Source: a virus | Reading direction: 5' to 3' (one strand) | Virus record (IMG/VR): IMGVR_UViG_3300020060_000013 | Span: 1 to 46,616 of that record | Length of the DNA stretch: 46,616 bases | The notes under the pieces: generated by a model | Databases searched by the model: none | What the model saw: the letters and a program-made list of their open reading frames with translations, nothing else | What the model was told of the DNA's origin: nothing | Part shown: positions 1-46,616 of the stretch, piece by piece | Numbering within the stretch: position 1 is the first letter of the stretch | Layout: every line of letters starts with the position of its first letter | Position numbers and translations under genes: made by a program

Positions 1-54
1 ACCACCCACCGAACACAGCGCGATGACCACCATCAACAACAGCGCGCTCTTCAC
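1..54 (-). CDS. Partial gene: hydrophobic N-terminus, possible exported or lipoprotein (runs off left edge)
   Basis: Eighteen codons are visible from a GTG at 54. The stop of the upstream gene (51-53) overlaps this start as GTGA, the coupling used throughout this operon. The peptide begins M-K-S-A and continues with an unbroken hydrophobic run (LLLMVVIALC) followed by S-V-G-G, which fits a signal peptide and possibly a lipobox with the Cys at residue 14. The rest lies outside the window, so no function can be given. Confidence 0.5.
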   Translation of the reverse strand, partial: MKSALLLMVVIALCSVGG

Positions 55-278
55 GCCATCGCCCCATACCGAACCGGCACGGACTGCCAGTACTGACGCA
101 CCTGCGATGGCCACTCCCGCCACGGCAACAGCGCCAGGGGCCAGACGACCGCCTCCAACGCAGCGCGAGCCACCGCTACGAGATCCCGCCGAGCCCTCTT
201 CGACCCCACGCTCTCCGCCAACACGTACAACGCGGACACGAGATACAGACACAAGCTAATCCCAATCAAAGAGTTCAT
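51..278 (-). CDS. Small membrane protein, 75 aa, unknown function
   Basis: The protein starts with a hydrophobic segment (about residues 3-20, MNSLIGISLCLYLVSALYV) followed by a basic stretch (SKRARRD), consistent with one N-terminal membrane helix and a cytoplasmic tail. A second hydrophobic patch (about 42-54, AVVWPLALLPW) may associate with the membrane. An AGAGGA ribosome site lies about 9 bases before the ATG. It follows the MazG gene by 12 bp and overlaps the next gene by GTGA. I recognise no family. Confidence 0.65.
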   Translation of the reverse strand: MNSLIGISLCLYLVSALYVLAESVGSKRARRDLVAVARAALEAVVWPLALLPWREWPSQVRQYWQSVPVRYGAMA

Positions 279-290
279 CAGTAGTTCCTC

Positions 291-1085
291 TCAGAACATT
301 GAGCCGGTGTAGTCCTTGCCGTCCGTGCGCTCCCCATACTTGATCTCAGTTCCTGGTCCGTACGCTCGCCGGCACACCCGACGCGCTTCATTCACATCCT
401 CGTACCAGAACGTACGCTTGATGATTTCCCCCTGATACAACCCCTTAGCTGGCACGAAAGTCAAGTCCCAGCCTCGTCGAGGTGCGCGCACTTCGTGCAC
501 ATACTCCGACCATCGGCGATCAACCGAACCGCTCTCCTGCACCAACTCCAATTCCCCGCGTTCGTCGAGAGCTGCGGAGTAGACGCCGGGAGGGAACAAC
601 GCGCAGCCGTCCGCCGGATCCTGCTTTGAAATCTGAGCGGCCAATGTAAACGGACACACGAGACGATCGAAGCCGCACCCGAGATGCTCGAGCAGCCACT
701 GACCGCCCTCGGTGATCTCCAGAGCGTGCTCCGGCCCGATCAGCTCCCGATCGTCGCCGTCGCCTCCGAGGGTTCCAGTCTCCGCCCTCAAGGAAAGCTT
801 CTTGAGATTCATCAGCATGATCTTACCGCCGCTCACGTCCAGCTCATTGCAGAGCTGCGCGAGATACCAGAGAGTGTCTCCGATCTCCTTCTCGATCTTC
901 GCTTTGCGTTCGTCGGTGACTACCCCACCGTCGTCGCGGTACGCCTTCTTGACCTGGCCCCACACTTCACCGGCCTCGCCAGTTGCACTGCCCGCGCAGT
1001 ACATCAGAGCCTGAATGTTGCCGCTGCCCGCGTCTGGATAGATTGCCGTCTCCGAGACGCGCTTCTGATAGGTCTCCCAGTCCAT
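291..1085 (-). CDS. MazG-like nucleotide pyrophosphohydrolase with C-terminal extension
   Basis: Residues 1-115 match the all-alpha NTP pyrophosphohydrolase (MazG) family: E37xxE40 and E67xxD70 form the metal-binding ExxE...ExxD signature, and the stretch up to ETGTLGGDGDDR is typical of phage MazG-like proteins. Such enzymes hydrolyse (d)NTPs to monophosphates and may clean up or tune the nucleotide pool. Residues 115-264 form an extension I do not recognise, rich in Trp, Tyr and charged residues, so this is a two-domain protein rather than the usual short form. A sigma-70-like promoter candidate lies at 1121-1149, so it and the two genes after it may be transcribed separately from the operon upstream. 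The ATG is preceded by GTAAGGCAGCGAA. Confidence 0.85.
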   Translation of the reverse strand: MDWETYQKRVSETAIYPDAGSGNIQALMYCAGSATGEAGEVWGQVKKAYRDDGGVVTDERKAKIEKEIGDTLWYLAQLCNELDVSGGKIMLMNLKKLSLRAETGTLGGDGDDRELIGPEHALEITEGGQWLLEHLGCGFDRLVCPFTLAAQISKQDPADGCALFPPGVYSAALDERGELELVQESGSVDRRWSEYVHEVRAPRRGWDLTFVPAKGLYQGEIIKRTFWYEDVNEARRVCRRAYGPGTEIKYGERTDGKDYTGSMF

Positions 1086-1120
1086 TTCGCTGCCTTACTT
1101 TCGCTGCCTGCCCCGACCGT

Positions 1121-1149
1121 TACCTAGCCTGCCCCACACCCCCGATCAA
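1121..1149 (-). promoter_or_regulatory. Sigma-70-like promoter candidate upstream of the MazG gene
   Basis: On the minus strand TTGATC (1144-1149), a 17-bp spacer and TAGGTA (1121-1126) have the layout of a vegetative promoter. It sits in one of the few long gaps (1086-1205, 120 bp) of the left operon, 36 bp upstream of the MazG start. A GTAACG overlaps the -10 but not in the register of the cassettes at 29-33 kb. Otherwise the gap holds nothing I recognise. Confidence 0.5.
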
Positions 1150-1205
1150 CGCTAGCGAGACCCCAAAGACGGAACCCAACCGCCCTCGCCCTAGGTTCGA
1201 CCCAC

Positions 1206-1547
1206 TTAGTTGCCCCTACTACCGCCATCATCCGGGGTCCGGGGCGCAGAAAACCAGCGGTATAGCAGTTCGCCACCTCCCATACACGGCGCCACGGCGC
1301 CCAATAGGGCTGTCAGCGCGGAACGGTCGCCACGGGCTAGTTTGTGCGCCTTTTCTGGATAGACGCCAGCTCGCACCAGCGCGCCCATATGTACGGCTAT
1401 CTCGGTCTCAGCAGACGACCAATCTGAGACCAGGCCACCGCGCCCAACACCCGGGATCATGCTCGGCTTCAACCAGCCCTTGCTAACCCATGTGTCGAGC
1501 TGTCGGTAGGTCACTTTGGCGCGGTCCGCTACTTGCTGAGTGTTCAT
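1206..1547 (-). CDS. MerR-like helix-turn-helix DNA-binding protein, 113 aa
   Basis: The N-terminus (NTQQVADRAKVTYRQLDTWV, then SKGWLKP) has the pattern of a MerR/excisionase-type winged HTH: short helix, turn, recognition helix with R-Q-L-D-x-W, then a wing with Lys-Pro. The second half is Ala/Leu-rich helix and could be an effector or dimerisation region. It could be a transcription regulator or a small recombination directionality-type factor; nothing decides between them. Its ATG overlaps the stop of the upstream gene (ATGA at 1544-1547). A 120-bp gap follows. Confidence 0.65.
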   Translation of the reverse strand: MNTQQVADRAKVTYRQLDTWVSKGWLKPSMIPGVGRGGLVSDWSSAETEIAVHMGALVRAGVYPEKAHKLARGDRSALTALLGAVAPCMGGGELLYRWFSAPRTPDDGGSRGN

Positions 1548-1933
1548 GACTTCTTCCTCAGCGGAGCAGGCGGGGGCGGACCAGCGTCCATAGCCGCTTT
1601 CACCTTGCGCGCTAGATCATCCATAGTCTCTTCTTCACCTTTCTCCTCGCCCATGAGAATAGCCATGATCTTGTCGAAACGCACATACATCTTCTTGGTA
1701 GCTTCCGTCGAGGCCGTATTCAGCTGGTCGCCGTACGCGGTCAGATGATCTGAGAGCAATTCCCCGAAGGTCTCCTTGATTTGATGCTCGATCTTGTCTT
1801 CCCACTTAGCCCGCGTCTCGCGGATCTCCTTGAGAAGGGAGCGCATGTCCTTCATGGCTGCATGAGCCGCCCCGACCGCTGTCCGCAGCTCCGCCGTCAC
1901 CCGCTCGGCCTTGTCCGCGTACGTCTCAGTCAT
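1544..1933 (-). CDS. Helical/coiled-coil protein, 129 aa, unknown function
   Basis: I place the start at the ATG at 1933 (M-T-E-T-Y-A-D-K), which overlaps the end of the HNH gene by 8 bp; longer versions run into the HNH coding region with low-quality sequence. The protein is almost wholly charged helix (KAERVTAELRTAVGAAH, EIRETRAKWEDKIEHQIKE) and ends in a Pro-rich tail (AGPPPPAPLRKK), suggesting a coiled-coil oligomer. No catalytic motif is seen. Confidence 0.65.
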   Translation of the reverse strand: MTETYADKAERVTAELRTAVGAAHAAMKDMRSLLKEIRETRAKWEDKIEHQIKETFGELLSDHLTAYGDQLNTASTEATKKMYVRFDKIMAILMGEEKGEEETMDDLARKVKAAMDAGPPPPAPLRKKS

Positions 1934-2297
1934 TGCGAGCCGCCCTCCGGCGGTTAGACTCCGCCACTGCCTTTGACATCTTCGCCCTCCATTTTGGATC
2001 TCTCCATCGCGCACGATTGGCATTGGTGAGCGCAATCGAATTGTTTGAAGTGTCTCGCTCCTTTATGCCCTGATTCCAGTTTTCATAGTCGTAGGCGTGA
2101 TGACACTTCTTACACATCGGTTTATAGTGCTTGTTCAGATCTGTTCCGTCGGTGTCATGAATTTGAGCCCACTCCGAGGCTTGCCCTTCACATTCCGAAC
2201 ATAACAAGTCTCTAGCTACACCTCGTTCGCGCCGGAGCTTTGCGTGCAATCTTGCATAGGCGCGATACTCGGGGGTGCCCCTCGCGCTCCTTTTCAC
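1926..2297 (-). CDS. HNH endonuclease-like protein with NUMOD3-like tail, probable free-standing homing nuclease
   Basis: The protein has two Cys pairs around a His-rich core (CSEC at about 33-36, IHDTDGTDLNKHYKPM, then CKKCHHAYD), as in zinc-stabilised HNH nucleases. The C-terminal stretch NRARWRDPKWRAKMSKAVAE resembles the NUMOD3 DNA-binding repeat of intron and free-standing homing endonucleases. The GTG start overlaps the ThyX stop as GTGA (2294-2297). Its place directly after thyX, a frequent site for homing genes in phages, suggests a selfish insertion, but no intron is seen. Confidence 0.7.
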   Translation of the reverse strand: MKRSARGTPEYRAYARLHAKLRRERGVARDLLCSECEGQASEWAQIHDTDGTDLNKHYKPMCKKCHHAYDYENWNQGIKERDTSNNSIALTNANRARWRDPKWRAKMSKAVAESNRRRAARND

Positions 2298-3364
2298 TTC
2301 TTCCTCGCAGCTCCGTCAATCATCCATTCGACAGGCGCGATGTCTACCCACTGCGAAGATGGCTCGTTCTTGGCCGCGTGCGCTTGCACCCGTTCGCGGA
2401 TATCGCAGTGCCTATCAAAGTTAGCCATAAATTCACATTTCCCCGTTGCGTAACAGACCGGCCGGAACATCTCAGACAACTTGTCCGCCATGTGCACGCT
2501 CGCCACTGGTCCGATAGGCAGAGTTACCTCTGCATTCCGAATAGCCTCGACGATCCTTGCAAACACAATCCTCCACTCTGCCTGCGCTTGGGTGCAGAGT
2601 CGGTTGCCCGCGTGGTCCAGCAGCGCTCGTAGGTTCGTGCTGTAGTGCAGCCGCGTGAGCACGTTGGTAGGCAACAGCCCCCGCGCGTCTTCGGCTGGCA
2701 TACCGTTCTCGACAAGAGCCTTGTAGGCAGCCTTTATCTTGTCAAGACCCTGCTCCCAAATCAACCGGTCCCGCTCGTTATCGCTAGCTCGGTCGAAATC
2801 CTCCTGTTCAGCTGTCGGGTCATGCAGGTATCCCGTGGTACCTGCGAGCGACGGGGGCAAACCGACTGGCATGTCCTCCTTCACGGCGAACCGCAGGGAC
2901 TCCTGCGCATAGACTGCTGTGCGTTGCCGGACCATCTGGTGCGTGAATGCTCGCGTGACGCCCTCGATCATGAAGTGGAACTGCACGAACTCAAAGGGTG
3001 CTTGCAGCTTGGTCTTCTGCACCTGCTCGAAGTACTCGATGCGTTCGTCATCCGTGACCTCGCTTAGGTCCCGCACCACTTCACCCTTGTACATCTTGCA
3101 GGCGGCTGCGATGGAGCCCAGGGGGTCGGGCGTCATGGAGAGCAGATACACCCTCGGCCCCTCCGTCGCGTCAATGGGCTCTGCTCGAAACATGGCTTGG
3201 TCGGCCCACTTCTGAATGGTCTTGCCGGCCTTCGGAGGGTGGATCTCGTCGACCTTCTTTCGCAGGCCATCTGCCATATCCGAGATGTCTTCTCCCGATC
3301 CGAGGTTTTTGATGTCCTGAATAGCGTCGCGTACGTTATCCCATGCTTCCGACTTGCCGCTCAT
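2294..3364 (-). CDS. thyX: Flavin-dependent thymidylate synthase
   Basis: ThyX makes dTMP from dUMP using FAD, NADPH and methylene-tetrahydrofolate. The diagnostic motif, usually RHR-x7-S, is present as R146-Q-R-TAVYAQE-S156-L-R-F, with Gln replacing the middle His. The residues before it (FTHQMVRQR) and later conserved blocks (TNLRALLDHA, QAEWRIVFARIVEAI) fit the family. About 45-65 residues at the N-terminus precede the part that resembles ThyX, making it longer (356 aa) than the common 220-300. It is coupled to its neighbours by ATGA (3361-3364) and GTGA (2294-2297), and fits the nucleotide-supply role of MazG, DUF4406 and DUF1599-like proteins in the same operon. Confidence 0.9.
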   Translation of the reverse strand: MSGKSEAWDNVRDAIQDIKNLGSGEDISDMADGLRKKVDEIHPPKAGKTIQKWADQAMFRAEPIDATEGPRVYLLSMTPDPLGSIAAACKMYKGEVVRDLSEVTDDERIEYFEQVQKTKLQAPFEFVQFHFMIEGVTRAFTHQMVRQRTAVYAQESLRFAVKEDMPVGLPPSLAGTTGYLHDPTAEQEDFDRASDNERDRLIWEQGLDKIKAAYKALVENGMPAEDARGLLPTNVLTRLHYSTNLRALLDHAGNRLCTQAQAEWRIVFARIVEAIRNAEVTLPIGPVASVHMADKLSEMFRPVCYATGKCEFMANFDRHCDIRERVQAHAAKNEPSSQWVDIAPVEWMIDGAARKK

Positions 3365-3699
3365 TTCATTCCCTTCAGTGCCGCTTGCAATCCTGAGATG
3401 CGCTCTCGGAAGGTCATCTCCATGCGCTTGCCCACCTCCTCCCCGAGGGACAACGCGTCGAAGCTGTACTCGTCAGTGTCGAGACGCCAGACGACCAGTC
3501 GCAAGGCCATGTACAGCGGATGAGCCGTGTGCGTGATGAACGTGGCGCGAATCCCGATGTTCTCGATCACGTCCCCCGGCTTCAGATCACACACCCTCAG
3601 CACAGCCCCGCCACGCAGATCGGTACACACGTCTTCGTGCGGCCAGCCCTGGAGACACGAGCCCCGGCTATGAATGGGGGCCAGCACCTCATCGGTCAT
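3361..3699 (-). CDS. Hypothetical protein, 112 aa
   Basis: I choose the ATG at 3699 (M-T-D-E-V-L-A-P), which overlaps the stop of the 59-codon gene upstream by 11 bp; an upstream ATG at 3768 would read through that gene. The middle (LRVCDLKPGDVIENIGIRATFITH) is beta-rich with a D-L-x-P-G-D turn, as in small beta-barrel domains, and the end is helical (FRERISGLQAALKG). No family is recognised. It overlaps the ThyX start by ATGA. Confidence 0.6.
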   Translation of the reverse strand: MTDEVLAPIHSRGSCLQGWPHEDVCTDLRGGAVLRVCDLKPGDVIENIGIRATFITHTAHPLYMALRLVVWRLDTDEYSFDALSLGEEVGKRMEMTFRERISGLQAALKGMK

Positions 3700-3868
3700 T
3701 CCGGCGCTCAGCTTCGCTGGCGTCGTCCCACGCGTTGACGGATTCGACATCCCAATCTCCGTTCTCATCCTTCTCGATGATGATGCCTCGATTGTGTGTG
3801 AAGTACCGCACGAACAAGGCGCGGTTCAACAGCTTCTTGGACAGCAGATCAAGAACCCCTCTGATCAC
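3689..3868 (-). CDS. Small protein, 59 aa, unknown function
   Basis: A GTG at 3868 overlaps the stop of the upstream DUF4406 gene as GTGA (3865-3868). The frame is open for 59 codons to a TGA at 3689-3691. The peptide has a hydrophobic/basic N-terminal half (VLDLLSKKLLNRALFVRYF) and an acidic C-terminal half (IEKDENGDWDVESVNAWDD), a composition unlike a chance frame. It fills what would otherwise be a gap between two coupled genes. Function unknown. Confidence 0.6.
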   Translation of the reverse strand: MIRGVLDLLSKKLLNRALFVRYFTHNRGIIIEKDENGDWDVESVNAWDDASEAERRNDR

Positions 3869-4779
3869 TGCCGCTCCCCTAGCATGTACGCCGCGATCTT
3901 GTTGATGACGTCTTTGACTTCCGCCTGGTCGTAGTCATCCCTCTCGTCTTCGACGAGATGGTGACCGTACTGCCGGACCTCCTCGGCGAACTTGACGTCC
4001 TTGTCGTAGTCCGGGGCGTGCTCGGACTTCCCGTTGTCATAGCCCCGGTTGTACGCTTCGCGGTACCACGCGTCGGCCTTGGTGGGACCCTGCCCCGTCG
4101 GCTCATAAGAGTTGGGGCAATTCATGTAGAAGCAATTCCCCGTCTTCTCCGTCTTTGGGATATGCTCACAACGAGGCTCGTCGTGCAGCCCTACCGCGTT
4201 CTCCCGCATTGCCTGGCGCTCCTGCTCGCCGAGGGAATCCACCAGCTCGCGAGTATGATCGCTCAGCTCCAAGGATTCCTCTACGCCCCACTGTTCGGAG
4301 ATGGCCTCCTTTCGAATCTTCTCCCGCGCGATCTTGCGCGCCGCCGTAGCGAAGGCTTCGACCACCTCCTCGATGGTCTTCGGCCGGAACGCCATCGGCC
4401 GGTTGTCCGGCAACTCCCGGGCGTCGTAGAAGATGGGCATGCCCGTCCAGCACGCGACGCAGTGCTCCCGCTGTGCCCCAACAGAATGCTGCCACTCACC
4501 GATCATGAGAACGGCGTCACAGTTGGCCAGCATCTCGATCAGATCCCCGCGCATGTAGCAGGCTGCGGACGGGCTGTAGGCGGGAGGGCAACTCAGCTCC
4601 GCCCCGTCCTGGCCGGGAGCCATGTGCGAGGAGTGGTTCGGCGGAATGTCGTGCGGTACCACCGGGATGTGCCCGAGCTGGCTGACCAGACTAGCGACGT
4701 TTCGGAAACCGTCTTCTCCCCTGCCGCCACCGGAGCCCGTCGGCTGGTTGTGAATAGCTCCGCTGATGTAGATCTTCAT
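3865..4779 (-). CDS. DUF4406-like / nucleoside deoxyribosyltransferase-fold protein, 304 aa
   Basis: The first 130 residues follow the DUF4406 / nucleoside 2-deoxyribosyltransferase-like pattern: MKIYISGAI at the start, a helix ending LGHIPVVPHD, then MLANCDAVLMIGEW, GAQREHCVACWTGMPI. In related folds this unit binds nucleosides or nucleotides. Residues 150-304 are a charged, helical extension with a Cys-containing stretch (CEHIPKTEKTGNCFYMNC) that could hold a metal. The activity is not known; the neighbours (thyX, MazG) suggest nucleotide metabolism. It is linked to both neighbours by 4-bp overlaps. Confidence 0.7.
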   Translation of the reverse strand: MKIYISGAIHNQPTGSGGGRGEDGFRNVASLVSQLGHIPVVPHDIPPNHSSHMAPGQDGAELSCPPAYSPSAACYMRGDLIEMLANCDAVLMIGEWQHSVGAQREHCVACWTGMPIFYDARELPDNRPMAFRPKTIEEVVEAFATAARKIAREKIRKEAISEQWGVEESLELSDHTRELVDSLGEQERQAMRENAVGLHDEPRCEHIPKTEKTGNCFYMNCPNSYEPTGQGPTKADAWYREAYNRGYDNGKSEHAPDYDKDVKFAEEVRQYGHHLVEDERDDYDQAEVKDVINKIAAYMLGERQ

Positions 4780-5027
4780 GATGCTCCTATCCGAGGTACA
4801 CGACCGCTACCTTCGCAGTTACGACACGATCGACGTAAGCTGAATGGCCCGTGCGAGCCTTGCCCATTGCAACGCGAGCACTTCTTCTCTGGCCATATCT
4901 GCAAGCTGATGTACCAGAGCCCTCCCACAACGGCCAGCGCAGCGATGAACAGCGCCGACTGCGCCTGAATACCCAGCGTCGCGATAATAGTGATGACACC
5001 TATGATCACGAGAACTGGCCCCATCAC
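4776..5027 (-). CDS. Membrane protein with DnaJ-type zinc-ribbon tail, 83 aa
   Basis: Two hydrophobic segments (about 5-18 and 25-43) form one or two membrane helices. The C-terminal 35 residues hold CSRCNGQG and CRNCEGSG, the paired CxxCxGxG repeats of DnaJ-type zinc fingers, which bind one zinc. A membrane-anchored zinc ribbon of this size is seen in several actinophages without known function. The start overlaps the previous stop (5024-5027) and the end overlaps the next start (4776-4779). Confidence 0.65.
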   Translation of the reverse strand: MMGPVLVIIGVITIIATLGIQAQSALFIAALAVVGGLWYISLQIWPEKKCSRCNGQGSHGPFSLRRSCRNCEGSGRVPRIGAS

Positions 5028-5311
5028 TCCCCCTTAGCTGCGACGCGGAATGGCGGGAGGGTGATCCCCCACGCCTGCGCGATGTGGTCAACTACGTCGA
5101 GAAGGCAGGTTTCGTAGCCCTCGCGCCATTCTTGGTCATCTTCATGAATGGCGTCCCAAGGCACCGAGATGAGCTCGAACACCGATTCGAAAGCCGAAAC
5201 GTCTTCGGGCACTTCCTCCATGCTCATGTGGCGCGAGCGGTTCTGTAAATGCTTGTTGAGCAGTTTCACGCACTTCGTCACGTGTTCGGTGACGGGCGTC
5301 GGATTGGTCAC
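5024..5311 (-). CDS. Hypothetical protein, 95 aa
   Basis: A small soluble, mostly helical protein: basic N-terminal helix (HVTKCVKLLNKHLQNRSRH) and an acidic middle with Trp/Tyr (PWDAIHEDDQEWREGYETCLLDVVDHI). No motif is recognised. It sits in the operon with 4-bp overlaps on both sides (5308-5311 and 5024-5027), which supports the start. Confidence 0.6.
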   Translation of the reverse strand: MTNPTPVTEHVTKCVKLLNKHLQNRSRHMSMEEVPEDVSAFESVFELISVPWDAIHEDDQEWREGYETCLLDVVDHIAQAWGITLPPFRVAAKGE

Positions 5312-5763
5312 AGCACTTCCTCTCGACCACTGTCAAACACGTGCGCGACGTAATTCCCGCCTGGACCGCTCAGTCGAACCGCGCCGACGAGCATGGTCAG
5401 CTCTTCGTTCCGAATGAACTTTCCGGTCTCCAGCACCACTACCGGTCGCCGCACTATCAGCTCCTTCGGGTCGACCATGGCCCAGAGGTACATGACCTTA
5501 CCGAGCTTGCGGTACATCTCGTGGTACTGCGAGCTCGGGTCCGGGGCAGGGTGGGCTCCGTCATCGAACGGCGCCGTAACATACGGTTGCCAGCCCACGC
5601 TCAGAAGGAACGCGCCACGCGGCATTGTGAGCTGCTGCACCTGCTCGTAAGGGTGCAGCGCATACTTCCAGACAGTGACTTCCCGGCGCTCGGGTTGTAT
5701 AGAAGCGTTCATCATATTCGCTAGATCAGCGAAGCTGACCCGCCTATCTTCTTCGTCTTTCAT
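5308..5763 (-). CDS. DUF7352-like phage protein, 151 aa
   Basis: The order VWKYALHPYEQVQQLTMPRG, LLSVGWQP, LYLWAMVDP, VVVLETGKFI, VAHVFD follows a family of small beta-rich phage and actinobacterial proteins (VWKYPL...LP.GA.iLsv...LW..vDP...g...HVF). Function is unknown. The start (ATG 5763) lies 3 bp after the stop of the upstream gene. Confidence 0.6.
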   Translation of the reverse strand: MKDEEDRRVSFADLANMMNASIQPERREVTVWKYALHPYEQVQQLTMPRGAFLLSVGWQPYVTAPFDDGAHPAPDPSSQYHEMYRKLGKVMYLWAMVDPKELIVRRPVVVLETGKFIRNEELTMLVGAVRLSGPGGNYVAHVFDSGREEVL

Positions 5764-5766
5764 CGG

Positions 5767-5958
5767 TTAACCCATCTCCTTAGCGATTTGAGCTGCGTGG
5801 CGCAGAGTCCCGGGCGGACGCAAGCCATAGGCCTCGACAAGGTCGTGCAGCGCCACCGCGAACGAGGGCCATTGCATGGCGATCTGATGCAGCTTGCGCG
5901 GGTCGGCTGATTTGAGCATGAGAATGACTTCTACAGTTGCATCCTCGGCCGCGCTCAT
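5767..5958 (-). CDS. Hypothetical helical protein, 63 aa
   Basis: The start is the ATG at 5958 (M-S-A-A-E-D-A-T), overlapping the upstream stop as ATGA (5955-5958); a longer frame upstream would lie over the next gene. The peptide is helical (ATVEVILMLKSADPRKLHQI, ALHDLVEAYGLRPPG). No family recognised. Confidence 0.6.
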   Translation of the reverse strand: MSAAEDATVEVILMLKSADPRKLHQIAMQWPSFAVALHDLVEAYGLRPPGTLRHAAQIAKEMG

Positions 5959-6146
5959 TTGCCGCGCCTCTCGTTCAGAATCTCGAGGCACTTGTACGCC
6001 AAGTGCACGAGCTGGTCGGTGGTGAGGCGGATGGCCCTTAGCTGACCGGAATTGCCGACCCGCACCCACATGACCGCCTCGCCGCGCATCGGCCCCGAGT
6101 CACGCTGGATTTGCGGGCCGCCCGCGTACTTCACCTCGGCCGCCAT
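5955..6146 (-). CDS. Hypothetical protein, 63 aa
   Basis: I place the start at ATG 6146, which shares its A with the TGA of the upstream gene (TGATG). The peptide has a Gly/Arg-rich N-terminus and a beta-then-helix C-terminus (VMWVRVGNSGQLRAIRLTTD, QLVHLAYKCLEILNERRG). No recognised motif. Confidence 0.6.
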   Translation of the reverse strand: MAAEVKYAGGPQIQRDSGPMRGEAVMWVRVGNSGQLRAIRLTTDQLVHLAYKCLEILNERRGK

Positions 6147-6607
6147 CAGAGGATCGTCAGCAAGTAGATACCCGAGAATCCCTGACTTTCCGCCTGCACG
6201 ACCGTGCCCTTGAAGGAATTGGTGTTCCGTTCGTACAACGAACCGATCACTTTGAACTGCGCCAGCGGCTCGGTCTCCGGCCCTGGTTGGAAATCGTCGA
6301 GCGTCTCTTGGGTCAGCTGCACCGTCACGCGGTGTTCCTGTGGTTCCCCGCTCGTGTCCGGGTACGGCACGTACATCCAGGTCTGGCCACGCGTGACGGT
6401 CTTGAGGGCTTCGTTGGTGTCCTCGTTCTCGAATTGCTGCTTGATGCGGCTGATGGCGTTCTGTACCTGCTTCTCGTGGATGCCGAAAGTGGCCACCAGA
6501 GAGCCGACGTGCACGTGCTGGTTCGGGCGCTTCGCGAGGAATTCCCGGACATCTTCGGTGTAGCGCTTGCGGGGTGCCTTGTGCGGTCGATACTTCGTCG
6601 TCTTCAT
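6146..6607 (-). CDS. Putative winged-helix DNA-binding protein, 153 aa
   Basis: Residues 10-60 (RYTEDVREFLAKRPNQHVHV, GSLVATFGIHEKQVQNAIS) read as helix, helix-turn-helix and basic helix, as in small winged-helix DNA-binding domains. The rest is beta-rich (HRVTVQLTQETLDDFQPGPE). A ribosome site AAAGGCAG precedes the ATG and a promoter candidate lies at 6655-6682, so this gene probably starts a transcript. A regulator is plausible, but its target is unknown. Confidence 0.65.
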   Translation of the reverse strand: MKTTKYRPHKAPRKRYTEDVREFLAKRPNQHVHVGSLVATFGIHEKQVQNAISRIKQQFENEDTNEALKTVTRGQTWMYVPYPDTSGEPQEHRVTVQLTQETLDDFQPGPETEPLAQFKVIGSLYERNTNSFKGTVVQAESQGFSGIYLLTIL

Positions 6608-6654
6608 GATCGCTGCCTTTCAGAAGCCCCGTAGGGCGATAACTGCCAACCGGC

Positions 6655-6682
6655 ACGCTACCGCCCCGCCGAGGACTTGCAA
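6655..6682 (-). promoter_or_regulatory. Sigma-70-like promoter candidate in the 6608-6703 gap
   Basis: On the minus strand TTGCAA (6677-6682), a 16-bp spacer and TAGCGT (6655-6660) form a plausible promoter 48 bp upstream of the gene starting at 6607. The leader after it can fold GCCC-TACG-GGGC (6625-6636). Nothing else is seen in this 96-bp gap. Confidence 0.4.
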
Positions 6683-6703
6683 CTCAGAGAGATGAACTGG
6701 AAG

Positions 6704-7399
6704 CTACTCCTCTCCGGCGTCGAAGGGGAACATGACGCCGTTGTGAGCAGGAGAGAAGTTTGCCACGTCGCTGACGATGCGTTGTGCGAGATGATGAGGC
6801 AAGATGCCAGAAGGATCGATGCCCTTCATGCGGTGCAGCGGCCCCTCGTAGTCCTTAGCCGTGTTTTGTGTCATCGGTGTATGCGCCAACAGGCCAGGTT
6901 CGTACCCCCACACCTGCACTGGCTTGCCGGCCAGCTCTCGAGCCGCCACACGAAGCGCCATGCTCAGCGCTGCCTTGCTGGCGCAGTACGCCATACTGCC
7001 GGTACGGGCGATACGGGCGCTGTTACTGCTGATGGCCACGAACCTCTTGGTGTAGCCGACGCGGTCCTCGCGCACAGGGCTGGCGAGGAAGTGCCGCAAC
7101 ACCTCCATCGGGCCAACCACGTTCACCCGGAACGCGTCGGTGAGGCGCAGTGGCAGGTAAGCGTCCCGAACCTGAACTGGCTCATTGACTCCGACAGTAC
7201 ACACCACGATGTCCGGTCTTGCGTTGGCCAACACCTCGACAACCTGCGACGGATGCGTGACGTCGAGCTTAATCTCCTCGTCGTTGATGCCTGCCGTGTT
7301 GATGGCCGCGAAGTCGTAGTTGGTGTAGGCCTCATGAGCGATCGCCTCCCCGAGACTCCCCTCCGCAGCCCCGACGATGAGCATCGAAGCGCCGCTCAT
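6704..7399 (-). CDS. Short-chain dehydrogenase/reductase (SDR), 231 aa
   Basis: Starting at ATG 7399 (M-S-G-A-S-M-L-I-V-G), the protein has an N-terminal Rossmann strand and glycine-rich turn (LIVGAAEGSLGEAI), an acidic-residue block LDVTHP, the CTVG segment, Ser124/125 in VAISSNSA, and the catalytic Y138-CAS-K142 with E-P-G after it. These are the SDR signature elements; such enzymes reduce or oxidise alcohols and ketones with NAD(P)(H). The substrate is unknown. It is coupled to the VOC-like gene by ATGA (7396-7399). An SDR among replication genes could modify a nucleotide or a host metabolite. Confidence 0.85.
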   Translation of the reverse strand: MSGASMLIVGAAEGSLGEAIAHEAYTNYDFAAINTAGINDEEIKLDVTHPSQVVEVLANARPDIVVCTVGVNEPVQVRDAYLPLRLTDAFRVNVVGPMEVLRHFLASPVREDRVGYTKRFVAISSNSARIARTGSMAYCASKAALSMALRVAARELAGKPVQVWGYEPGLLAHTPMTQNTAKDYEGPLHRMKGIDPSGILPHHLAQRIVSDVANFSPAHNGVMFPFDAGEE

Positions 7400-8037
7400 G
7401 ACCCGCCGTCCCGAAGGTTCATACGCGGCTTGATGGTCCACGGGTTGATCGTCTCGTCTTCTTCGGCTTCGTAGTCCACGACGGGGCCGAAGTAGCTGAA
7501 TCGGCCGTAGTCTGATTTGCAGTGCTGCTGCAACGCGTACCCATTCTTCTGGAGATGATGAACCGCCATCGCGTACTGCTCCTCGTCAGGAACCTTGAAG
7601 CTGGCATGCACAGCACCGACACCGTGATTCTGCATGCGGAGTTGCTGCTCCAGCGCGCTGTGGATCGGGCTGAACCCTTCCCCGAGGGTCATCACCTCGA
7701 TTCGAAAGTCCCACGGCGTGCGAACGAACCAGTACTGCACCGCGTACCTGCTCGGGATGGGAGTGGTGGCGACGATGTCCTTGGCCGCGTTGAAAAGCTC
7801 GAACCCCTCGAGCTCGATCAGGGTGGTGATGAGGATCATGGCGTCGTGATGGTTGCCCAGCATCACAGCCATCTCGTCGATGCGGTAACTGGCACCGAAC
7901 ATACCGCGCAACGTCTCGTTGCACTCGGTAGCGCCAGTACGAAGATGGTCAATGAGCCCATCTCGGCTGGCCCGAAAGATCTCTTCGGCCGTCGGCTCAT
8001 GCGCCGTCTGGCCCAACAACTGTTCCATGAAACCCAT
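7396..8037 (-). CDS. Possible VOC-superfamily (glyoxalase-like) protein, 213 aa
   Basis: The C-terminal half shows the order F-R-I-E-V-M-T-L-G-E-G-F-S-P-I-H, then GVGAVHASFKVPDEEQYAMA, HHLQKNGYAL and GRFSYFGP, which resembles beta-alpha-beta-beta-beta units of the VOC fold (His in VHASF, Glu in RIEVM as metal ligands). Such proteins include epimerases, isomerases and dioxygenases. The N-terminal 90 residues are helical, with NHHDAMIL, and less clear. The match is by eye only. It lies between dnaE and the SDR and may work with the latter. The RBS GAAGGG is inside the 5-bp spacer/dnaE end. Confidence 0.45.
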   Translation of the reverse strand: MGFMEQLLGQTAHEPTAEEIFRASRDGLIDHLRTGATECNETLRGMFGASYRIDEMAVMLGNHHDAMILITTLIELEGFELFNAAKDIVATTPIPSRYAVQYWFVRTPWDFRIEVMTLGEGFSPIHSALEQQLRMQNHGVGAVHASFKVPDEEQYAMAVHHLQKNGYALQQHCKSDYGRFSYFGPVVDYEAEEDETINPWTIKPRMNLRDGGS

Positions 8038-8042
8038 TGCTG

Positions 8043-11000
8043 CTAGCCCTTCAACTTGTCGGGGTCGATCACCCAGAGTTCTTCTGCGTACAGAGCTCGC
8101 CTATACTCGCGCCTTTTCATGCCGCGCACCAACAGGAGATGCTTTTTCGGATTCAACTCCCACAGGACATCTTTGTACTTCTCATACAACCCTCGGTAGC
8201 GATGAACCGTGATGGTGATCGGGCCGGTCTCATCTTCTCCGAGGATCACTGCCCAGTTGACGAACTGCGGCTCCTTCACGGTCGAGGGGTCAAGCTCCTC
8301 GCCAGTACGACTGCGGTGCAGCTCGTACAAGTCCTTGAGGTTGCGGTCCCGCACGGCCACCAACAGCACATGCTGCCCTAGCTTCGGCTCGTACGGTACG
8401 TCTTCGGCCCGACTGGTAGGCCTTCGCATGAAGTTGGAATCAGCGTGACGGTTCAACCAGCCTCGGGCCTTACCCAGTCGGTTAGCCAACAGATCAATCC
8501 CGAACGGGTCGTCCTGACCAACGAAGGTCGCAACCTTCTCCATGGTCACCGGCCCGATGCCGCTCACCGCAGTGAAGTCCTCCCACCGAGTAAATCCTAC
8601 TGGCAGTGCAGCGCCGGACTTAGCTAGCGCGAGCCGATCACCATTGTCTCGCCACTCGACCATCGGAATGGCTGTCTTGGCGCCAATACCCGGAATCTGT
8701 TCGAATCCAGCGAGCAATGCCTTGCCGCTGACCGACCATGTGGCCTGGCTGCGGTCGGGATCAGGCGGGAGGATTTTGATGCCCTTCTTGACCGCCTCCT
8801 TGAGGATGTCGAAACCCTTTGTTTTGGGGTCATACTTCTGAAGAGCTGCGCAGTAGAACTCCAGCGGGTAATGCACCTTCAACCACATGGTATTATGAAC
8901 AACGATACCGTTGGCCAAGAAGTTGTGCGGCTCGCCTTCCATGGCAATGTCATACATCACCATGTCACGAACGGGCTCAATAGATTTCACGGTATCCCAG
9001 ACAATGTTCTCTCCTCGACGAAGAGGATCCTCCTCAAATACCCAATGGAGCTTATCTTCGAAGTCGTCTGGGTAGACAACCTGAACGGCATCGTCTTCTT
9101 CGTACTTGTCGAAATAGTATTCGACCCTACGTTTCCAGGTCGGGGATCCCATCTCAACATAAACCCCCTTCACAAGGAAGTCGGCAACGCCACCGCTCGC
9201 CAGCGGTACTTGATGTTCGTGTTCTATTTCACCCTCTACGAGCCACGCGCATAATGCCTTCTCATAAGCACTATGTGTTGCCTGGCCGCATAATCCAACT
9301 CCCAAGCGACCAGCAGCCTTCGCAGCCCCTTCTATAAAGGGCAGTGTTTTGGCAGCTTTCTCTTCTGCGTTGAGAGACTCCCAGGTAGACCTCCACGTAG
9401 CTACACCAGTTCCGCGAGATTTATCTAGTCCTCGAAGTTGTCTCTGCCGCGAGCTTTCAGTAGCCCTAGCCCACGCCTTCTTGTTGCCTGCACCAACTTT
9501 CTCGCGCACGTCCTGGCGGTCAGACATGGCCGAATATCGCTTTTCTGCCGCCACGAGATCGCCAACTTCAATTTCCTCTAAGCGCTTGTAACCATTCGGC
9601 GTCAGGATCAGATGTCTTTCGCTACAAGTAAGATGCTTGCCACTGCTAGTCACCATCTCCCATCCGAACTTAAGATTTGCGTTCTTTGCCCCCGTGGTTC
9701 TAACAACCTGCTGGACCTTACCAGGAATAGTCTTACCGGTCTCGGGATCGTAACAGGCAATACGACCGACACCTTCTCGATATGCCTTGGCCACAGTGAT
9801 GTATTTCTTATTATCCCAGTCATAAACCTTCGTTTTACCGGCCACGCACCAATAGGCGATCATTGCGTACGAGATCGAGTGAGCCGAGTTGAACGCGTAC
9901 GCTCCGGCAGTCACCAGTTGCTTCCATATCTTGCCAGCGCTGACGTCCTTGACACCATTCTGCTTGCAGCCGTCCATGAACAATTGCTGCATGCGGTTGA
10001 ACGCCTGCTCACCTTGCTTCTTAGAGATCAGCTTACGGATCTGCGCGGCCTGCTCCCACGAGAAGTTGGCGAGCTTGCGGACCACCTGGAGAATCTGCTC
10101 CTGATACACGATCTGATAGTTGGTCCACTGCGTAATCTCGTCAACGACGGGATGCAGGTGCTCGGCTGGCTTACGGCCATGTTTTATCTGAATGTACTCG
10201 GCTGCCGCCCCGCTATGTAACGGTCCGGGCCTACTCAGTGCGTTGATATCGCCAATCTCCATGAAGTTGTCTGGCTTGACCTCGCGATTGACGCTCCGCA
10301 TAGCGCGACCATCGAATTGAAAGATGCCTACGACCTCGTTGCGCTTGAATGCTTCGAAGACTTCTTCTTCATCAAGCGGTACCTCGTACAGCTCTTCTAG
10401 CGTCATACCCACCATGGCCAGGCACCGCGCAATGACGTTCATTGTTAGCAGACCCAATGCGTCAATCTTGAGCGCATTGATGTATTCCGCGTCGTATTTA
10501 TCGATGCTCAACACATTGCGCATGGTCTTGGTCTTGGCGTCCTCGCGACTGTAGACCGCCACGCCATTGGTGAGCGGCTCGTCGGCCACTACCAGTCCGG
10601 CCGCGTGCACGCTGAACCCCTTGAGACCGCCCTCGAGCCGCTGCGCCAATCGCAGCTTTGGGTGCTTCTTGAATATGGCCGCAATCTTCGGGAACATAGC
10701 TTCAGAGTCTTCAATGGTGGTGTTCCCGCGCAGGTCGCCTGACGACCGCTCGATGATCATCTCTTTGACGGTGTCGACGTCAACCTGTGGAATGCGGTAT
10801 ACCCGAGCGATGTCGTCAAGGCTGTTCTTGCCCTTATAGTTCGTGACCGTCGCGATGTTGCCCACATGCTCTTCGCCATACATGTCAACGAGATGCTGCC
10901 GAACCTCCCAACGCCTCTCATCGTCAAAATCGAGGTCGATGTCCGGGAGGTCATGCCTGTTCTCGTCGACGAACCGCTCGAACAATAGGGTGGGGAACAG

Positions 11001-12173
11001 CATCGGATTGACTTCGGTAATGCGCAATAGATAGCACGCCAGGGAGGCTGCGGCAGAGCCTCGAGCAGGGCCGACTGCGATATCGGAGTTCTTAGCCCAA
11101 CGGACCACTTCGCTGATCGTCAGGAAGTAATCGGCGAAGCCTTTGGGAATGATGAGCCCGAGCTCGTACTTGAGTCGCTCAACGTAGCGGCGCTGCTCCT
11201 TGGCGCTCAACGAGCTCAGGCCGCGATATTTCCATCCTCGCCGACACCACTCCCAGATCAGTTCATCGCTCGGCTTGTCGCCGGGGAACTTGAGCTCTTG
11301 GAATTTCGGAATGGTGACGTTGCACCGGTCCATGATTTCGATGGTGCTACCCATCGCTTCCGTCGCCTCTCCGTAGCTGAGCCCGGTACGCAGGAGCTCG
11401 CCGTAGATCACGTCCGGCTTGCGCGGCGACAGGTCGAGGTCATATTCCCAGCTCTGAGACTGGGCTTCAACCGTATTGTTGCGGCCACCGCGATCGATGG
11501 CGTGAATGACCGGATACATGTCTTTGAAGCTCGGGTCCGGGTAATGGCAGTCCAGCGTAGCCACCAGCGGGATTTCTAGTCGAGCACCGAGCCGCGCCAG
11601 TTCCTCGTTGAAAGCGCGTTGCTTGCGGAGCTGTGGGTGTGGCATGACCTCGAGGTAGTACCGATCACCGAACAGGTCAGCGAACCACCCCGCCACCTTC
11701 TCCGCAGCCTTGCGGTCGGGGCGTTCCTTCTCCGGGGTTCCCTTGCCGCCGAACATCGCGGTAGAGAGCAGACCACCAAGACAGCCGCTCATCACGATCA
11801 GACCCTCGTTGTACTTCACGAGCATCTCGCTAGTAACAGTTGGCTTGTAACGAAAGTCGACCCAGCTCTGAGATACCAACCTATTCAGATTCTGAAAACC
11901 TTCGGGTGTTTCAGCCAACACAGTGAGATGGTTTTTAAGTTGACCTCTCTCGTCTCCGGTCTCGGTATAGATCTCGCATCCGAAGAGAGGCTTGATACCG
12001 GCAGCCAGGCAGTGCTTCTCAAGCTTGATATGACCCGTCACGTTGCCATGGTCCGTGAGAGCCATTCCGGGGTAGCCAAGCGCTGCCGCTGCTTTGACGT
12101 GCTCCTCGACCGGTCGGAGACCATCCCCATACGAATTCGTTCCGTGCCAATGAAGATTGACGAACTGTCTCAA
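8043..12173 (-). CDS. dnaE: DNA polymerase III alpha subunit (DnaE-type replicative polymerase) containing an intein
   Basis: The 1,376-residue product carries an N-terminal PHP domain (H8xH10, TDH at 40-42, GCEIY at 65-69) and the family C polymerase core: GPARGSAAASLACYLL (368-383), PDIDLDF with D411 and D413, and D571 in KIDALGLLT. After splicing out the 319-residue intein the exteins total 1,057 residues, close to bacterial DnaE and so probably the phage's main replicase. The start is a TTG at 12173 with a strong GGAGG five bases upstream; the first residues (QFVNLHWHGTNSYGDG) already belong to the PHP domain, so no other start fits. A 57-bp leader with two hairpins precedes it. A small OB-like or HhH region follows the intein (GIGAKTAI, SGIGPVTMEKV). 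Confidence 0.95.
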   Translation of the reverse strand: MRQFVNLHWHGTNSYGDGLRPVEEHVKAAAALGYPGMALTDHGNVTGHIKLEKHCLAAGIKPLFGCEIYTETGDERGQLKNHLTVLAETPEGFQNLNRLVSQSWVDFRYKPTVTSEMLVKYNEGLIVMSGCLGGLLSTAMFGGKGTPEKERPDRKAAEKVAGWFADLFGDRYYLEVMPHPQLRKQRAFNEELARLGARLEIPLVATLDCHYPDPSFKDMYPVIHAIDRGGRNNTVEAQSQSWEYDLDLSPRKPDVIYGELLRTGLSYGEATEAMGSTIEIMDRCNVTIPKFQELKFPGDKPSDELIWEWCRRGWKYRGLSSLSAKEQRRYVERLKYELGLIIPKGFADYFLTISEVVRWAKNSDIAVGPARGSAAASLACYLLRITEVNPMLFPTLLFERFVDENRHDLPDIDLDFDDERRWEVRQHLVDMYGEEHVGNIATVTNYKGKNSLDDIARVYRIPQVDVDTVKEMIIERSSGDLRGNTTIEDSEAMFPKIAAIFKKHPKLRLAQRLEGGLKGFSVHAAGLVVADEPLTNGVAVYSREDAKTKTMRNVLSIDKYDAEYINALKIDALGLLTMNVIARCLAMVGMTLEELYEVPLDEEEVFEAFKRNEVVGIFQFDGRAMRSVNREVKPDNFMEIGDINALSRPGPLHSGAAAEYIQIKHGRKPAEHLHPVVDEITQWTNYQIVYQEQILQVVRKLANFSWEQAAQIRKLISKKQGEQAFNRMQQLFMDGCKQNGVKDVSAGKIWKQLVTAGAYAFNSAHSISYAMIAYWCVAGKTKVYDWDNKKYITVAKAYREGVGRIACYDPETGKTIPGKVQQVVRTTGAKNANLKFGWEMVTSSGKHLTCSERHLILTPNGYKRLEEIEVGDLVAAEKRYSAMSDRQDVREKVGAGNKKAWARATESSRQRQLRGLDKSRGTGVATWRSTWESLNAEEKAAKTLPFIEGAAKAAGRLGVGLCGQATHSAYEKALCAWLVEGEIEHEHQVPLASGGVADFLVKGVYVEMGSPTWKRRVEYYFDKYEEDDAVQVVYPDDFEDKLHWVFEEDPLRRGENIVWDTVKSIEPVRDMVMYDIAMEGEPHNFLANGIVVHNTMWLKVHYPLEFYCAALQKYDPKTKGFDILKEAVKKGIKILPPDPDRSQATWSVSGKALLAGFEQIPGIGAKTAIPMVEWRDNGDRLALAKSGAALPVGFTRWEDFTAVSGIGPVTMEKVATFVGQDDPFGIDLLANRLGKARGWLNRHADSNFMRRPTSRAEDVPYEPKLGQHVLLVAVRDRNLKDLYELHRSRTGEELDPSTVKEPQFVNWAVILGEDETGPITITVHRYRGLYEKYKDVLWELNPKKHLLLVRGMKRREYRRALYAEELWVIDPDKLKG
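8892..9848 (-). mobile_element. Intein within DnaE (319 aa) with PD-(D/E)XK-type endonuclease domain
   Basis: The intein spans DnaE residues 776-1094. It starts with C776 (CVAGKTKVYDW, block A), has a block B variant ending S851-E-R-H854, block F (YDIAMEGEPHNF) and block G VVH1093-N1094, followed by extein Thr1095. Extein sequence resumes exactly (MIAYW|TMWLKVHYP), so splicing should restore a normal polymerase. Between blocks B and F there is no LAGLIDADG or HNH motif. Instead E971 (YEKAL), Q988, D998 (ADFLV) and E1007 (VYVEMG) match the layout of a Vsr-like / EDxHD PD-(D/E)XK nuclease, preceded by a basic region (about 885-960) that may bind DNA. Confidence 0.92.
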
Positions 12174-12192
12174 GTGAACCTCCGTAGGGGAA

Positions 12193-12236
12193 GGCGGGGC
12201 TGCGACGCCAGCGTGGCCCCGCCTGACCAGTCAGGC
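12193..12236 (-). promoter_or_regulatory. Two adjoining hairpins in the dnaE leader
   Basis: The gap between the DUF1599-like gene and dnaE contains GCCTGAC-CA-GTCAGGC (12221-12236) and an 8-bp perfect stem GGCGGGGC/GCCCCGCC (12193-12200 with 12216-12223). They share three bases, so the two full stems exclude each other. They end about 10 bases before the GGAGG ribosome site. There is no U tract. They could act as a terminator/attenuator or a transcript-end structure; this is inference. Confidence 0.5.
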
Positions 12237-12743
12237 TTGCGGGTTGTCGCGGACCTTGCGGCCTCGCGGCCGAGGCGTCGGCTTGTCGGGCGCCTCTTCG
12301 CCAGGCGTACCCAAATCACCCACAGCCTGCATCACGCCGGTCTGCTCAGCGGCATCTTCGGGTAGCTGGTCATACGGCTGCGGCTGCCAGTTGTCCACTC
12401 GAACGGGGTCGATTAGACCGCCCGCGTAGACACTCTGCTGCTCGATGTGGCCGACGTCCTCGTGGCCCCACTCCCGGTCCGCGTCCATGTTCAGAATTAG
12501 GAATGCCAGAGTGTTCATCATGTCCATGGCCGTCTCGCGGGGGTGCTCTTTCTCACCGTTCAGGAACGGCTCGCCAGCTCGCCATAGCATTGTCCGGAGG
12601 CGCTTGTCCTTCTCCAGAATCCGACTGAGATTGCCGCGCCAACCCTGGTCCTGCCAGGCGTCGCCGTACTTCGCGTTCTTCTCGCTGGCGAGCCGAATAG
12701 CTTCATCAAAGATTCGACTCATGTCTCGAATTGTCTCGCTCAT
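12231..12743 (-). CDS. DUF1599-like (nucleotide modification associated domain 1) protein, 170 aa
   Basis: Residues 10-100 follow the DUF1599/NMAD1 pattern: an N-terminal helix, the block ASEKNAKYGDAW, GWRGNLSRILEKDKRLRTML, and a terminal ETAMDMMNTLAFLIL with an Asp-rich helix. This all-alpha fold is related to MazG-like proteins and was named for its association with phage nucleotide modification genes. Residues 110-170 are a Pro-, Gly- and Glu-rich, probably disordered tail. It overlaps the upstream gene by ATGA (12740-12743). Direct activity is unknown. Confidence 0.65.
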   Translation of the reverse strand: MSETIRDMSRIFDEAIRLASEKNAKYGDAWQDQGWRGNLSRILEKDKRLRTMLWRAGEPFLNGEKEHPRETAMDMMNTLAFLILNMDADREWGHEDVGHIEQQSVYAGGLIDPVRVDNWQPQPYDQLPEDAAEQTGVMQAVGDLGTPGEEAPDKPTPRPRGRKVRDNPQA

Positions 12744-12994
12744 AGCGGGGGCTCCAGTTCGTTGTTCGTGTCCTCGCCGACGACGGGCTCTGTCTCGTAT
12801 TCCTCGACCAGACTCCAGGCGTCGGCGTTGAACTGGGCCACCGGCTCCGTGTTGGTGTAGTAGCGATCTGGGACCAGTACCTCCTTGGTGATCAGAAGAG
12901 TTCGGTCGTCACCCATGCGCCAGTCATCAGCTCCCGAATAGGCGAGATACATGTCTCCGCCCATGGGATAGCTCAGTGTGACCTTGATGCCCAT
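12740..12994 (-). CDS. Hypothetical protein, 84 aa
   Basis: The ATG at 12994 (M-G-I-K-V-T-L-S-Y) shares its A with the stop of the HAD gene (TGATG); an in-frame start at 13018 would add eight basic residues. The protein is beta-rich at first (IKVTLSYPMGGDMYLAYSG, RTLLITKEVLVPDRYY) and acidic at the end. No family recognised. Confidence 0.6.
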   Translation of the reverse strand: MGIKVTLSYPMGGDMYLAYSGADDWRMGDDRTLLITKEVLVPDRYYTNTEPVAQFNADAWSLVEEYETEPVVGEDTNNELEPPL

Positions 12995-13650
12995 CAGACT
13001 CCGTTTTCCTTTCGCCATTGCTTGATCAATGCGACCATCTCCGCTGCTGCTTGTTCTAGGTCAAAAGAGCGATAGAAGTCGCCTCCTTGATTGTACGGCC
13101 GATCCATGATGCGCGCCGTTAGACCGAGCTGCTCTGCCTTACGCACCTGTTCCGGCTCATCGTCAAGTACTGCCACTACCCGGTTAATGCCTACCAGCTG
13201 CCTCAGGTCCCGGTACTTAGATTCACCATAAAGGACGCCGTCGTACCGAACGTGACTGCGCTGCAACCAGAACTGAGTGTCTGGGTCGATGTTGTCTAGC
13301 CGCTGCCACGGTCGCGTCGTACATACCCACAGCTCAGCGCCAGCTGCCCGCACGGCGGCCGAGAGCGCTGCCGCGCCGGGTCGTACCGGCATACTCCGCT
13401 TCATGCGCCCTTGGCGGTAACCAAGCTTCATTTCGCGGTACCGTGTCTTGCTCACGCTGAAGCATCGCCAGTACGGGATGGACCCTTCCCAATTACGAAG
13501 CACGGGCTTCTGCAAGAACATCTCGGCGTACTCCGCGAAGTGTTCGTGATACTCACCGAGCGTACCGTCTACGTCCACAGCGACCACCGGTCGTAACACC
13601 TGCCCCGGAGCTCCGTTCATCGCGCGTCGTGGTGCCAGCTTTTCTTTCAC
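12994..13650 (-). CDS. HAD-superfamily phosphatase, 218 aa
   Basis: The HAD motifs are present: motif I VVAVDVDGTLGEYHEH (nucleophile DxD), motif II VCTTRPWQR, a Lys in the GESKYRD region, and motif III/IV VVAVLDDEPEQV. The family hydrolyses phosphomonoesters; the phage context suggests a deoxynucleotidase or polynucleotide 3'-phosphatase. A cap region (about residues 40-105, WEGSIPYWRCFSVSKTRYRE) lies between motifs I and II. I choose the GTG at 13650, which overlaps the stop of the upstream gene as GTGA (13647-13650); an upstream start would extend into that gene. Confidence 0.8.
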   Translation of the reverse strand: MKEKLAPRRAMNGAPGQVLRPVVAVDVDGTLGEYHEHFAEYAEMFLQKPVLRNWEGSIPYWRCFSVSKTRYREMKLGYRQGRMKRSMPVRPGAAALSAAVRAAGAELWVCTTRPWQRLDNIDPDTQFWLQRSHVRYDGVLYGESKYRDLRQLVGINRVVAVLDDEPEQVRKAEQLGLTARIMDRPYNQGGDFYRSFDLEQAAAEMVALIKQWRKENGV

Positions 13651-13916
13651 GCGGGGTCTCCCGCTGGCGCGCAACAGGCAGCCTTGTATCGGGGCGGCTC
13701 TCCGTTCAGCTCACAACCCGTAATTGGCGTACCGGCTTCGAAGAACCCCTTACATTCGAAGCACACTCCTGCGTACTTCGAGGGGAACCAACCACCCAGC
13801 GCAAGAACGCGCATGCGTTCCGCTTCTTCGTCAGCCTTCTGCTGCGCCGCCTTTCCGTTACATTCCGCACACCACGCGGGATTGAGCCCATGTACACAAT
13901 CCTCGATGTCAGTCAC
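13647..13916 (-). CDS. Zinc-ribbon-like protein, 89 aa
   Basis: I place the start at GTG 13916, which overlaps the stop of the 73-aa gene as GTGA (13913-13916); the longer upstream reading is a shadow of that gene. The peptide carries WCAECNGK, VCFECKGFF and a terminal ITGCEL...ACCAP, giving Cys pairs that could hold one or two zinc ions, with a charged helix (QQKADEEAERMRVLA) between. No function known. Confidence 0.6.
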   Translation of the reverse strand: MTDIEDCVHGLNPAWCAECNGKAAQQKADEEAERMRVLALGGWFPSKYAGVCFECKGFFEAGTPITGCELNGEPPRYKAACCAPAGDPA

Positions 13917-14134
13917 GAGATGAACCTCCGCCACTGGACAGTGAAGAAGCCGCCGAACACATTCCCGTACATACCACAGATGGTCCGCCAACTGGACTCG
14001 CCGAGCAACATCGCAGCGCCTCCCTTCTCGGCATGCAGGAATCCGAACTTCCGATTTCCGAAAAGGCGAGACAATCCCTTCGAGGTCTTGCCACGCCACG
14101 TCCACTCCAGGAGTTTCACATCGCTCAGCTTCAC
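13913..14134 (-). CDS. Hypothetical protein, 73 aa
   Basis: The GTG at 14134 overlaps the upstream stop as GTGA (14131-14134). The small basic, Trp/Phe/Gly-rich protein (LLEWTWRGKTSKGLSRLFGN, KFGFLHAEKGG, YGNVFGGFFTVQWR) may be a beta-strand domain. No family recognised; operon coupling on both sides supports it being real. Confidence 0.55.
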   Translation of the reverse strand: MKLSDVKLLEWTWRGKTSKGLSRLFGNRKFGFLHAEKGGAAMLLGESSWRTICGMYGNVFGGFFTVQWRRFIS

Positions 14135-14304
14135 TCGTCAACCTCCGGGTTCTCCAACTTGACCATGGCGATCATCGCGTGCGTACGAGCCGCGTTCACG
14201 GCGGTGTCGATGGCCTCCCTAGTATTGACATGGATCGCTCGATAGTCGTCAGGTATGTTCGCCATCAGAAGGCTTGCCTTCTTGATGTGCTCTTTCGCGT
14301 TCAT
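14131..14304 (-). CDS. Hypothetical helical protein, 57 aa
   Basis: The start is ATG 14304 (M-N-A-K-E-H-I-K), overlapping the oxidoreductase stop as ATGA (14301-14304). The peptide is helical (KKASLLMANIPDDYRAIHVN, REAIDTAVNAARTHAMIAMV). Longer frames run into the upstream gene. Function unknown. Confidence 0.6.
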   Translation of the reverse strand: MNAKEHIKKASLLMANIPDDYRAIHVNTREAIDTAVNAARTHAMIAMVKLENPEVDE

Positions 14305-15104
14305 GCCAACACCTTCCCCAAGTGAGCTGCCGTGTCGTCGTACGCTTCGTGACTCAAGATACCCTTGCGCCACTGACCGTATCGGCCGACTCGGAGAATG
14401 GAACTCATGCAGTTGCAGTCGGTGCCGAGGGGCTTCTCGAACGGCACCACGCCGGCGATCGGCGGCTTGCGCTTGTGGCCGGGCCATTCGACGGTGGCAT
14501 GTCCGAACACGTTCGAAGTGCGGTACCAACCGACCTCGTTCGTTCCGTCGCAGACCACAGTGAACGGACGGGTTCCGAACGCAGCATCAATGGTCTGGTC
14601 CGGCGAATCACCAATAGCCCAGCATGGCACCGATTCGAAAGTGTGTCGAGAACCCACCTGGCACAACACGTTGGCTGGAATGCTACTGATGAACGCGTCC
14701 GCTTCGCTGTAGTGCTGCATCATCGGCACGATGTCCTCGGGCTTGATCTTCACGTTGTTGATCGTCGGTTCGAACATCTCCCAAAGCTGTTGGTACGCCT
14801 GACGAATGTCCCATGCCTCGTGGTTGCCCGCGTACAGCTGCGGAGAAACTGGCGGGGTCAAACTACCGTAAACCTTCTTGCGATAGTTGTCGTGCGTTCC
14901 GTGCTGAACATACGTAACGAGCTCTCCGTTGCTCTCCATTCCCAATCCCGGAACGGGCGCGTGCAAGTACTGGCAGCCGAACAACTGCGACGGCCGCTTC
15001 ACGCTGAGAATGACCACACGCGCCTGAAACTCCCGCTGCGCCGCGTGCGCCGCGATCAAGCCAGCCGGACCGCATCCCAACACAACAACTAGAGGCTTCG
15101 TCAT
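14301..15104 (-). CDS. FAD/NAD(P)-binding oxidoreductase-like protein, 267 aa
   Basis: The protein starts directly with a dinucleotide-binding motif, VVVLGCGPAGLIAAHAA (GxGxxG), followed by a strand ending VVILSVKRPSQLFG. Later there is a second ordered segment (VCDGTNEVGWYR, NVFGHATVEWPGH) and a Cys pair (CNCMSS). This is a Rossmann-type flavoprotein or NAD(P)-binding fold; about 270 residues is short for a full flavin monooxygenase. The substrate is unknown. The start at ATG 15104 overlaps the upstream stop as ATGA (15101-15104). A role in modifying a nucleobase or host small molecule is speculation. Confidence 0.65.
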   Translation of the reverse strand: MTKPLVVVLGCGPAGLIAAHAAQREFQARVVILSVKRPSQLFGCQYLHAPVPGLGMESNGELVTYVQHGTHDNYRKKVYGSLTPPVSPQLYAGNHEAWDIRQAYQQLWEMFEPTINNVKIKPEDIVPMMQHYSEADAFISSIPANVLCQVGSRHTFESVPCWAIGDSPDQTIDAAFGTRPFTVVCDGTNEVGWYRTSNVFGHATVEWPGHKRKPPIAGVVPFEKPLGTDCNCMSSILRVGRYGQWRKGILSHEAYDDTAAHLGKVLA

Positions 15105-15364
15105 TTGTTGATCTCCTTCTGAACTTGAGCGATCTTGTCCGGGGGAATGATGGCGATAACGGGAATGCGCGGAACCTCTTCTTGCTCCAACGCGGAAACC
15201 AAACACGAGCGCATGTGCTGGAATGTCTGGTCGAGCAACGCGATGGCCTGGGCCGTAGCGCTCTGCGAGCGGCCGTTCGGGTATCGAGCCATACGGTTCC
15301 CCTCATCTTCTTTGGTCAGTTTGACAGTGTCTCCAGAGTAGGAGATCTCAATGTCGCATTTCAC
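15101..15364 (-). CDS. Hypothetical protein, 87 aa
   Basis: The GTG at 15364 overlaps the upstream stop as GTGA (15361-15364); an ATG at 15376 is possible but overlaps more. The N-terminus is beta-like (KCDIEISYSGDTVKLTKEDE) and the rest helical (SATAQAIALLDQTFQHMRS, PPDKIAQVQKEI). Function unknown. Confidence 0.6.
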   Translation of the reverse strand: MKCDIEISYSGDTVKLTKEDEGNRMARYPNGRSQSATAQAIALLDQTFQHMRSCLVSALEQEEVPRIPVIAIIPPDKIAQVQKEINK

Positions 15365-15810
15365 TTGTACGCCCATTCATGAGGAGTTTCTAGAGGCCAG
15401 ATAAACGCCAGATCCAACGGCGTCGTCAATGGCATGCGCCGTGCGTAATGTACCGGGTCAATACTGATCAATCGGCTGCGCTGAGTGGAGTGGAACATCG
15501 GGTTGCCGTACCACCACGGCGGCACTGGCGCGAGTGAGTAGCCGATGCGTCCGTACCAAGTGAACGCTCGGCGAACGCGTGGTTCCTCCCCGACACCGCG
15601 TCTCCGCAGCTCAGCTTCGGCACGTAGTACGTAGTGCAGCAGAGCGGCCGGTGCATCGGCCCACATGCGCACTTGACGCCCGTCGACCTTGCCACGCGGT
15701 ATGGCACGCAACGCGTCAAGACCTTGCCACACAACGTCTGCCAGGTGCGAATCATTTAGCGTTTGCACGTTCTGAGTGACGTTGGGAAACGGGCACCATA
15801 CGTTCATCAT
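15361..15810 (-). CDS. MSMEG_6728-like / pyrimidine dimer DNA glycosylase-related protein, 149 aa
   Basis: The residue pattern matches small actinobacterial proteins annotated as MSMEG_6728 family or pyrimidine dimer DNA glycosylase: NVWCPFPNVTQNVQTLNDSH, then ADVVWQGLDALRA, VRMWADAPAALLHY, and the C-terminal PPWWYGNPMFHSTQRSRLI with DPVHYARR and the terminal IWP. T4 endonuclease V is a distant functional comparison: repair of UV dimers by base flipping. The role in this phage is inferred. The start overlaps the primase-helicase stop as ATGA (15807-15810). Confidence 0.65.
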   Translation of the reverse strand: MMNVWCPFPNVTQNVQTLNDSHLADVVWQGLDALRAIPRGKVDGRQVRMWADAPAALLHYVLRAEAELRRRGVGEEPRVRRAFTWYGRIGYSLAPVPPWWYGNPMFHSTQRSRLISIDPVHYARRMPLTTPLDLAFIWPLETPHEWAYK

Positions 15811-18644
15811 GTCCGCTGCCTGTCTAGTCGCTTCACCACTTCGTTCAGGATTGGTTCCGAGCGGATGTAGCCCTTGCTGAGCCGACGAATGACGCGCCAG
15901 CCTTGCAAAACCCGAATGACCTCCTGCGCCTCGATCGGACTCATGCCACCGAATTCCACGAAGTCACGCATCTTGAACGGCCCACTGATGCACTGCTTGA
16001 GTGTCTCCAGAACATCCTCGTTAGCAGCCAGATAGTTGTTGACCGCCTTAGAATTCTTCTCCGCCATCTGACGTTCGTGAATAACGTTCTCGCTGTGCTC
16101 TAGGTACCCGAAAGATTCCATGCCGTAGAAAGCGTTCAGGAGCTTTTCCGCCGCGTCGACGTGTTCGAAATCGACCAGAATACATTCCCCAGTATCATCG
16201 GCGGAGAACAGTCGACCTGCAATCGCAACTGCCAGCCGCGCCAACTTAATACGAACATTCTCCGCTTGTACAAGGGGAGGGTCCGGTACGTATTTCTTGC
16301 CCAAGACCTGAGCGCGCTCCAGGACATAGTTCTCAACTCCTGATTCCCACAAGATCTGATCCTTGGTACGAGACCACACCCAGTTGATGAGCTGACCGCA
16401 CAACTTCGACGTGAACCGATGCTTGACGCGCGGTGGCCGACGGGCATTTATCTCCGCCGTACTAACATCTTCGCTGGCCACGACCAACGCGAAGTCAAAC
16501 CGAGCAACGTCTTCGGGGTTTTTCGCGAGCCCCTTGATGGCCTCCATGGCGCCGTTCGTATAGCTGTTCACGGTGACGCCCTCTACCGGATTAGCGATCC
16601 AAATCAATCGAGTCCGTGCCTTGGTCTCTGCTGATCGAATCTTATTGATCTGTGCTATCCCGGAGGAGCGAACCGAGCTCATCTGCTCGAGGATACCCTT
16701 GTCCGAGATTCCACCAAACTCATCGAGTACAACTAGCCGCCGGTCGTTGAGCGGAACCGTTCCCCAGCTCACCACCCAGGTATTGCTCATCTGCTGGACT
16801 CCTCCGACAAGCCCAGCAAACGTAGCGCCCTCACATGTCGTCATCACCCCGGCCCGATAGTGATGGCACAACCGCTTGGCAGCCTCACTCTTGCCCGTCC
16901 GCGTGTCCCCGATGACCAACAGCTCGAGCCAGCCCTTGCCGACGTCTTGGCCCTTGAAGTTGAAGTCCAACACGCTGTGCCACACCAAGTCGTACGCCAT
17001 GTGCAGCGCGGGGCGATGATAGATCTTAGTGACATTGGCTTCGAGATCTTCTACGATCTCCTTCATCTTCTCAATGCAGCTCTGATCGTCGTCCGGTTGA
17101 AAAGCCGTCAGATCCTCAAAGATCTTGTCCGTCATCTCGAACTTGTCAATGTCCGCGCCGCTGTTCTTGCTCTGCCACGTTTGCAGATTGCCACGTCCGT
17201 CTACGCTGGAGGTGACGTTCATTCCCACGAACTGGACCTTGGTATTGACGGGCGTCGTATGCGGCCCGACGTTGAAAACCTTCCGGTCAATTGACGTAGC
17301 ATCCCCGAACTGCTCATCCGCAGCCGGCACGACAATCAGCTCTTCAACACTGTAAACGTCCGGCTCTGCGATCTCCACGTCCGGACAGGTATGCGGAATG
17401 CCAACATGTTTCAGCAGCGTCCTGTTTCGGGCTTCGGTGCTCTTGTTGATTATCTCCAGGATGACCGGTTCGTGCTCAGGAATGTGAATCTCTTTGTGAT
17501 TGCGACCGCTAATAGGGCAACGCGCACACCGCGTACCACCACCCTCGTTGCAGTCAAACTCCACCCTGCGAGGCGCCACAAAGTTAGGAAATACCTTCCC
17601 AGCGATGGTCCCGCTAAAGGAAATAGCCTTTTCGTGATGAGTCGGGTCCATGGTGTTTTCTAGGCTGACCTTCTTCGCCTCGCCAATTCGAAGAGATGAC
17701 AGATGAGAAGTTCGGTTTACTTGTTCAGCAGCGGAGTGCATGAGCGAATAGAAGTCGCTAGCGGTGTAGCCCTGGTCTACGAAGTAGTTCGTGAGATCAT
17801 CTCCGCTCCCCTTGAGCGGTAGGTCAATAACGTGCACTTGCTTGGCGAACAGCTCGATGGCGTGGGTAATGCGCCGAGCCCCACGCCTCCCCGCGTCATC
17901 GCAGTCATAGCAGATGTAGACGATCTTGTCCTCAAACTCTTCATTCCAACGACTGTCCCATGCGCTCGCCCCGGCTGTGTGGGAGAGGGTGGGGAGGCCA
18001 TGTTGCCGGCCGATAATCATGTCCATCTCGCCCTCGGTGATGATGACCGAGTCGCTGGTATCAAGGATCTCTATTCCGAACAGCTGCCGAGCGCCAGTGC
18101 CTACCGCCCAAGACTTCATCTTGTCTTTGCCTTGGCGGGCATTGGGATTGTAGCGACGAACGTTGAGCAGAGCTCCGTCGCGGCCCCGAACAGGAATGGT
18201 GAACCGCTCCCCGTCCCAGCCTATCTGAAACTTCTCGAGAGTCTCTTTGGTCAAGCCGCGCTTCTCCCGCATCGTGCGCAGATGTTGGCGGCTAGCCATC
18301 AGGTTCTCTACAAATTCTTCAATGCGATCTTCGCTGGGTAGCTTGCCCGAAGCTACGTTAGAGGGGGCATCCTCGATGTGCCGAACCTTCCCGACCTTCT
18401 CTCCTCGAGAGATCTCCCCAGACTGCTTCATCATATTGACGAGATTCTTGACACTCATGCCGCCGCATTGGCTAAAGCACGTGAATACGCCCTCTTTGAA
18501 ATGGTAGCTAGCCGACGGGCTCTTCGATTGGCCAGGGTCCTCACATATCGGACAGTAGCCGCGCTGCTCGCCGTCGTCGTTGGCGTGGCCAATCAACCAC
18601 GGCGTTAGCTGATCACGAACTTTCTGAGGCGTTGGATTGCCCAT
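15807..18644 (-). CDS. DnaG-type primase fused to MCM-like AAA+ helicase, 945 aa
   Basis: The start is ATG 18644, preceded by AGAAGG at a good distance; a GTG at 18650 would add two residues and has no spaced ribosome site. In the numbering of that longer form, the N-terminus has the DnaG zinc motif (C33xxC36...C58xxxC62), then a TOPRIM core (IITEGEMD, E206; ICYDCDDAG, D249-D252). Residues 365-380 hold another Cys cluster (CNEGGGTRCARC). Then comes an AAA+ domain: Walker A GDTRTGKS (581-588), Walker B VVLDEFGG (D643-E644), sensor-1 IWIANP and an arginine-finger region ARFDFALVV. The order TTCEGATFAGL, VLDEF, RTRLIWIANP is MCM-like rather than DnaB/T7 gp4-like. It should make primers and unwind DNA at the fork. 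Confidence 0.9.
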   Translation of the reverse strand: MGNPTPQKVRDQLTPWLIGHANDDGEQRGYCPICEDPGQSKSPSASYHFKEGVFTCFSQCGGMSVKNLVNMMKQSGEISRGEKVGKVRHIEDAPSNVASGKLPSEDRIEEFVENLMASRQHLRTMREKRGLTKETLEKFQIGWDGERFTIPVRGRDGALLNVRRYNPNARQGKDKMKSWAVGTGARQLFGIEILDTSDSVIITEGEMDMIIGRQHGLPTLSHTAGASAWDSRWNEEFEDKIVYICYDCDDAGRRGARRITHAIELFAKQVHVIDLPLKGSGDDLTNYFVDQGYTASDFYSLMHSAAEQVNRTSHLSSLRIGEAKKVSLENTMDPTHHEKAISFSGTIAGKVFPNFVAPRRVEFDCNEGGGTRCARCPISGRNHKEIHIPEHEPVILEIINKSTEARNRTLLKHVGIPHTCPDVEIAEPDVYSVEELIVVPAADEQFGDATSIDRKVFNVGPHTTPVNTKVQFVGMNVTSSVDGRGNLQTWQSKNSGADIDKFEMTDKIFEDLTAFQPDDDQSCIEKMKEIVEDLEANVTKIYHRPALHMAYDLVWHSVLDFNFKGQDVGKGWLELLVIGDTRTGKSEAAKRLCHHYRAGVMTTCEGATFAGLVGGVQQMSNTWVVSWGTVPLNDRRLVVLDEFGGISDKGILEQMSSVRSSGIAQINKIRSAETKARTRLIWIANPVEGVTVNSYTNGAMEAIKGLAKNPEDVARFDFALVVASEDVSTAEINARRPPRVKHRFTSKLCGQLINWVWSRTKDQILWESGVENYVLERAQVLGKKYVPDPPLVQAENVRIKLARLAVAIAGRLFSADDTGECILVDFEHVDAAEKLLNAFYGMESFGYLEHSENVIHERQMAEKNSKAVNNYLAANEDVLETLKQCISGPFKMRDFVEFGGMSPIEAQEVIRVLQGWRVIRRLSKGYIRSEPILNEVVKRLDRQRT

Positions 18645-18885
18645 GCTCACCTTCTCTCAGAAGTCTCTGCGCCGCGTCAACGTCTGGTTCCCCTTCGGGA
18701 TAAGGCGTGTGACTGTGGCTGACAGGAATACCAATCCGATGACAGAGGAGATGAAGCTCATCGTGCTGTTCAAACCTCTGCGACAACGTTCCTTGCCCAG
18801 TAGAGCCCTCATGGTGACGATGCATGTGCTGGGAGAGAAGGCGACGAGCCTCGAAATACTCCGGAGGCTCTTTTGGCCTAGGCAT
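18613..18885 (-). CDS. Hypothetical protein, 90 aa, His-rich
   Basis: The ATG at 18885 overlaps the upstream gene by 8 bp; the C-terminus overlaps the primase-helicase start by 32 bp. The protein is His-rich (LLSQHMHRHHEGS, FEQHDELHLLCHR, SHSHTPYPEG), so metal binding is possible. No family recognised. Confidence 0.55.
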   Translation of the reverse strand: MPRPKEPPEYFEARRLLSQHMHRHHEGSTGQGTLSQRFEQHDELHLLCHRIGIPVSHSHTPYPEGEPDVDAAQRLLREGEHGQSNASESS

Positions 18886-19150
18886 CCCCGACCAGGGCGT
18901 TCACGAGATCCTGAATGTCCTTGGGGGCGTCTGCGCCGCGCGGCAGAGGCTGCGGGGATAGGTCCAGGGCGTCACTCTGGCGAAGTCCGAGATGAGCCTC
19001 AACGCCAGCGTTCCAGATCTCCTGATATAGCTCGTTCTTCGTCTTGCCGGTATAGCGACTGAGCATGTCGAAAAGGAATCCCAGTCGCACGGGCACCCAC
19101 ACCACGCACCTTCGAGAATCCTTTTTCACTTCAGACAAAGGGGTAGCCAC
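18878..19150 (-). CDS. Ribbon-helix-helix-like protein, 90 aa
   Basis: The GTG at 19150 has a well spaced GAGGAG site; the first in-frame codon, TTG at 19156, sits directly on that site. Residues 15-45 (RRCVVWVPVRLGFLFDML, SRYTGKTKNELYQEIWNAG) have the strand-helix-helix layout of a small ribbon-helix-helix DNA-binding protein. The C-terminus is Pro- and Asp-rich. It begins M-A-T-P like the HTH gene at 19181-19396, and the two leaders share GAGGA and sequence around the start. A regulator is plausible. Confidence 0.6.
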   Translation of the reverse strand: MATPLSEVKKDSRRCVVWVPVRLGFLFDMLSRYTGKTKNELYQEIWNAGVEAHLGLRQSDALDLSPQPLPRGADAPKDIQDLVNALVGDA

Positions 19151-19180
19151 TTTCAACTCCTCGATAATAGGAAAGATGGA

Positions 19181-19396
19181 TCACTTCAACCAACTCCATC
19201 TTTTATTTCGAATAATATTTCCTATGGTCGTCTGTGTGACGCCGAACTCCCTGGCCAAGGCAGCTCTGATTTCTCCTGCTGCCACCCTTTCCCTTACGCT
19301 TCTCACCTGTTCTTCAGTCAGTTTATTCTTCGGGTTCTTCTCGCCCATGTTATAACGAGAGCGTTCCCTATTCTCTTTGGGCATAGGAGTGGCCAT
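19181..19396 (-). CDS. Helix-turn-helix protein, 71 aa
   Basis: Residues 25-60 (KLTEEQVRSVRERVAAGEIR, AALAREFGVTQTTIGNIIRN, KRW) are a clear recombinase-type HTH: AALAREFGVTQTTIGNI. The basic N-terminus (PKENRERSRYNMG) and size suggest a small DNA-binding regulator or a nuclease-associated domain without its nuclease. A GAGGAA site precedes the ATG. Its 150-bp leader carries three TACTAG repeats and a hairpin. Confidence 0.75.
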   Translation of the reverse strand: MATPMPKENRERSRYNMGEKNPKNKLTEEQVRSVRERVAAGEIRAALAREFGVTQTTIGNIIRNKRWSWLK

Positions 19397-19473
19397 TACT
19401 AGTTCCTCAATGGGTACTAGATGAGATTGAGTTGAGAGAGTCTCTACTAGGGAGAATCACTAACTCTCTTTTT
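19397..19473. promoter_or_regulatory. Repeated TACTAG motifs and T-tailed hairpin in the HTH gene leader
   Basis: TACTAG occurs at 19397-19402, 19415-19420 and 19445-19450. A stem AGAGAGT/ACTCTCT (19435-19441 with 19463-19469) encloses an inner TCTC/GAGA stem and is followed on the plus strand by five T (19469-19473), the layout of a rightward terminator, though no rightward gene lies upstream. A weak leftward -10-like TAATAC is also present further upstream in the gap (19397-19546). Operator sites for the HTH protein are a possibility. Confidence 0.4.
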
Positions 19474-19546
19474 CTGAAGTTTTGGGTATTAGCGTTTGCC
19501 GGTTTGCACACACTGCCACACCGCCCAGCCGTACGCAAATCAACGG

Positions 19547-19789
19547 TCAGAGAGGACTCTGTTTCTTCGGTTCGGTGTTTCGGCCTCTCCGTCCTTCTCT
19601 GCAGAACTGAGTGGCTAGCCCCTCTAGATTCGTAGCGTGCATTCTTTTGTGATCGTGATCACACTCCGTGCTCTCGTGAAGAGCTTCATGCCTTCTCAGC
19701 ATCTCGAAGACAGAAGCTTTGAGAGAGTAATAGCTGTGATGCTCCGTAAAATGTTCTTTCATCATTCGGCCCGTCTCTTTGGCTGTCAT
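19547..19789 (-). CDS. His-rich hypothetical protein, 80 aa
   Basis: ATG 19789 follows GGGAG by five bases; a GTG two codons earlier lies on that site. The protein contains several His and acidic residues (FTEHHSYYSLKASVFEMLRR, HEALHESTECDHDHKRMH), and the order could bind a metal. It is the first leftward gene after the control region. Function unknown. Confidence 0.55.
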   Translation of the reverse strand: MTAKETGRMMKEHFTEHHSYYSLKASVFEMLRRHEALHESTECDHDHKRMHATNLEGLATQFCREGRRGRNTEPKKQSPL

Positions 19790-19899
19790 ATCCACTCCCG
19801 TCAGTTGAGCGCCACTCTATACCTATTTTGCATCAATGAGGGGGTCTCCTCTCTAGGGGGGGGGCTCGCCGCCAGCCAGATTCTATCAGCCTCTGTTTC

Positions 19900-19992
19900 C
19901 TACACGCACGCGAATGCGGACGCGCGCGTGTAAGAGCGCGTGCGGGCGCGCGCGTGTGCAGGCGCGCATTATGCGCGTACGTACGTGTGGTT
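19900..19992. repeat. Alternating purine-pyrimidine tract with palindromes in the control region
   Basis: About 90 bp consist almost wholly of GC/GT/CA alternation (ACGCGCGCGT, GGGCGCGCGCGTGTG), with short palindromes such as GCGCAT-T-ATGCGC and CGTACGTACG. It lies in the 285-bp gap (19796-20080) between the leftward genes and the only rightward gene. On the left is a run of nine G (19855-19863), on the right two TAGATC copies around 20005-20025. Such tracts can form Z-DNA or cruciforms; origin, operator or insulator function cannot be chosen from the sequence. Confidence 0.6.
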
Positions 19993-20068
19993 TATTTCGT
20001 AAAATAGATCTGCCTAATAGATCCCTGGGGGCCAGGAGACTCGACCACCTATTGACGGTAAACAAGTG

Positions 20069-20074
20069 TAGTAT
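20069..20074 (+). promoter_or_regulatory. Candidate -10 (TAGTAT) for a leaderless rightward transcript
   Basis: TAGTAT ends seven bases before the ATG at 20081, so transcription would begin at or next to the start codon. No Shine-Dalgarno is seen, which fits leaderless translation, common in actinobacteria. A TTGACG at 20052-20057 is only 11 bp upstream, too short for a normal sigma-70 spacer, and may be a regulator site. Confidence 0.4.
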
Positions 20075-20080
20075 GCGGCT

Positions 20081-20356
20081 ATGGGATATGCATTCGATAA
20101 GATTCAACTGAACAACCAACGCAAAATAATGGGTATGACCACTGAGGAGATGGCGCTAGATCTAGGGGTGTCTATCTCTTACATGAGAAAGCTCTTGCAC
20201 TCCAAGAAAGACGCCCTAACGATGTCTGAGATCCTCTTAGAGCGCCTAGAGGAGTTGGGCATCCCGCACGCAGACATCGGGGTTAACAAGAAGAGCGTCA
20301 ACCGCAAGCCTGGTCGACCCCGTAAGAATCCGGTGTGCCCGCACTGCGGCAAGTGA
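20081..20356 (+). CDS. Putative HTH regulator with AT-hook-like and zinc-knuckle-like tail, 91 aa (only rightward gene)
   Basis: Residues 14-55 (RKIMGMTTEEMALDLGVSIS, YMRKLLHSKKDALTMSEILL) form an XRE-like helix-turn-helix; RKPGRPRKNP (about 74-84) resembles an AT-hook, and CPHCGK ends the protein. It is the only gene on the plus strand, transcribed away from the leftward genes across a 285-bp spacer, the classic position of a repressor or switch gene. No integrase is in the window, so lysogeny cannot be inferred. It ends 157 bp before the convergent SSB-like gene. Confidence 0.75.
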   Translation: MGYAFDKIQLNNQRKIMGMTTEEMALDLGVSISYMRKLLHSKKDALTMSEILLERLEELGIPHADIGVNKKSVNRKPGRPRKNPVCPHCGK

Positions 20357-20468
20357 CCTCCCGCCCTCGCCTCCGCAGCCACGACCGACCCTAGGCCACC
20401 CGAGGGCGCACAAACCAGGGGTTCGGGCTACCACGGCGCGTCTATCGGGCTGAAATCGGCAAGCGAAA

Positions 20469-20488
20469 GCCCCCGCCGAAGCAGGGGC
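20469..20488 (-). terminator. Intrinsic terminator of the leftward recombination operon
   Basis: Read on the minus strand, GCCCCTGC-TTCG-GCGGGGGC forms an 8-bp stem (one mismatch) with a TTCG tetraloop, followed by TTTCGCTT. It lies 26 bp after the stop of the SSB-like gene and between two convergent genes, so it may also serve the rightward gene. The remaining 20357-20468 stretch shows no gene. Confidence 0.75.
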
Positions 20489-20513
20489 CGACGCCTATTC
20501 AGTTAGCTGTGGA

Positions 20514-21467
20514 TCAAAACGGCACGTCGTCGCTGCCGCCGCGCGTCTTGCGCTTGGTACCGACCGCGCGCCGCGTACGCTTCGGCGGCTCGGGCTCCTC
20601 CTCCGGCTCATCCTCGTCTTCGAGGGTTTCGAGGATGGCCTCGACGATGTCCTCGGCCTTCATGCCGCGTGTGATCTTGATCCCAAACTCGTCGCGTGCT
20701 CGCTTCTTCAGTGCGACCAATGTCATGTCCTCGAGCTCGGCGGCCAGCTCGTCTGGGTCGTAAGGCTCGTCCTCGTCCTCGTCGCCGTCCCCGTCCCCCT
20801 CCTCGTCCTCGTCTTCTGGCTCCGGTTCGGCTGCCTTACGCCGCGAACGAGAGGTGGTACGCCGAGCAGGCTTGGTCTCCTCCTCATCGTCTTCGTCCGT
20901 CTCGTCGGCGTCATCTTCGAGGTCATCGAGATCCTCGTCGTCGTCCTTGGCACGGCGGGTCTTCGTGGCGCCGTCCTTCAGCGGCATGAACGCCTGCATG
21001 CGGCCACGCCACTCACCTTCACCGTCTCCGTCCTCAGGAATGTACCGCTCGACCCCGACGCGGACAGTACACGGCTTGGCCTTCTTCACCAGTGCTGCGA
21101 ACGTGCCCTTGAGAGCGCCACCAGGCTTGGCCAGTCCGAGCGCCACCGCGATCTGCTGCTCACGCCACAGCGTCGTGGAGTCGTTGGTGTATTGGTAGTC
21201 CCGCCACCCGCTGACGTCGTCGCCGTTCTTGTTCTCACTGCCAGCCATCAGCTCGAAGGCCCAGCGGATGGACTCGCTGCCCTCCGCCGTTTCGTGGTTC
21301 TTGATCTCCACGAGCTTGCAGGTGTACAGACCCTTCGTGGGCTGCTCGTCCTGGTAGCCCTCGCCAGGTTCGCGATACTCCTCATCGCTGTAGTCACGGT
21401 CGAGGCGACCCTCGGTAGGCTCGCTCTTGCTGGCGCTGGTACGCGTACGCCGTGTTCGTGTTGCCAT
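20514..21467 (-). CDS. Phage single-stranded DNA-binding protein with SAP-like domain and SSB-type acidic tip, 317 aa
   Basis: Residues 35-150 are an OB-like region (GLYTCKLVEIKNHETAEGSE, SIRWAFELMAG, WRDYQYTNDSTTLWREQQIA), as in phage ssDNA-binding proteins of the DUF669-like type. A long acidic linker (DDDEDLDDLEDDADETDEDD) follows, then a helical segment (about 250-285, LAAELEDMTLVALKKRARDE, GMKAEDIVEAILE) of the SAP/Rho-N kind. The last residues are DDVPF, the pattern of the SSB C-terminal peptide that recruits partner proteins. The Sak4-like ATPase is the next gene upstream, a pairing common in phage recombination modules. GAAGGG precedes the ATG. Confidence 0.8.
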   Translation of the reverse strand: MATRTRRTRTSASKSEPTEGRLDRDYSDEEYREPGEGYQDEQPTKGLYTCKLVEIKNHETAEGSESIRWAFELMAGSENKNGDDVSGWRDYQYTNDSTTLWREQQIAVALGLAKPGGALKGTFAALVKKAKPCTVRVGVERYIPEDGDGEGEWRGRMQAFMPLKDGATKTRRAKDDDEDLDDLEDDADETDEDDEEETKPARRTTSRSRRKAAEPEPEDEDEEGDGDGDEDEDEPYDPDELAAELEDMTLVALKKRARDEFGIKITRGMKAEDIVEAILETLEDEDEPEEEPEPPKRTRRAVGTKRKTRGGSDDVPF

Positions 21468-21469
21468 GT

Positions 21470-22312
21470 CTAACCCTTCTTCGTTGTGCCGGTCTTACGA
21501 CCCTTCCCTGCCAGCGCTCTATCTGCCGCACTGACAAGATTCATGAGGTCCGGATTGTCAGCCTTTGCCGGCCAACCGTAACGGTTCTTAGCTAGGAAAT
21601 CCTTCCGCTTGCTCAAGTAGAGCCGATGAATCTCCTTGATGTCCGCGTCGTCATCGCCTTCTTCTTGCTGGCGTACGACGTCGTAGTAGCCCACCAGACT
21701 GACCATGCCGCATACCTTGCGGCTAAGAATGCCATTCTTGGCGCTGCCGATCATCGGCATCATCTGCGTATATTCCTCCTCGAGGTCATCATCATAGACC
21801 TCCAGCGGCATCACCTGCGCAGTGTAGAGAACGTTGATGGGCAGCCGGTTGAAGTCGTCAATGGCCGCCTTGGTCATGTTCCATACCCACGGATAGTCGT
21901 CGAGCGCAGGCTTGTACAGATGACGCGTTGTGGGCTTCTTCTCCTTCATTGCGCGCAATTGACTGCGCCAGAAGCACTCCTCCATCTCGCTGATGGAGTC
22001 CACGGTCACCCAGTCGTAGTCATCGCAACCAGTACCGACGTCCAGGTAGTTGTAGATCTCCAGATAATCCTCGCGGGTTCGGACCACGAACTCGTCAGCC
22101 TGGCTGCCCGCTACGATGGCGGACTCAGTGCCCTCCGCCTCGAAGGTGATGAACAGATTGTTGGGCAAGCCACCGGCCAGCGTGGTCTTACCGACGCCCG
22201 TGTCCCCGTATAGAAGCCAGTTGAAATAGGGGGCACGCTCGCCGAGCTTGGTGATAGCGGTTGGCCTAGCCCCGGGCTTGGGTCCGGCGGCCTTGCGCCT
22301 ACGTGGCGGCAT
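21470..22312 (-). CDS. Sak4-like RecA-family ATPase (single-strand annealing/recombination), 280 aa
   Basis: Walker A GDTGVGKT is at 36-43 (NWLLYGDTGVGKTTLAGGLP) and Walker B DWVTVDS at about 100-106, with a conserved ITFEAEGTE stretch between them. Size and order fit the AAA_24/Sak4-like RecA-core ATPases that work with phage SSB in recombination. The lengthy basic C-terminus (GKGRKTGTTKKG) may touch DNA. The ATG shares its A with the TAA of the upstream gene (TAATG). It is followed after 2 bp by the SSB-like gene. Confidence 0.85.
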   Translation of the reverse strand: MPPRRRKAAGPKPGARPTAITKLGERAPYFNWLLYGDTGVGKTTLAGGLPNNLFITFEAEGTESAIVAGSQADEFVVRTREDYLEIYNYLDVGTGCDDYDWVTVDSISEMEECFWRSQLRAMKEKKPTTRHLYKPALDDYPWVWNMTKAAIDDFNRLPINVLYTAQVMPLEVYDDDLEEEYTQMMPMIGSAKNGILSRKVCGMVSLVGYYDVVRQQEEGDDDADIKEIHRLYLSKRKDFLAKNRYGWPAKADNPDLMNLVSAADRALAGKGRKTGTTKKG

Positions 22313-22557
22313 TAGATCCGGCCACCGCCACCGATACCGGTGTGGTTGCCTTCGGGTACTGGATCACCCGCCGTGGCGAGGATGCTGTACTGCTGCGCCG
22401 CGTACTTGTGCTGACTCGCCATCATCGAGAGCTTCTCGAACTGGGCCGTGTGGTAGGCGATCTTCTCCCGACAGGTCTCCTTGATCCCCTCGATGTGAAC
22501 TCGAGCCGCGTCGTCCGGTTCGATGCCGGCGTCGAGGTCTTCCGGGGTGCTCTTCAT
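22312..22557 (-). CDS. Helical hypothetical protein, 81 aa
   Basis: AGGAGAG precedes the ATG. The protein is a single predicted helix pair (ARVHIEGIKETCREKIAYHT, AQFEKLSMMASQHKYAAQQY) with a Gly-rich end. It lies between the nuclease and the Sak4-like ATPase and may be an accessory factor; no family recognised. Confidence 0.6.
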   Translation of the reverse strand: MKSTPEDLDAGIEPDDAARVHIEGIKETCREKIAYHTAQFEKLSMMASQHKYAAQQYSILATAGDPVPEGNHTGIGGGGRI

Positions 22558-22565
22558 GATCTCTC

Positions 22566-23678
22566 CTATAGTTCGATTCCATTGCGCTTCATGTCGGCCC
22601 TGTGATCCGCGTAAGGATCGCGGTACTTGAACATCTCGTCTCGATAGAACTCCCAGTCGTCACCTTGTTCCTCAAGCTGGCACAGGTCAAATATCTGACA
22701 CCGCTCGCATTCGTGGGTAGGAGTCTTGGTGATTGGAACTTCGCCATTACGGACGAGCTCCATTTGGATCGCCTCTTCTTGCACTCGCCGCGCTTGCTTG
22801 ACATTCTGCGTTTCACTACGTGGGCTCTCGTAGCGTTCGAATCGCTTAGCTGGCTGCCGTTTGCTGACAGTGCCCGGATAGTCCGGTCCGAACTTCTTGA
22901 GCTCCGCTGCCGTCGGTTTGTTCAGCGCCTCCCCGGCTGCGTTGGTGGGGCGAGGGTCGGCAGGACTCTTCTTGGCGTAGCTGAAAATAATGCCGTGAAT
23001 CCGATCCTTCTTCGTAAGGATTCCCTTATGCACCAACACTTCCTTGGCCACCCACGGGTACGTGCCCGCTTGGTCGTTCAGGTCCAGATAGCCCGGACTT
23101 GGGATGGACTTGGCCGTCTTGTGGTCCCACAGCCACAGCCGCTTGTCGGTACGGCGGAACATGAGCGCGTCCCAGGTTCCTGCGTACACCACAATAGTTT
23201 CATCTGGGAAGTCCGGATCAGGCACGTCAATCTGGAAGGTCTGCTCGGTGTGAATGACCTCCCATTCCCGGTCGCCCTTGTAGTAGGCGTGGTACTCCCG
23301 GAGCATCTCCGGGCCAAGCTCGCGAGCCGGAACAAGCTTGACGTCCTTGCCCTTTTCCTCCGCCTTGCGTTGCTCTGCTTCTTCGAGCTCCTCTATATCT
23401 ACGCCAATCTTACGGCCCTGGTCCGTGAGTTCCTGCAGGAACATATCGCTGGCGTCTAGCAGGCTGCCCCGCTTGCGACCGACTGGATAGTAGACCTCCA
23501 TCGCACGATGCCAGGCGCGGCCAACCAGCGCCCAGGTAGGCTCCCGCAATGGGCTGAGACCGTGGTGCCACCGCTGGGACCATAAGAACTGGCAACGTTT
23601 ATAGTCGCCGCGCTCAGAGGTGCGCAACAGCGGTGGCGTCGGCCGAACGTCTTTCACGTCACTCGTTCTCGTCGTCAT
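22566..23678 (-). CDS. Cas4/RecB-like PD-(D/E)XK exonuclease with probable 4Fe-4S cluster, 370 aa
   Basis: The RecB-family order is complete: GRAWHRAME (H57), GTWDAL (D170), WDHKT (D185, K187) and QAGTYPW (Q203-Y207). The Cys arrangement C29 ... C324xxC327xxxxxC333 matches the iron-sulphur staple of AddB and Cas4 nucleases. The enzyme is expected to resect double-strand ends for the Sak4/SSB pathway or to process replication intermediates. The start at ATG 23678 overlaps the upstream HTH gene by 20 bp; a GTG at 23657 is an alternative. Confidence 0.85.
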   Translation of the reverse strand: MTTRTSDVKDVRPTPPLLRTSERGDYKRCQFLWSQRWHHGLSPLREPTWALVGRAWHRAMEVYYPVGRKRGSLLDASDMFLQELTDQGRKIGVDIEELEEAEQRKAEEKGKDVKLVPARELGPEMLREYHAYYKGDREWEVIHTEQTFQIDVPDPDFPDETIVVYAGTWDALMFRRTDKRLWLWDHKTAKSIPSPGYLDLNDQAGTYPWVAKEVLVHKGILTKKDRIHGIIFSYAKKSPADPRPTNAAGEALNKPTAAELKKFGPDYPGTVSKRQPAKRFERYESPRSETQNVKQARRVQEEAIQMELVRNGEVPITKTPTHECERCQIFDLCQLEEQGDDWEFYRDEMFKYRDPYADHRADMKRNGIEL

Positions 23679-23931
23679 CGGCGAGCCGCTTCTTGACCTC
23701 CATGATCGCGTTGGTCAGCTTATGGCTGCGCACGTCCACGACCATGATGTCGCTGGCGCGGAGTTCCTCGGAGTCAGCCGGACCCTCATCATTGAGCTGC
23801 TTGACCAGCTTGCTGATGGCGCGCTGCACCGTCGTGGCGCTGACCTCCGTGACGTCCGCGAGGGCGTCGGGCTTGTTACCGTGTTCCTTGTACGCCCAGG
23901 TGATCTCGTACGGGTACGTTCGGTTGCTCAT
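23659..23931 (-). CDS. HTH domain protein, 90 aa
   Basis: The ATG at 23931 (M-S-N-R-T-Y-P-Y) follows AAAGGCAGGCAGCC. Residues 20-45 (ALADVTEVSATTVQRAISKL, VKQL) form an HTH of the replication/segregation kind, with a beta-like stretch and an acidic tail (DDDENE). A transcription factor or DNA-binding accessory is likely. Longer frames upstream are low complexity. Confidence 0.65.
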   Translation of the reverse strand: MSNRTYPYEITWAYKEHGNKPDALADVTEVSATTVQRAISKLVKQLNDEGPADSEELRASDIMVVDVRSHKLTNAIMEVKKRLADDDENE

Positions 23932-24041
23932 GGCTGCCTGCCTTTCGTTGAAGCCCTTCGAGACGAAGGGGGCCACCGTCAACCCGGTCGGGGTTAGGTT
24001 GACGATGACCCTCACCGCTCGCTGGGGGAAAGCGGCTCAGC

Positions 24042-24629
24042 TTAGAAAACCTCGGCCTCCGCGTCCGGGGCCACCGCGCCGCGCCGACGCCGGGACCGTG
24101 CCGGAGCAGCCTTGGCCTCGGTCTCCTCCGGAGCTGCCACTGCCGCCCGACGCCGGGAAGCCTTCGCGGGGGTCGTCTCCGCCTCCTCGGCTTCCGACTC
24201 GGCGGCCTTGGCCCGACCACGCCGCGCGCGGGGCTTGGCGGTCTCCTCGGCCTCTTCGGCATCTTCCTCGGTGGCCGGAGCAGCCTTGCGCCGCCGGGAA
24301 CGCTTCGGGGCATCCTCGTCTTCGGTGGCCGACTCCGCACGTGCCTTGGCCCGCTCCGCCTTGGCAGCGGCAGCCTCCTCGCGCTCCGAAGCCAGCTCGT
24401 CCCGGTACTCCTGGTACTCGTCGGACTTGCGGAACTCGGTGCGCTTGCTGGTGAAGATGACGCACTGCCGCGCGGTGACCTTGGCGTCGTAGTTGGTGTT
24501 GAAGTACTCCGCCATGAGCTCGTGCAGCTCGTTGGGCTCCTTGAGTGTGCCGACGCCGTCGTCCTCGTCCTCCGGCTCTTCGGGCTTCGCAGCCTTCGTG
24601 CCGCGTCGCGCCTTCGCTGCGGTGACCAT
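24042..24629 (-). CDS. Low-complexity basic/acidic protein resembling histone-like tails, 195 aa
   Basis: The N-terminal 90 residues include an ordered part (ELHELMAEYFNTNYDAKVTA, CVIFTSKRTEFRKSDEYQEY) and a charged helix. The second half repeats Arg-rich clusters in an Ala/Glu/Pro background (KRSRRRKAAPA, RARRGRAKA, ASRRRAAVA, RSRRRRGA) and ends DAEAEVF. This is reminiscent of actinobacterial HU/Lsr2-like chromatin proteins and their tails; DNA or nucleoid binding is inference. GCAAGGAGCACACC precedes the ATG. Confidence 0.65.
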   Translation of the reverse strand: MVTAAKARRGTKAAKPEEPEDEDDGVGTLKEPNELHELMAEYFNTNYDAKVTARQCVIFTSKRTEFRKSDEYQEYRDELASEREEAAAAKAERAKARAESATEDEDAPKRSRRRKAAPATEEDAEEAEETAKPRARRGRAKAAESEAEEAETTPAKASRRRAAVAAPEETEAKAAPARSRRRRGAVAPDAEAEVF

Positions 24630-24664
24630 GGTGTGCTCCTTGCGTTGGGATCCTGTGCCGGTTT

Positions 24665-24693
24665 GAACTAGACCGGGTTCACTCTGGCGTAAA
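24665..24693 (-). promoter_or_regulatory. Weak promoter candidate within an inverted repeat
   Basis: On the minus strand TTTACG (24688-24693), 17 bp and TAGTTC (24665-24670) lie upstream of the gene at 24629. The -10 sits inside CCGGT-N9-ACCGG (24658-24676), which could be an operator. Only weak similarity to consensus. Confidence 0.3.
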
Positions 24694-24715
24694 CGCTACT
24701 TGAATCGCAAGACGT

Positions 24716-24970
24716 TCACTCTTCGAAATCGTCGTTTCGGCTTTCCAGAATACGCCTTCTCGCCCCTCGCGGTACGCGTCGCTGTAGCTTCAGATAGCTC
24801 ACCACTGGTGTTGTTGCCTCGACGTGTTCGAAGGCCTCCTGGTTGCGCCTCTGGGCCAGGCTGCGGGGTGCCGTAGGCGGGGGAGTCGCGGCTTTCTGCC
24901 AGGTGCGCCAAGCCAACCAAATCATCACTTCGAAGAATGCCAGCAAACCCATTCCGAAAAGAATTTCCAT
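24716..24970 (-). CDS. Small membrane protein, 84 aa
   Basis: One hydrophobic helix at residues 2-22 (ILFGMGLLAFFEVMIWLAW) is followed by a basic, Pro/Arg-rich cytoplasmic tail (RTWQKAATPPPTAPRSLAQR) and a terminal ESRNDDFEE. GGAGGGCGACTGAA precedes the ATG, 1 bp after the stop of the upstream 59-codon gene. Function unknown. Confidence 0.65.
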   Translation of the reverse strand: MEILFGMGLLAFFEVMIWLAWRTWQKAATPPPTAPRSLAQRRNQEAFEHVEATTPVVSYLKLQRRVPRGARRRILESRNDDFEE

Positions 24971-24971
24971 T

Positions 24972-25151
24972 TCAGTCGCCCTCCGTCTTAACTATCTCCC
25001 AGTGCGCCCGACTGACCTCATGGAGAACATGGAGTACTGCGTCATCAATGACAAGAATTCCACTGATCGCATCGTCAACACCCTCAGCACCCACCCACTC
25101 CCCTCTTATCTCTTCATCCGGGTATTGCAAGTTTCGTACCGTGACAATCAT
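24972..25151 (-). CDS. Small protein, 59 aa, unknown function
   Basis: The ATG at 25151 shares its A with the TGA of the helicase gene (TGATG), and the frame is open for 59 codons to TGA 24972-24974. The product is acidic and mixed alpha/beta (MIVTVRNLQYPDEEIRGEW, SGILVIDDAVLHVLHEV). It fills the otherwise empty 181-bp gap between two genes. No function can be given. Confidence 0.65.
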   Translation of the reverse strand: MIVTVRNLQYPDEEIRGEWVGAEGVDDAISGILVIDDAVLHVLHEVSRAHWEIVKTEGD

Positions 25152-27196
25152 CAGAGCGCCTCTTCTAGGGATTCACTCATGAGTGCTTTCAGGTCCGCAA
25201 CACCTCGGCGTCCATCCAGAATAGCGTGCTGCAACCTACGCCGGAACTCCACGTTGTGCGCGGCCACGTAATCGAGAGTGCCCTCTGTGCGGTAGTAGAA
25301 GATGATGACTTTGTGCACCCTACTGGCGCGGTGGATGCGATCTTCGAGCTGCTCGTTAACGCCAGGGTCCGGGTCCTCATCCATGATGTGCATCTCGTCA
25401 GCCGCGTCCAGGTTGATACTCACACCGCCCGCCTTTGTGTTGATGAGCAAAACCCGCTCCGGACCGAGATCTTCCTGCCATCGGTTCATGATAGCGGCTC
25501 GCTTGTCCTCACTTACTTGCCCGTCGATGCGCAAGAACCTCACCCCGTCCTTCCGCAGCATGGCCTCGGTGACGTCCAGGAACTCGTTGAAACGACTGGC
25601 AATAACTAGCTTCTCGCCGGGTAGCCCATCGATGATCCCCCGGGCGTCTAGGTTCTCCCACAACCGATCCAGCTTGCCGCTGTCCTGCGTGAACTGCACC
25701 TTACCCGCGCTGCCTTTCGTAATGGCGCCGAGCGAGATTTGCTGGCTGCGGAGGGCCAAGGCGAGGTGGCCATTGGCCATGACAATGCCGCCGGGGGTAG
25801 TTATCTCCGCGTATGTGGCTAGTTCCTCATACTGCTTCTTCTGCGCTGGCGTGAGGTCGCACACCACCTCCGAGTACGTCTTCGGCGGCAGTTCTTTCAT
25901 CACCTCTTCTTTGGTGCGCCGTAACACGCGCGGTCCCAAGCTGGCCAACAACCGCTCCCAGGCTTCGGTCTCCTCCCCAGGAGTAGCGTCCGCGCGCAGC
26001 CCCTTAGGCCCCCTGATCTCCTTGGCGGTATCTCCTCTCCAATTTATTTGCTTCTCCTCTACTTCTAAGACATCTATGGCCCATTTCCAAAACGAGGTAT
26101 ACTCGTCCGGCCACAACCAATGCAGGGTTCCGAATAAGCCCTGAACGCGTCCGCCCTTGCCGAAGGGCGTGCCGCTCAATGCGTAGCGCCTGCGGTCTGG
26201 CCGCTCCGGCAGTAGCCGAAGCCCTTTGCCCATAAGGTTTCCCTTAGAGATAGTCAGGCTGCCCAACAGCTTATGGCTCTCGTCCAGCACCGTCCAGGCC
26301 CAGCCGCCCGGCACGTAGAACAACTCCGGGAATACGAAGCCCACCGGAACCTGGTCCTTCTTGCGCTTCTTGGCGTCTTTGACTACCTCCCAGAAATACT
26401 TCATCTCCTCCGGGGTGTTGTGGTGGATGTTGCACGCGAAGGTGGGGCTGCGGTGCCGCTGCGAGCACATGCCACCGATCTTGTTACCGCTCTTCATCGT
26501 GTAGCACGGGTCGCCCAGTTCAACGCGTAGCATCTCGCTGACCACCACAACGATGCGTAGGCGATGCGGGTCTTCATGTACGTGCTTGGTGAACAGAGCG
26601 AGCATGCGCTCTCGCCGTTCTCGGGTCCCCCGACACAGGTACACCGGGACGCCCCTCAGATGCCTTCTAGCTTCCATACCCCACACGCTGCGCACACTGG
26701 ACTTGGGACACACCACCAACACTGGGCCACGCACGTCCGCTTCGAGCATGGCAGCCAACGTCTCCGGTGTCTTGCCCACGCCAGGCTTGTCACCCACCAG
26801 GCCAGCGCCTCGGTAACCACGTGCGATCCACTGCGCGCCGCTGCGCTGGTAGCCACGTAGCCAGTCAGCGAACGCCCGGGGTACCCGCGTCAGTCCGGCA
26901 TCGTGCACGCTGGCTAGCTCGGCTTGCGTGGCTGCTTCTCGGGCTGCGGTGCGATACCAGGTGGCAAGGTCTTCGCGCACACGCAAACGCTCCCCGAATT
27001 CCCTCCGCAGCGCGACGCAGGTGTCAACGCTGAGCGGGTAATGCCAGTACTTCACGCCGTCCTTTTTGTGGAAACGGCCGCCATGTACGCGCTTGCTGGC
27101 TGCCACCATGAATTCGAAATCGTTCCTGGCCTCGTGCGTGAACACTACAATGCGTGAATCGCCTTTGTGCCCGAGCCGCGCCTCTGCCCAACCCAT
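25151..27196 (-). CDS. SNF2/SWI2-type DNA helicase/translocase, 681 aa
   Basis: Superfamily 2 motifs are in order: Q-rich/W region (YQRSGAQWIARG), motif I GDKPGVGKT (135-143), Ia LVVCPKSSVRSVW, motif II VLDESH (DExH with Ser), motif III YALSGTPFG, then the C-terminal lobe with LVIASRFNEFLDVTEAML, VRFLRIDGQVSEDKRA, and motif V-VI LINTKAGGVSINL...QLEDRIHRASR. The family translocates on dsDNA and remodels or restarts forks. The N-terminal 110 residues (KRVHGGRFHKKDGVKYW) resemble the HARP-like region of annealing helicases. The start has GAAGGG. It overlaps the next gene by TGATG. Confidence 0.9.
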   Translation of the reverse strand: MGWAEARLGHKGDSRIVVFTHEARNDFEFMVAASKRVHGGRFHKKDGVKYWHYPLSVDTCVALRREFGERLRVREDLATWYRTAAREAATQAELASVHDAGLTRVPRAFADWLRGYQRSGAQWIARGYRGAGLVGDKPGVGKTPETLAAMLEADVRGPVLVVCPKSSVRSVWGMEARRHLRGVPVYLCRGTRERRERMLALFTKHVHEDPHRLRIVVVVSEMLRVELGDPCYTMKSGNKIGGMCSQRHRSPTFACNIHHNTPEEMKYFWEVVKDAKKRKKDQVPVGFVFPELFYVPGGWAWTVLDESHKLLGSLTISKGNLMGKGLRLLPERPDRRRYALSGTPFGKGGRVQGLFGTLHWLWPDEYTSFWKWAIDVLEVEEKQINWRGDTAKEIRGPKGLRADATPGEETEAWERLLASLGPRVLRRTKEEVMKELPPKTYSEVVCDLTPAQKKQYEELATYAEITTPGGIVMANGHLALALRSQQISLGAITKGSAGKVQFTQDSGKLDRLWENLDARGIIDGLPGEKLVIASRFNEFLDVTEAMLRKDGVRFLRIDGQVSEDKRAAIMNRWQEDLGPERVLLINTKAGGVSINLDAADEMHIMDEDPDPGVNEQLEDRIHRASRVHKVIIFYYRTEGTLDYVAAHNVEFRRRLQHAILDGRRGVADLKALMSESLEEAL

Positions 27197-27199
27197 TGC

Positions 27200-27481
27200 T
27201 CACCCTTCGAAGCGATTGCCCCAGCGACGCATTATCCAGACGTACGCCTTCGTGTTGGCCGTGAACCACAGCAGCATTCTATGCCGCTTAGTGATGCGCT
27301 CGAACTCCACTCGGCCCTTACCTAGAATCTCTTGGCGCCACACGACCCAGTGCTGCCCGCACACATCGCAGGTGACCACTGAGCCGTTTCCGAGGTCCTC
27401 CAAAAGAATAGCTCTGATCATCCTGAGAGGATCAATCTGAACTTCGCATTGATGATGAACGGAACGGTTGGTGATCCTCAC
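27200..27481 (-). CDS. Hypothetical protein with CxxC, 93 aa
   Basis: The GTG at 27481 overlaps the stop of the zinc-ribbon gene as GTGA (27478-27481); the longer upstream frame lies over that gene. The protein carries VVTCDVCGQHWVVW, a possible zinc site, and a basic Trp-rich end (TKRHRMLLWFTANTKAYVWI). It ends 3 bp before the helicase start. Function unknown. Confidence 0.55.
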   Translation of the reverse strand: MRITNRSVHHQCEVQIDPLRMIRAILLEDLGNGSVVTCDVCGQHWVVWRQEILGKGRVEFERITKRHRMLLWFTANTKAYVWIMRRWGNRFEG

Positions 27482-27648
27482 TTCTCTTCGCCTTTCTTCC
27501 GACACGGCAACGTGTGCTGAATGCGGCTGACCACGCCACCAAGAACATCGAAGCCAGAAACGGTTACCCGGTCGTGCAGCGCGAAGGGCTTGCCGCACGT
27601 GGCGCACTTACCAGCGGGCTGCCGCGTTATCTCACCGCGTATCTGCAT
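27478..27648 (-). CDS. Zinc-ribbon-like small protein, 56 aa
   Basis: The ATG at 27648 shares its A with the TGA of the upstream gene (TGATG). The 56-residue product contains KCATCGKPF and, near the end, a His/Cys pair (HTLPC), as expected for a small treble-clef or zinc-ribbon. The coding frame is coupled on both sides. Function unknown. Confidence 0.6.
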   Translation of the reverse strand: MQIRGEITRQPAGKCATCGKPFALHDRVTVSGFDVLGGVVSRIQHTLPCRKKGEEK

Positions 27649-28604
27649 CACACACCTACTCTCGTGATGCGGTTGACGTACACCGACCGGATAGGGCCGC
27701 TCTTAGCAATGCTGAGGAGCGGGTCTACCATTAACTGAGCGGCGTCAACTTGCTCGAAGAATTCGACGTACGGGCCGAGCGGACCGAGCTTGTACTTGAC
27801 CAAGCGGGGGTTATCGTGCACATAGGCTTCCTGAGCGCTGGTGATGATGCCGTGCCTGCCCTCGAGCCTCGCTACCCAGTGGATCATCTGACCGGTGATC
27901 CGTTTGATAATTTCTACCTCGGTGGCATCTTCCGAAAAGTATGGCCTACCAAGATTTTCCATCGCGCGCGCCTCACGGGTGACCTTGGATTCCCGCTGGC
28001 CGCGTTCACCGAGATAGGTCTTACCCCACGCGGCCCGCCACACGCGCCGCGCAAAAGCGCTGCCCTTGCGACCCTGCTTGTTACTAGCACCGCTACCTGG
28101 CAAGCCCAGCTCATGCCCTACGCGCCACCAGGCGTCGCCGCGCTCTCGCAGCTTGCGCACCTCGACTGCCAGATCGTAGACATAGTCGTCGGTGCACTTC
28201 GAGTCCCGTTCATCAGCCCATAGATCACCCTCGCCAACATCATCCACACCCCGTGCGATCACCAACTTATCGATCGTCTCCTCGACCTGTTGTAGAAGGC
28301 GCTTCTGGGCCGCGTCCCGACTGGCGATGGCTGCAGGACGAGTCGGGGAGGGTGTTGCCGGCCTCTCTGTATCGTAGCCCGTACAGGCACAAAGCTCGAT
28401 GTCCTCGATGCCGGTTGCTTCGCCGTCGGGGTCAACCTCTTCGAGAAGGTGATCGTCTTCCCACTCTAGGTCCAGCTTGACCGTTGCCTTGCTAGCCGAC
28501 GGGTTGACTGCTAGCTCAACGCGTATCTGAGCGCACCCAACCTTGTGCACGACCCAGCCTGGCTCATCAAGGCCAAGGTCGACCAACGTGTATCGCTTCA
28601 ACAT
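27648..28604 (-). CDS. Putative DNA-binding protein, 318 aa
   Basis: The N-terminal third is beta-rich (VVHKVGCAQIRVELAVNPSA, KATVKLDLEWEDD). Residues about 150-200 (RERGDAWWRVGHELGLPGSG, ASNKQGRKGSAFARRVWRAA) look like an HTH of the kind found in actinobacterial proteins that recognise repeated sequence. The C-terminus (FEQVDAAQLMVDPLLSIAKS) is helical. The family is not identified. The ATG follows GGTAGGGCAGCAGC. Confidence 0.5.
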   Translation of the reverse strand: MLKRYTLVDLGLDEPGWVVHKVGCAQIRVELAVNPSASKATVKLDLEWEDDHLLEEVDPDGEATGIEDIELCACTGYDTERPATPSPTRPAAIASRDAAQKRLLQQVEETIDKLVIARGVDDVGEGDLWADERDSKCTDDYVYDLAVEVRKLRERGDAWWRVGHELGLPGSGASNKQGRKGSAFARRVWRAAWGKTYLGERGQRESKVTREARAMENLGRPYFSEDATEVEIIKRITGQMIHWVARLEGRHGIITSAQEAYVHDNPRLVKYKLGPLGPYVEFFEQVDAAQLMVDPLLSIAKSGPIRSVYVNRITRVGV

Positions 28605-28620
28605 GCTGCTGCCCTACCGC

Positions 28621-28914
28621 TCAGTCTTCGTTGGCGTCGTCGTAACGGCGCTGGGCCTCGTGGCGCACTGCCGGCACGCTGACGTCGTAGGGGTTCTGGA
28701 TCACCGCGATGGCGTAGGCCAGCCCTTGTGCCTGCCCACGCAGCTCGCCGTACTTCATCTGCTTGTCGGCTATCTCCTGCGGGTGTTGCGCACCCCACTG
28801 CTTCGGCACGCGTGGGCGGCCCTCGCTCATGAGCTGGTCGTACACGCTGTCCAGCTCTTCCCAGATGATCTCGAGGATGCTCTTGCCCGCGTGCTGCGGT
28901 GTGATGTCTGCCAT
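28621..28914 (-). CDS. Hypothetical protein, 97 aa
   Basis: A soluble helical protein (KSILEIIWEELDSVYDQLMS, EIADKQMKYGELRGQAQGLA) with a TGAGAGGCAGCC ribosome site. It lies after a 157-bp structured gap that could be its leader. No family recognised. Confidence 0.6.
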   Translation of the reverse strand: MADITPQHAGKSILEIIWEELDSVYDQLMSEGRPRVPKQWGAQHPQEIADKQMKYGELRGQAQGLAYAIAVIQNPYDVSVPAVRHEAQRRYDDANED

Positions 28915-28964
28915 GGCTGCCTCTCAGATGCGCTGTGCCTCGATAGCGTAGCGGTTCGGTAGTT

Positions 28965-29055
28965 GGGGTGCCCGCGCGGCCCCTGTCGGCCCAGCGTGGC
29001 GGCCAGCCGCCCGTACGCTAGCTTCGATCGTACTTGTGGCGTACACGGGCACCCC
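28965..29055 (-). ncRNA. Candidate structured RNA/leader enclosed by a 10-bp stem
   Basis: GGGGTGCCCG (28965-28974) pairs perfectly with CGGGCACCCC (29046-29055). The 71 bases between hold GGCGG-CCAG-CCGCC (28998-29011) and GTACG-N11-CGTAC (29013-29033), plus a weaker GGCC/GGCC stem around 28978-28992. The whole could fold as a multibranched RNA of about 91 nt on either strand. It lies in the gap 28915-29071, just before the 97-aa gene. It has no tRNA T-arm or anticodon arm, and I recognise no known family. Confidence 0.45.
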
Positions 29056-29071
29056 TAAGGTCGGGCGACGG

Positions 29072-29221
29072 CTAAAGGCGGTCGCTGTACTTCCAATAAT
29101 CAGCTTCGCGGTCGTACTGCACTTCGGTCACCCCGTCGTACTCCGCAGCGTGCGCGTCGCACAACGTGGTCGGGTCGGAGGGCTCTTCTGCGTTGGGGTC
29201 AACACACCAGCAACACTTCAT
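29072..29221 (-). CDS. Cys-rich small protein, 49 aa
   Basis: The ATG at 29221 follows GAGAGGCAAGATC and the frame ends with TAG at 29072-29074. The product begins M-K-C-C-W-C-V-D-P and has a further Cys/His pair (LCDAHAAEY), a layout that could bind zinc. The C-terminus is acidic and aromatic (DREADYWKYSDRL). Function unknown. Confidence 0.6.
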   Translation of the reverse strand: MKCCWCVDPNAEEPSDPTTLCDAHAAEYDGVTEVQYDREADYWKYSDRL

Positions 29222-29285
29222 GATCTTGCCTCTCGTGGAACCGGCGACCCGACCAAGGAGGAATCAAGAACGGGTCGCCGGGGTC

Positions 29286-29792
29286 TTACTTGTTACGGCA
29301 CACTGGGCCGATACCCAGTGAGATCGATTCGGGGTCGGTGAGCGTGCGGTTGCACGCGTAGCAGTTGCCCAGTTCGCTGGCGTACAGCTTGGCCGCGCCC
29401 ACGGGGTCGTTGGAAATCTTGGCCAGCACACTGACCAGACTGCGCGGGTCACGCACGGGGTGGTAGTCATCACTAGCCTGCGCGTCGACGAACACCTTGC
29501 CTGCCCACTTGCCCTTGCCGAGCTGCTTCACGCGGTAGAACTTCGCCATGTAACCAGCCGGGCCACCCTCACCCACAACCGCGAAGTAACCGATCTTGTC
29601 GCCGCCGTGATGCCACGGCAAGTACTTGGCCACCTCGCGCCGCAAGTTGTTGACCAACTCCCAGTCGGGGCTGACGCCCACCGGGACCGCTGTCGGCCGT
29701 TCTGTGGTGATCACAGTGCCAGCCTGCTCGTAGCAAGCGCGCACGTGGTTGACGCTGACGCCGGTTGCTTTGCACTTACCGCACGTTGCCAT
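29286..29792 (-). CDS. Phage protein with N- and C-terminal zinc-ribbon-like motifs (DUF6011-like), 168 aa
   Basis: AAGGAGAAGATC precedes ATG 29792. The N-terminus has CGKCKATGVSVNHVRAC, the C-terminus NCYACNRTLTDPESISLGIG with a final PVCRNK. That C-terminal pattern (C-x2-C-x-R-L-T-x-P-x-S-x-x-x-G-I-G-P-x-C) is common in actinophage proteins of DUF6011 type. The middle is a mixed domain (DKIGYFAVVGEGGPAGYMAK). The promoter-like cassette 29830-29860 lies 38 bp upstream of the start. Confidence 0.65.
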   Translation of the reverse strand: MATCGKCKATGVSVNHVRACYEQAGTVITTERPTAVPVGVSPDWELVNNLRREVAKYLPWHHGGDKIGYFAVVGEGGPAGYMAKFYRVKQLGKGKWAGKVFVDAQASDDYHPVRDPRSLVSVLAKISNDPVGAAKLYASELGNCYACNRTLTDPESISLGIGPVCRNK

Positions 29793-29829
29793 GATCTTCT
29801 CCTTGCCGCTGCCTGCCTGCCGTACACAA

Positions 29830-29860
29830 ACCCTATCGCGTGCTGCTAGCGTCTCGTTAC
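29830..29860 (-). promoter_or_regulatory. Promoter-like cassette GTAACG-N19-TAGGGT
   Basis: On the minus strand GTAACG (29855-29860), 19 bp, TAGGGT (29830-29835), then TGTACGGCAG downstream. The same arrangement occurs at 30505-30535 and 32712-32741 upstream of other small genes. The likely start of transcription gives a short leader to the gene at 29792. The cassette overlaps the end region of no gene; the gap is 29793-29872. Confidence 0.5.
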
Positions 29861-29872
29861 AACTGGAGCAGA

Positions 29873-30277
29873 TCAGCCCACGCGGACCAGATTGCCGTAC
29901 CACTCGGCCGACCACTTGACACCCGAAATCTCGTTGGCGTCCTTGCAGGCCTGGAAAGCAGCGCGCCAGTCCGCCCACACGGCGTTGCCCCGGTTGGCTT
30001 CGAACCACACCAGATAGGCGTCACCATCGGGGATGTCTCGAGCCACCCGCTCGGCGCGGAAGCACGCCTTGCGCGCGGCCTGGATGTCTGCCGGGTACAC
30101 GTACCGAGCGTGCGCCGCGCTGGCCTTCAGGTCGATGTTCAGGCCGCCGCCAGCCGGACCGTAGTTGGGGTCGAACCGGCCTACTGGCTCGACGGAGACC
30201 GTGGCTACCAAGAAACCCACCAGCCCCGCCACAGCGGCGAGGATCAGAACGTTGATCAGGTTGCGCTTCATCATCAT
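29873..30277 (-). CDS. Exported or membrane-anchored protein, 134 aa
   Basis: The N-terminus (MMMKRNLINVLILAAVAGL, VGFLVATVSV) is a signal/anchor helix, followed by a soluble region with several Arg/Trp blocks (AAHARYVYPADIQAARKACF, RAERVARDI, VWFEANRGNAVWADWRAAFQ). No lipobox is clear. AAGGAG precedes three ATGs; the second or third is better spaced. The upstream region has a micro-ORF and two hairpins. Confidence 0.6.
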   Translation of the reverse strand: MMMKRNLINVLILAAVAGLVGFLVATVSVEPVGRFDPNYGPAGGGLNIDLKASAAHARYVYPADIQAARKACFRAERVARDIPDGDAYLVWFEANRGNAVWADWRAAFQACKDANEISGVKWSAEWYGNLVRVG

Positions 30278-30306
30278 TTTCTCCTTGATCTTGAGGCCAT
30301 CTTCAG

Positions 30307-30341
30307 GCGGGTCTCAATCCCCGCTACGGGCCGGAGCCCGT
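30307..30341 (-). promoter_or_regulatory. Tandem hairpins between leader peptide and gene
   Basis: On the minus strand ACGGGC-TCCG-GCCCGT (30326-30341) is directly followed by GCGGG-N8-CCCGC (30307-30324). They lie between the 7-codon reading frame at 30348-30371 and the gene starting at 30277. The layout is like an attenuator, but no U tract is present. Confidence 0.4.
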
Positions 30342-30347
30342 TTCGGC

Positions 30348-30371
30348 CTAGCTTCGCTTCCAAGTACGCAT
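30348..30371 (-). CDS. Candidate leader peptide, 7 aa (M-R-T-W-K-R-S)
   Basis: The ATG at 30371 lies six bases after a strong AAGGAGG and the frame ends at TAG 30348-30350. It is followed within 6 bp by tandem hairpins, then a coding gene. The size is too small for a stable protein, so a regulatory leader peptide is the natural reading, if it is translated. The 496-bp gap 30278-30773 otherwise holds promoter-like cassettes, GTAACG repeats and a terminator. Confidence 0.3.
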   Translation of the reverse strand: MRTWKRS

Positions 30372-30434
30372 CGCTGCCTCCTTGGTGTGCCGTACTGCCT
30401 GCCTGGCAACAGCGAGACCGGGAGCCCGACTCTG

Positions 30435-30535
30435 CGTTACCGAGTCGGCTGGTGTGCCCGACCTGCGTTACCGGCCGGATGGCCCGGTCTCGCTGCCTAT
30501 ACGAACCATATCGGACGCCTCCCGAGAAGCGTTAC
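30435..30535 (-). repeat. Three GTAACG-containing repeats in the 30.3-30.8 kb gap
   Basis: CGTTAC on the plus strand (GTAACG on the minus) occurs at 30435-30440, 30466-30471 and 30530-30535, each in the form CGGTAACGC. Intervals are 31 and 64 bp, close to three and six helical turns. The first two are followed by a near-identical GCAG(A/-)GTCGGGC. The third is the -35-like part of the cassette 30505-30535. Confidence 0.6.
30505..30535 (-). promoter_or_regulatory. Promoter-like cassette GTAACG-N19-TATGGT
   Basis: GTAACG (30530-30535), 19 bp, TATGGT (30505-30510) and TATAGGCAG downstream repeat the cassette at 29830-29860. It precedes the micro-ORF and the exported protein. A second -10-like TAGGGT at 30635-30640 with TACACCCGGCAGG after it may be another start. 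Confidence 0.5.
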
Positions 30536-30741
30536 CGGTGGCTGCGGTCGAGGTCCTGGGGTCGGTTCTCGTGCATAGCCCTGTTCGGCCCTCAGATCGA
30601 TTCTGAGCCGATAGGGGGCCTGCCGGGTGTAACCACCCTAGTCTGAGATTCTATCGATTTCACCAGGTCAGGGGCCGAGCGCATCGTTTTCAAGATCTTC
30701 GATAAGTGTGTGCAACTGCAAACACCAGCGGGCAGTCAAAA

Positions 30742-30759
30742 GCCCCGCCGTAGCGGGGC
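30742..30759 (-). terminator. Intrinsic terminator after the 31475-30774 gene
   Basis: On the minus strand GCCCCGC-TACG-GCGGGGC is a perfect 7-bp stem with a 4-base loop followed by TTTTGACTG. It lies 15 bp after the stop at 30774, the expected place. Confidence 0.85.
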
Positions 30760-30773
30760 CAGTGACCAGACGC

Positions 30774-31475
30774 TTAGTGACTGCGCGTGCGACGCACAAC
30801 GGGTGCGTGCACTGCGTGCGTTCCCTCGATCTTGTCGCACACGCACATGTGCAGCGCGGCAGCGGCCGTGCGGTGATTGTCCCCGGGCGCACCCACGCGG
30901 ACCAGGTTGGCCGTGACCTCGGCGAGCCGCGCGTTGCCGGCCGCCACTGTGGCCGCCAGGCTCTTGGCCAGCGTGTCGGGCAGCTCCTCAGCCGTGGTGC
31001 CAGCGGGCTCGTCTTCGTTGTGTGCGCCTGGGGCCTCGGGGGAGAGGGGGCGCCCAACACCTTGGCCCAGCGGACCGCCCGGAAGTGGCTCCTCTTCGGT
31101 GTCTTCCTCGGTGAACGTGGTGTCGAACACCGGCTGCCCGTCGGTGCCGAAGGTCAAGCCATCCCAGTCGCCAGCCTCGATCTCCTCGGTCAACTCCAGG
31201 CCCTCCAGGTACCGGCGAACCGTAGCGGTGCTGATGTGCAGCTCGCGGGCCACCGCGTTAACGCTGGCGCCGTCCATGTCGACCCGGTCGGAGATGAACT
31301 CGGCCACCTCGCGCTCGGTGCTGTCTGCCGGATACAAGCTGACGTGCCGCATGGTGCCGTTGCCCCGGACGCGGTAAGCAGTCAGCTCGCCCTGCTCGAG
31401 CATGACCCGGGGGCTGCGGTAGGGGCTGGTGGAGGCGTCCCACTTGGTAGCCGGTGAGAGAGCGAACTCGGTCAT
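30774..31475 (-). CDS. HTH DNA-binding protein with disordered region, 233 aa
   Basis: AAAGGCAGCATC precedes the ATG. Residues 55-95 (EVAEFISDRVDMDGASVNAV, ARELHISTATVRRYLEGLEL) contain an HTH of winged type. About 110-160 is Glu/Pro/Gly-rich and likely disordered, and the last third is helical (DTLAKSLAATVAAGNARLAE). A phage transcription regulator is likely. It has its own terminator at 30742-30759 and a possible promoter at 31524-31529. Confidence 0.7.
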   Translation of the reverse strand: MTEFALSPATKWDASTSPYRSPRVMLEQGELTAYRVRGNGTMRHVSLYPADSTEREVAEFISDRVDMDGASVNAVARELHISTATVRRYLEGLELTEEIEAGDWDGLTFGTDGQPVFDTTFTEEDTEEEPLPGGPLGQGVGRPLSPEAPGAHNEDEPAGTTAEELPDTLAKSLAATVAAGNARLAEVTANLVRVGAPGDNHRTAAAALHMCVCDKIEGTHAVHAPVVRRTRSH

Positions 31476-31523
31476 GATGCTGCCTTTCGTTGTGCCCAGC
31501 CTGCCTGCCGGGAACTACATTCA

Positions 31524-31529
31524 ACCATA
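31524..31529 (-). promoter_or_regulatory. Promoter-like -10 (TATGGT) with downstream TGTA...GGCAGGCAG
   Basis: TATGGT followed by TGAATGTAGTTCCCGGCAG matches the -10 and downstream part of the cassettes at 29.8, 30.5 and 32.7 kb. A GTAACG exists upstream (31560-31565) but 30 bp away instead of 18-19, so this copy departs from the layout. It is placed 48 bp upstream of the gene at 31475. Confidence 0.35.
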
Positions 31530-31615
31530 CGTGGAGTACATCGAGCTACCCCGTTCATCCGTTACAGCCATCTTTCCGAGTAGTTGCTTATGCAAATCGA
31601 CGGGTTAAGATCAAG

Positions 31616-31639
31616 ACCCCGCCTAGTAGGTGACGGGGC
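31616..31639 (-). terminator. Hairpin terminator downstream of the 23-aa gene
   Basis: On the minus strand GCCCCGTCACCTACTAGGCG then GGGT: CCCCG pairs with CGGGG, with CCT/AGG inside and an asymmetric bulge, followed by CTTGATCTT. It lies 53 bp after the 23-codon gene's stop and upstream of the promoter-like element at 31524-31529. A U-rich but interrupted tail makes it a moderate candidate. Confidence 0.55.
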
Positions 31640-31691
31640 CTGATCTACTGACTACAGCTCGCGATCCTTCATGCAGTTACCCCCTTCGGAT

Positions 31692-31763
31692 TTAACCACA
31701 CTTGCAGTTGCGGACGTCCAGCCCACAGACGATGCAACGCGCTCTGCCCAAGAACTTCTTCAT
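31692..31763 (-). CDS. Mini zinc-binding peptide, 23 aa
   Basis: ATG 31763 follows AAGGAGAAAATACC. The product, MKKFLGRARCIVCGLDVRN with C-K-C-G at the end, has C-I-V-C and C-K-C, four Cys in a 15-residue span that could bind one zinc. The TAA is at 31692-31694. The strong ribosome site and Cys layout argue for a real gene despite its size. Confidence 0.5.
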   Translation of the reverse strand: MKKFLGRARCIVCGLDVRNCKCG

Positions 31764-31813
31764 GGTATTTTCTCCTTGTTTCATTTGTTGATGATGACCG
31801 GAGGCCTAACTTC

Positions 31814-32143
31814 TTACTGGTCCCAACCCAACGACTCGGCGAACAGCTCGACCGTGAAGGTGAACCGCTTGCGCTTGCGCTCGCTCAGCTCGTCCCAGGG
31901 CTTGCCGATCCACCGACCGCCGGACTCGTGAATGCGCGCCATGCGGTACGCGTTCCACAGCAACTCGGGTACGTCCGGGTCCGAGGCGTTGCACTGGATC
32001 TTGGCCTCTCCGGCGCTCTCGTCCTCATCGTCGAGTCGCGTAGCGGGGCGCCCGAACTTCTCGTTCAGCTCGACGTGCGCCTGCGCGGCCTGCTCCGGGG
32101 TCATGCTCGGGTCGCCGAGCTGGCCGATCATACTGCCGCTCAT
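31814..32143 (-). CDS. Hypothetical protein, 109 aa
   Basis: The ATG at 32143 shares its A with the TAA of the upstream gene (TAATG). The N-terminal 45 residues are Asp/Glu-rich (MTPEQAAQAHVELNEKFGRP, LDDEDESAGEAK), the C-terminus has a conserved-looking block (ELLWNAYRMARIHESGGRWI, GKPWDELSERKRKRFTFTV). No family recognised. Confidence 0.6.
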   Translation of the reverse strand: MSGSMIGQLGDPSMTPEQAAQAHVELNEKFGRPATRLDDEDESAGEAKIQCNASDPDVPELLWNAYRMARIHESGGRWIGKPWDELSERKRKRFTFTVELFAESLGWDQ

Positions 32144-32385
32144 TACAGTCCTTCCGGTCGGTGCCGCAAGTACGCGGCAGTGTCGGTGGTGTCGCCGTGC
32201 CAGTTGTGGCCGCCGTAGTCGTCGCACTCCCGGCGGCAGATGTGCGTCTCGCCTTGCTGCGGAGCGCCGTACACTCGCGCCTTGATCTCCTCGGGGTGTT
32301 CCCGCTTGACGGGCTTACAGATCGCCCAGATGAGCGCGGCGATGGCCGCCACCGCGATCCAGAAGGCCAACTCGTATCCGTCCAT
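32143..32385 (-). CDS. Single-pass membrane protein with C/H-containing tail, 80 aa
   Basis: ATG 32385 is preceded by GGAAGG-ATGATC; the ATG two codons earlier sits directly on that site. One membrane helix is at 4-22 (YELAFWIAVAAIAALIWAI). The tail contains THICRRECDDYGGHNWHGD, which could bind a metal. It starts 3 bp after the stop of the exported protein. Function unknown. Confidence 0.6.
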   Translation of the reverse strand: MDGYELAFWIAVAAIAALIWAICKPVKREHPEEIKARVYGAPQQGETHICRRECDDYGGHNWHGDTTDTAAYLRHRPEGL

Positions 32386-32387
32386 GA

Positions 32388-32681
32388 TCATCCTTCCTTG
32401 CAAGCAGGCCAGAACGCGCCGACGCGGCACATCGGCCACTGGGTAGCCTCCATCAGACTGCGCACGCCGGACCCCGGCGACTGGCCGTCCGCACCACAGT
32501 CGATGCGCAGGTACTCGGTGCCGTTGCTGTTGACGTTCCGCTCCGCCACGCTGCACTGCTGCGTGCCCTGCTTGGGGTCGTCGACGTTCGGGATAGGCTC
32601 GCCGCCCGTACACCCCTCGGAGCTCGGAGCCATGAGCGCGAACGTCGCCGCCAGGGCGGCCAAGCTTGCTGCCTTGATCAT
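32388..32681 (-). CDS. Exported Cys-rich protein, 97 aa
   Basis: A signal peptide is evident (MIKAASLAALAATFALMAPS, cleavage near A-P-S or a Cys at 24). The mature part holds five Cys (EGCTGG, QQCSVA, RIDCGA, PMCRVG, PACKEG), able to form disulphides outside the cell. AAAGGCAACGGCA precedes the ATG. An envelope-modifying or superinfection role is possible but unsupported. Confidence 0.6.
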   Translation of the reverse strand: MIKAASLAALAATFALMAPSSEGCTGGEPIPNVDDPKQGTQQCSVAERNVNSNGTEYLRIDCGADGQSPGSGVRSLMEATQWPMCRVGAFWPACKEG

Positions 32682-32711
32682 TGCCGTTGCCTTTCTCTCT
32701 GCCGTACACTC

Positions 32712-32741
32712 TGTATATCGCAGGGCGCTGGTGATCGTTAC
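32712..32741 (-). promoter_or_regulatory. Promoter-like cassette GTAACG-N18-TATACA
   Basis: GTAACG (32736-32741), 18 bp, TATACA (32712-32717), then GAGTGTACGGCAG. This is the third copy of the cassette and lies 30 bp upstream of the exported protein's ATG; its -35 part overlaps the last codons of the upstream gene. Confidence 0.5.
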
Positions 32742-33523
32742 GCCTCGAGACGCTTCGTGCTGGAGTTGGAAACCTTGCGCTGGCCAAGGTCGGCCCGGTC
32801 GCCCGCAGCCCGACCAGCCACGCGCCCGCTGGCGTCGTTGTCGTCGTGGCGCGGCTTGTGCTTGCGCAGGCTGCCTACGTTGGCTTCGAAGTGTTTGACG
32901 ACCAACGCTTGGCGGTCAGCCAACACCAGGGCGGTACCTGGCTCGCTGGCTGTCTCTGCTGCCTCCTGACGCTCCTTGGCCTCCCGCAGGCGAGCGACCA
33001 CGCGCCCCACCCAGCCGTAGGCGTAGCTGACGCGCCAGGCGTTCGTTACCTTCCACCCTGAACGAAACGCCTCAAGCCGCTCGTCGGTCGCCATCATCGT
33101 CTGCATTTGCAGGAGGAGGCTGGTGTACGTCATCCGAACGAAATCGAGATCGCTGCGGTGCGCGTACACCCGAATGTAGGCGCGGCGGTTCAATTTGATC
33201 CCGTCGTTCTTGGTGGGCTGGTATTCGCTCATCATGACCGCGCTGCCCCGGTTCAGGCTGGCGAGCTCGTTGATGAGAATGCGCTTGGCCTTGATTAGCG
33301 GCGTGTTCGATTCGCGGCAGAATTCCGCTTCCTCAATACCCTCCCGATCTTCCGTTCGCAGCATCGCTTCCGAAACGGCGAACTTGAGCTGGAGAGCACT
33401 GGCCTTATCGAGGTACGTGTCACGCAACTCTTCGTTGTTGTTCTTCGCTGCGTCTTCCGCCAACGCGAGCAACGCCTGAATACGCCGGGCTGCCTGTTCG
33501 CGACTGGTCTCTTTGTTTTCCAC
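32738..33523 (-). CDS. DUF2786-like protein, 261 aa
   Basis: Residues 10-60 (AARRIQALLALAEDAAKNNN, DTYLDKASALQLKFAVSEAM) match the DUF2786-type pattern of a short helical domain before a larger unknown domain, often found in phage and actinobacterial proteins. The middle (AYIRVYAHRSDLDFVRMTYT, SLLLQMQTMMATDERLEAFR) is mixed; the C-terminus is a basic, probably disordered tail. The GTG start at 33523 has AGAGAGGCAGCGCA before it. Role unknown. Confidence 0.6.
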   Translation of the reverse strand: MENKETSREQAARRIQALLALAEDAAKNNNEELRDTYLDKASALQLKFAVSEAMLRTEDREGIEEAEFCRESNTPLIKAKRILINELASLNRGSAVMMSEYQPTKNDGIKLNRRAYIRVYAHRSDLDFVRMTYTSLLLQMQTMMATDERLEAFRSGWKVTNAWRVSYAYGWVGRVVARLREAKERQEAAETASEPGTALVLADRQALVVKHFEANVGSLRKHKPRHDDNDASGRVAGRAAGDRADLGQRKVSNSSTKRLEA

Positions 33524-33558
33524 TGCGCTGCCTCTCTGTGGTCTGCCGCGTACAGTCT

Positions 33559-33564
33559 CTCATA
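33559..33564 (-). promoter_or_regulatory. Promoter-like -10 (TATGAG) upstream of the DUF2786-like gene
   Basis: TATGAG is followed by AGACTGTACGCGGCAG, the downstream part of the repeated cassettes. No GTAACG is present upstream. The element lies 36 bp before the GTG start at 33523. Confidence 0.3.
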
Positions 33565-33613
33565 CTCGAGATGTGCGAGTGCTTCCAGTCTGAGATCTGC
33601 TGGTAGATGCAGG

Positions 33614-33659
33614 GACCCCGATGCCGGACGGGCAGCAGCTAACATCCGACACCGGGATC
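33614..33659 (-). terminator. 14-bp stem-loop in the gap after the lysis genes
   Basis: On the minus strand GATCCCGGTGTCGG (33646-33659) can pair with CCGGCATCGGGGTC (33614-33627) over 14 bp; three pairs are G-U, so the stem is better in leftward RNA than in the opposite strand. A second short hairpin, GCGCC-TGA-GGCGC, lies at 33669-33681. No U tract follows, so this may be a processing or stability element. The 239-bp gap 33524-33762 shows no supported gene. Confidence 0.45.
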
Positions 33660-33762
33660 AACCGGCACGCGCCTGAGGCGCTGACTGGTGAGGGCCACGG
33701 CAGTAGGCACAAGCTCACCAAGACCAGTATGCCTAATCAGGCCGTTGATTGCCAGCGGTCGA

Positions 33763-34104
33763 TCAGGCAGCGCTACGGTAGCTGTCCTCCGCTCTCGGCT
33801 GCCCGAAGCCAATGGCTGCGGTGGCACGGTTGAGGGCAGGGGAAATCGTGTACCGGTAGAAGCCGAAGTAGGTACCCACGGAAACGACCAGGCCCGCGAG
33901 CGCATTCACCACCGCCCCCTTGAGATCGAAACCGGAAGGGGTCGCGAACCAGTCCGTGAGAATGCCGTTGATGGCATTCAGGACGAGCAGGGTGGTTGCC
34001 TTCACGGCCGCGTTGGCGACCTGCTTGGTGATGATGCCCACCAGCAGTGGCATGACCGCACCCACAAGAAGCGCCCACTGCGTGATGTCCAAGTATTCGT
34101 TCAT
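33763..34104 (-). CDS. Holin, 113 aa
   Basis: The protein has hydrophobic segments at about 10-27 (WALLVGAVMPLLVGIITK), 32-47 and 62-80 (VVNALAGLVVSVGTYFGFYR), and a polar, positively charged tail, the layout of class I or II holins. It directly follows the amidase endolysin, with an 11-bp gap, and would open the inner membrane to let it reach the wall. TAGAAAGGCAAGCA precedes the ATG. Confidence 0.75.
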   Translation of the reverse strand: MNEYLDITQWALLVGAVMPLLVGIITKQVANAAVKATTLLVLNAINGILTDWFATPSGFDLKGAVVNALAGLVVSVGTYFGFYRYTISPALNRATAAIGFGQPRAEDSYRSAA

Positions 34105-34115
34105 TGCTTGCCTTT

Positions 34116-35018
34116 CTACTTCGGCTCGCCCAGTACGGGTCCGCTCGAGATATCGTACATCTCCGGCGGGATCTCTCCTCCGGGAACAACGTAGACCGCG
34201 TCAAGCCTAGCTTGCGGCCACTGCTTGATTTTGCCGAACTTAGCCTCCATCTCCCGAACGATCTCTTGTTGAACCAAAGTACTTCCTGGAAGATAGCGAC
34301 GAGCAGCTCCGCCTGGATACTCGGCACCGTACTCAAGAACAAATACGAAGTCCGACCAGGAGTACCTTCCGTTCGGAGTCTTTGTCTTGGCGTCTCCGCG
34401 AATCAATTCAATGTTTGCCATCTCTTCTTCCTTCTCCTCCTGATCGAGACCCGCCATACGCCGCGCCAGCGGAATGACGATGGTCAGTAGCTGCGTGATA
34501 CGTTCGTCGCCGGGGCACACTTTTCCGAAATGCTCCGTCCAACTCTCCCCGCCAGGAACTCTCCCGCCGTACTGGTATCCCGCAGCCTTGAAGTTACCGT
34601 CGATGCCCTGACGGTGGTAAGCGATACCCTCACTGGCGTCCTTACTGTTCGGGCACGGCAAGAGTGGAATACCATGCGTGCGATGTCCCCACACCAGAGT
34701 CTCGGCCAACGAAACTATCTGTTTCTGGGTGAAGCCCGGGACTTTCTTGCCATTCTCGTGATCCCATGTTGGGAAGTACGGGCCGGTGTCTTCCATTTCA
34801 ATAGCGATGACATCGTCATTGCCCTGGAGATTAGCCGCACTACGGAATCGGGTATCTCGGCTTTGGCCACGCTTACCGTCTCCTCGAATGGAGATGTGCG
34901 CAGGGTGTGCGGGATACCGACCGGCGATGGTATGTACGCAGATCTTGTTCAAGGACGCTTCAGTCATCAGAATTTTACCGTGCTCACCAAGCCACTCAGT
35001 GCCAGGCATTCTAGCCAT
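34116..35018 (-). CDS. Endolysin: N-acetylmuramoyl-L-alanine amidase (amidase-2/PGRP-like), 300 aa
   Basis: The N-terminal 190 residues follow the amidase_2 fold: KICVHTIAGRYPAHPAHIS with zinc-ligand candidate H29, DVIAIEMEDTG, FTQKQIVSLAETLVW, GIAYHRQGIDGN with a second His, and GKVCPGDERI with the third-ligand Cys. It cuts the link between MurNAc and the stem peptide. A Glu/Lys linker (about 195-200) leads to a C-terminal part (NIELIRGDAKTKTPNGRYSW) that may bind cell wall. TAGGAGTAGTA precedes the ATG. Confidence 0.85.
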   Translation of the reverse strand: MARMPGTEWLGEHGKILMTEASLNKICVHTIAGRYPAHPAHISIRGDGKRGQSRDTRFRSAANLQGNDDVIAIEMEDTGPYFPTWDHENGKKVPGFTQKQIVSLAETLVWGHRTHGIPLLPCPNSKDASEGIAYHRQGIDGNFKAAGYQYGGRVPGGESWTEHFGKVCPGDERITQLLTIVIPLARRMAGLDQEEKEEEMANIELIRGDAKTKTPNGRYSWSDFVFVLEYGAEYPGGAARRYLPGSTLVQQEIVREMEAKFGKIKQWPQARLDAVYVVPGGEIPPEMYDISSGPVLGEPK

Positions 35019-35026
35019 TACTACTC

Positions 35027-35365
35027 CTATCTATTCAGCTCTACGAGGATCAGGAGAACTAAAAGAGTTGTGATGATGAAGCCTACAATAACCAGAACGT
35101 GAATCCAACTACTGCTCGTGTTACTTCGAGAGACTTCCGAGGTAGCTCTACGTTCTTCGCTCATCGCACCCATAGCGGAGGATTCTGTCAGAAGAACAAT
35201 CATCCGGTTCAAGGCCTTCTCCATCTCGGTAAGTTTAGCCTCCGTGGCGTCAATCGAACCGTTGATCCTTCTGAAATGATCGTCGTGCCCCTCCAGTCGC
35301 TCCAGAACCTTCCCCTGCTCTACGCCTTTCTGATAAGAGCCCTCGTACTCCCTCGGATCATCCAT
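35027..35365 (-). CDS. Coiled-coil protein with C-terminal membrane helix, 112 aa (possible second holin or spanin-like)
   Basis: Residues 15-65 are coiled-coil (HDDHFRRINGSIDATEAKLT, EMEKALNRMIVLLTE) and 88-108 are a membrane helix (IHVLVIVGFIITTLLVLLIL). Such tail-anchored proteins are frequent beside actinophage endolysins and are often called holin-like; the function is not proved. GAGGAGAAGGGCTG precedes the ATG. Confidence 0.6.
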   Translation of the reverse strand: MDDPREYEGSYQKGVEQGKVLERLEGHDDHFRRINGSIDATEAKLTEMEKALNRMIVLLTESSAMGAMSEERRATSEVSRSNTSSSWIHVLVIVGFIITTLLVLLILVELNR

Positions 35366-35382
35366 CAGCCCTTCTCCTCGCC

Positions 35383-36228
35383 TCAGTTAGGGCCATTCGA
35401 AGGCGGGGTCTCGGCCTCCGTAGTTGTCGTCTCTGTAGGAGGCTCTGGCTCATTCAAAACGCACACGAACCAGGTCTCCTGAACTACCGGATCGCTTGTA
35501 GAAGTTACTTGACGCTTCTTCAGGTCAGTTCCTTCTGGACAAGTGGGTCCAGGCAGCCCGTCAGCTCCGTCAGCTCCGTCAGCTCCCGCTACGCCCTCGC
35601 AACTACCGCCGGATTGCTGCGCGCAGTAGGCTGCCACCTGCGTAGCCACCTGTTCGTCGCTAGCACCCGGACCCATATCTCCGGTATCCCCTTTGAACAA
35701 AGAGGGGTCCTCCATAATAACTGACCTCGCTGCCGATATCATTTCTTCCGTCGTGGGTGCCCGACCTGGCTGCGGGGGGTTCTGGGAGAGGTAATCCGCG
35801 ACGATACCCACCAACACCGAAACTTCTGGGACGCATTCATTCCGGTCGGCGCAGTACACCACGACTTGACCTCTTACGAATTCCATGAGCTTTTTCTGGT
35901 CTATCTCTTGAACTATTGTTGTTGGCGCTGCTGGTTCAGCTCCAGCCTCTTCTACCTGCTCTTGAACCTCTTGAGCTTTGTCGCATTGCCCGGAGTCTCT
36001 AAGTGCTGTGGCCACGACTATTCGAAGATCTGGAGCGACTGATTCATCTTCTCCAAGGCAGAGAGCCTCTACTCCAGCTGCTTGATCCACAGCAACTGCT
36101 CCCACGTCTTTGGCGTCTTTGTTTATGAAGAAAACCCCGACAGAGATGGCAGAGCCGAGAAGCATGAAGATCACAAAAAGAGCCCATATAACGCGCTGGC
36201 GGACTACACGCTTCCTCTCTTCTTTCAT
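35383..36228 (-). CDS. Membrane-anchored protein with collagen-like GXY stretch, 281 aa
   Basis: A basic N-terminus and one helix (about 13-34, VIWALFVIFMLLGSAISVGV) anchor the protein. Residues 35-185 contain a conserved-looking domain with several Cys. About 208-230 is GADGADGADGLPGP with flanking Gly residues, a short collagen-like stretch encoded by a 9-bp tandem repeat near 35565-35590. The end is Thr/Glu/Pro-rich. ATGA coupling to the upstream gene. It could be an envelope or host-interaction protein; a virion part cannot be excluded. Confidence 0.6.
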   Translation of the reverse strand: MKEERKRVVRQRVIWALFVIFMLLGSAISVGVFFINKDAKDVGAVAVDQAAGVEALCLGEDESVAPDLRIVVATALRDSGQCDKAQEVQEQVEEAGAEPAAPTTIVQEIDQKKLMEFVRGQVVVYCADRNECVPEVSVLVGIVADYLSQNPPQPGRAPTTEEMISAARSVIMEDPSLFKGDTGDMGPGASDEQVATQVAAYCAQQSGGSCEGVAGADGADGADGLPGPTCPEGTDLKKRQVTSTSDPVVQETWFVCVLNEPEPPTETTTTEAETPPSNGPN

Positions 36229-36548
36229 TTCTGGACCTTCCCAACTGTCTCAGCTATCTTCGCTAGCTCGATGAGTTTCTCTTCTGCCTCTTCTTTGACT
36301 ATCCCTGCAATATACTCGGCAGTCATTTCGTAAGGGGTCTTTGGCCAGGCCGGGTCTTGATTCCAACCTCGGATTGCCCCTAGCGCTTGCATCTGATAAT
36401 GCCAGGTCAAGGAAGCTATGTTCGTTTCTTTGAGCTGTCTGCTCTGTCTTCCTTCTCGGCTTTTCATTCTTATCAGATAGCCGAGCGCGGGAATCAGCAT
36501 AACGAGCAGAACAGAACCTGCCGACACCAGGGTTCCGAGACTACCCAT
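36225..36548 (-). CDS. Membrane protein, 107 aa
   Basis: An N-terminal helix (about 5-27, GTLVSAGSVLLVMLIPALGY) is followed by a basic stretch and an amphipathic C-terminal half (TAEYIAGIVKEEAEEKLIEL). The upstream 67-bp gap holds a possible 15-codon gene. It is coupled to the collagen-like gene by ATGA (36225-36228). Function unknown. Confidence 0.6.
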   Translation of the reverse strand: MGSLGTLVSAGSVLLVMLIPALGYLIRMKSREGRQSRQLKETNIASLTWHYQMQALGAIRGWNQDPAWPKTPYEMTAEYIAGIVKEEAEEKLIELAKIAETVGKVQK

Positions 36549-36571
36549 GTTGACCCGCTTTCCCTTCTATT

Positions 36572-36619
36572 TCATGATTGTCTTATTCTGCGAACTCCTA
36601 TCCAGAAGTCCTCCTTCAT
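36572..36619 (-). CDS. Possible micro-gene, 15 aa, coupled to sialidase-like gene
   Basis: The ATG at 36619 overlaps the stop of the sialidase-like gene as ATGA, and the frame (MKEDFWIGVRRIRQS) ends at TGA 36572-36574, which overlaps another ATG. Without conservation this could be chance; I list it because its coupling is the same as that of real neighbours. Confidence 0.25.
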   Translation of the reverse strand: MKEDFWIGVRRIRQS

Positions 36620-38469
36620 TTACGAATTGTGAATCGACGGCACCAGGTTTGAGTGCTATCTCCTGCGCTGTATTGCATTGTGATTCCTGCGTAGAGACCA
36701 GCCGAGGTCGAGGTCAGTTCCGGCCCAGACATCTTGTAGCCGAGCACGCTCGCATCGTTGTAGTAGCAGCGAACCGTCCCATGCTTCTTAACCACCCGCA
36801 TTTTGTGGTATGTACTCGGCTCGTAGCTGTTGTTGATCGTGGCCTTCATAGTTGGCACTCCGCCCGACCACTGATAGATCCGTAACACTTCTACCGCTGC
36901 TGAAACATCTCGCAGGAATGCCCAGTAAGAAGCTCCATCGGTCATCGCGAAAATAATTCCGCCATAGCCAGTCGCCCCGGCTCCACTCCACAGCATTTCG
37001 GCTTCGATCTCATATTCCACTGTGGCTGCGAAGATCCGCGCGATATGCTGCGTGCCAGAAGTCTGTGGGATGGCCAATCCATTACTCACGTTGACCGCAC
37101 CAACCGTGACCGCCCACGGACTCGCCAGCGCCCCGTCCGGCTGATCGAAGTTCGTGGCGAATATGACTCCATCTATGTTCTGCGCAGTGGCAATATCCTC
37201 CTCTGGCAAAATGCCGAACGGAGTAACTGCTCCAGCTTCTCCAACGGCAGAGAAGAAGATCCTAGAGAGCGTGGTAGAAGTCTCCTGGCCCAAAGCCAAA
37301 ATTCCTATGCCCTGCTGAACCATTGCTACGTCTGAATAAGACATCCATCCGTTAGTACCGAGCTTGCGCTCTATCTGCTTTTCACCATGCCAACTCGTGC
37401 CGAGATTACGGGTGTATCGAATGACGGCAGAAGAATCGAAACGCTGCCGATAGATAACTGCGAGGGTATCTTCGTTAACCCAGAAACAATTCGGCTTACC
37501 CGTTCCAAGGAATTCACTAGTTCCGCCAGCCCAGTTTGCTCCGTCATCCACAGAACTTGTAAATCCGATAGAGTCAATAGCACCCCAGCGGAACGTCATC
37601 CCTAACGTAGAACCTTTCTTAGCGATGCACGGCTCCTCATAATGCCTTCCGGCCGTCGCGCCATTAACTAGTCGGGTAGAAGTCCAAGAAGTGCCGCCGT
37701 TGACCGAGCGAGCGATCCACACCGATCGGAAGCCCTCGGCTCCTGTTGTTCCGTACCAGGGCATAATTAGATCGCCATTATCACACTCCACAATAGAGGA
37801 GACACACGCAGCCGTGACGCCGTTATCTATACGGATCTCTGTTCCGAACGTAACACCTCCATCTGTAGAGGTGCGAAAGTAAGCCCCGTTGAATGGAGCG
37901 ATGGCCGTGGTCTTGCAGTATGTCAACCAGACCTTCGTGCCGTCCCTGCTCTCAGACAATCCCGAGTCACGAAGGTCAATCCCTGGAAGGGAAAGTAAAG
38001 TGACAGGAGCCGTCCAAGTGCGACCCATGTCAGTGCTACGAACTACTTTGAGAACACCATCTCGAGCAGTGATATGATCACTACCTTGGCGATAAGTGCA
38101 CATCAGCGACCCGTCCTGCTTATACAGGATCGCCGGGAATGCACTGTGCTGAGCATCTGTTCCGAGGGGACGCAGCGGCCTAAGGGCTCGAATGGCTCCG
38201 TTACCGATGGTGTTGAACTTGTCCCCGCCTAGTGGCAACCAACCATTGTCCAGCATGTTCCGAATGAATCTAAGACCAGTATCCTCCTGACGCACTTGCA
38301 TACCCGGGAACGTGTCCGGGGGCACGGGCATGGAAAGAGAGGTGACTGGGAAGTATCCCGCCGCGTAATCCATACGCTCCAGCGCTGCATTAACTTTGTC
38401 CTTCATTTCGAAAGACATCCGGTCGGAGCCTTCTAGAAGCTCCATATTGAGCCGATCAGTTGTTACCAT
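36616..38469 (-). CDS. Sialidase-like (Asp-box) tail protein, possible receptor-binding or depolymerase, 617 aa
   Basis: Residues 140-400 carry at least five Asp-box repeats (STDMGRTW, STDGGVTF, SVNGGTSW, SVDDGANW, TRNLGTSW), the mark of a six-bladed sialidase-like beta-propeller. A DRxx-type N-terminus (about 1-110) may attach to the tail. The C-terminal 180 residues (ATVEYEIEAEMLWSGAGATG, SYWAFLRDV, KHGTVRCYYND) resemble a LamG/concanavalin-type module. GAGGAGGATAT precedes the ATG. It likely binds or cuts a cell-surface glycan; catalytic Arg/Glu triads were not verified. Confidence 0.75.
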   Translation of the reverse strand: MVTTDRLNMELLEGSDRMSFEMKDKVNAALERMDYAAGYFPVTSLSMPVPPDTFPGMQVRQEDTGLRFIRNMLDNGWLPLGGDKFNTIGNGAIRALRPLRPLGTDAQHSAFPAILYKQDGSLMCTYRQGSDHITARDGVLKVVRSTDMGRTWTAPVTLLSLPGIDLRDSGLSESRDGTKVWLTYCKTTAIAPFNGAYFRTSTDGGVTFGTEIRIDNGVTAACVSSIVECDNGDLIMPWYGTTGAEGFRSVWIARSVNGGTSWTSTRLVNGATAGRHYEEPCIAKKGSTLGMTFRWGAIDSIGFTSSVDDGANWAGGTSEFLGTGKPNCFWVNEDTLAVIYRQRFDSSAVIRYTRNLGTSWHGEKQIERKLGTNGWMSYSDVAMVQQGIGILALGQETSTTLSRIFFSAVGEAGAVTPFGILPEEDIATAQNIDGVIFATNFDQPDGALASPWAVTVGAVNVSNGLAIPQTSGTQHIARIFAATVEYEIEAEMLWSGAGATGYGGIIFAMTDGASYWAFLRDVSAAVEVLRIYQWSGGVPTMKATINNSYEPSTYHKMRVVKKHGTVRCYYNDASVLGYKMSGPELTSTSAGLYAGITMQYSAGDSTQTWCRRFTIRK

Positions 38470-38478
38470 ATATCCTCC

Positions 38479-41271
38479 TCAGAAAGGGATTACGAAAAGG
38501 TGTCGATCTACAAACTGAACATTGCCATAAGTAGCACCGTTCCCAGTTGCTCGATACTTCAAAGTAAATGTAGTATTGCCAGCCGGAAGACCAGTAACAA
38601 ATGTTAATCGTGAAGAGCTTGAGTTAGTATATTCTGCAGCTAATGCCCTGAATTGACTGGCTCCTGTTGTTACGCCATTAGCGTCAAGACAATCAAAGCT
38701 CACTTGACCAGCGAGCGTAAGGTTGTTCGCTAAAATCCATGAACTGACAATTACAATGGCTCTGCCTGAGTTTCCAACCGTTACAGAAACGACAGGACCT
38801 GCAGAGCCGGGCAAGTCTTGAAAACCTGTTGGAGGAGTCAATGTACCGACTCCCGTGACAGTACTGGCATTAGTTCCAAAGGCCAAAGTGTTAGCTCTGA
38901 CTAGTTTCCCGAGGTCATCTACAAATTCAATCCCCTCTCCACCAACGGACTCCAGCTCCCCAATGCGCGCTACTCGTGCACCGTTATCCTTGAAAACCTG
39001 CAATCCATGACGACCGTCAGAACACTCCCCAAGTTCGACAATAACGTCTCCGGCAGCGTTCAGCACGCGAAGCGCGCCGTCCTGAATCTCGATGCCACCC
39101 TTGCCCTGAACATGCAGCTTGCCAGTCTCATTGTTCCAGTCCAGCAGACGCTCGTTTGCGGAGTTGTAACCGTGAATGCCCTCGAAGCTCATCTCCACGC
39201 GAGCGCCTGTCTTGGCCGTTCGAATATACCCACCTACGATCCAGTCCGCAGAGATAGTGCCGGCCGTCACTTTATCCACCACGAGATTGCGCACATACTG
39301 GTTGTCGATGAGGTCGGCCGTCTGTTCCACTGCTATTGAAGGCATAGACTTGTTACCGGATTGATCCACCGCAACGACTTTGTAGAACTGCGGGCCGATA
39401 GTCGTAATCTGAAAGCTAGCGACAATGGGGATCTCACCAGTGATCATCCCCCAGTTAGCCAACACCTTTCCGATGAGTGTTTCAATTGTTGTTTGGAAAA
39501 TGGGACTGGTACCTGAATGCAGTTCCAGGTGATGCAGATCTCTGTCTAGATTGAATTCCCCACCGTCCGCGCGCCCCAGATGATGCTCCATAAGAACGGC
39601 CATCGGATTGGCCACAATGATGGGAGCTGCGGGCACGGCTGGGGGGATGATGTCCCGAGACATTTGAAAACCGATAAGATCAGACCATGCCCCGAGGTTG
39701 GCCGGACGAGCGGTGTCTACCGCGCGGATCTGCGCTTCGTAGCTCATAGAGGGCACGAGCTCTTGCAAACGGAACCGCAAGACGTCTCCAGGCGCTGTGG
39801 CGTATTGCCAAGAAGTAGCGCCGCCATATTCAATAGGCTCGTCAACCGTGTCAAGCTCGTCGAGAGTATACTCCCCAACGTCGTCGATCGTAAGATCCTC
39901 CACGGCGGCTTCATTAGCCCGATAACGCATTTCATAATGCGATAAATCCGCCATCGGCGTGTCATTAGTGTTGTTCGGTTTGAACCACTTTAGCTCAACT
40001 TCCGAACGACTCTCGCCCGTAACCGGTGACTGGTACATCGACTGATTAAACGGGAGGTCCCATTCGGTTTCGCCGGGGATAGTAGTGTCTACTTCAGGTG
40101 GTGTAATTGGGAAGGATCCGCTGCCGCCGTCACTGAGGCTGCGATTGTACCCGCCAACCACCAAGATCGTATCGCCGCTCTCTGGAATGACATGCGGCGT
40201 GAGGTCGTACCACTCCCCGAGGTAATCCCGGTAGAAGACACTCATCTTCTTCGTAACCGGCCAAGAAGCCTCGGTAAGCTTGAGATTGATAGGGTTAATG
40301 CGCTCGCTACGAAATTGCTTTTCGTTATTGTAATCCAGCAATCCCATAGCCGGGTCAAACACCCCGACGTAGTCCCCGATCTGCGCGTCGCCTTTGATGT
40401 CGTAGAAATTGCTGTTGAGCGTGAGCGCGTCCCGGGTACCGCTGAACCTGTTCAACTGGAGCTGCGCCCGAGCCGGGGCATTGGTGGGGTCTGTTTCCGA
40501 CTCCTGAACAATGCGCGTCATCTTGACCGGGTTACCGTAGAGATCCTTGTACGGATTGAGACCCGGATCGATGTCCGCCGTAGCGCTAGCGAACTGGCCG
40601 CCGGACCCTTGCGCCATCAGCAGCAAACGAGTGGTGAAGTCCTCAACATCCCGCCCGGTCTCGAGCTCGCCGCTGAGCGCGCGCAAGAACATGTCGTCGG
40701 CGCTAGCAGTGTTCTTGTTCGAGTTTCGCTTACGTACCACCAGCATCTTCGGGTTCGTGACGAACAGATCGGACTCCAAACCGGCGTCCAGCGTCGCGTC
40801 TCCGTTTACCCGCCATGCTGCGCCCACCGTCTGACAAATATAATCGACGATCTCTCGGCGGCTCTGGAACTGAAAGCTGCCCGCGTAGGTCTCGGCAATG
40901 TTGAAGATGGTCCCGATAGTGACCGCGTCGAAGCCATCCATTACTTCTTCGATGACGTCCTGGAAACTACCATCGACTTCAAGAAGGTCTTCTATAATGT
41001 CGCTCTTACTGTCTGGGTCGCCCAACCACATCGCAACGCCGAGACCACCGATAGCCTTCTGACCAGTGGTCTCGCTAATGCTGCGCAACACCCCGGTATA
41101 GCGCGAGCTCTTGAGTAGGCTGTCGCCACTAATACGCGGGTCAACTGACGGCCCGGTGTGCACCACGATGTGCCCGAAGTAGTCAATGGCCTTCCAGAGA
41201 TTGTCTGGAATGTTGGGTTTGATCTGCAAGCCCCAACCACCGAGGCCACGCAGTGTTTCCGCTACGGCCAT
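38479..41271 (-). CDS. Minor tail protein with fibronectin III-like region, 930 aa
   Basis: The first 380 residues are a tail-tip protein body (GLQIKPNIPDNLWKAIDYFG, GSFQFQSRREIVDYICQTVG). The middle (about 420-560) carries beta-sandwich modules with the fibronectin-III-like pattern (VELKWFKPNNTN, HYEMRYRA, WQYATAPGDVLRFRLQELVP). The end is a beta-rich, Asn/Gly/Thr-rich fibre portion. Placed after the tape measure and a second tail protein, it probably forms the central tip or a fibre base. The start shares its A with the upstream TAA (TAATG). Confidence 0.7.
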   Translation of the reverse strand: MAVAETLRGLGGWGLQIKPNIPDNLWKAIDYFGHIVVHTGPSVDPRISGDSLLKSSRYTGVLRSISETTGQKAIGGLGVAMWLGDPDSKSDIIEDLLEVDGSFQDVIEEVMDGFDAVTIGTIFNIAETYAGSFQFQSRREIVDYICQTVGAAWRVNGDATLDAGLESDLFVTNPKMLVVRKRNSNKNTASADDMFLRALSGELETGRDVEDFTTRLLLMAQGSGGQFASATADIDPGLNPYKDLYGNPVKMTRIVQESETDPTNAPARAQLQLNRFSGTRDALTLNSNFYDIKGDAQIGDYVGVFDPAMGLLDYNNEKQFRSERINPINLKLTEASWPVTKKMSVFYRDYLGEWYDLTPHVIPESGDTILVVGGYNRSLSDGGSGSFPITPPEVDTTIPGETEWDLPFNQSMYQSPVTGESRSEVELKWFKPNNTNDTPMADLSHYEMRYRANEAAVEDLTIDDVGEYTLDELDTVDEPIEYGGATSWQYATAPGDVLRFRLQELVPSMSYEAQIRAVDTARPANLGAWSDLIGFQMSRDIIPPAVPAAPIIVANPMAVLMEHHLGRADGGEFNLDRDLHHLELHSGTSPIFQTTIETLIGKVLANWGMITGEIPIVASFQITTIGPQFYKVVAVDQSGNKSMPSIAVEQTADLIDNQYVRNLVVDKVTAGTISADWIVGGYIRTAKTGARVEMSFEGIHGYNSANERLLDWNNETGKLHVQGKGGIEIQDGALRVLNAAGDVIVELGECSDGRHGLQVFKDNGARVARIGELESVGGEGIEFVDDLGKLVRANTLAFGTNASTVTGVGTLTPPTGFQDLPGSAGPVVSVTVGNSGRAIVIVSSWILANNLTLAGQVSFDCLDANGVTTGASQFRALAAEYTNSSSSRLTFVTGLPAGNTTFTLKYRATGNGATYGNVQFVDRHLFVIPF

Positions 41272-42473
41272 TATCTCTTCACCCCTTGCACGAACTCTGT
41301 TGGCGCTCCGATGTATTGCTTTTGCAGGTCTACCGCCGTGTCGCCAGCCACTGCGCCGCTACCGGCCACGACCGCGCCCACGAATGCATCCAGAACCGTA
41401 GTGCCCGCAACAGAAAACCCGCCGTTCACAATGTCCGGAACAAAAGTGCGGGCACTGCCCACAATGTACCGGTTGCCGTCTCCATCGTTGGAATCATCCA
41501 CGATAGTGCCGCCGAGCGAGTTGGTACCCGCGTCCGCCGTAGCTCTTTGAATCTTCAAAGTGGTGCCGTACTCGTGCTGAACGTACAACTCCGCGAACCG
41601 GTACCCGCGCCGCAACACTAGGTCTAGGTACAGCCGGCCACTAGTCATGGTCTTCATCAGACGGATAGCCACGGACTCGTACTGGTTGCTAAGGATGCTG
41701 CAGAACTGGAAGGTGCCCAGACTCACGCCGCCGCTCAGAATGTCCCACGTCTTCGCATGCCATGCGCCACCGGACCACGCGCTAACTTCCAGGACTCCCG
41801 CGCTTAACAACGGTTTGATACGTACTAGGCCGTTGTTGAGTTCCCAAGCCGTTGGGCTAAGCCGAGCACTGTCGCCAGCTCGCTCGATACCTTCATCGTC
41901 GAAGAAACTAACTCGGCCGTTGGCGTAGCTCTCCGGGAGGGAAGCCCAACGCGGGCTGACATCTGTGCCAAGCCCTCGGTACACGGTAATCGCGCCATCG
42001 GCTCCCGTGCGGACCACTGCGCTCGTGATAGTAGCGTCGGTCCAATAACCAGCGTGCCCAATAGCAGGCGCGTGCGTCCGCTCCCCAACAACAGCAAAGT
42101 TATTCTGCCGAGTGATCGAACCGCTAAGCCTACTTTCAATGTCCACCTCGTTTTCGGTGCCGACCCTCGTAAGATTTGCCGACCAGCGGAATACCGCCAA
42201 GTCGTCATCCCAATCCTCGATCGTCCCCTGAATGTCATCAACGGTGTAGTAGCCATTGAGATATGTCTTGATGCCGAATACCACCGGCAAGAAATCTCCA
42301 GCCAGTGTCAGAAAGTCCTCGCGTTGCCGCGTGACGGCTGCGTGGGAGAGGCGGGGGATGGACTCCTGGCCGCTCAACGCTAACCCTCTGTCACCGGCCC
42401 CGTCGCCAGTCTCAGCAACTGTTCTATCCTCGCGCATTCTCATTCGCCCAAGGAGGAGCGTTGGCGTAGGCAT
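41271..42473 (-). CDS. Minor tail protein (possible distal tail protein), 400 aa
   Basis: The gene lies immediately after the tape measure, where siphoviruses encode the distal tail (Dit) protein. The sequence is beta-rich (AVFRWSANLTRVGTENEVDI, GRVSFFDDEGIERAGD, RLYLDLVLRRGYRFAELYVQ), as expected for a tail-tip component, but no family motif was confirmed. The ATG shares its A with the tape measure TGA (TGATG). Confidence 0.6.
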   Translation of the reverse strand: MPTPTLLLGRMRMREDRTVAETGDGAGDRGLALSGQESIPRLSHAAVTRQREDFLTLAGDFLPVVFGIKTYLNGYYTVDDIQGTIEDWDDDLAVFRWSANLTRVGTENEVDIESRLSGSITRQNNFAVVGERTHAPAIGHAGYWTDATITSAVVRTGADGAITVYRGLGTDVSPRWASLPESYANGRVSFFDDEGIERAGDSARLSPTAWELNNGLVRIKPLLSAGVLEVSAWSGGAWHAKTWDILSGGVSLGTFQFCSILSNQYESVAIRLMKTMTSGRLYLDLVLRRGYRFAELYVQHEYGTTLKIQRATADAGTNSLGGTIVDDSNDGDGNRYIVGSARTFVPDIVNGGFSVAGTTVLDAFVGAVVAGSGAVAGDTAVDLQKQYIGAPTEFVQGVKR

Positions 42474-45400
42474 CAGACGTACTCCTTATCCACCGTGCGG
42501 ATGGATTCCTTTATCCGTTTGATAGCTTCGCGATAAGCGGTCGGATTAGTCGGGTCTAGGTTGCCTGCGATGTGCAGCACAAGGTTGTCGATAATGATAG
42601 TCGTTCCCCCACTCCCGCCCTCCGAAGTTCGCCCGGACGCCGTGGCAGTTAGTGGGACCGTGCCAGTCAGGGTCGTGTTGCCCGACAGCCCCGACGTGTC
42701 AGCCCCGACCGACATTGTGGCAGCCAGGTCACCCACCGATCCGGTCATAGCTGTAGCGGCAGCATTGCTAAGCGTCTCAGCAGCGCTGGCCACTCCGTTC
42801 TGCATGGCCAGGATTCCTCGAATAAGACCCTCGCCAATCATCTCGCCGGCATAGGCCATCAGCTTGGAAGGGGAACTGATTCCAAAGAAGTTCTTGACTG
42901 AGCGCCAGGCATTCTCTGCGAGCCTCTTGAGCTCTTGGCCAATCTTCGAACCAATGCTACCGATGCCGCGCAGGATGCCATTGATGATATCCTTGCCTAG
43001 ATTAACCATCATGCCCGGCAGGCTCTTGATAAAGCTACCTATCTTAGCCGGCAGCCCCCGGAACAGATCCCCGATGTTACCGAGACCGTCGGTAATAAAC
43101 CTCCCGATGTTATCCATGGTTGTTCTGATAGTGTTTTTGATCCAAGTCCAAGCATCGTTCGTCAGACTCTTGATACCGCTCCAAGCATTCTGGAAAAAAT
43201 CATTGACTATCTTCAACCCGACCTGAATGAATTCAAAGGTTCTCTGAAGAGGTTCTATGATGGCTTTTTCGATGGCTGTCCATACTGTCTCCGCAACGCT
43301 CTTGATCCAATCCCAAGCAGCCTTGATCTTAGGGCCGATCACATCCCAGTTCTCGATGATGAGAATGACGAGGGCGGCGATGAGAGCACCGATGAGAACG
43401 AATGGATTGGCCTTCATGACGACGTTCAATGCGGCCCATGCAGCCTTCGCGAGATTGACCGCTACGTTCATAGCGTAGATGCTGCCGATGAACGGCCCGA
43501 GGAACGGCGAAGCCCAGGCGAGGAACTCCGCGAACGGCTTGACGACTTCGCCAAGGACCTGGAATGCCCCAGCTAACAATGTGCCGGCCGCATCAGCAGC
43601 ACCGACAATGAGTGGCTCGAGAATAATCAACAGATCAGCAGCTGATTCAAGAACGCTAAGGAATACCTTGCCCCATGCGCCACCGATAGATCGCAACACC
43701 GCGCCGAGGGACTGCAACGCGTCTTGCCCTTCGGCCGTCTTGAGGAAGGCCGCTATCTTGCCGGTGAGTTCTGTGAGGGTGTCGAGAGCTCCTCCGCCGG
43801 CCTGATCCAACCCGGTAAATACGCTCGCGATGATAGATCCAAGATTCTTGAACAACTGCCACAGCTCGCTTGTAGCATCCATTGCGTCTTGCATCCACTT
43901 ACGGAGATCTCCGGACTTGCGCGCCTCGCCGATGAACTCCCGGAATCGTGCTGCCGCGTCCGCCGCGCCACGAGCCATCTCAGGGAGGAAGTCACTACCT
44001 ACTTTAGCTATGTCAAGGAATGCAAAAAGCAAATCACGCAGGACGTTGCGCATTTCGCCAAGCGCTTCGCTGGTATTTCCAAAGATGGCTCGAACGTTTT
44101 CCTGTGTCTCGCTAGCCTTGGCGAATTCAACGACGCCATCAATCATGCCATTAAGGCTCTTAGCTACTCCACCCATCGACTCCCTGAGCAGCGGGAACCA
44201 CGTCTTTGCCAGCGGTGCTACATCTTTGGCAAGGTCACCAAACAGATCGTCTTGTACACTCTTCTTGAGATCGTCCCATGCGCTGCGCTGGTTAAGAATT
44301 TCCTGAACGAAGGCGCGTGCGTTGGGGCTGAGGTCCGCCATCGCGTCGGCCATGCGAGCACCCGCTTGCGCTCCAGCTTCCGCCGCGTCTATGTAGGCTT
44401 CCTTAAGAGCAGCTTGCGCCTCTATGATGCCCTGGATAGCATCCCGGATAGAACGAGAGCTCTCTACTTGCGTTCGACGAACATTCTCCTGCGCGTCCGC
44501 TAGCGATTGCTGCGCGTCAATTACTCGCCGAGCAGAATCTCGCACATTGTCTTGCGCACTAACTACCTGATCACTGCCGGCTACCCCCGCAGCGGCTGCC
44601 GCCGCTTGATCGACGGCTAGTCTTTGATTCTCCAATCTCACTTGTTCCAGCGCGAATTGCTGCTTCTCTAGGTTCAATATGGCTTGCTGGCGTTCTCTAT
44701 CGCTAGCCGTAGGATCGCGCTGAACGGCGGCTAGCTCCTCCTGGGCCTCTTTAAGGTCGAGGACGGCCTGGCGCTCATCAAACGCTCCGCCGCTCAGCGC
44801 ATCGCGCATATCTTCGAGTTGGCGGGTAGCGTCCATCCGCGCACGGCTGAGCGATTGCTGTGCGCGTACCGCGTCTCGTTGCGCGTCAATGAGGTCTCGC
44901 TGAGCGCCTACTACCGCTCGTGCTGCTTCAATAGCACTACGCGCAGCCTCCTCCTGCACACGCTGAAGATTCTCCTCAGCACCCTGCAAGCTCTTCTTGG
45001 CGGACTCGATAGCTTGCGCTGCCGCGCGTTGTGCCTTGCCACTAGCAATAGCCCCCGCACCCGCTGCCTTAGTCTGTGCAGCGGCCTCCTTGAAAGCAGT
45101 ACCGATGCCCTGCATACCTACCACGAGCGTGCTGCCAGCAGCGGCCAACCCTGCCAGCGCTCCCGCAGCCACTCCAGCTAACCCAGAGAGAGCAGCCAGG
45201 CTGACGCCTAAACCAGCAACGTGCGGAGCGGCCAGCGCCACTCCGGCCGCCATCAAGCGCACGCGGGAATTCATCGTGTTGAGCCCGCCCGTGCCCCTCC
45301 GCACGTTCTTGTCAAGATTCGTAATGTTGTTCATCAACTGCTGAAAAGCATTTCTATCAACTTCTGGGGCAACCTTAGTGCCCTTCGCAGTCCTACCTAG

Positions 45401-45568
45401 ATCCTGCAGCGAGCGCGAAGACTGTTTAGTTGACTGGTCGATCTTAGTCGCAGAAGCCTTTGACTCGTCTCCTACGTCCTTGATATCTTCTCGAGCTCTT
45501 TTAGCGCCATCGCCCTCATAGTCCACTCGGATGACGCCGTGAGCCCTTCCGAGATTATAATCCGGCAT
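42473..45568 (-). CDS. Tape measure protein, 1,031 aa
   Basis: The start is taken as ATG 45568 (M-P-D-Y-N-L-G-R-A-H); an in-frame TTG at 45577 is possible. The protein has long coiled-coil and Ala/Gln/Arg-rich helix (about 160-400), hydrophobic segments (about 105-150 and 690-740), and a C-terminal part with Trp-Ile repeats (WDWIKSVAETVWTAIEKAII, WSGIKSLTNDAWTWIKNTIR). Size, composition and position after the chaperones define the tape measure. Taking about 1.5 Angstrom per residue, the tail would be about 155 nm (inference). Confidence 0.9.
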   Translation of the reverse strand: MPDYNLGRAHGVIRVDYEGDGAKRAREDIKDVGDESKASATKIDQSTKQSSRSLQDLGRTAKGTKVAPEVDRNAFQQLMNNITNLDKNVRRGTGGLNTMNSRVRLMAAGVALAAPHVAGLGVSLAALSGLAGVAAGALAGLAAAGSTLVVGMQGIGTAFKEAAAQTKAAGAGAIASGKAQRAAAQAIESAKKSLQGAEENLQRVQEEAARSAIEAARAVVGAQRDLIDAQRDAVRAQQSLSRARMDATRQLEDMRDALSGGAFDERQAVLDLKEAQEELAAVQRDPTASDRERQQAILNLEKQQFALEQVRLENQRLAVDQAAAAAAGVAGSDQVVSAQDNVRDSARRVIDAQQSLADAQENVRRTQVESSRSIRDAIQGIIEAQAALKEAYIDAAEAGAQAGARMADAMADLSPNARAFVQEILNQRSAWDDLKKSVQDDLFGDLAKDVAPLAKTWFPLLRESMGGVAKSLNGMIDGVVEFAKASETQENVRAIFGNTSEALGEMRNVLRDLLFAFLDIAKVGSDFLPEMARGAADAAARFREFIGEARKSGDLRKWMQDAMDATSELWQLFKNLGSIIASVFTGLDQAGGGALDTLTELTGKIAAFLKTAEGQDALQSLGAVLRSIGGAWGKVFLSVLESAADLLIILEPLIVGAADAAGTLLAGAFQVLGEVVKPFAEFLAWASPFLGPFIGSIYAMNVAVNLAKAAWAALNVVMKANPFVLIGALIAALVILIIENWDVIGPKIKAAWDWIKSVAETVWTAIEKAIIEPLQRTFEFIQVGLKIVNDFFQNAWSGIKSLTNDAWTWIKNTIRTTMDNIGRFITDGLGNIGDLFRGLPAKIGSFIKSLPGMMVNLGKDIINGILRGIGSIGSKIGQELKRLAENAWRSVKNFFGISSPSKLMAYAGEMIGEGLIRGILAMQNGVASAAETLSNAAATAMTGSVGDLAATMSVGADTSGLSGNTTLTGTVPLTATASGRTSEGGSGGTTIIIDNLVLHIAGNLDPTNPTAYREAIKRIKESIRTVDKEYV

Positions 45569-45573
45569 GGCGC

Positions 45574-45861
45574 TCAACCCTTTCCGGGGTCTCGATATTT
45601 ACGCTCTATCTTGATGCCCAGATATCTCTCAATGACTTCCCGACGCTTTCGCAATCTCTCGGTATCGCTTAATGGCTTCTTTCGCTTGCCTTGCGCCACC
45701 GCTTCTTCGAGAGCTTGTTCTAGATCCTGACCAAACGTGCGCACTGCTCGGTCTAGGTAGTACGCCGCTAGATCATCGCTTACGTGTAGTAATGCGCTTG
45801 GTCGGCTTTGAAACGCTTGCGCTTCGTGCCACAGACCCCACAGATTCGACGGCGTCTTCAC
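45574..45861 (-). CDS. Tail assembly chaperone, frameshifted C-terminal part (95 codons)
   Basis: The frame overlaps the end of the upstream chaperone (45773-45861) and lies +1 relative to it. The product (LWGLWHEAQAFQSRPSALLH, DLAAYYLDRAVRTFGQDLEQ) has the typical helix and charged C-terminus of the gpT-like extension. A GTG opens it at 45861, but expression by frameshift from the upstream frame is the more usual route; a stop at 45880-45882 in this frame limits where the shift can take place. Ends 5 bp before the tape measure. Confidence 0.75.
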   Translation of the reverse strand: MKTPSNLWGLWHEAQAFQSRPSALLHVSDDLAAYYLDRAVRTFGQDLEQALEEAVAQGKRKKPLSDTERLRKRREVIERYLGIKIERKYRDPGKG

Positions 45862-46390
45862 GAAACGATTCGAGATCCTTCACCCCCTTCATCATGCGGT
45901 TGAAGATTGCCATCTTGTCGTTGAAGTCGATGTGATCCGTGTAGATAGCGCCTTCGACACGGTTGTTCTCGAACACTTCCGGGATAGCCAATATCTCCGG
46001 CTTGATCGTCACTGCGACGAGAACCTTGTCTAGCGTCTTCACCAGTTCTTGCATCCGCTTGGGATCCTGGAAGATCTCCTCCATGACCTTGCTATTCTTT
46101 TCGGCCTCCTTCTCCTCTTCGGTCATACCAGCGGTGCCGACTTTCGCTTTCGCCTCTTTGGCCCGCTCGAGAGCCGTCTTTTTGGCGTTCGGGAGGTGGT
46201 CACTGACGACCATGCTGGTGAGGAAATCCAACTTATCCAAAAGACCCTCGCCCAATAGGGCAACCGGGTCCATACGGCGCAGCCGGCATAGCTGGCCAGA
46301 GGGAGTCGTGAAGTCAAACTCATTACCACCGCCCCACGCTGTCGGGGCGTACTTGTCTTCGATCATCTGAGCGTTGTTTTCGGAAGGCAT
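45773..46390 (-). CDS. Tail assembly chaperone (gpG-like), 205 aa
   Basis: The protein has the gpG-like composition: an N-terminal region (FDFTTPSGQLCRLRRMDPVA), a long charged helix (ALERAKEAKAKVGTAGMTEE) and a basic C-terminus (KPTKRITTRKR). Located between a structural gene and the tape measure, and overlapping a second frame, it fits the conserved chaperone pair that coats the tape measure during tail assembly. AGGAGCACGAAG precedes the ATG. Confidence 0.8.
   Translation of the reverse strand: MPSENNAQMIEDKYAPTAWGGGNEFDFTTPSGQLCRLRRMDPVALLGEGLLDKLDFLTSMVVSDHLPNAKKTALERAKEAKAKVGTAGMTEEEKEAEKNSKVMEEIFQDPKRMQELVKTLDKVLVAVTIKPEILAIPEVFENNRVEGAIYTDHIDFNDKMAIFNRMMKGVKDLESFREDAVESVGSVARSASVSKPTKRITTRKR
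45862..45865 (-). other. Candidate +1 frameshift site (TTT-C) of the chaperone pair
   Basis: In the first chaperone frame the codons are TCG TTT CGT GAA. A tRNA-Phe on TTT could re-pair on TTC, moving to the +1 frame, which then reads GTG AAG ACG, the beginning of the second frame. The shift must occur between the +1-frame stop at 45880-45882 and the first frame's stop at 45773-45775. The product would be about 271 aa. Other sites in this window are not excluded. Confidence 0.4.
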
Positions 46391-46433
46391 CTTCGTGCTC
46401 CTAGTTTCCGATTCCTGTTAATGCACTATTCAG

Positions 46434-46616
46434 TTATGTCAGATCCGCGCAGACAATCGTCAATGTCCCTCGAAGAGGGTAATCGACAACATCCGCTCTA
46501 GCTACCCACAACACCCAAGCGTCATCGAAAGCCGGATGCGGAGACGAGCCAACAAGCGGCAGTTGTTTGCCAGTGTCATCCTCGAAAACGCCACCGCCAC
46601 CGATCGCCTTCGCATC
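46434..46616 (-). CDS. Partial gene: C-terminal 60 residues, probably a virion protein
   Basis: The frame is open from the right edge to TAA at 46434-46436. The visible part (FEDDTGKQLPLVGSSPHPAF, DDAWVLWVARADVVDYPLRG, TLTIVCADLT) is beta-like. In siphoviruses the gene before the chaperones is usually the major tail protein or a neighbouring tail protein; the fragment cannot decide. Confidence 0.55.
   Translation of the reverse strand, partial: DAKAIGGGGVFEDDTGKQLPLVGSSPHPAFDDAWVLWVARADVVDYPLRGTLTIVCADLT

Follow-up and report, generated by a model that had tools for sequence, protein, structure and literature searches.

A contiguous intein in a phage DnaE with a predicted, divergent nuclease domain of the PD-(D/E)XK/Vsr-like fold

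Fractured genes, in which a split intein carries a gene for an EDxHD endonuclease between its two halves, were reportedly described by Dassa et al. in 2009. The endonucleases of inteins mostly belong to the LAGLIDADG family, HNH, His-Cys box and GIY-YIG being the other families named (PMC7765530), and EDxHD/Vsr-type enzymes have been placed in introns or in free-standing genes (PMC3943268, PMC12350094). A group I intron is the source of I-Bth0305I (PMC3943268), and the homing endonuclease genes of phage group I and group II introns include a large, mostly unannotated EDxHD/Vsr homing-nuclease outgroup (PMC12350094, 2025). The stretch of DNA analysed here, hereafter the window, is 46,616 bases long and comes from a phage record in IMG/VR; it probably harbours a mobile contiguous intein in the phage DnaE, equipped with a divergent homing nuclease of the PD-(D/E)XK type, which would splice, cleave its presumed target and home.

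The host gene of this intein is dnaE, which codes for the alpha subunit of DNA polymerase III (8043-12173, minus strand; 1376 aa, with PHP, polymerase, fingers and HHH domains), as indicated by matches of the ORF to PF07733, PF17657, PF02811 and PF14579 in Pfam and to phrog_405 (E 4e-291). The intein, of 319 aa (8892-9848, minus strand), comprises DnaE residues 776-1094 and lies between W775 and T1095 (AYW|TMWLK, the bar marking the insertion point), its limits being set by splicing profiles, by relatives with an empty site and by alignment to the intein of the related contig L022. Its first residues are CVAGKT and its last are VVHN, so the junctions are W|C and N|T, with Thr at the +1 position. 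Both the Pfam profile Intein_splicing (PF14890; E 1.6e-12, 47.9 bits with a cut-off of 35.8) and the NCBIfam profile intein_Cterm (TIGR01443; 22.2 with a cut-off of 15.6) match it, and it has the complete set of splicing blocks (A, B, F and G).

Residues 1-104 of the intein (9537-9848, minus strand) form the N-terminal HINT part needed for splicing, which contains Cys1, block A (CVAGKT) and block B, as seen from sequence and alignment. Block B reads S76-E-R-H79 (SERH, 9612-9623), with Ser where Thr is usual, a feature that had been pointed out in the original prediction; since two related inteins read SSDH and TMEH and, therefore, have Ser and Thr in this place, it is an ordinary variant. This part is followed by a basic linker, residues 105-186 (9291-9536, minus strand), for which helices are predicted with low confidence and which may be a DNA-recognition segment, and by the predicted PD-(D/E)XK/Vsr-like nuclease domain, residues 187-275 (9024-9290, minus strand), delimited by an AlphaFold2 model, a fold match and a leave-one-out profile. 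The C-terminal splicing part, residues 276-319 (8892-9023, minus strand), is covered by PF14890 and TIGR01443 and holds block F, MYDIAMEGEPHNF, and block G, LANGIVVHN; H308, H318 and N319 are invariant in the alignment of this intein with its relatives. The adjacent extein residue in the sequence, Thr1095 (8889-8891, minus strand), would act as nucleophile in the second step of splicing, and this position is T or C in the relatives. The residues of a full-length class 1 intein are thus complete (C1, S76-E-R-H79, H308, H318, N319 and T+1) and, judged by its sequence, the insert is a contiguous class 1 intein that would be expected to splice.

In seven close IMG/VR relatives (L007, L008, L023, L024, L026, L027 and L030), DnaE reads ...LAYW|TMWLK... 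unbroken, with an arrangement like ..NSAHCVSYGLLAYW|TMWLKVKYPLEFY.. and no insert; two of them were measured, at 72% and 75% identity in DnaE, and two more distant DnaE proteins (L009 and L005) are likewise empty at this site. Since these relatives run through without a break, the junctions of the intein are certain, and the original prediction of a full DnaE intein with blocks A, B, F and G and exact junctions is borne out by the splicing profiles together with these relatives. A profile of the intein gave no match in the contigs of the seven close relatives. Moreover, GC3 is 0.52 in the intein versus 0.72 in the exteins, which fits a recent acquisition.

The survey of DnaE homologues with and without the insert thus gave nine empty sites, and it also gave related inteins, one at the identical site and one nearby. 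L022, a phage contig of 104 kb that was found with the junction peptide, has its DnaE interrupted at this very site (AFW|C...VVHN|C) by an intein with about 39-43% identity to the window intein over the whole length, insert included, while the intein of L110/L106 is displaced downstream by exactly three codons (DMW|C...VVHN|C) and shares 35% identity overall. The nuclease is conserved in both L022 and L110, and the inserts of the three inteins have pairwise identities from 34% (lowest) to 51% (highest). The same domain forms the C-terminal portion of two free-standing phage proteins, L103 and L116, which resemble homing endonucleases and contain HTH-like repeats. L110/L106 and L103 were found through a DNA pattern for ADFxxxGVYVE and L116 through a second pattern. 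The scans of the collections for relatives depend on short exact patterns, and the family of the nuclease domain consists of five sequences only (window, L022, L110, L103 and L116). A profile built without the window sequence finds the insert as its sole real match among all ORFs of the window (E 2e-9) and, therefore, the homology of the insert is far beyond chance; a profile made from the two free-standing proteins only also finds it (E 1e-5). Direct peptide scans of viral contigs and GTDB genomes, with the intein or with the insert alone, retrieved no new relative, and at the sensitivity used none of the isolated phages among 50,697 records carries the nuclease domain.

Several other matches were discarded. 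The closest annotated phage intein by sequence, that of the phiTE/CB7 helicase, has an insert of the LAGLIDADG type; the matches of the insert in a Gordonia terminase, in a T4-like baseplate gene and in Microbacterium were judged to be due to chance, with E values of 2-10 and with genes of ordinary length or on the opposite strand; and an alignment to Rhodovastum through the insert is spurious; the nuclease hidden in the Rhodovastum intein is another one and lies out of frame.

The nuclease domain was modelled by AlphaFold2 from the five-sequence alignment with a pLDDT of 75 and a pTM of 0.67 (for the entire intein, three sequences gave only a poor model with a pLDDT of 40), and the predicted elements, H15-26, E31-36, E42-47, E50-54, H59-72 and E77-80, followed by a last helix, give the alpha-beta-beta-beta-alpha-beta-alpha topology of the PD-(D/E)XK core, so the structure prediction yields a nuclease fold, as anticipated. 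In a Foldseek search of the PDB, chains B and A of 3R3P, the catalytic domain of I-Bth0305I, ranked first and third, with probabilities of 0.93 and 0.90, TM values of 0.55-0.57 and E values of 0.1-0.2, which are suggestive, not statistically strong, for a predicted model. Among viral models, the fold matches were to endonucleases, DUF559, endonuclease I, NUMOD3 and homing endonucleases, two of them with E below 0.001.

The candidate catalytic residues of the domain are E196 (E971 of DnaE; 9261-9263), D223 (D998; 9180-9182) and E232 (E1007; 9153-9155), all on the minus strand, and the three are invariant in the inteins of the window, L022 and L110 and in the free-standing L103 and L116; S193, W202, H210, R240, Y244 and K248 of the intein are likewise invariant across the three inteins. 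The layout E971, Q988, D998 and E1007 that had been proposed is, therefore, found with each residue in its place, but only the E/D/E triad is invariant, whereas the position of Q988 is Q, Q or E in the three inteins. The position of the ExK lysine is occupied by G234 (9147-9149, minus strand), in the sequence E-M-G, whereas the four relatives have D, D, W and D there; the window copy has EMGS where its two nearest relatives, L022 and L110, have EYDG. After E1007 the window reads MGSPTWKRRVEYYFDKYEE, with no His, and L022 and L110 also lack a His in that place.

Scans of the insert against Pfam, PHROG and NCBIfam matched no nuclease family, LAGLIDADG and HNH included, which agrees with the earlier claim that the nuclease is of neither type. 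This lack of matches would also be an argument for an unrelated domain without nuclease function, or for a decayed LAGLIDADG or HNH remnant; such an origin is very improbable, however, because the structure model and the fold search point to a nuclease, the E/D/E residues are invariant and in the expected order, homologous free-standing nucleases exist in phages, and no LAGLIDADG or HNH signal appears, whereas in neighbouring DnaE inteins an HNH pattern is easily recognised by eye. The profiles of the nearest nuclease families were negative as well. Thus, neither Vsr (PF03852) nor T7 endonuclease I (PF05367) matched the window at E <= 10, the Vsr profile matching in control genomes; DUF559 (PF04480) matched nothing in the window, while the same search found other domains in G001 and G002; and NUMOD3 (PF07460) gave no match in the linker, so that the profile search for NUMOD and Vsr domains, by which the proposed class was to be checked, came out negative for both.

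The insert has the core fold and the helix Glu with an acidic pair that define the PD-(D/E)XK superfamily but lacks the catalytic Lys of (D/E)XK, and it has the fold of the EDxHD catalytic domain (3R3P first, E 0.099) but lacks the motif His after the second strand Asp, so it would count as an EDxHD enzyme by its predicted fold alone. Since the family profiles are negative, the EDxHD His is missing and the ExK Lys is replaced by Gly, the domain is best described, on the basis of the model, as divergent within the PD-(D/E)XK/Vsr-like fold and not as a member of Vsr or DUF559. The Vsr/EDxHD-type class given in the original prediction, hence, holds for the fold, with I-Bth0305I as the nearest structure, and not for the family, as the Vsr and DUF559 profiles are negative and the His and Lys absent. 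The domain may belong to the EDxHD/Vsr homing-nuclease outgroup of phage introns (PMC12350094).

A descent from the lineage of T7 endonuclease I and of phrog_5928, a family of nucleases encoded next to phage helicase genes, instead of from Vsr/EDxHD enzymes, would reduce the likeness to I-Bth0305I to a shared fold. This is a serious possibility, if a somewhat doubtful one. The first match of the five-domain profile in the PDB was T7 endonuclease I (1M0D, E 0.25), whose catalytic E20, D55 and E65 align to E971, D998 and E1007, and the phrog_5928 proteins gave the best match overall. In profile-profile comparisons, the score was 32.9 for the T7 endonuclease I family (best of 40 column shuffles, 21.3), 18.7 for E. 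coli Vsr (best of 40, 13.9) and 52.4 for phrog_5928 (best of 40, 15.2), the latter comparison being partly selected, since the intein itself had been the query that led to the first member of this family. For four DUF559 domains, hhalign gave 13.9, which is not significant as the best shuffle reached 15.3. By sequence, the nuclease seems equally close to T7 endonuclease I and to the helicase-neighbour nuclease of phages, and the negative Vsr and DUF559 profiles are in line with such an origin. However, the fold search places I-Bth0305I first and not T7 endonuclease I, and the EYDG motif in L022 and L110 is similar to the E-x-D-G that the DUF559/EDxHD nucleases of these same phages contain.

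Whatever its origin, the nuclease of the window could be catalytically dead, because the ExK Lys is Gly and EMGS replaces EYDG. The intein would then still splice and be inherited, homing would have stopped, and the window copy would represent a decay stage of the homing cycle, in agreement with the absent Lys, with the departure from the EYDG of the nearest relatives and with the degradation of DGHxV to CGQAT. Such decay is unlikely, though, as the fold has been kept across 34% identity together with the acidic triad and with R240, Y244 and K248, the reading frame has no stops or frameshifts, the low GC3 suggests a recent arrival, and the free-standing L103 also lacks the Lys (EVWG), which implies that the third position varies.

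For an active mobile intein, the likely course of events would be as follows. The HINT half-domains would splice the intein out of the polymerase by means of Cys1, the Ser/Thr-x-x-His motif, His308, His318-Asn319 and Thr+1. The intein sits in the active-site region of the phage DnaE, and the most likely target of its nuclease is the conserved AYW|TMWLK stretch of dnaE, which would be recognised and cut in co-infecting phages where it is free of the intein; with the copy that bears the intein as template, repair could then spread the intein, that is, homing.

The DnaE locus of L110 (L128; G002, 11549-4662, minus strand) holds three inteins. Intein 1 is fractured into an ORF for the N-terminal half, a separate ORF for a DUF559-type nuclease and an ORF for the C-terminal half, which looks to have its own ribosome-binding site. 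Intein 2 is the contiguous intein of the window type. Intein 3 is also contiguous, and its nuclease passes the cut-offs of both Vsr (30.5 bits, cut-off 27) and DUF559 (45.9, cut-off 20.6); by eye, it looks to lie in the C-terminal part of the protein, in a fused uracil-DNA glycosylase region. Vsr-type nucleases thus do occur in contiguous inteins, since intein 3 carries a true domain of this family. The earlier statement that most known EDxHD nucleases are free-standing or belong to split inteins agrees with the papers cited here, but needs to be amended by this Vsr/DUF559 domain in a contiguous intein. On balance, it is somewhat probable that some phage DnaE inteins form a clade of their own, whose members home by means of a PD-(D/E)XK nuclease of Vsr-like fold within a contiguous intein, and that phage polymerase genes have kept consecutive stages in the capture of a nuclease, that is, the gene within a split intein, the in-frame Vsr domain and the window type, all of them in the DnaE of L110/G002. 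If contiguous inteins with a nuclease of PD-(D/E)XK fold do form a small clade at one DnaE site, intein mobility would be open to this fold as well. Such a clade would also provide a testable series from a free homing nuclease to part of an intein, and would add candidate site-specific nucleases of unusually small size (about 90 aa).

Other inteins and nucleases were observed in the same searches. At least five intein insertion points, with two classes of nuclease, fall within about 35 residues in the region of DnaE residues 755-780, as compiled from L022, L025, L028, L029, L041, L110, L125 and the window. The second of the three DnaE inteins of L022 (L022:3387-4230) has an HNH-like insert and appears to start with Thr (FNK|TVGRSAMV), and an N-terminal Thr is unusual for an intein. 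In G001, a DUF559/Vsr-like gene (L129; 65529-66176, plus strand; PF04480, 47.2 bits) lies out of frame in the ORF 64427-66955, nested within an uninterrupted helicase intein; a hidden out-of-frame HNH is known (PMC11855218), which L129 recalls, but L129 is inside an intein and its nuclease is Vsr-like. Similarly placed is an out-of-frame ORF that is overprinted, from L013:3637, on the intein of the SNF2 gene of the Rhodovastum plasmid RHOApe, with a zinc-ribbon-like start and a weak match to MTES_1575/DUF559 (20.0 and 17.0 bits, below the cut-offs). In many phages, the gene immediately ahead of an SNF2/DEAD helicase gene codes for a small PD-(D/E)XK nuclease without a Pfam family (phrog_5928; L014:3414-3761 and relatives), which is sometimes annotated as Cas4-like. 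Arthrobacter phage Wollypog and the Microbacterium phages Ajin and Erudite have their DnaE divided over a first gene of about 310-345 aa and a second of about 740-765 aa, which are separated by zero to two small genes, in one case an HNH gene; a fractured intein was considered for this arrangement and rejected, as the break is at the end of the PHP domain and there is no sign of an intein.

Among known systems, I-Bth0305I shares with the window domain the fold, the role as a phage homing endonuclease, the helix Glu and the strand Asp, but identity is only 13-14%, and the window domain lies inside a contiguous intein and has no motif His. The EDxHD/Vsr homing endonuclease genes of PMC12350094 sit in introns and are accompanied by CapR-like repeats, whereas the window domain is in an intein. 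T7 endonuclease I (PF05367), despite its aligned catalytic residues, is a free Holliday-junction resolvase with ExK, where the window has EMG. The inteins of Gordonia phage Wojtek (L125) and of L025, L028, L029 and L041 are contiguous and occupy the same stretch of 35 DnaE residues, but they differ in their sites (YAF|N, K|SHS and DDL|C) and in their inserts, which show an HNH-type Cys/His pattern. Fractured genes, like the window, combine replication genes, HINT domains and a nuclease of Vsr-like fold, and L110 has this arrangement at another DnaE site; in the window, however, the nuclease is in frame within one uninterrupted intein.
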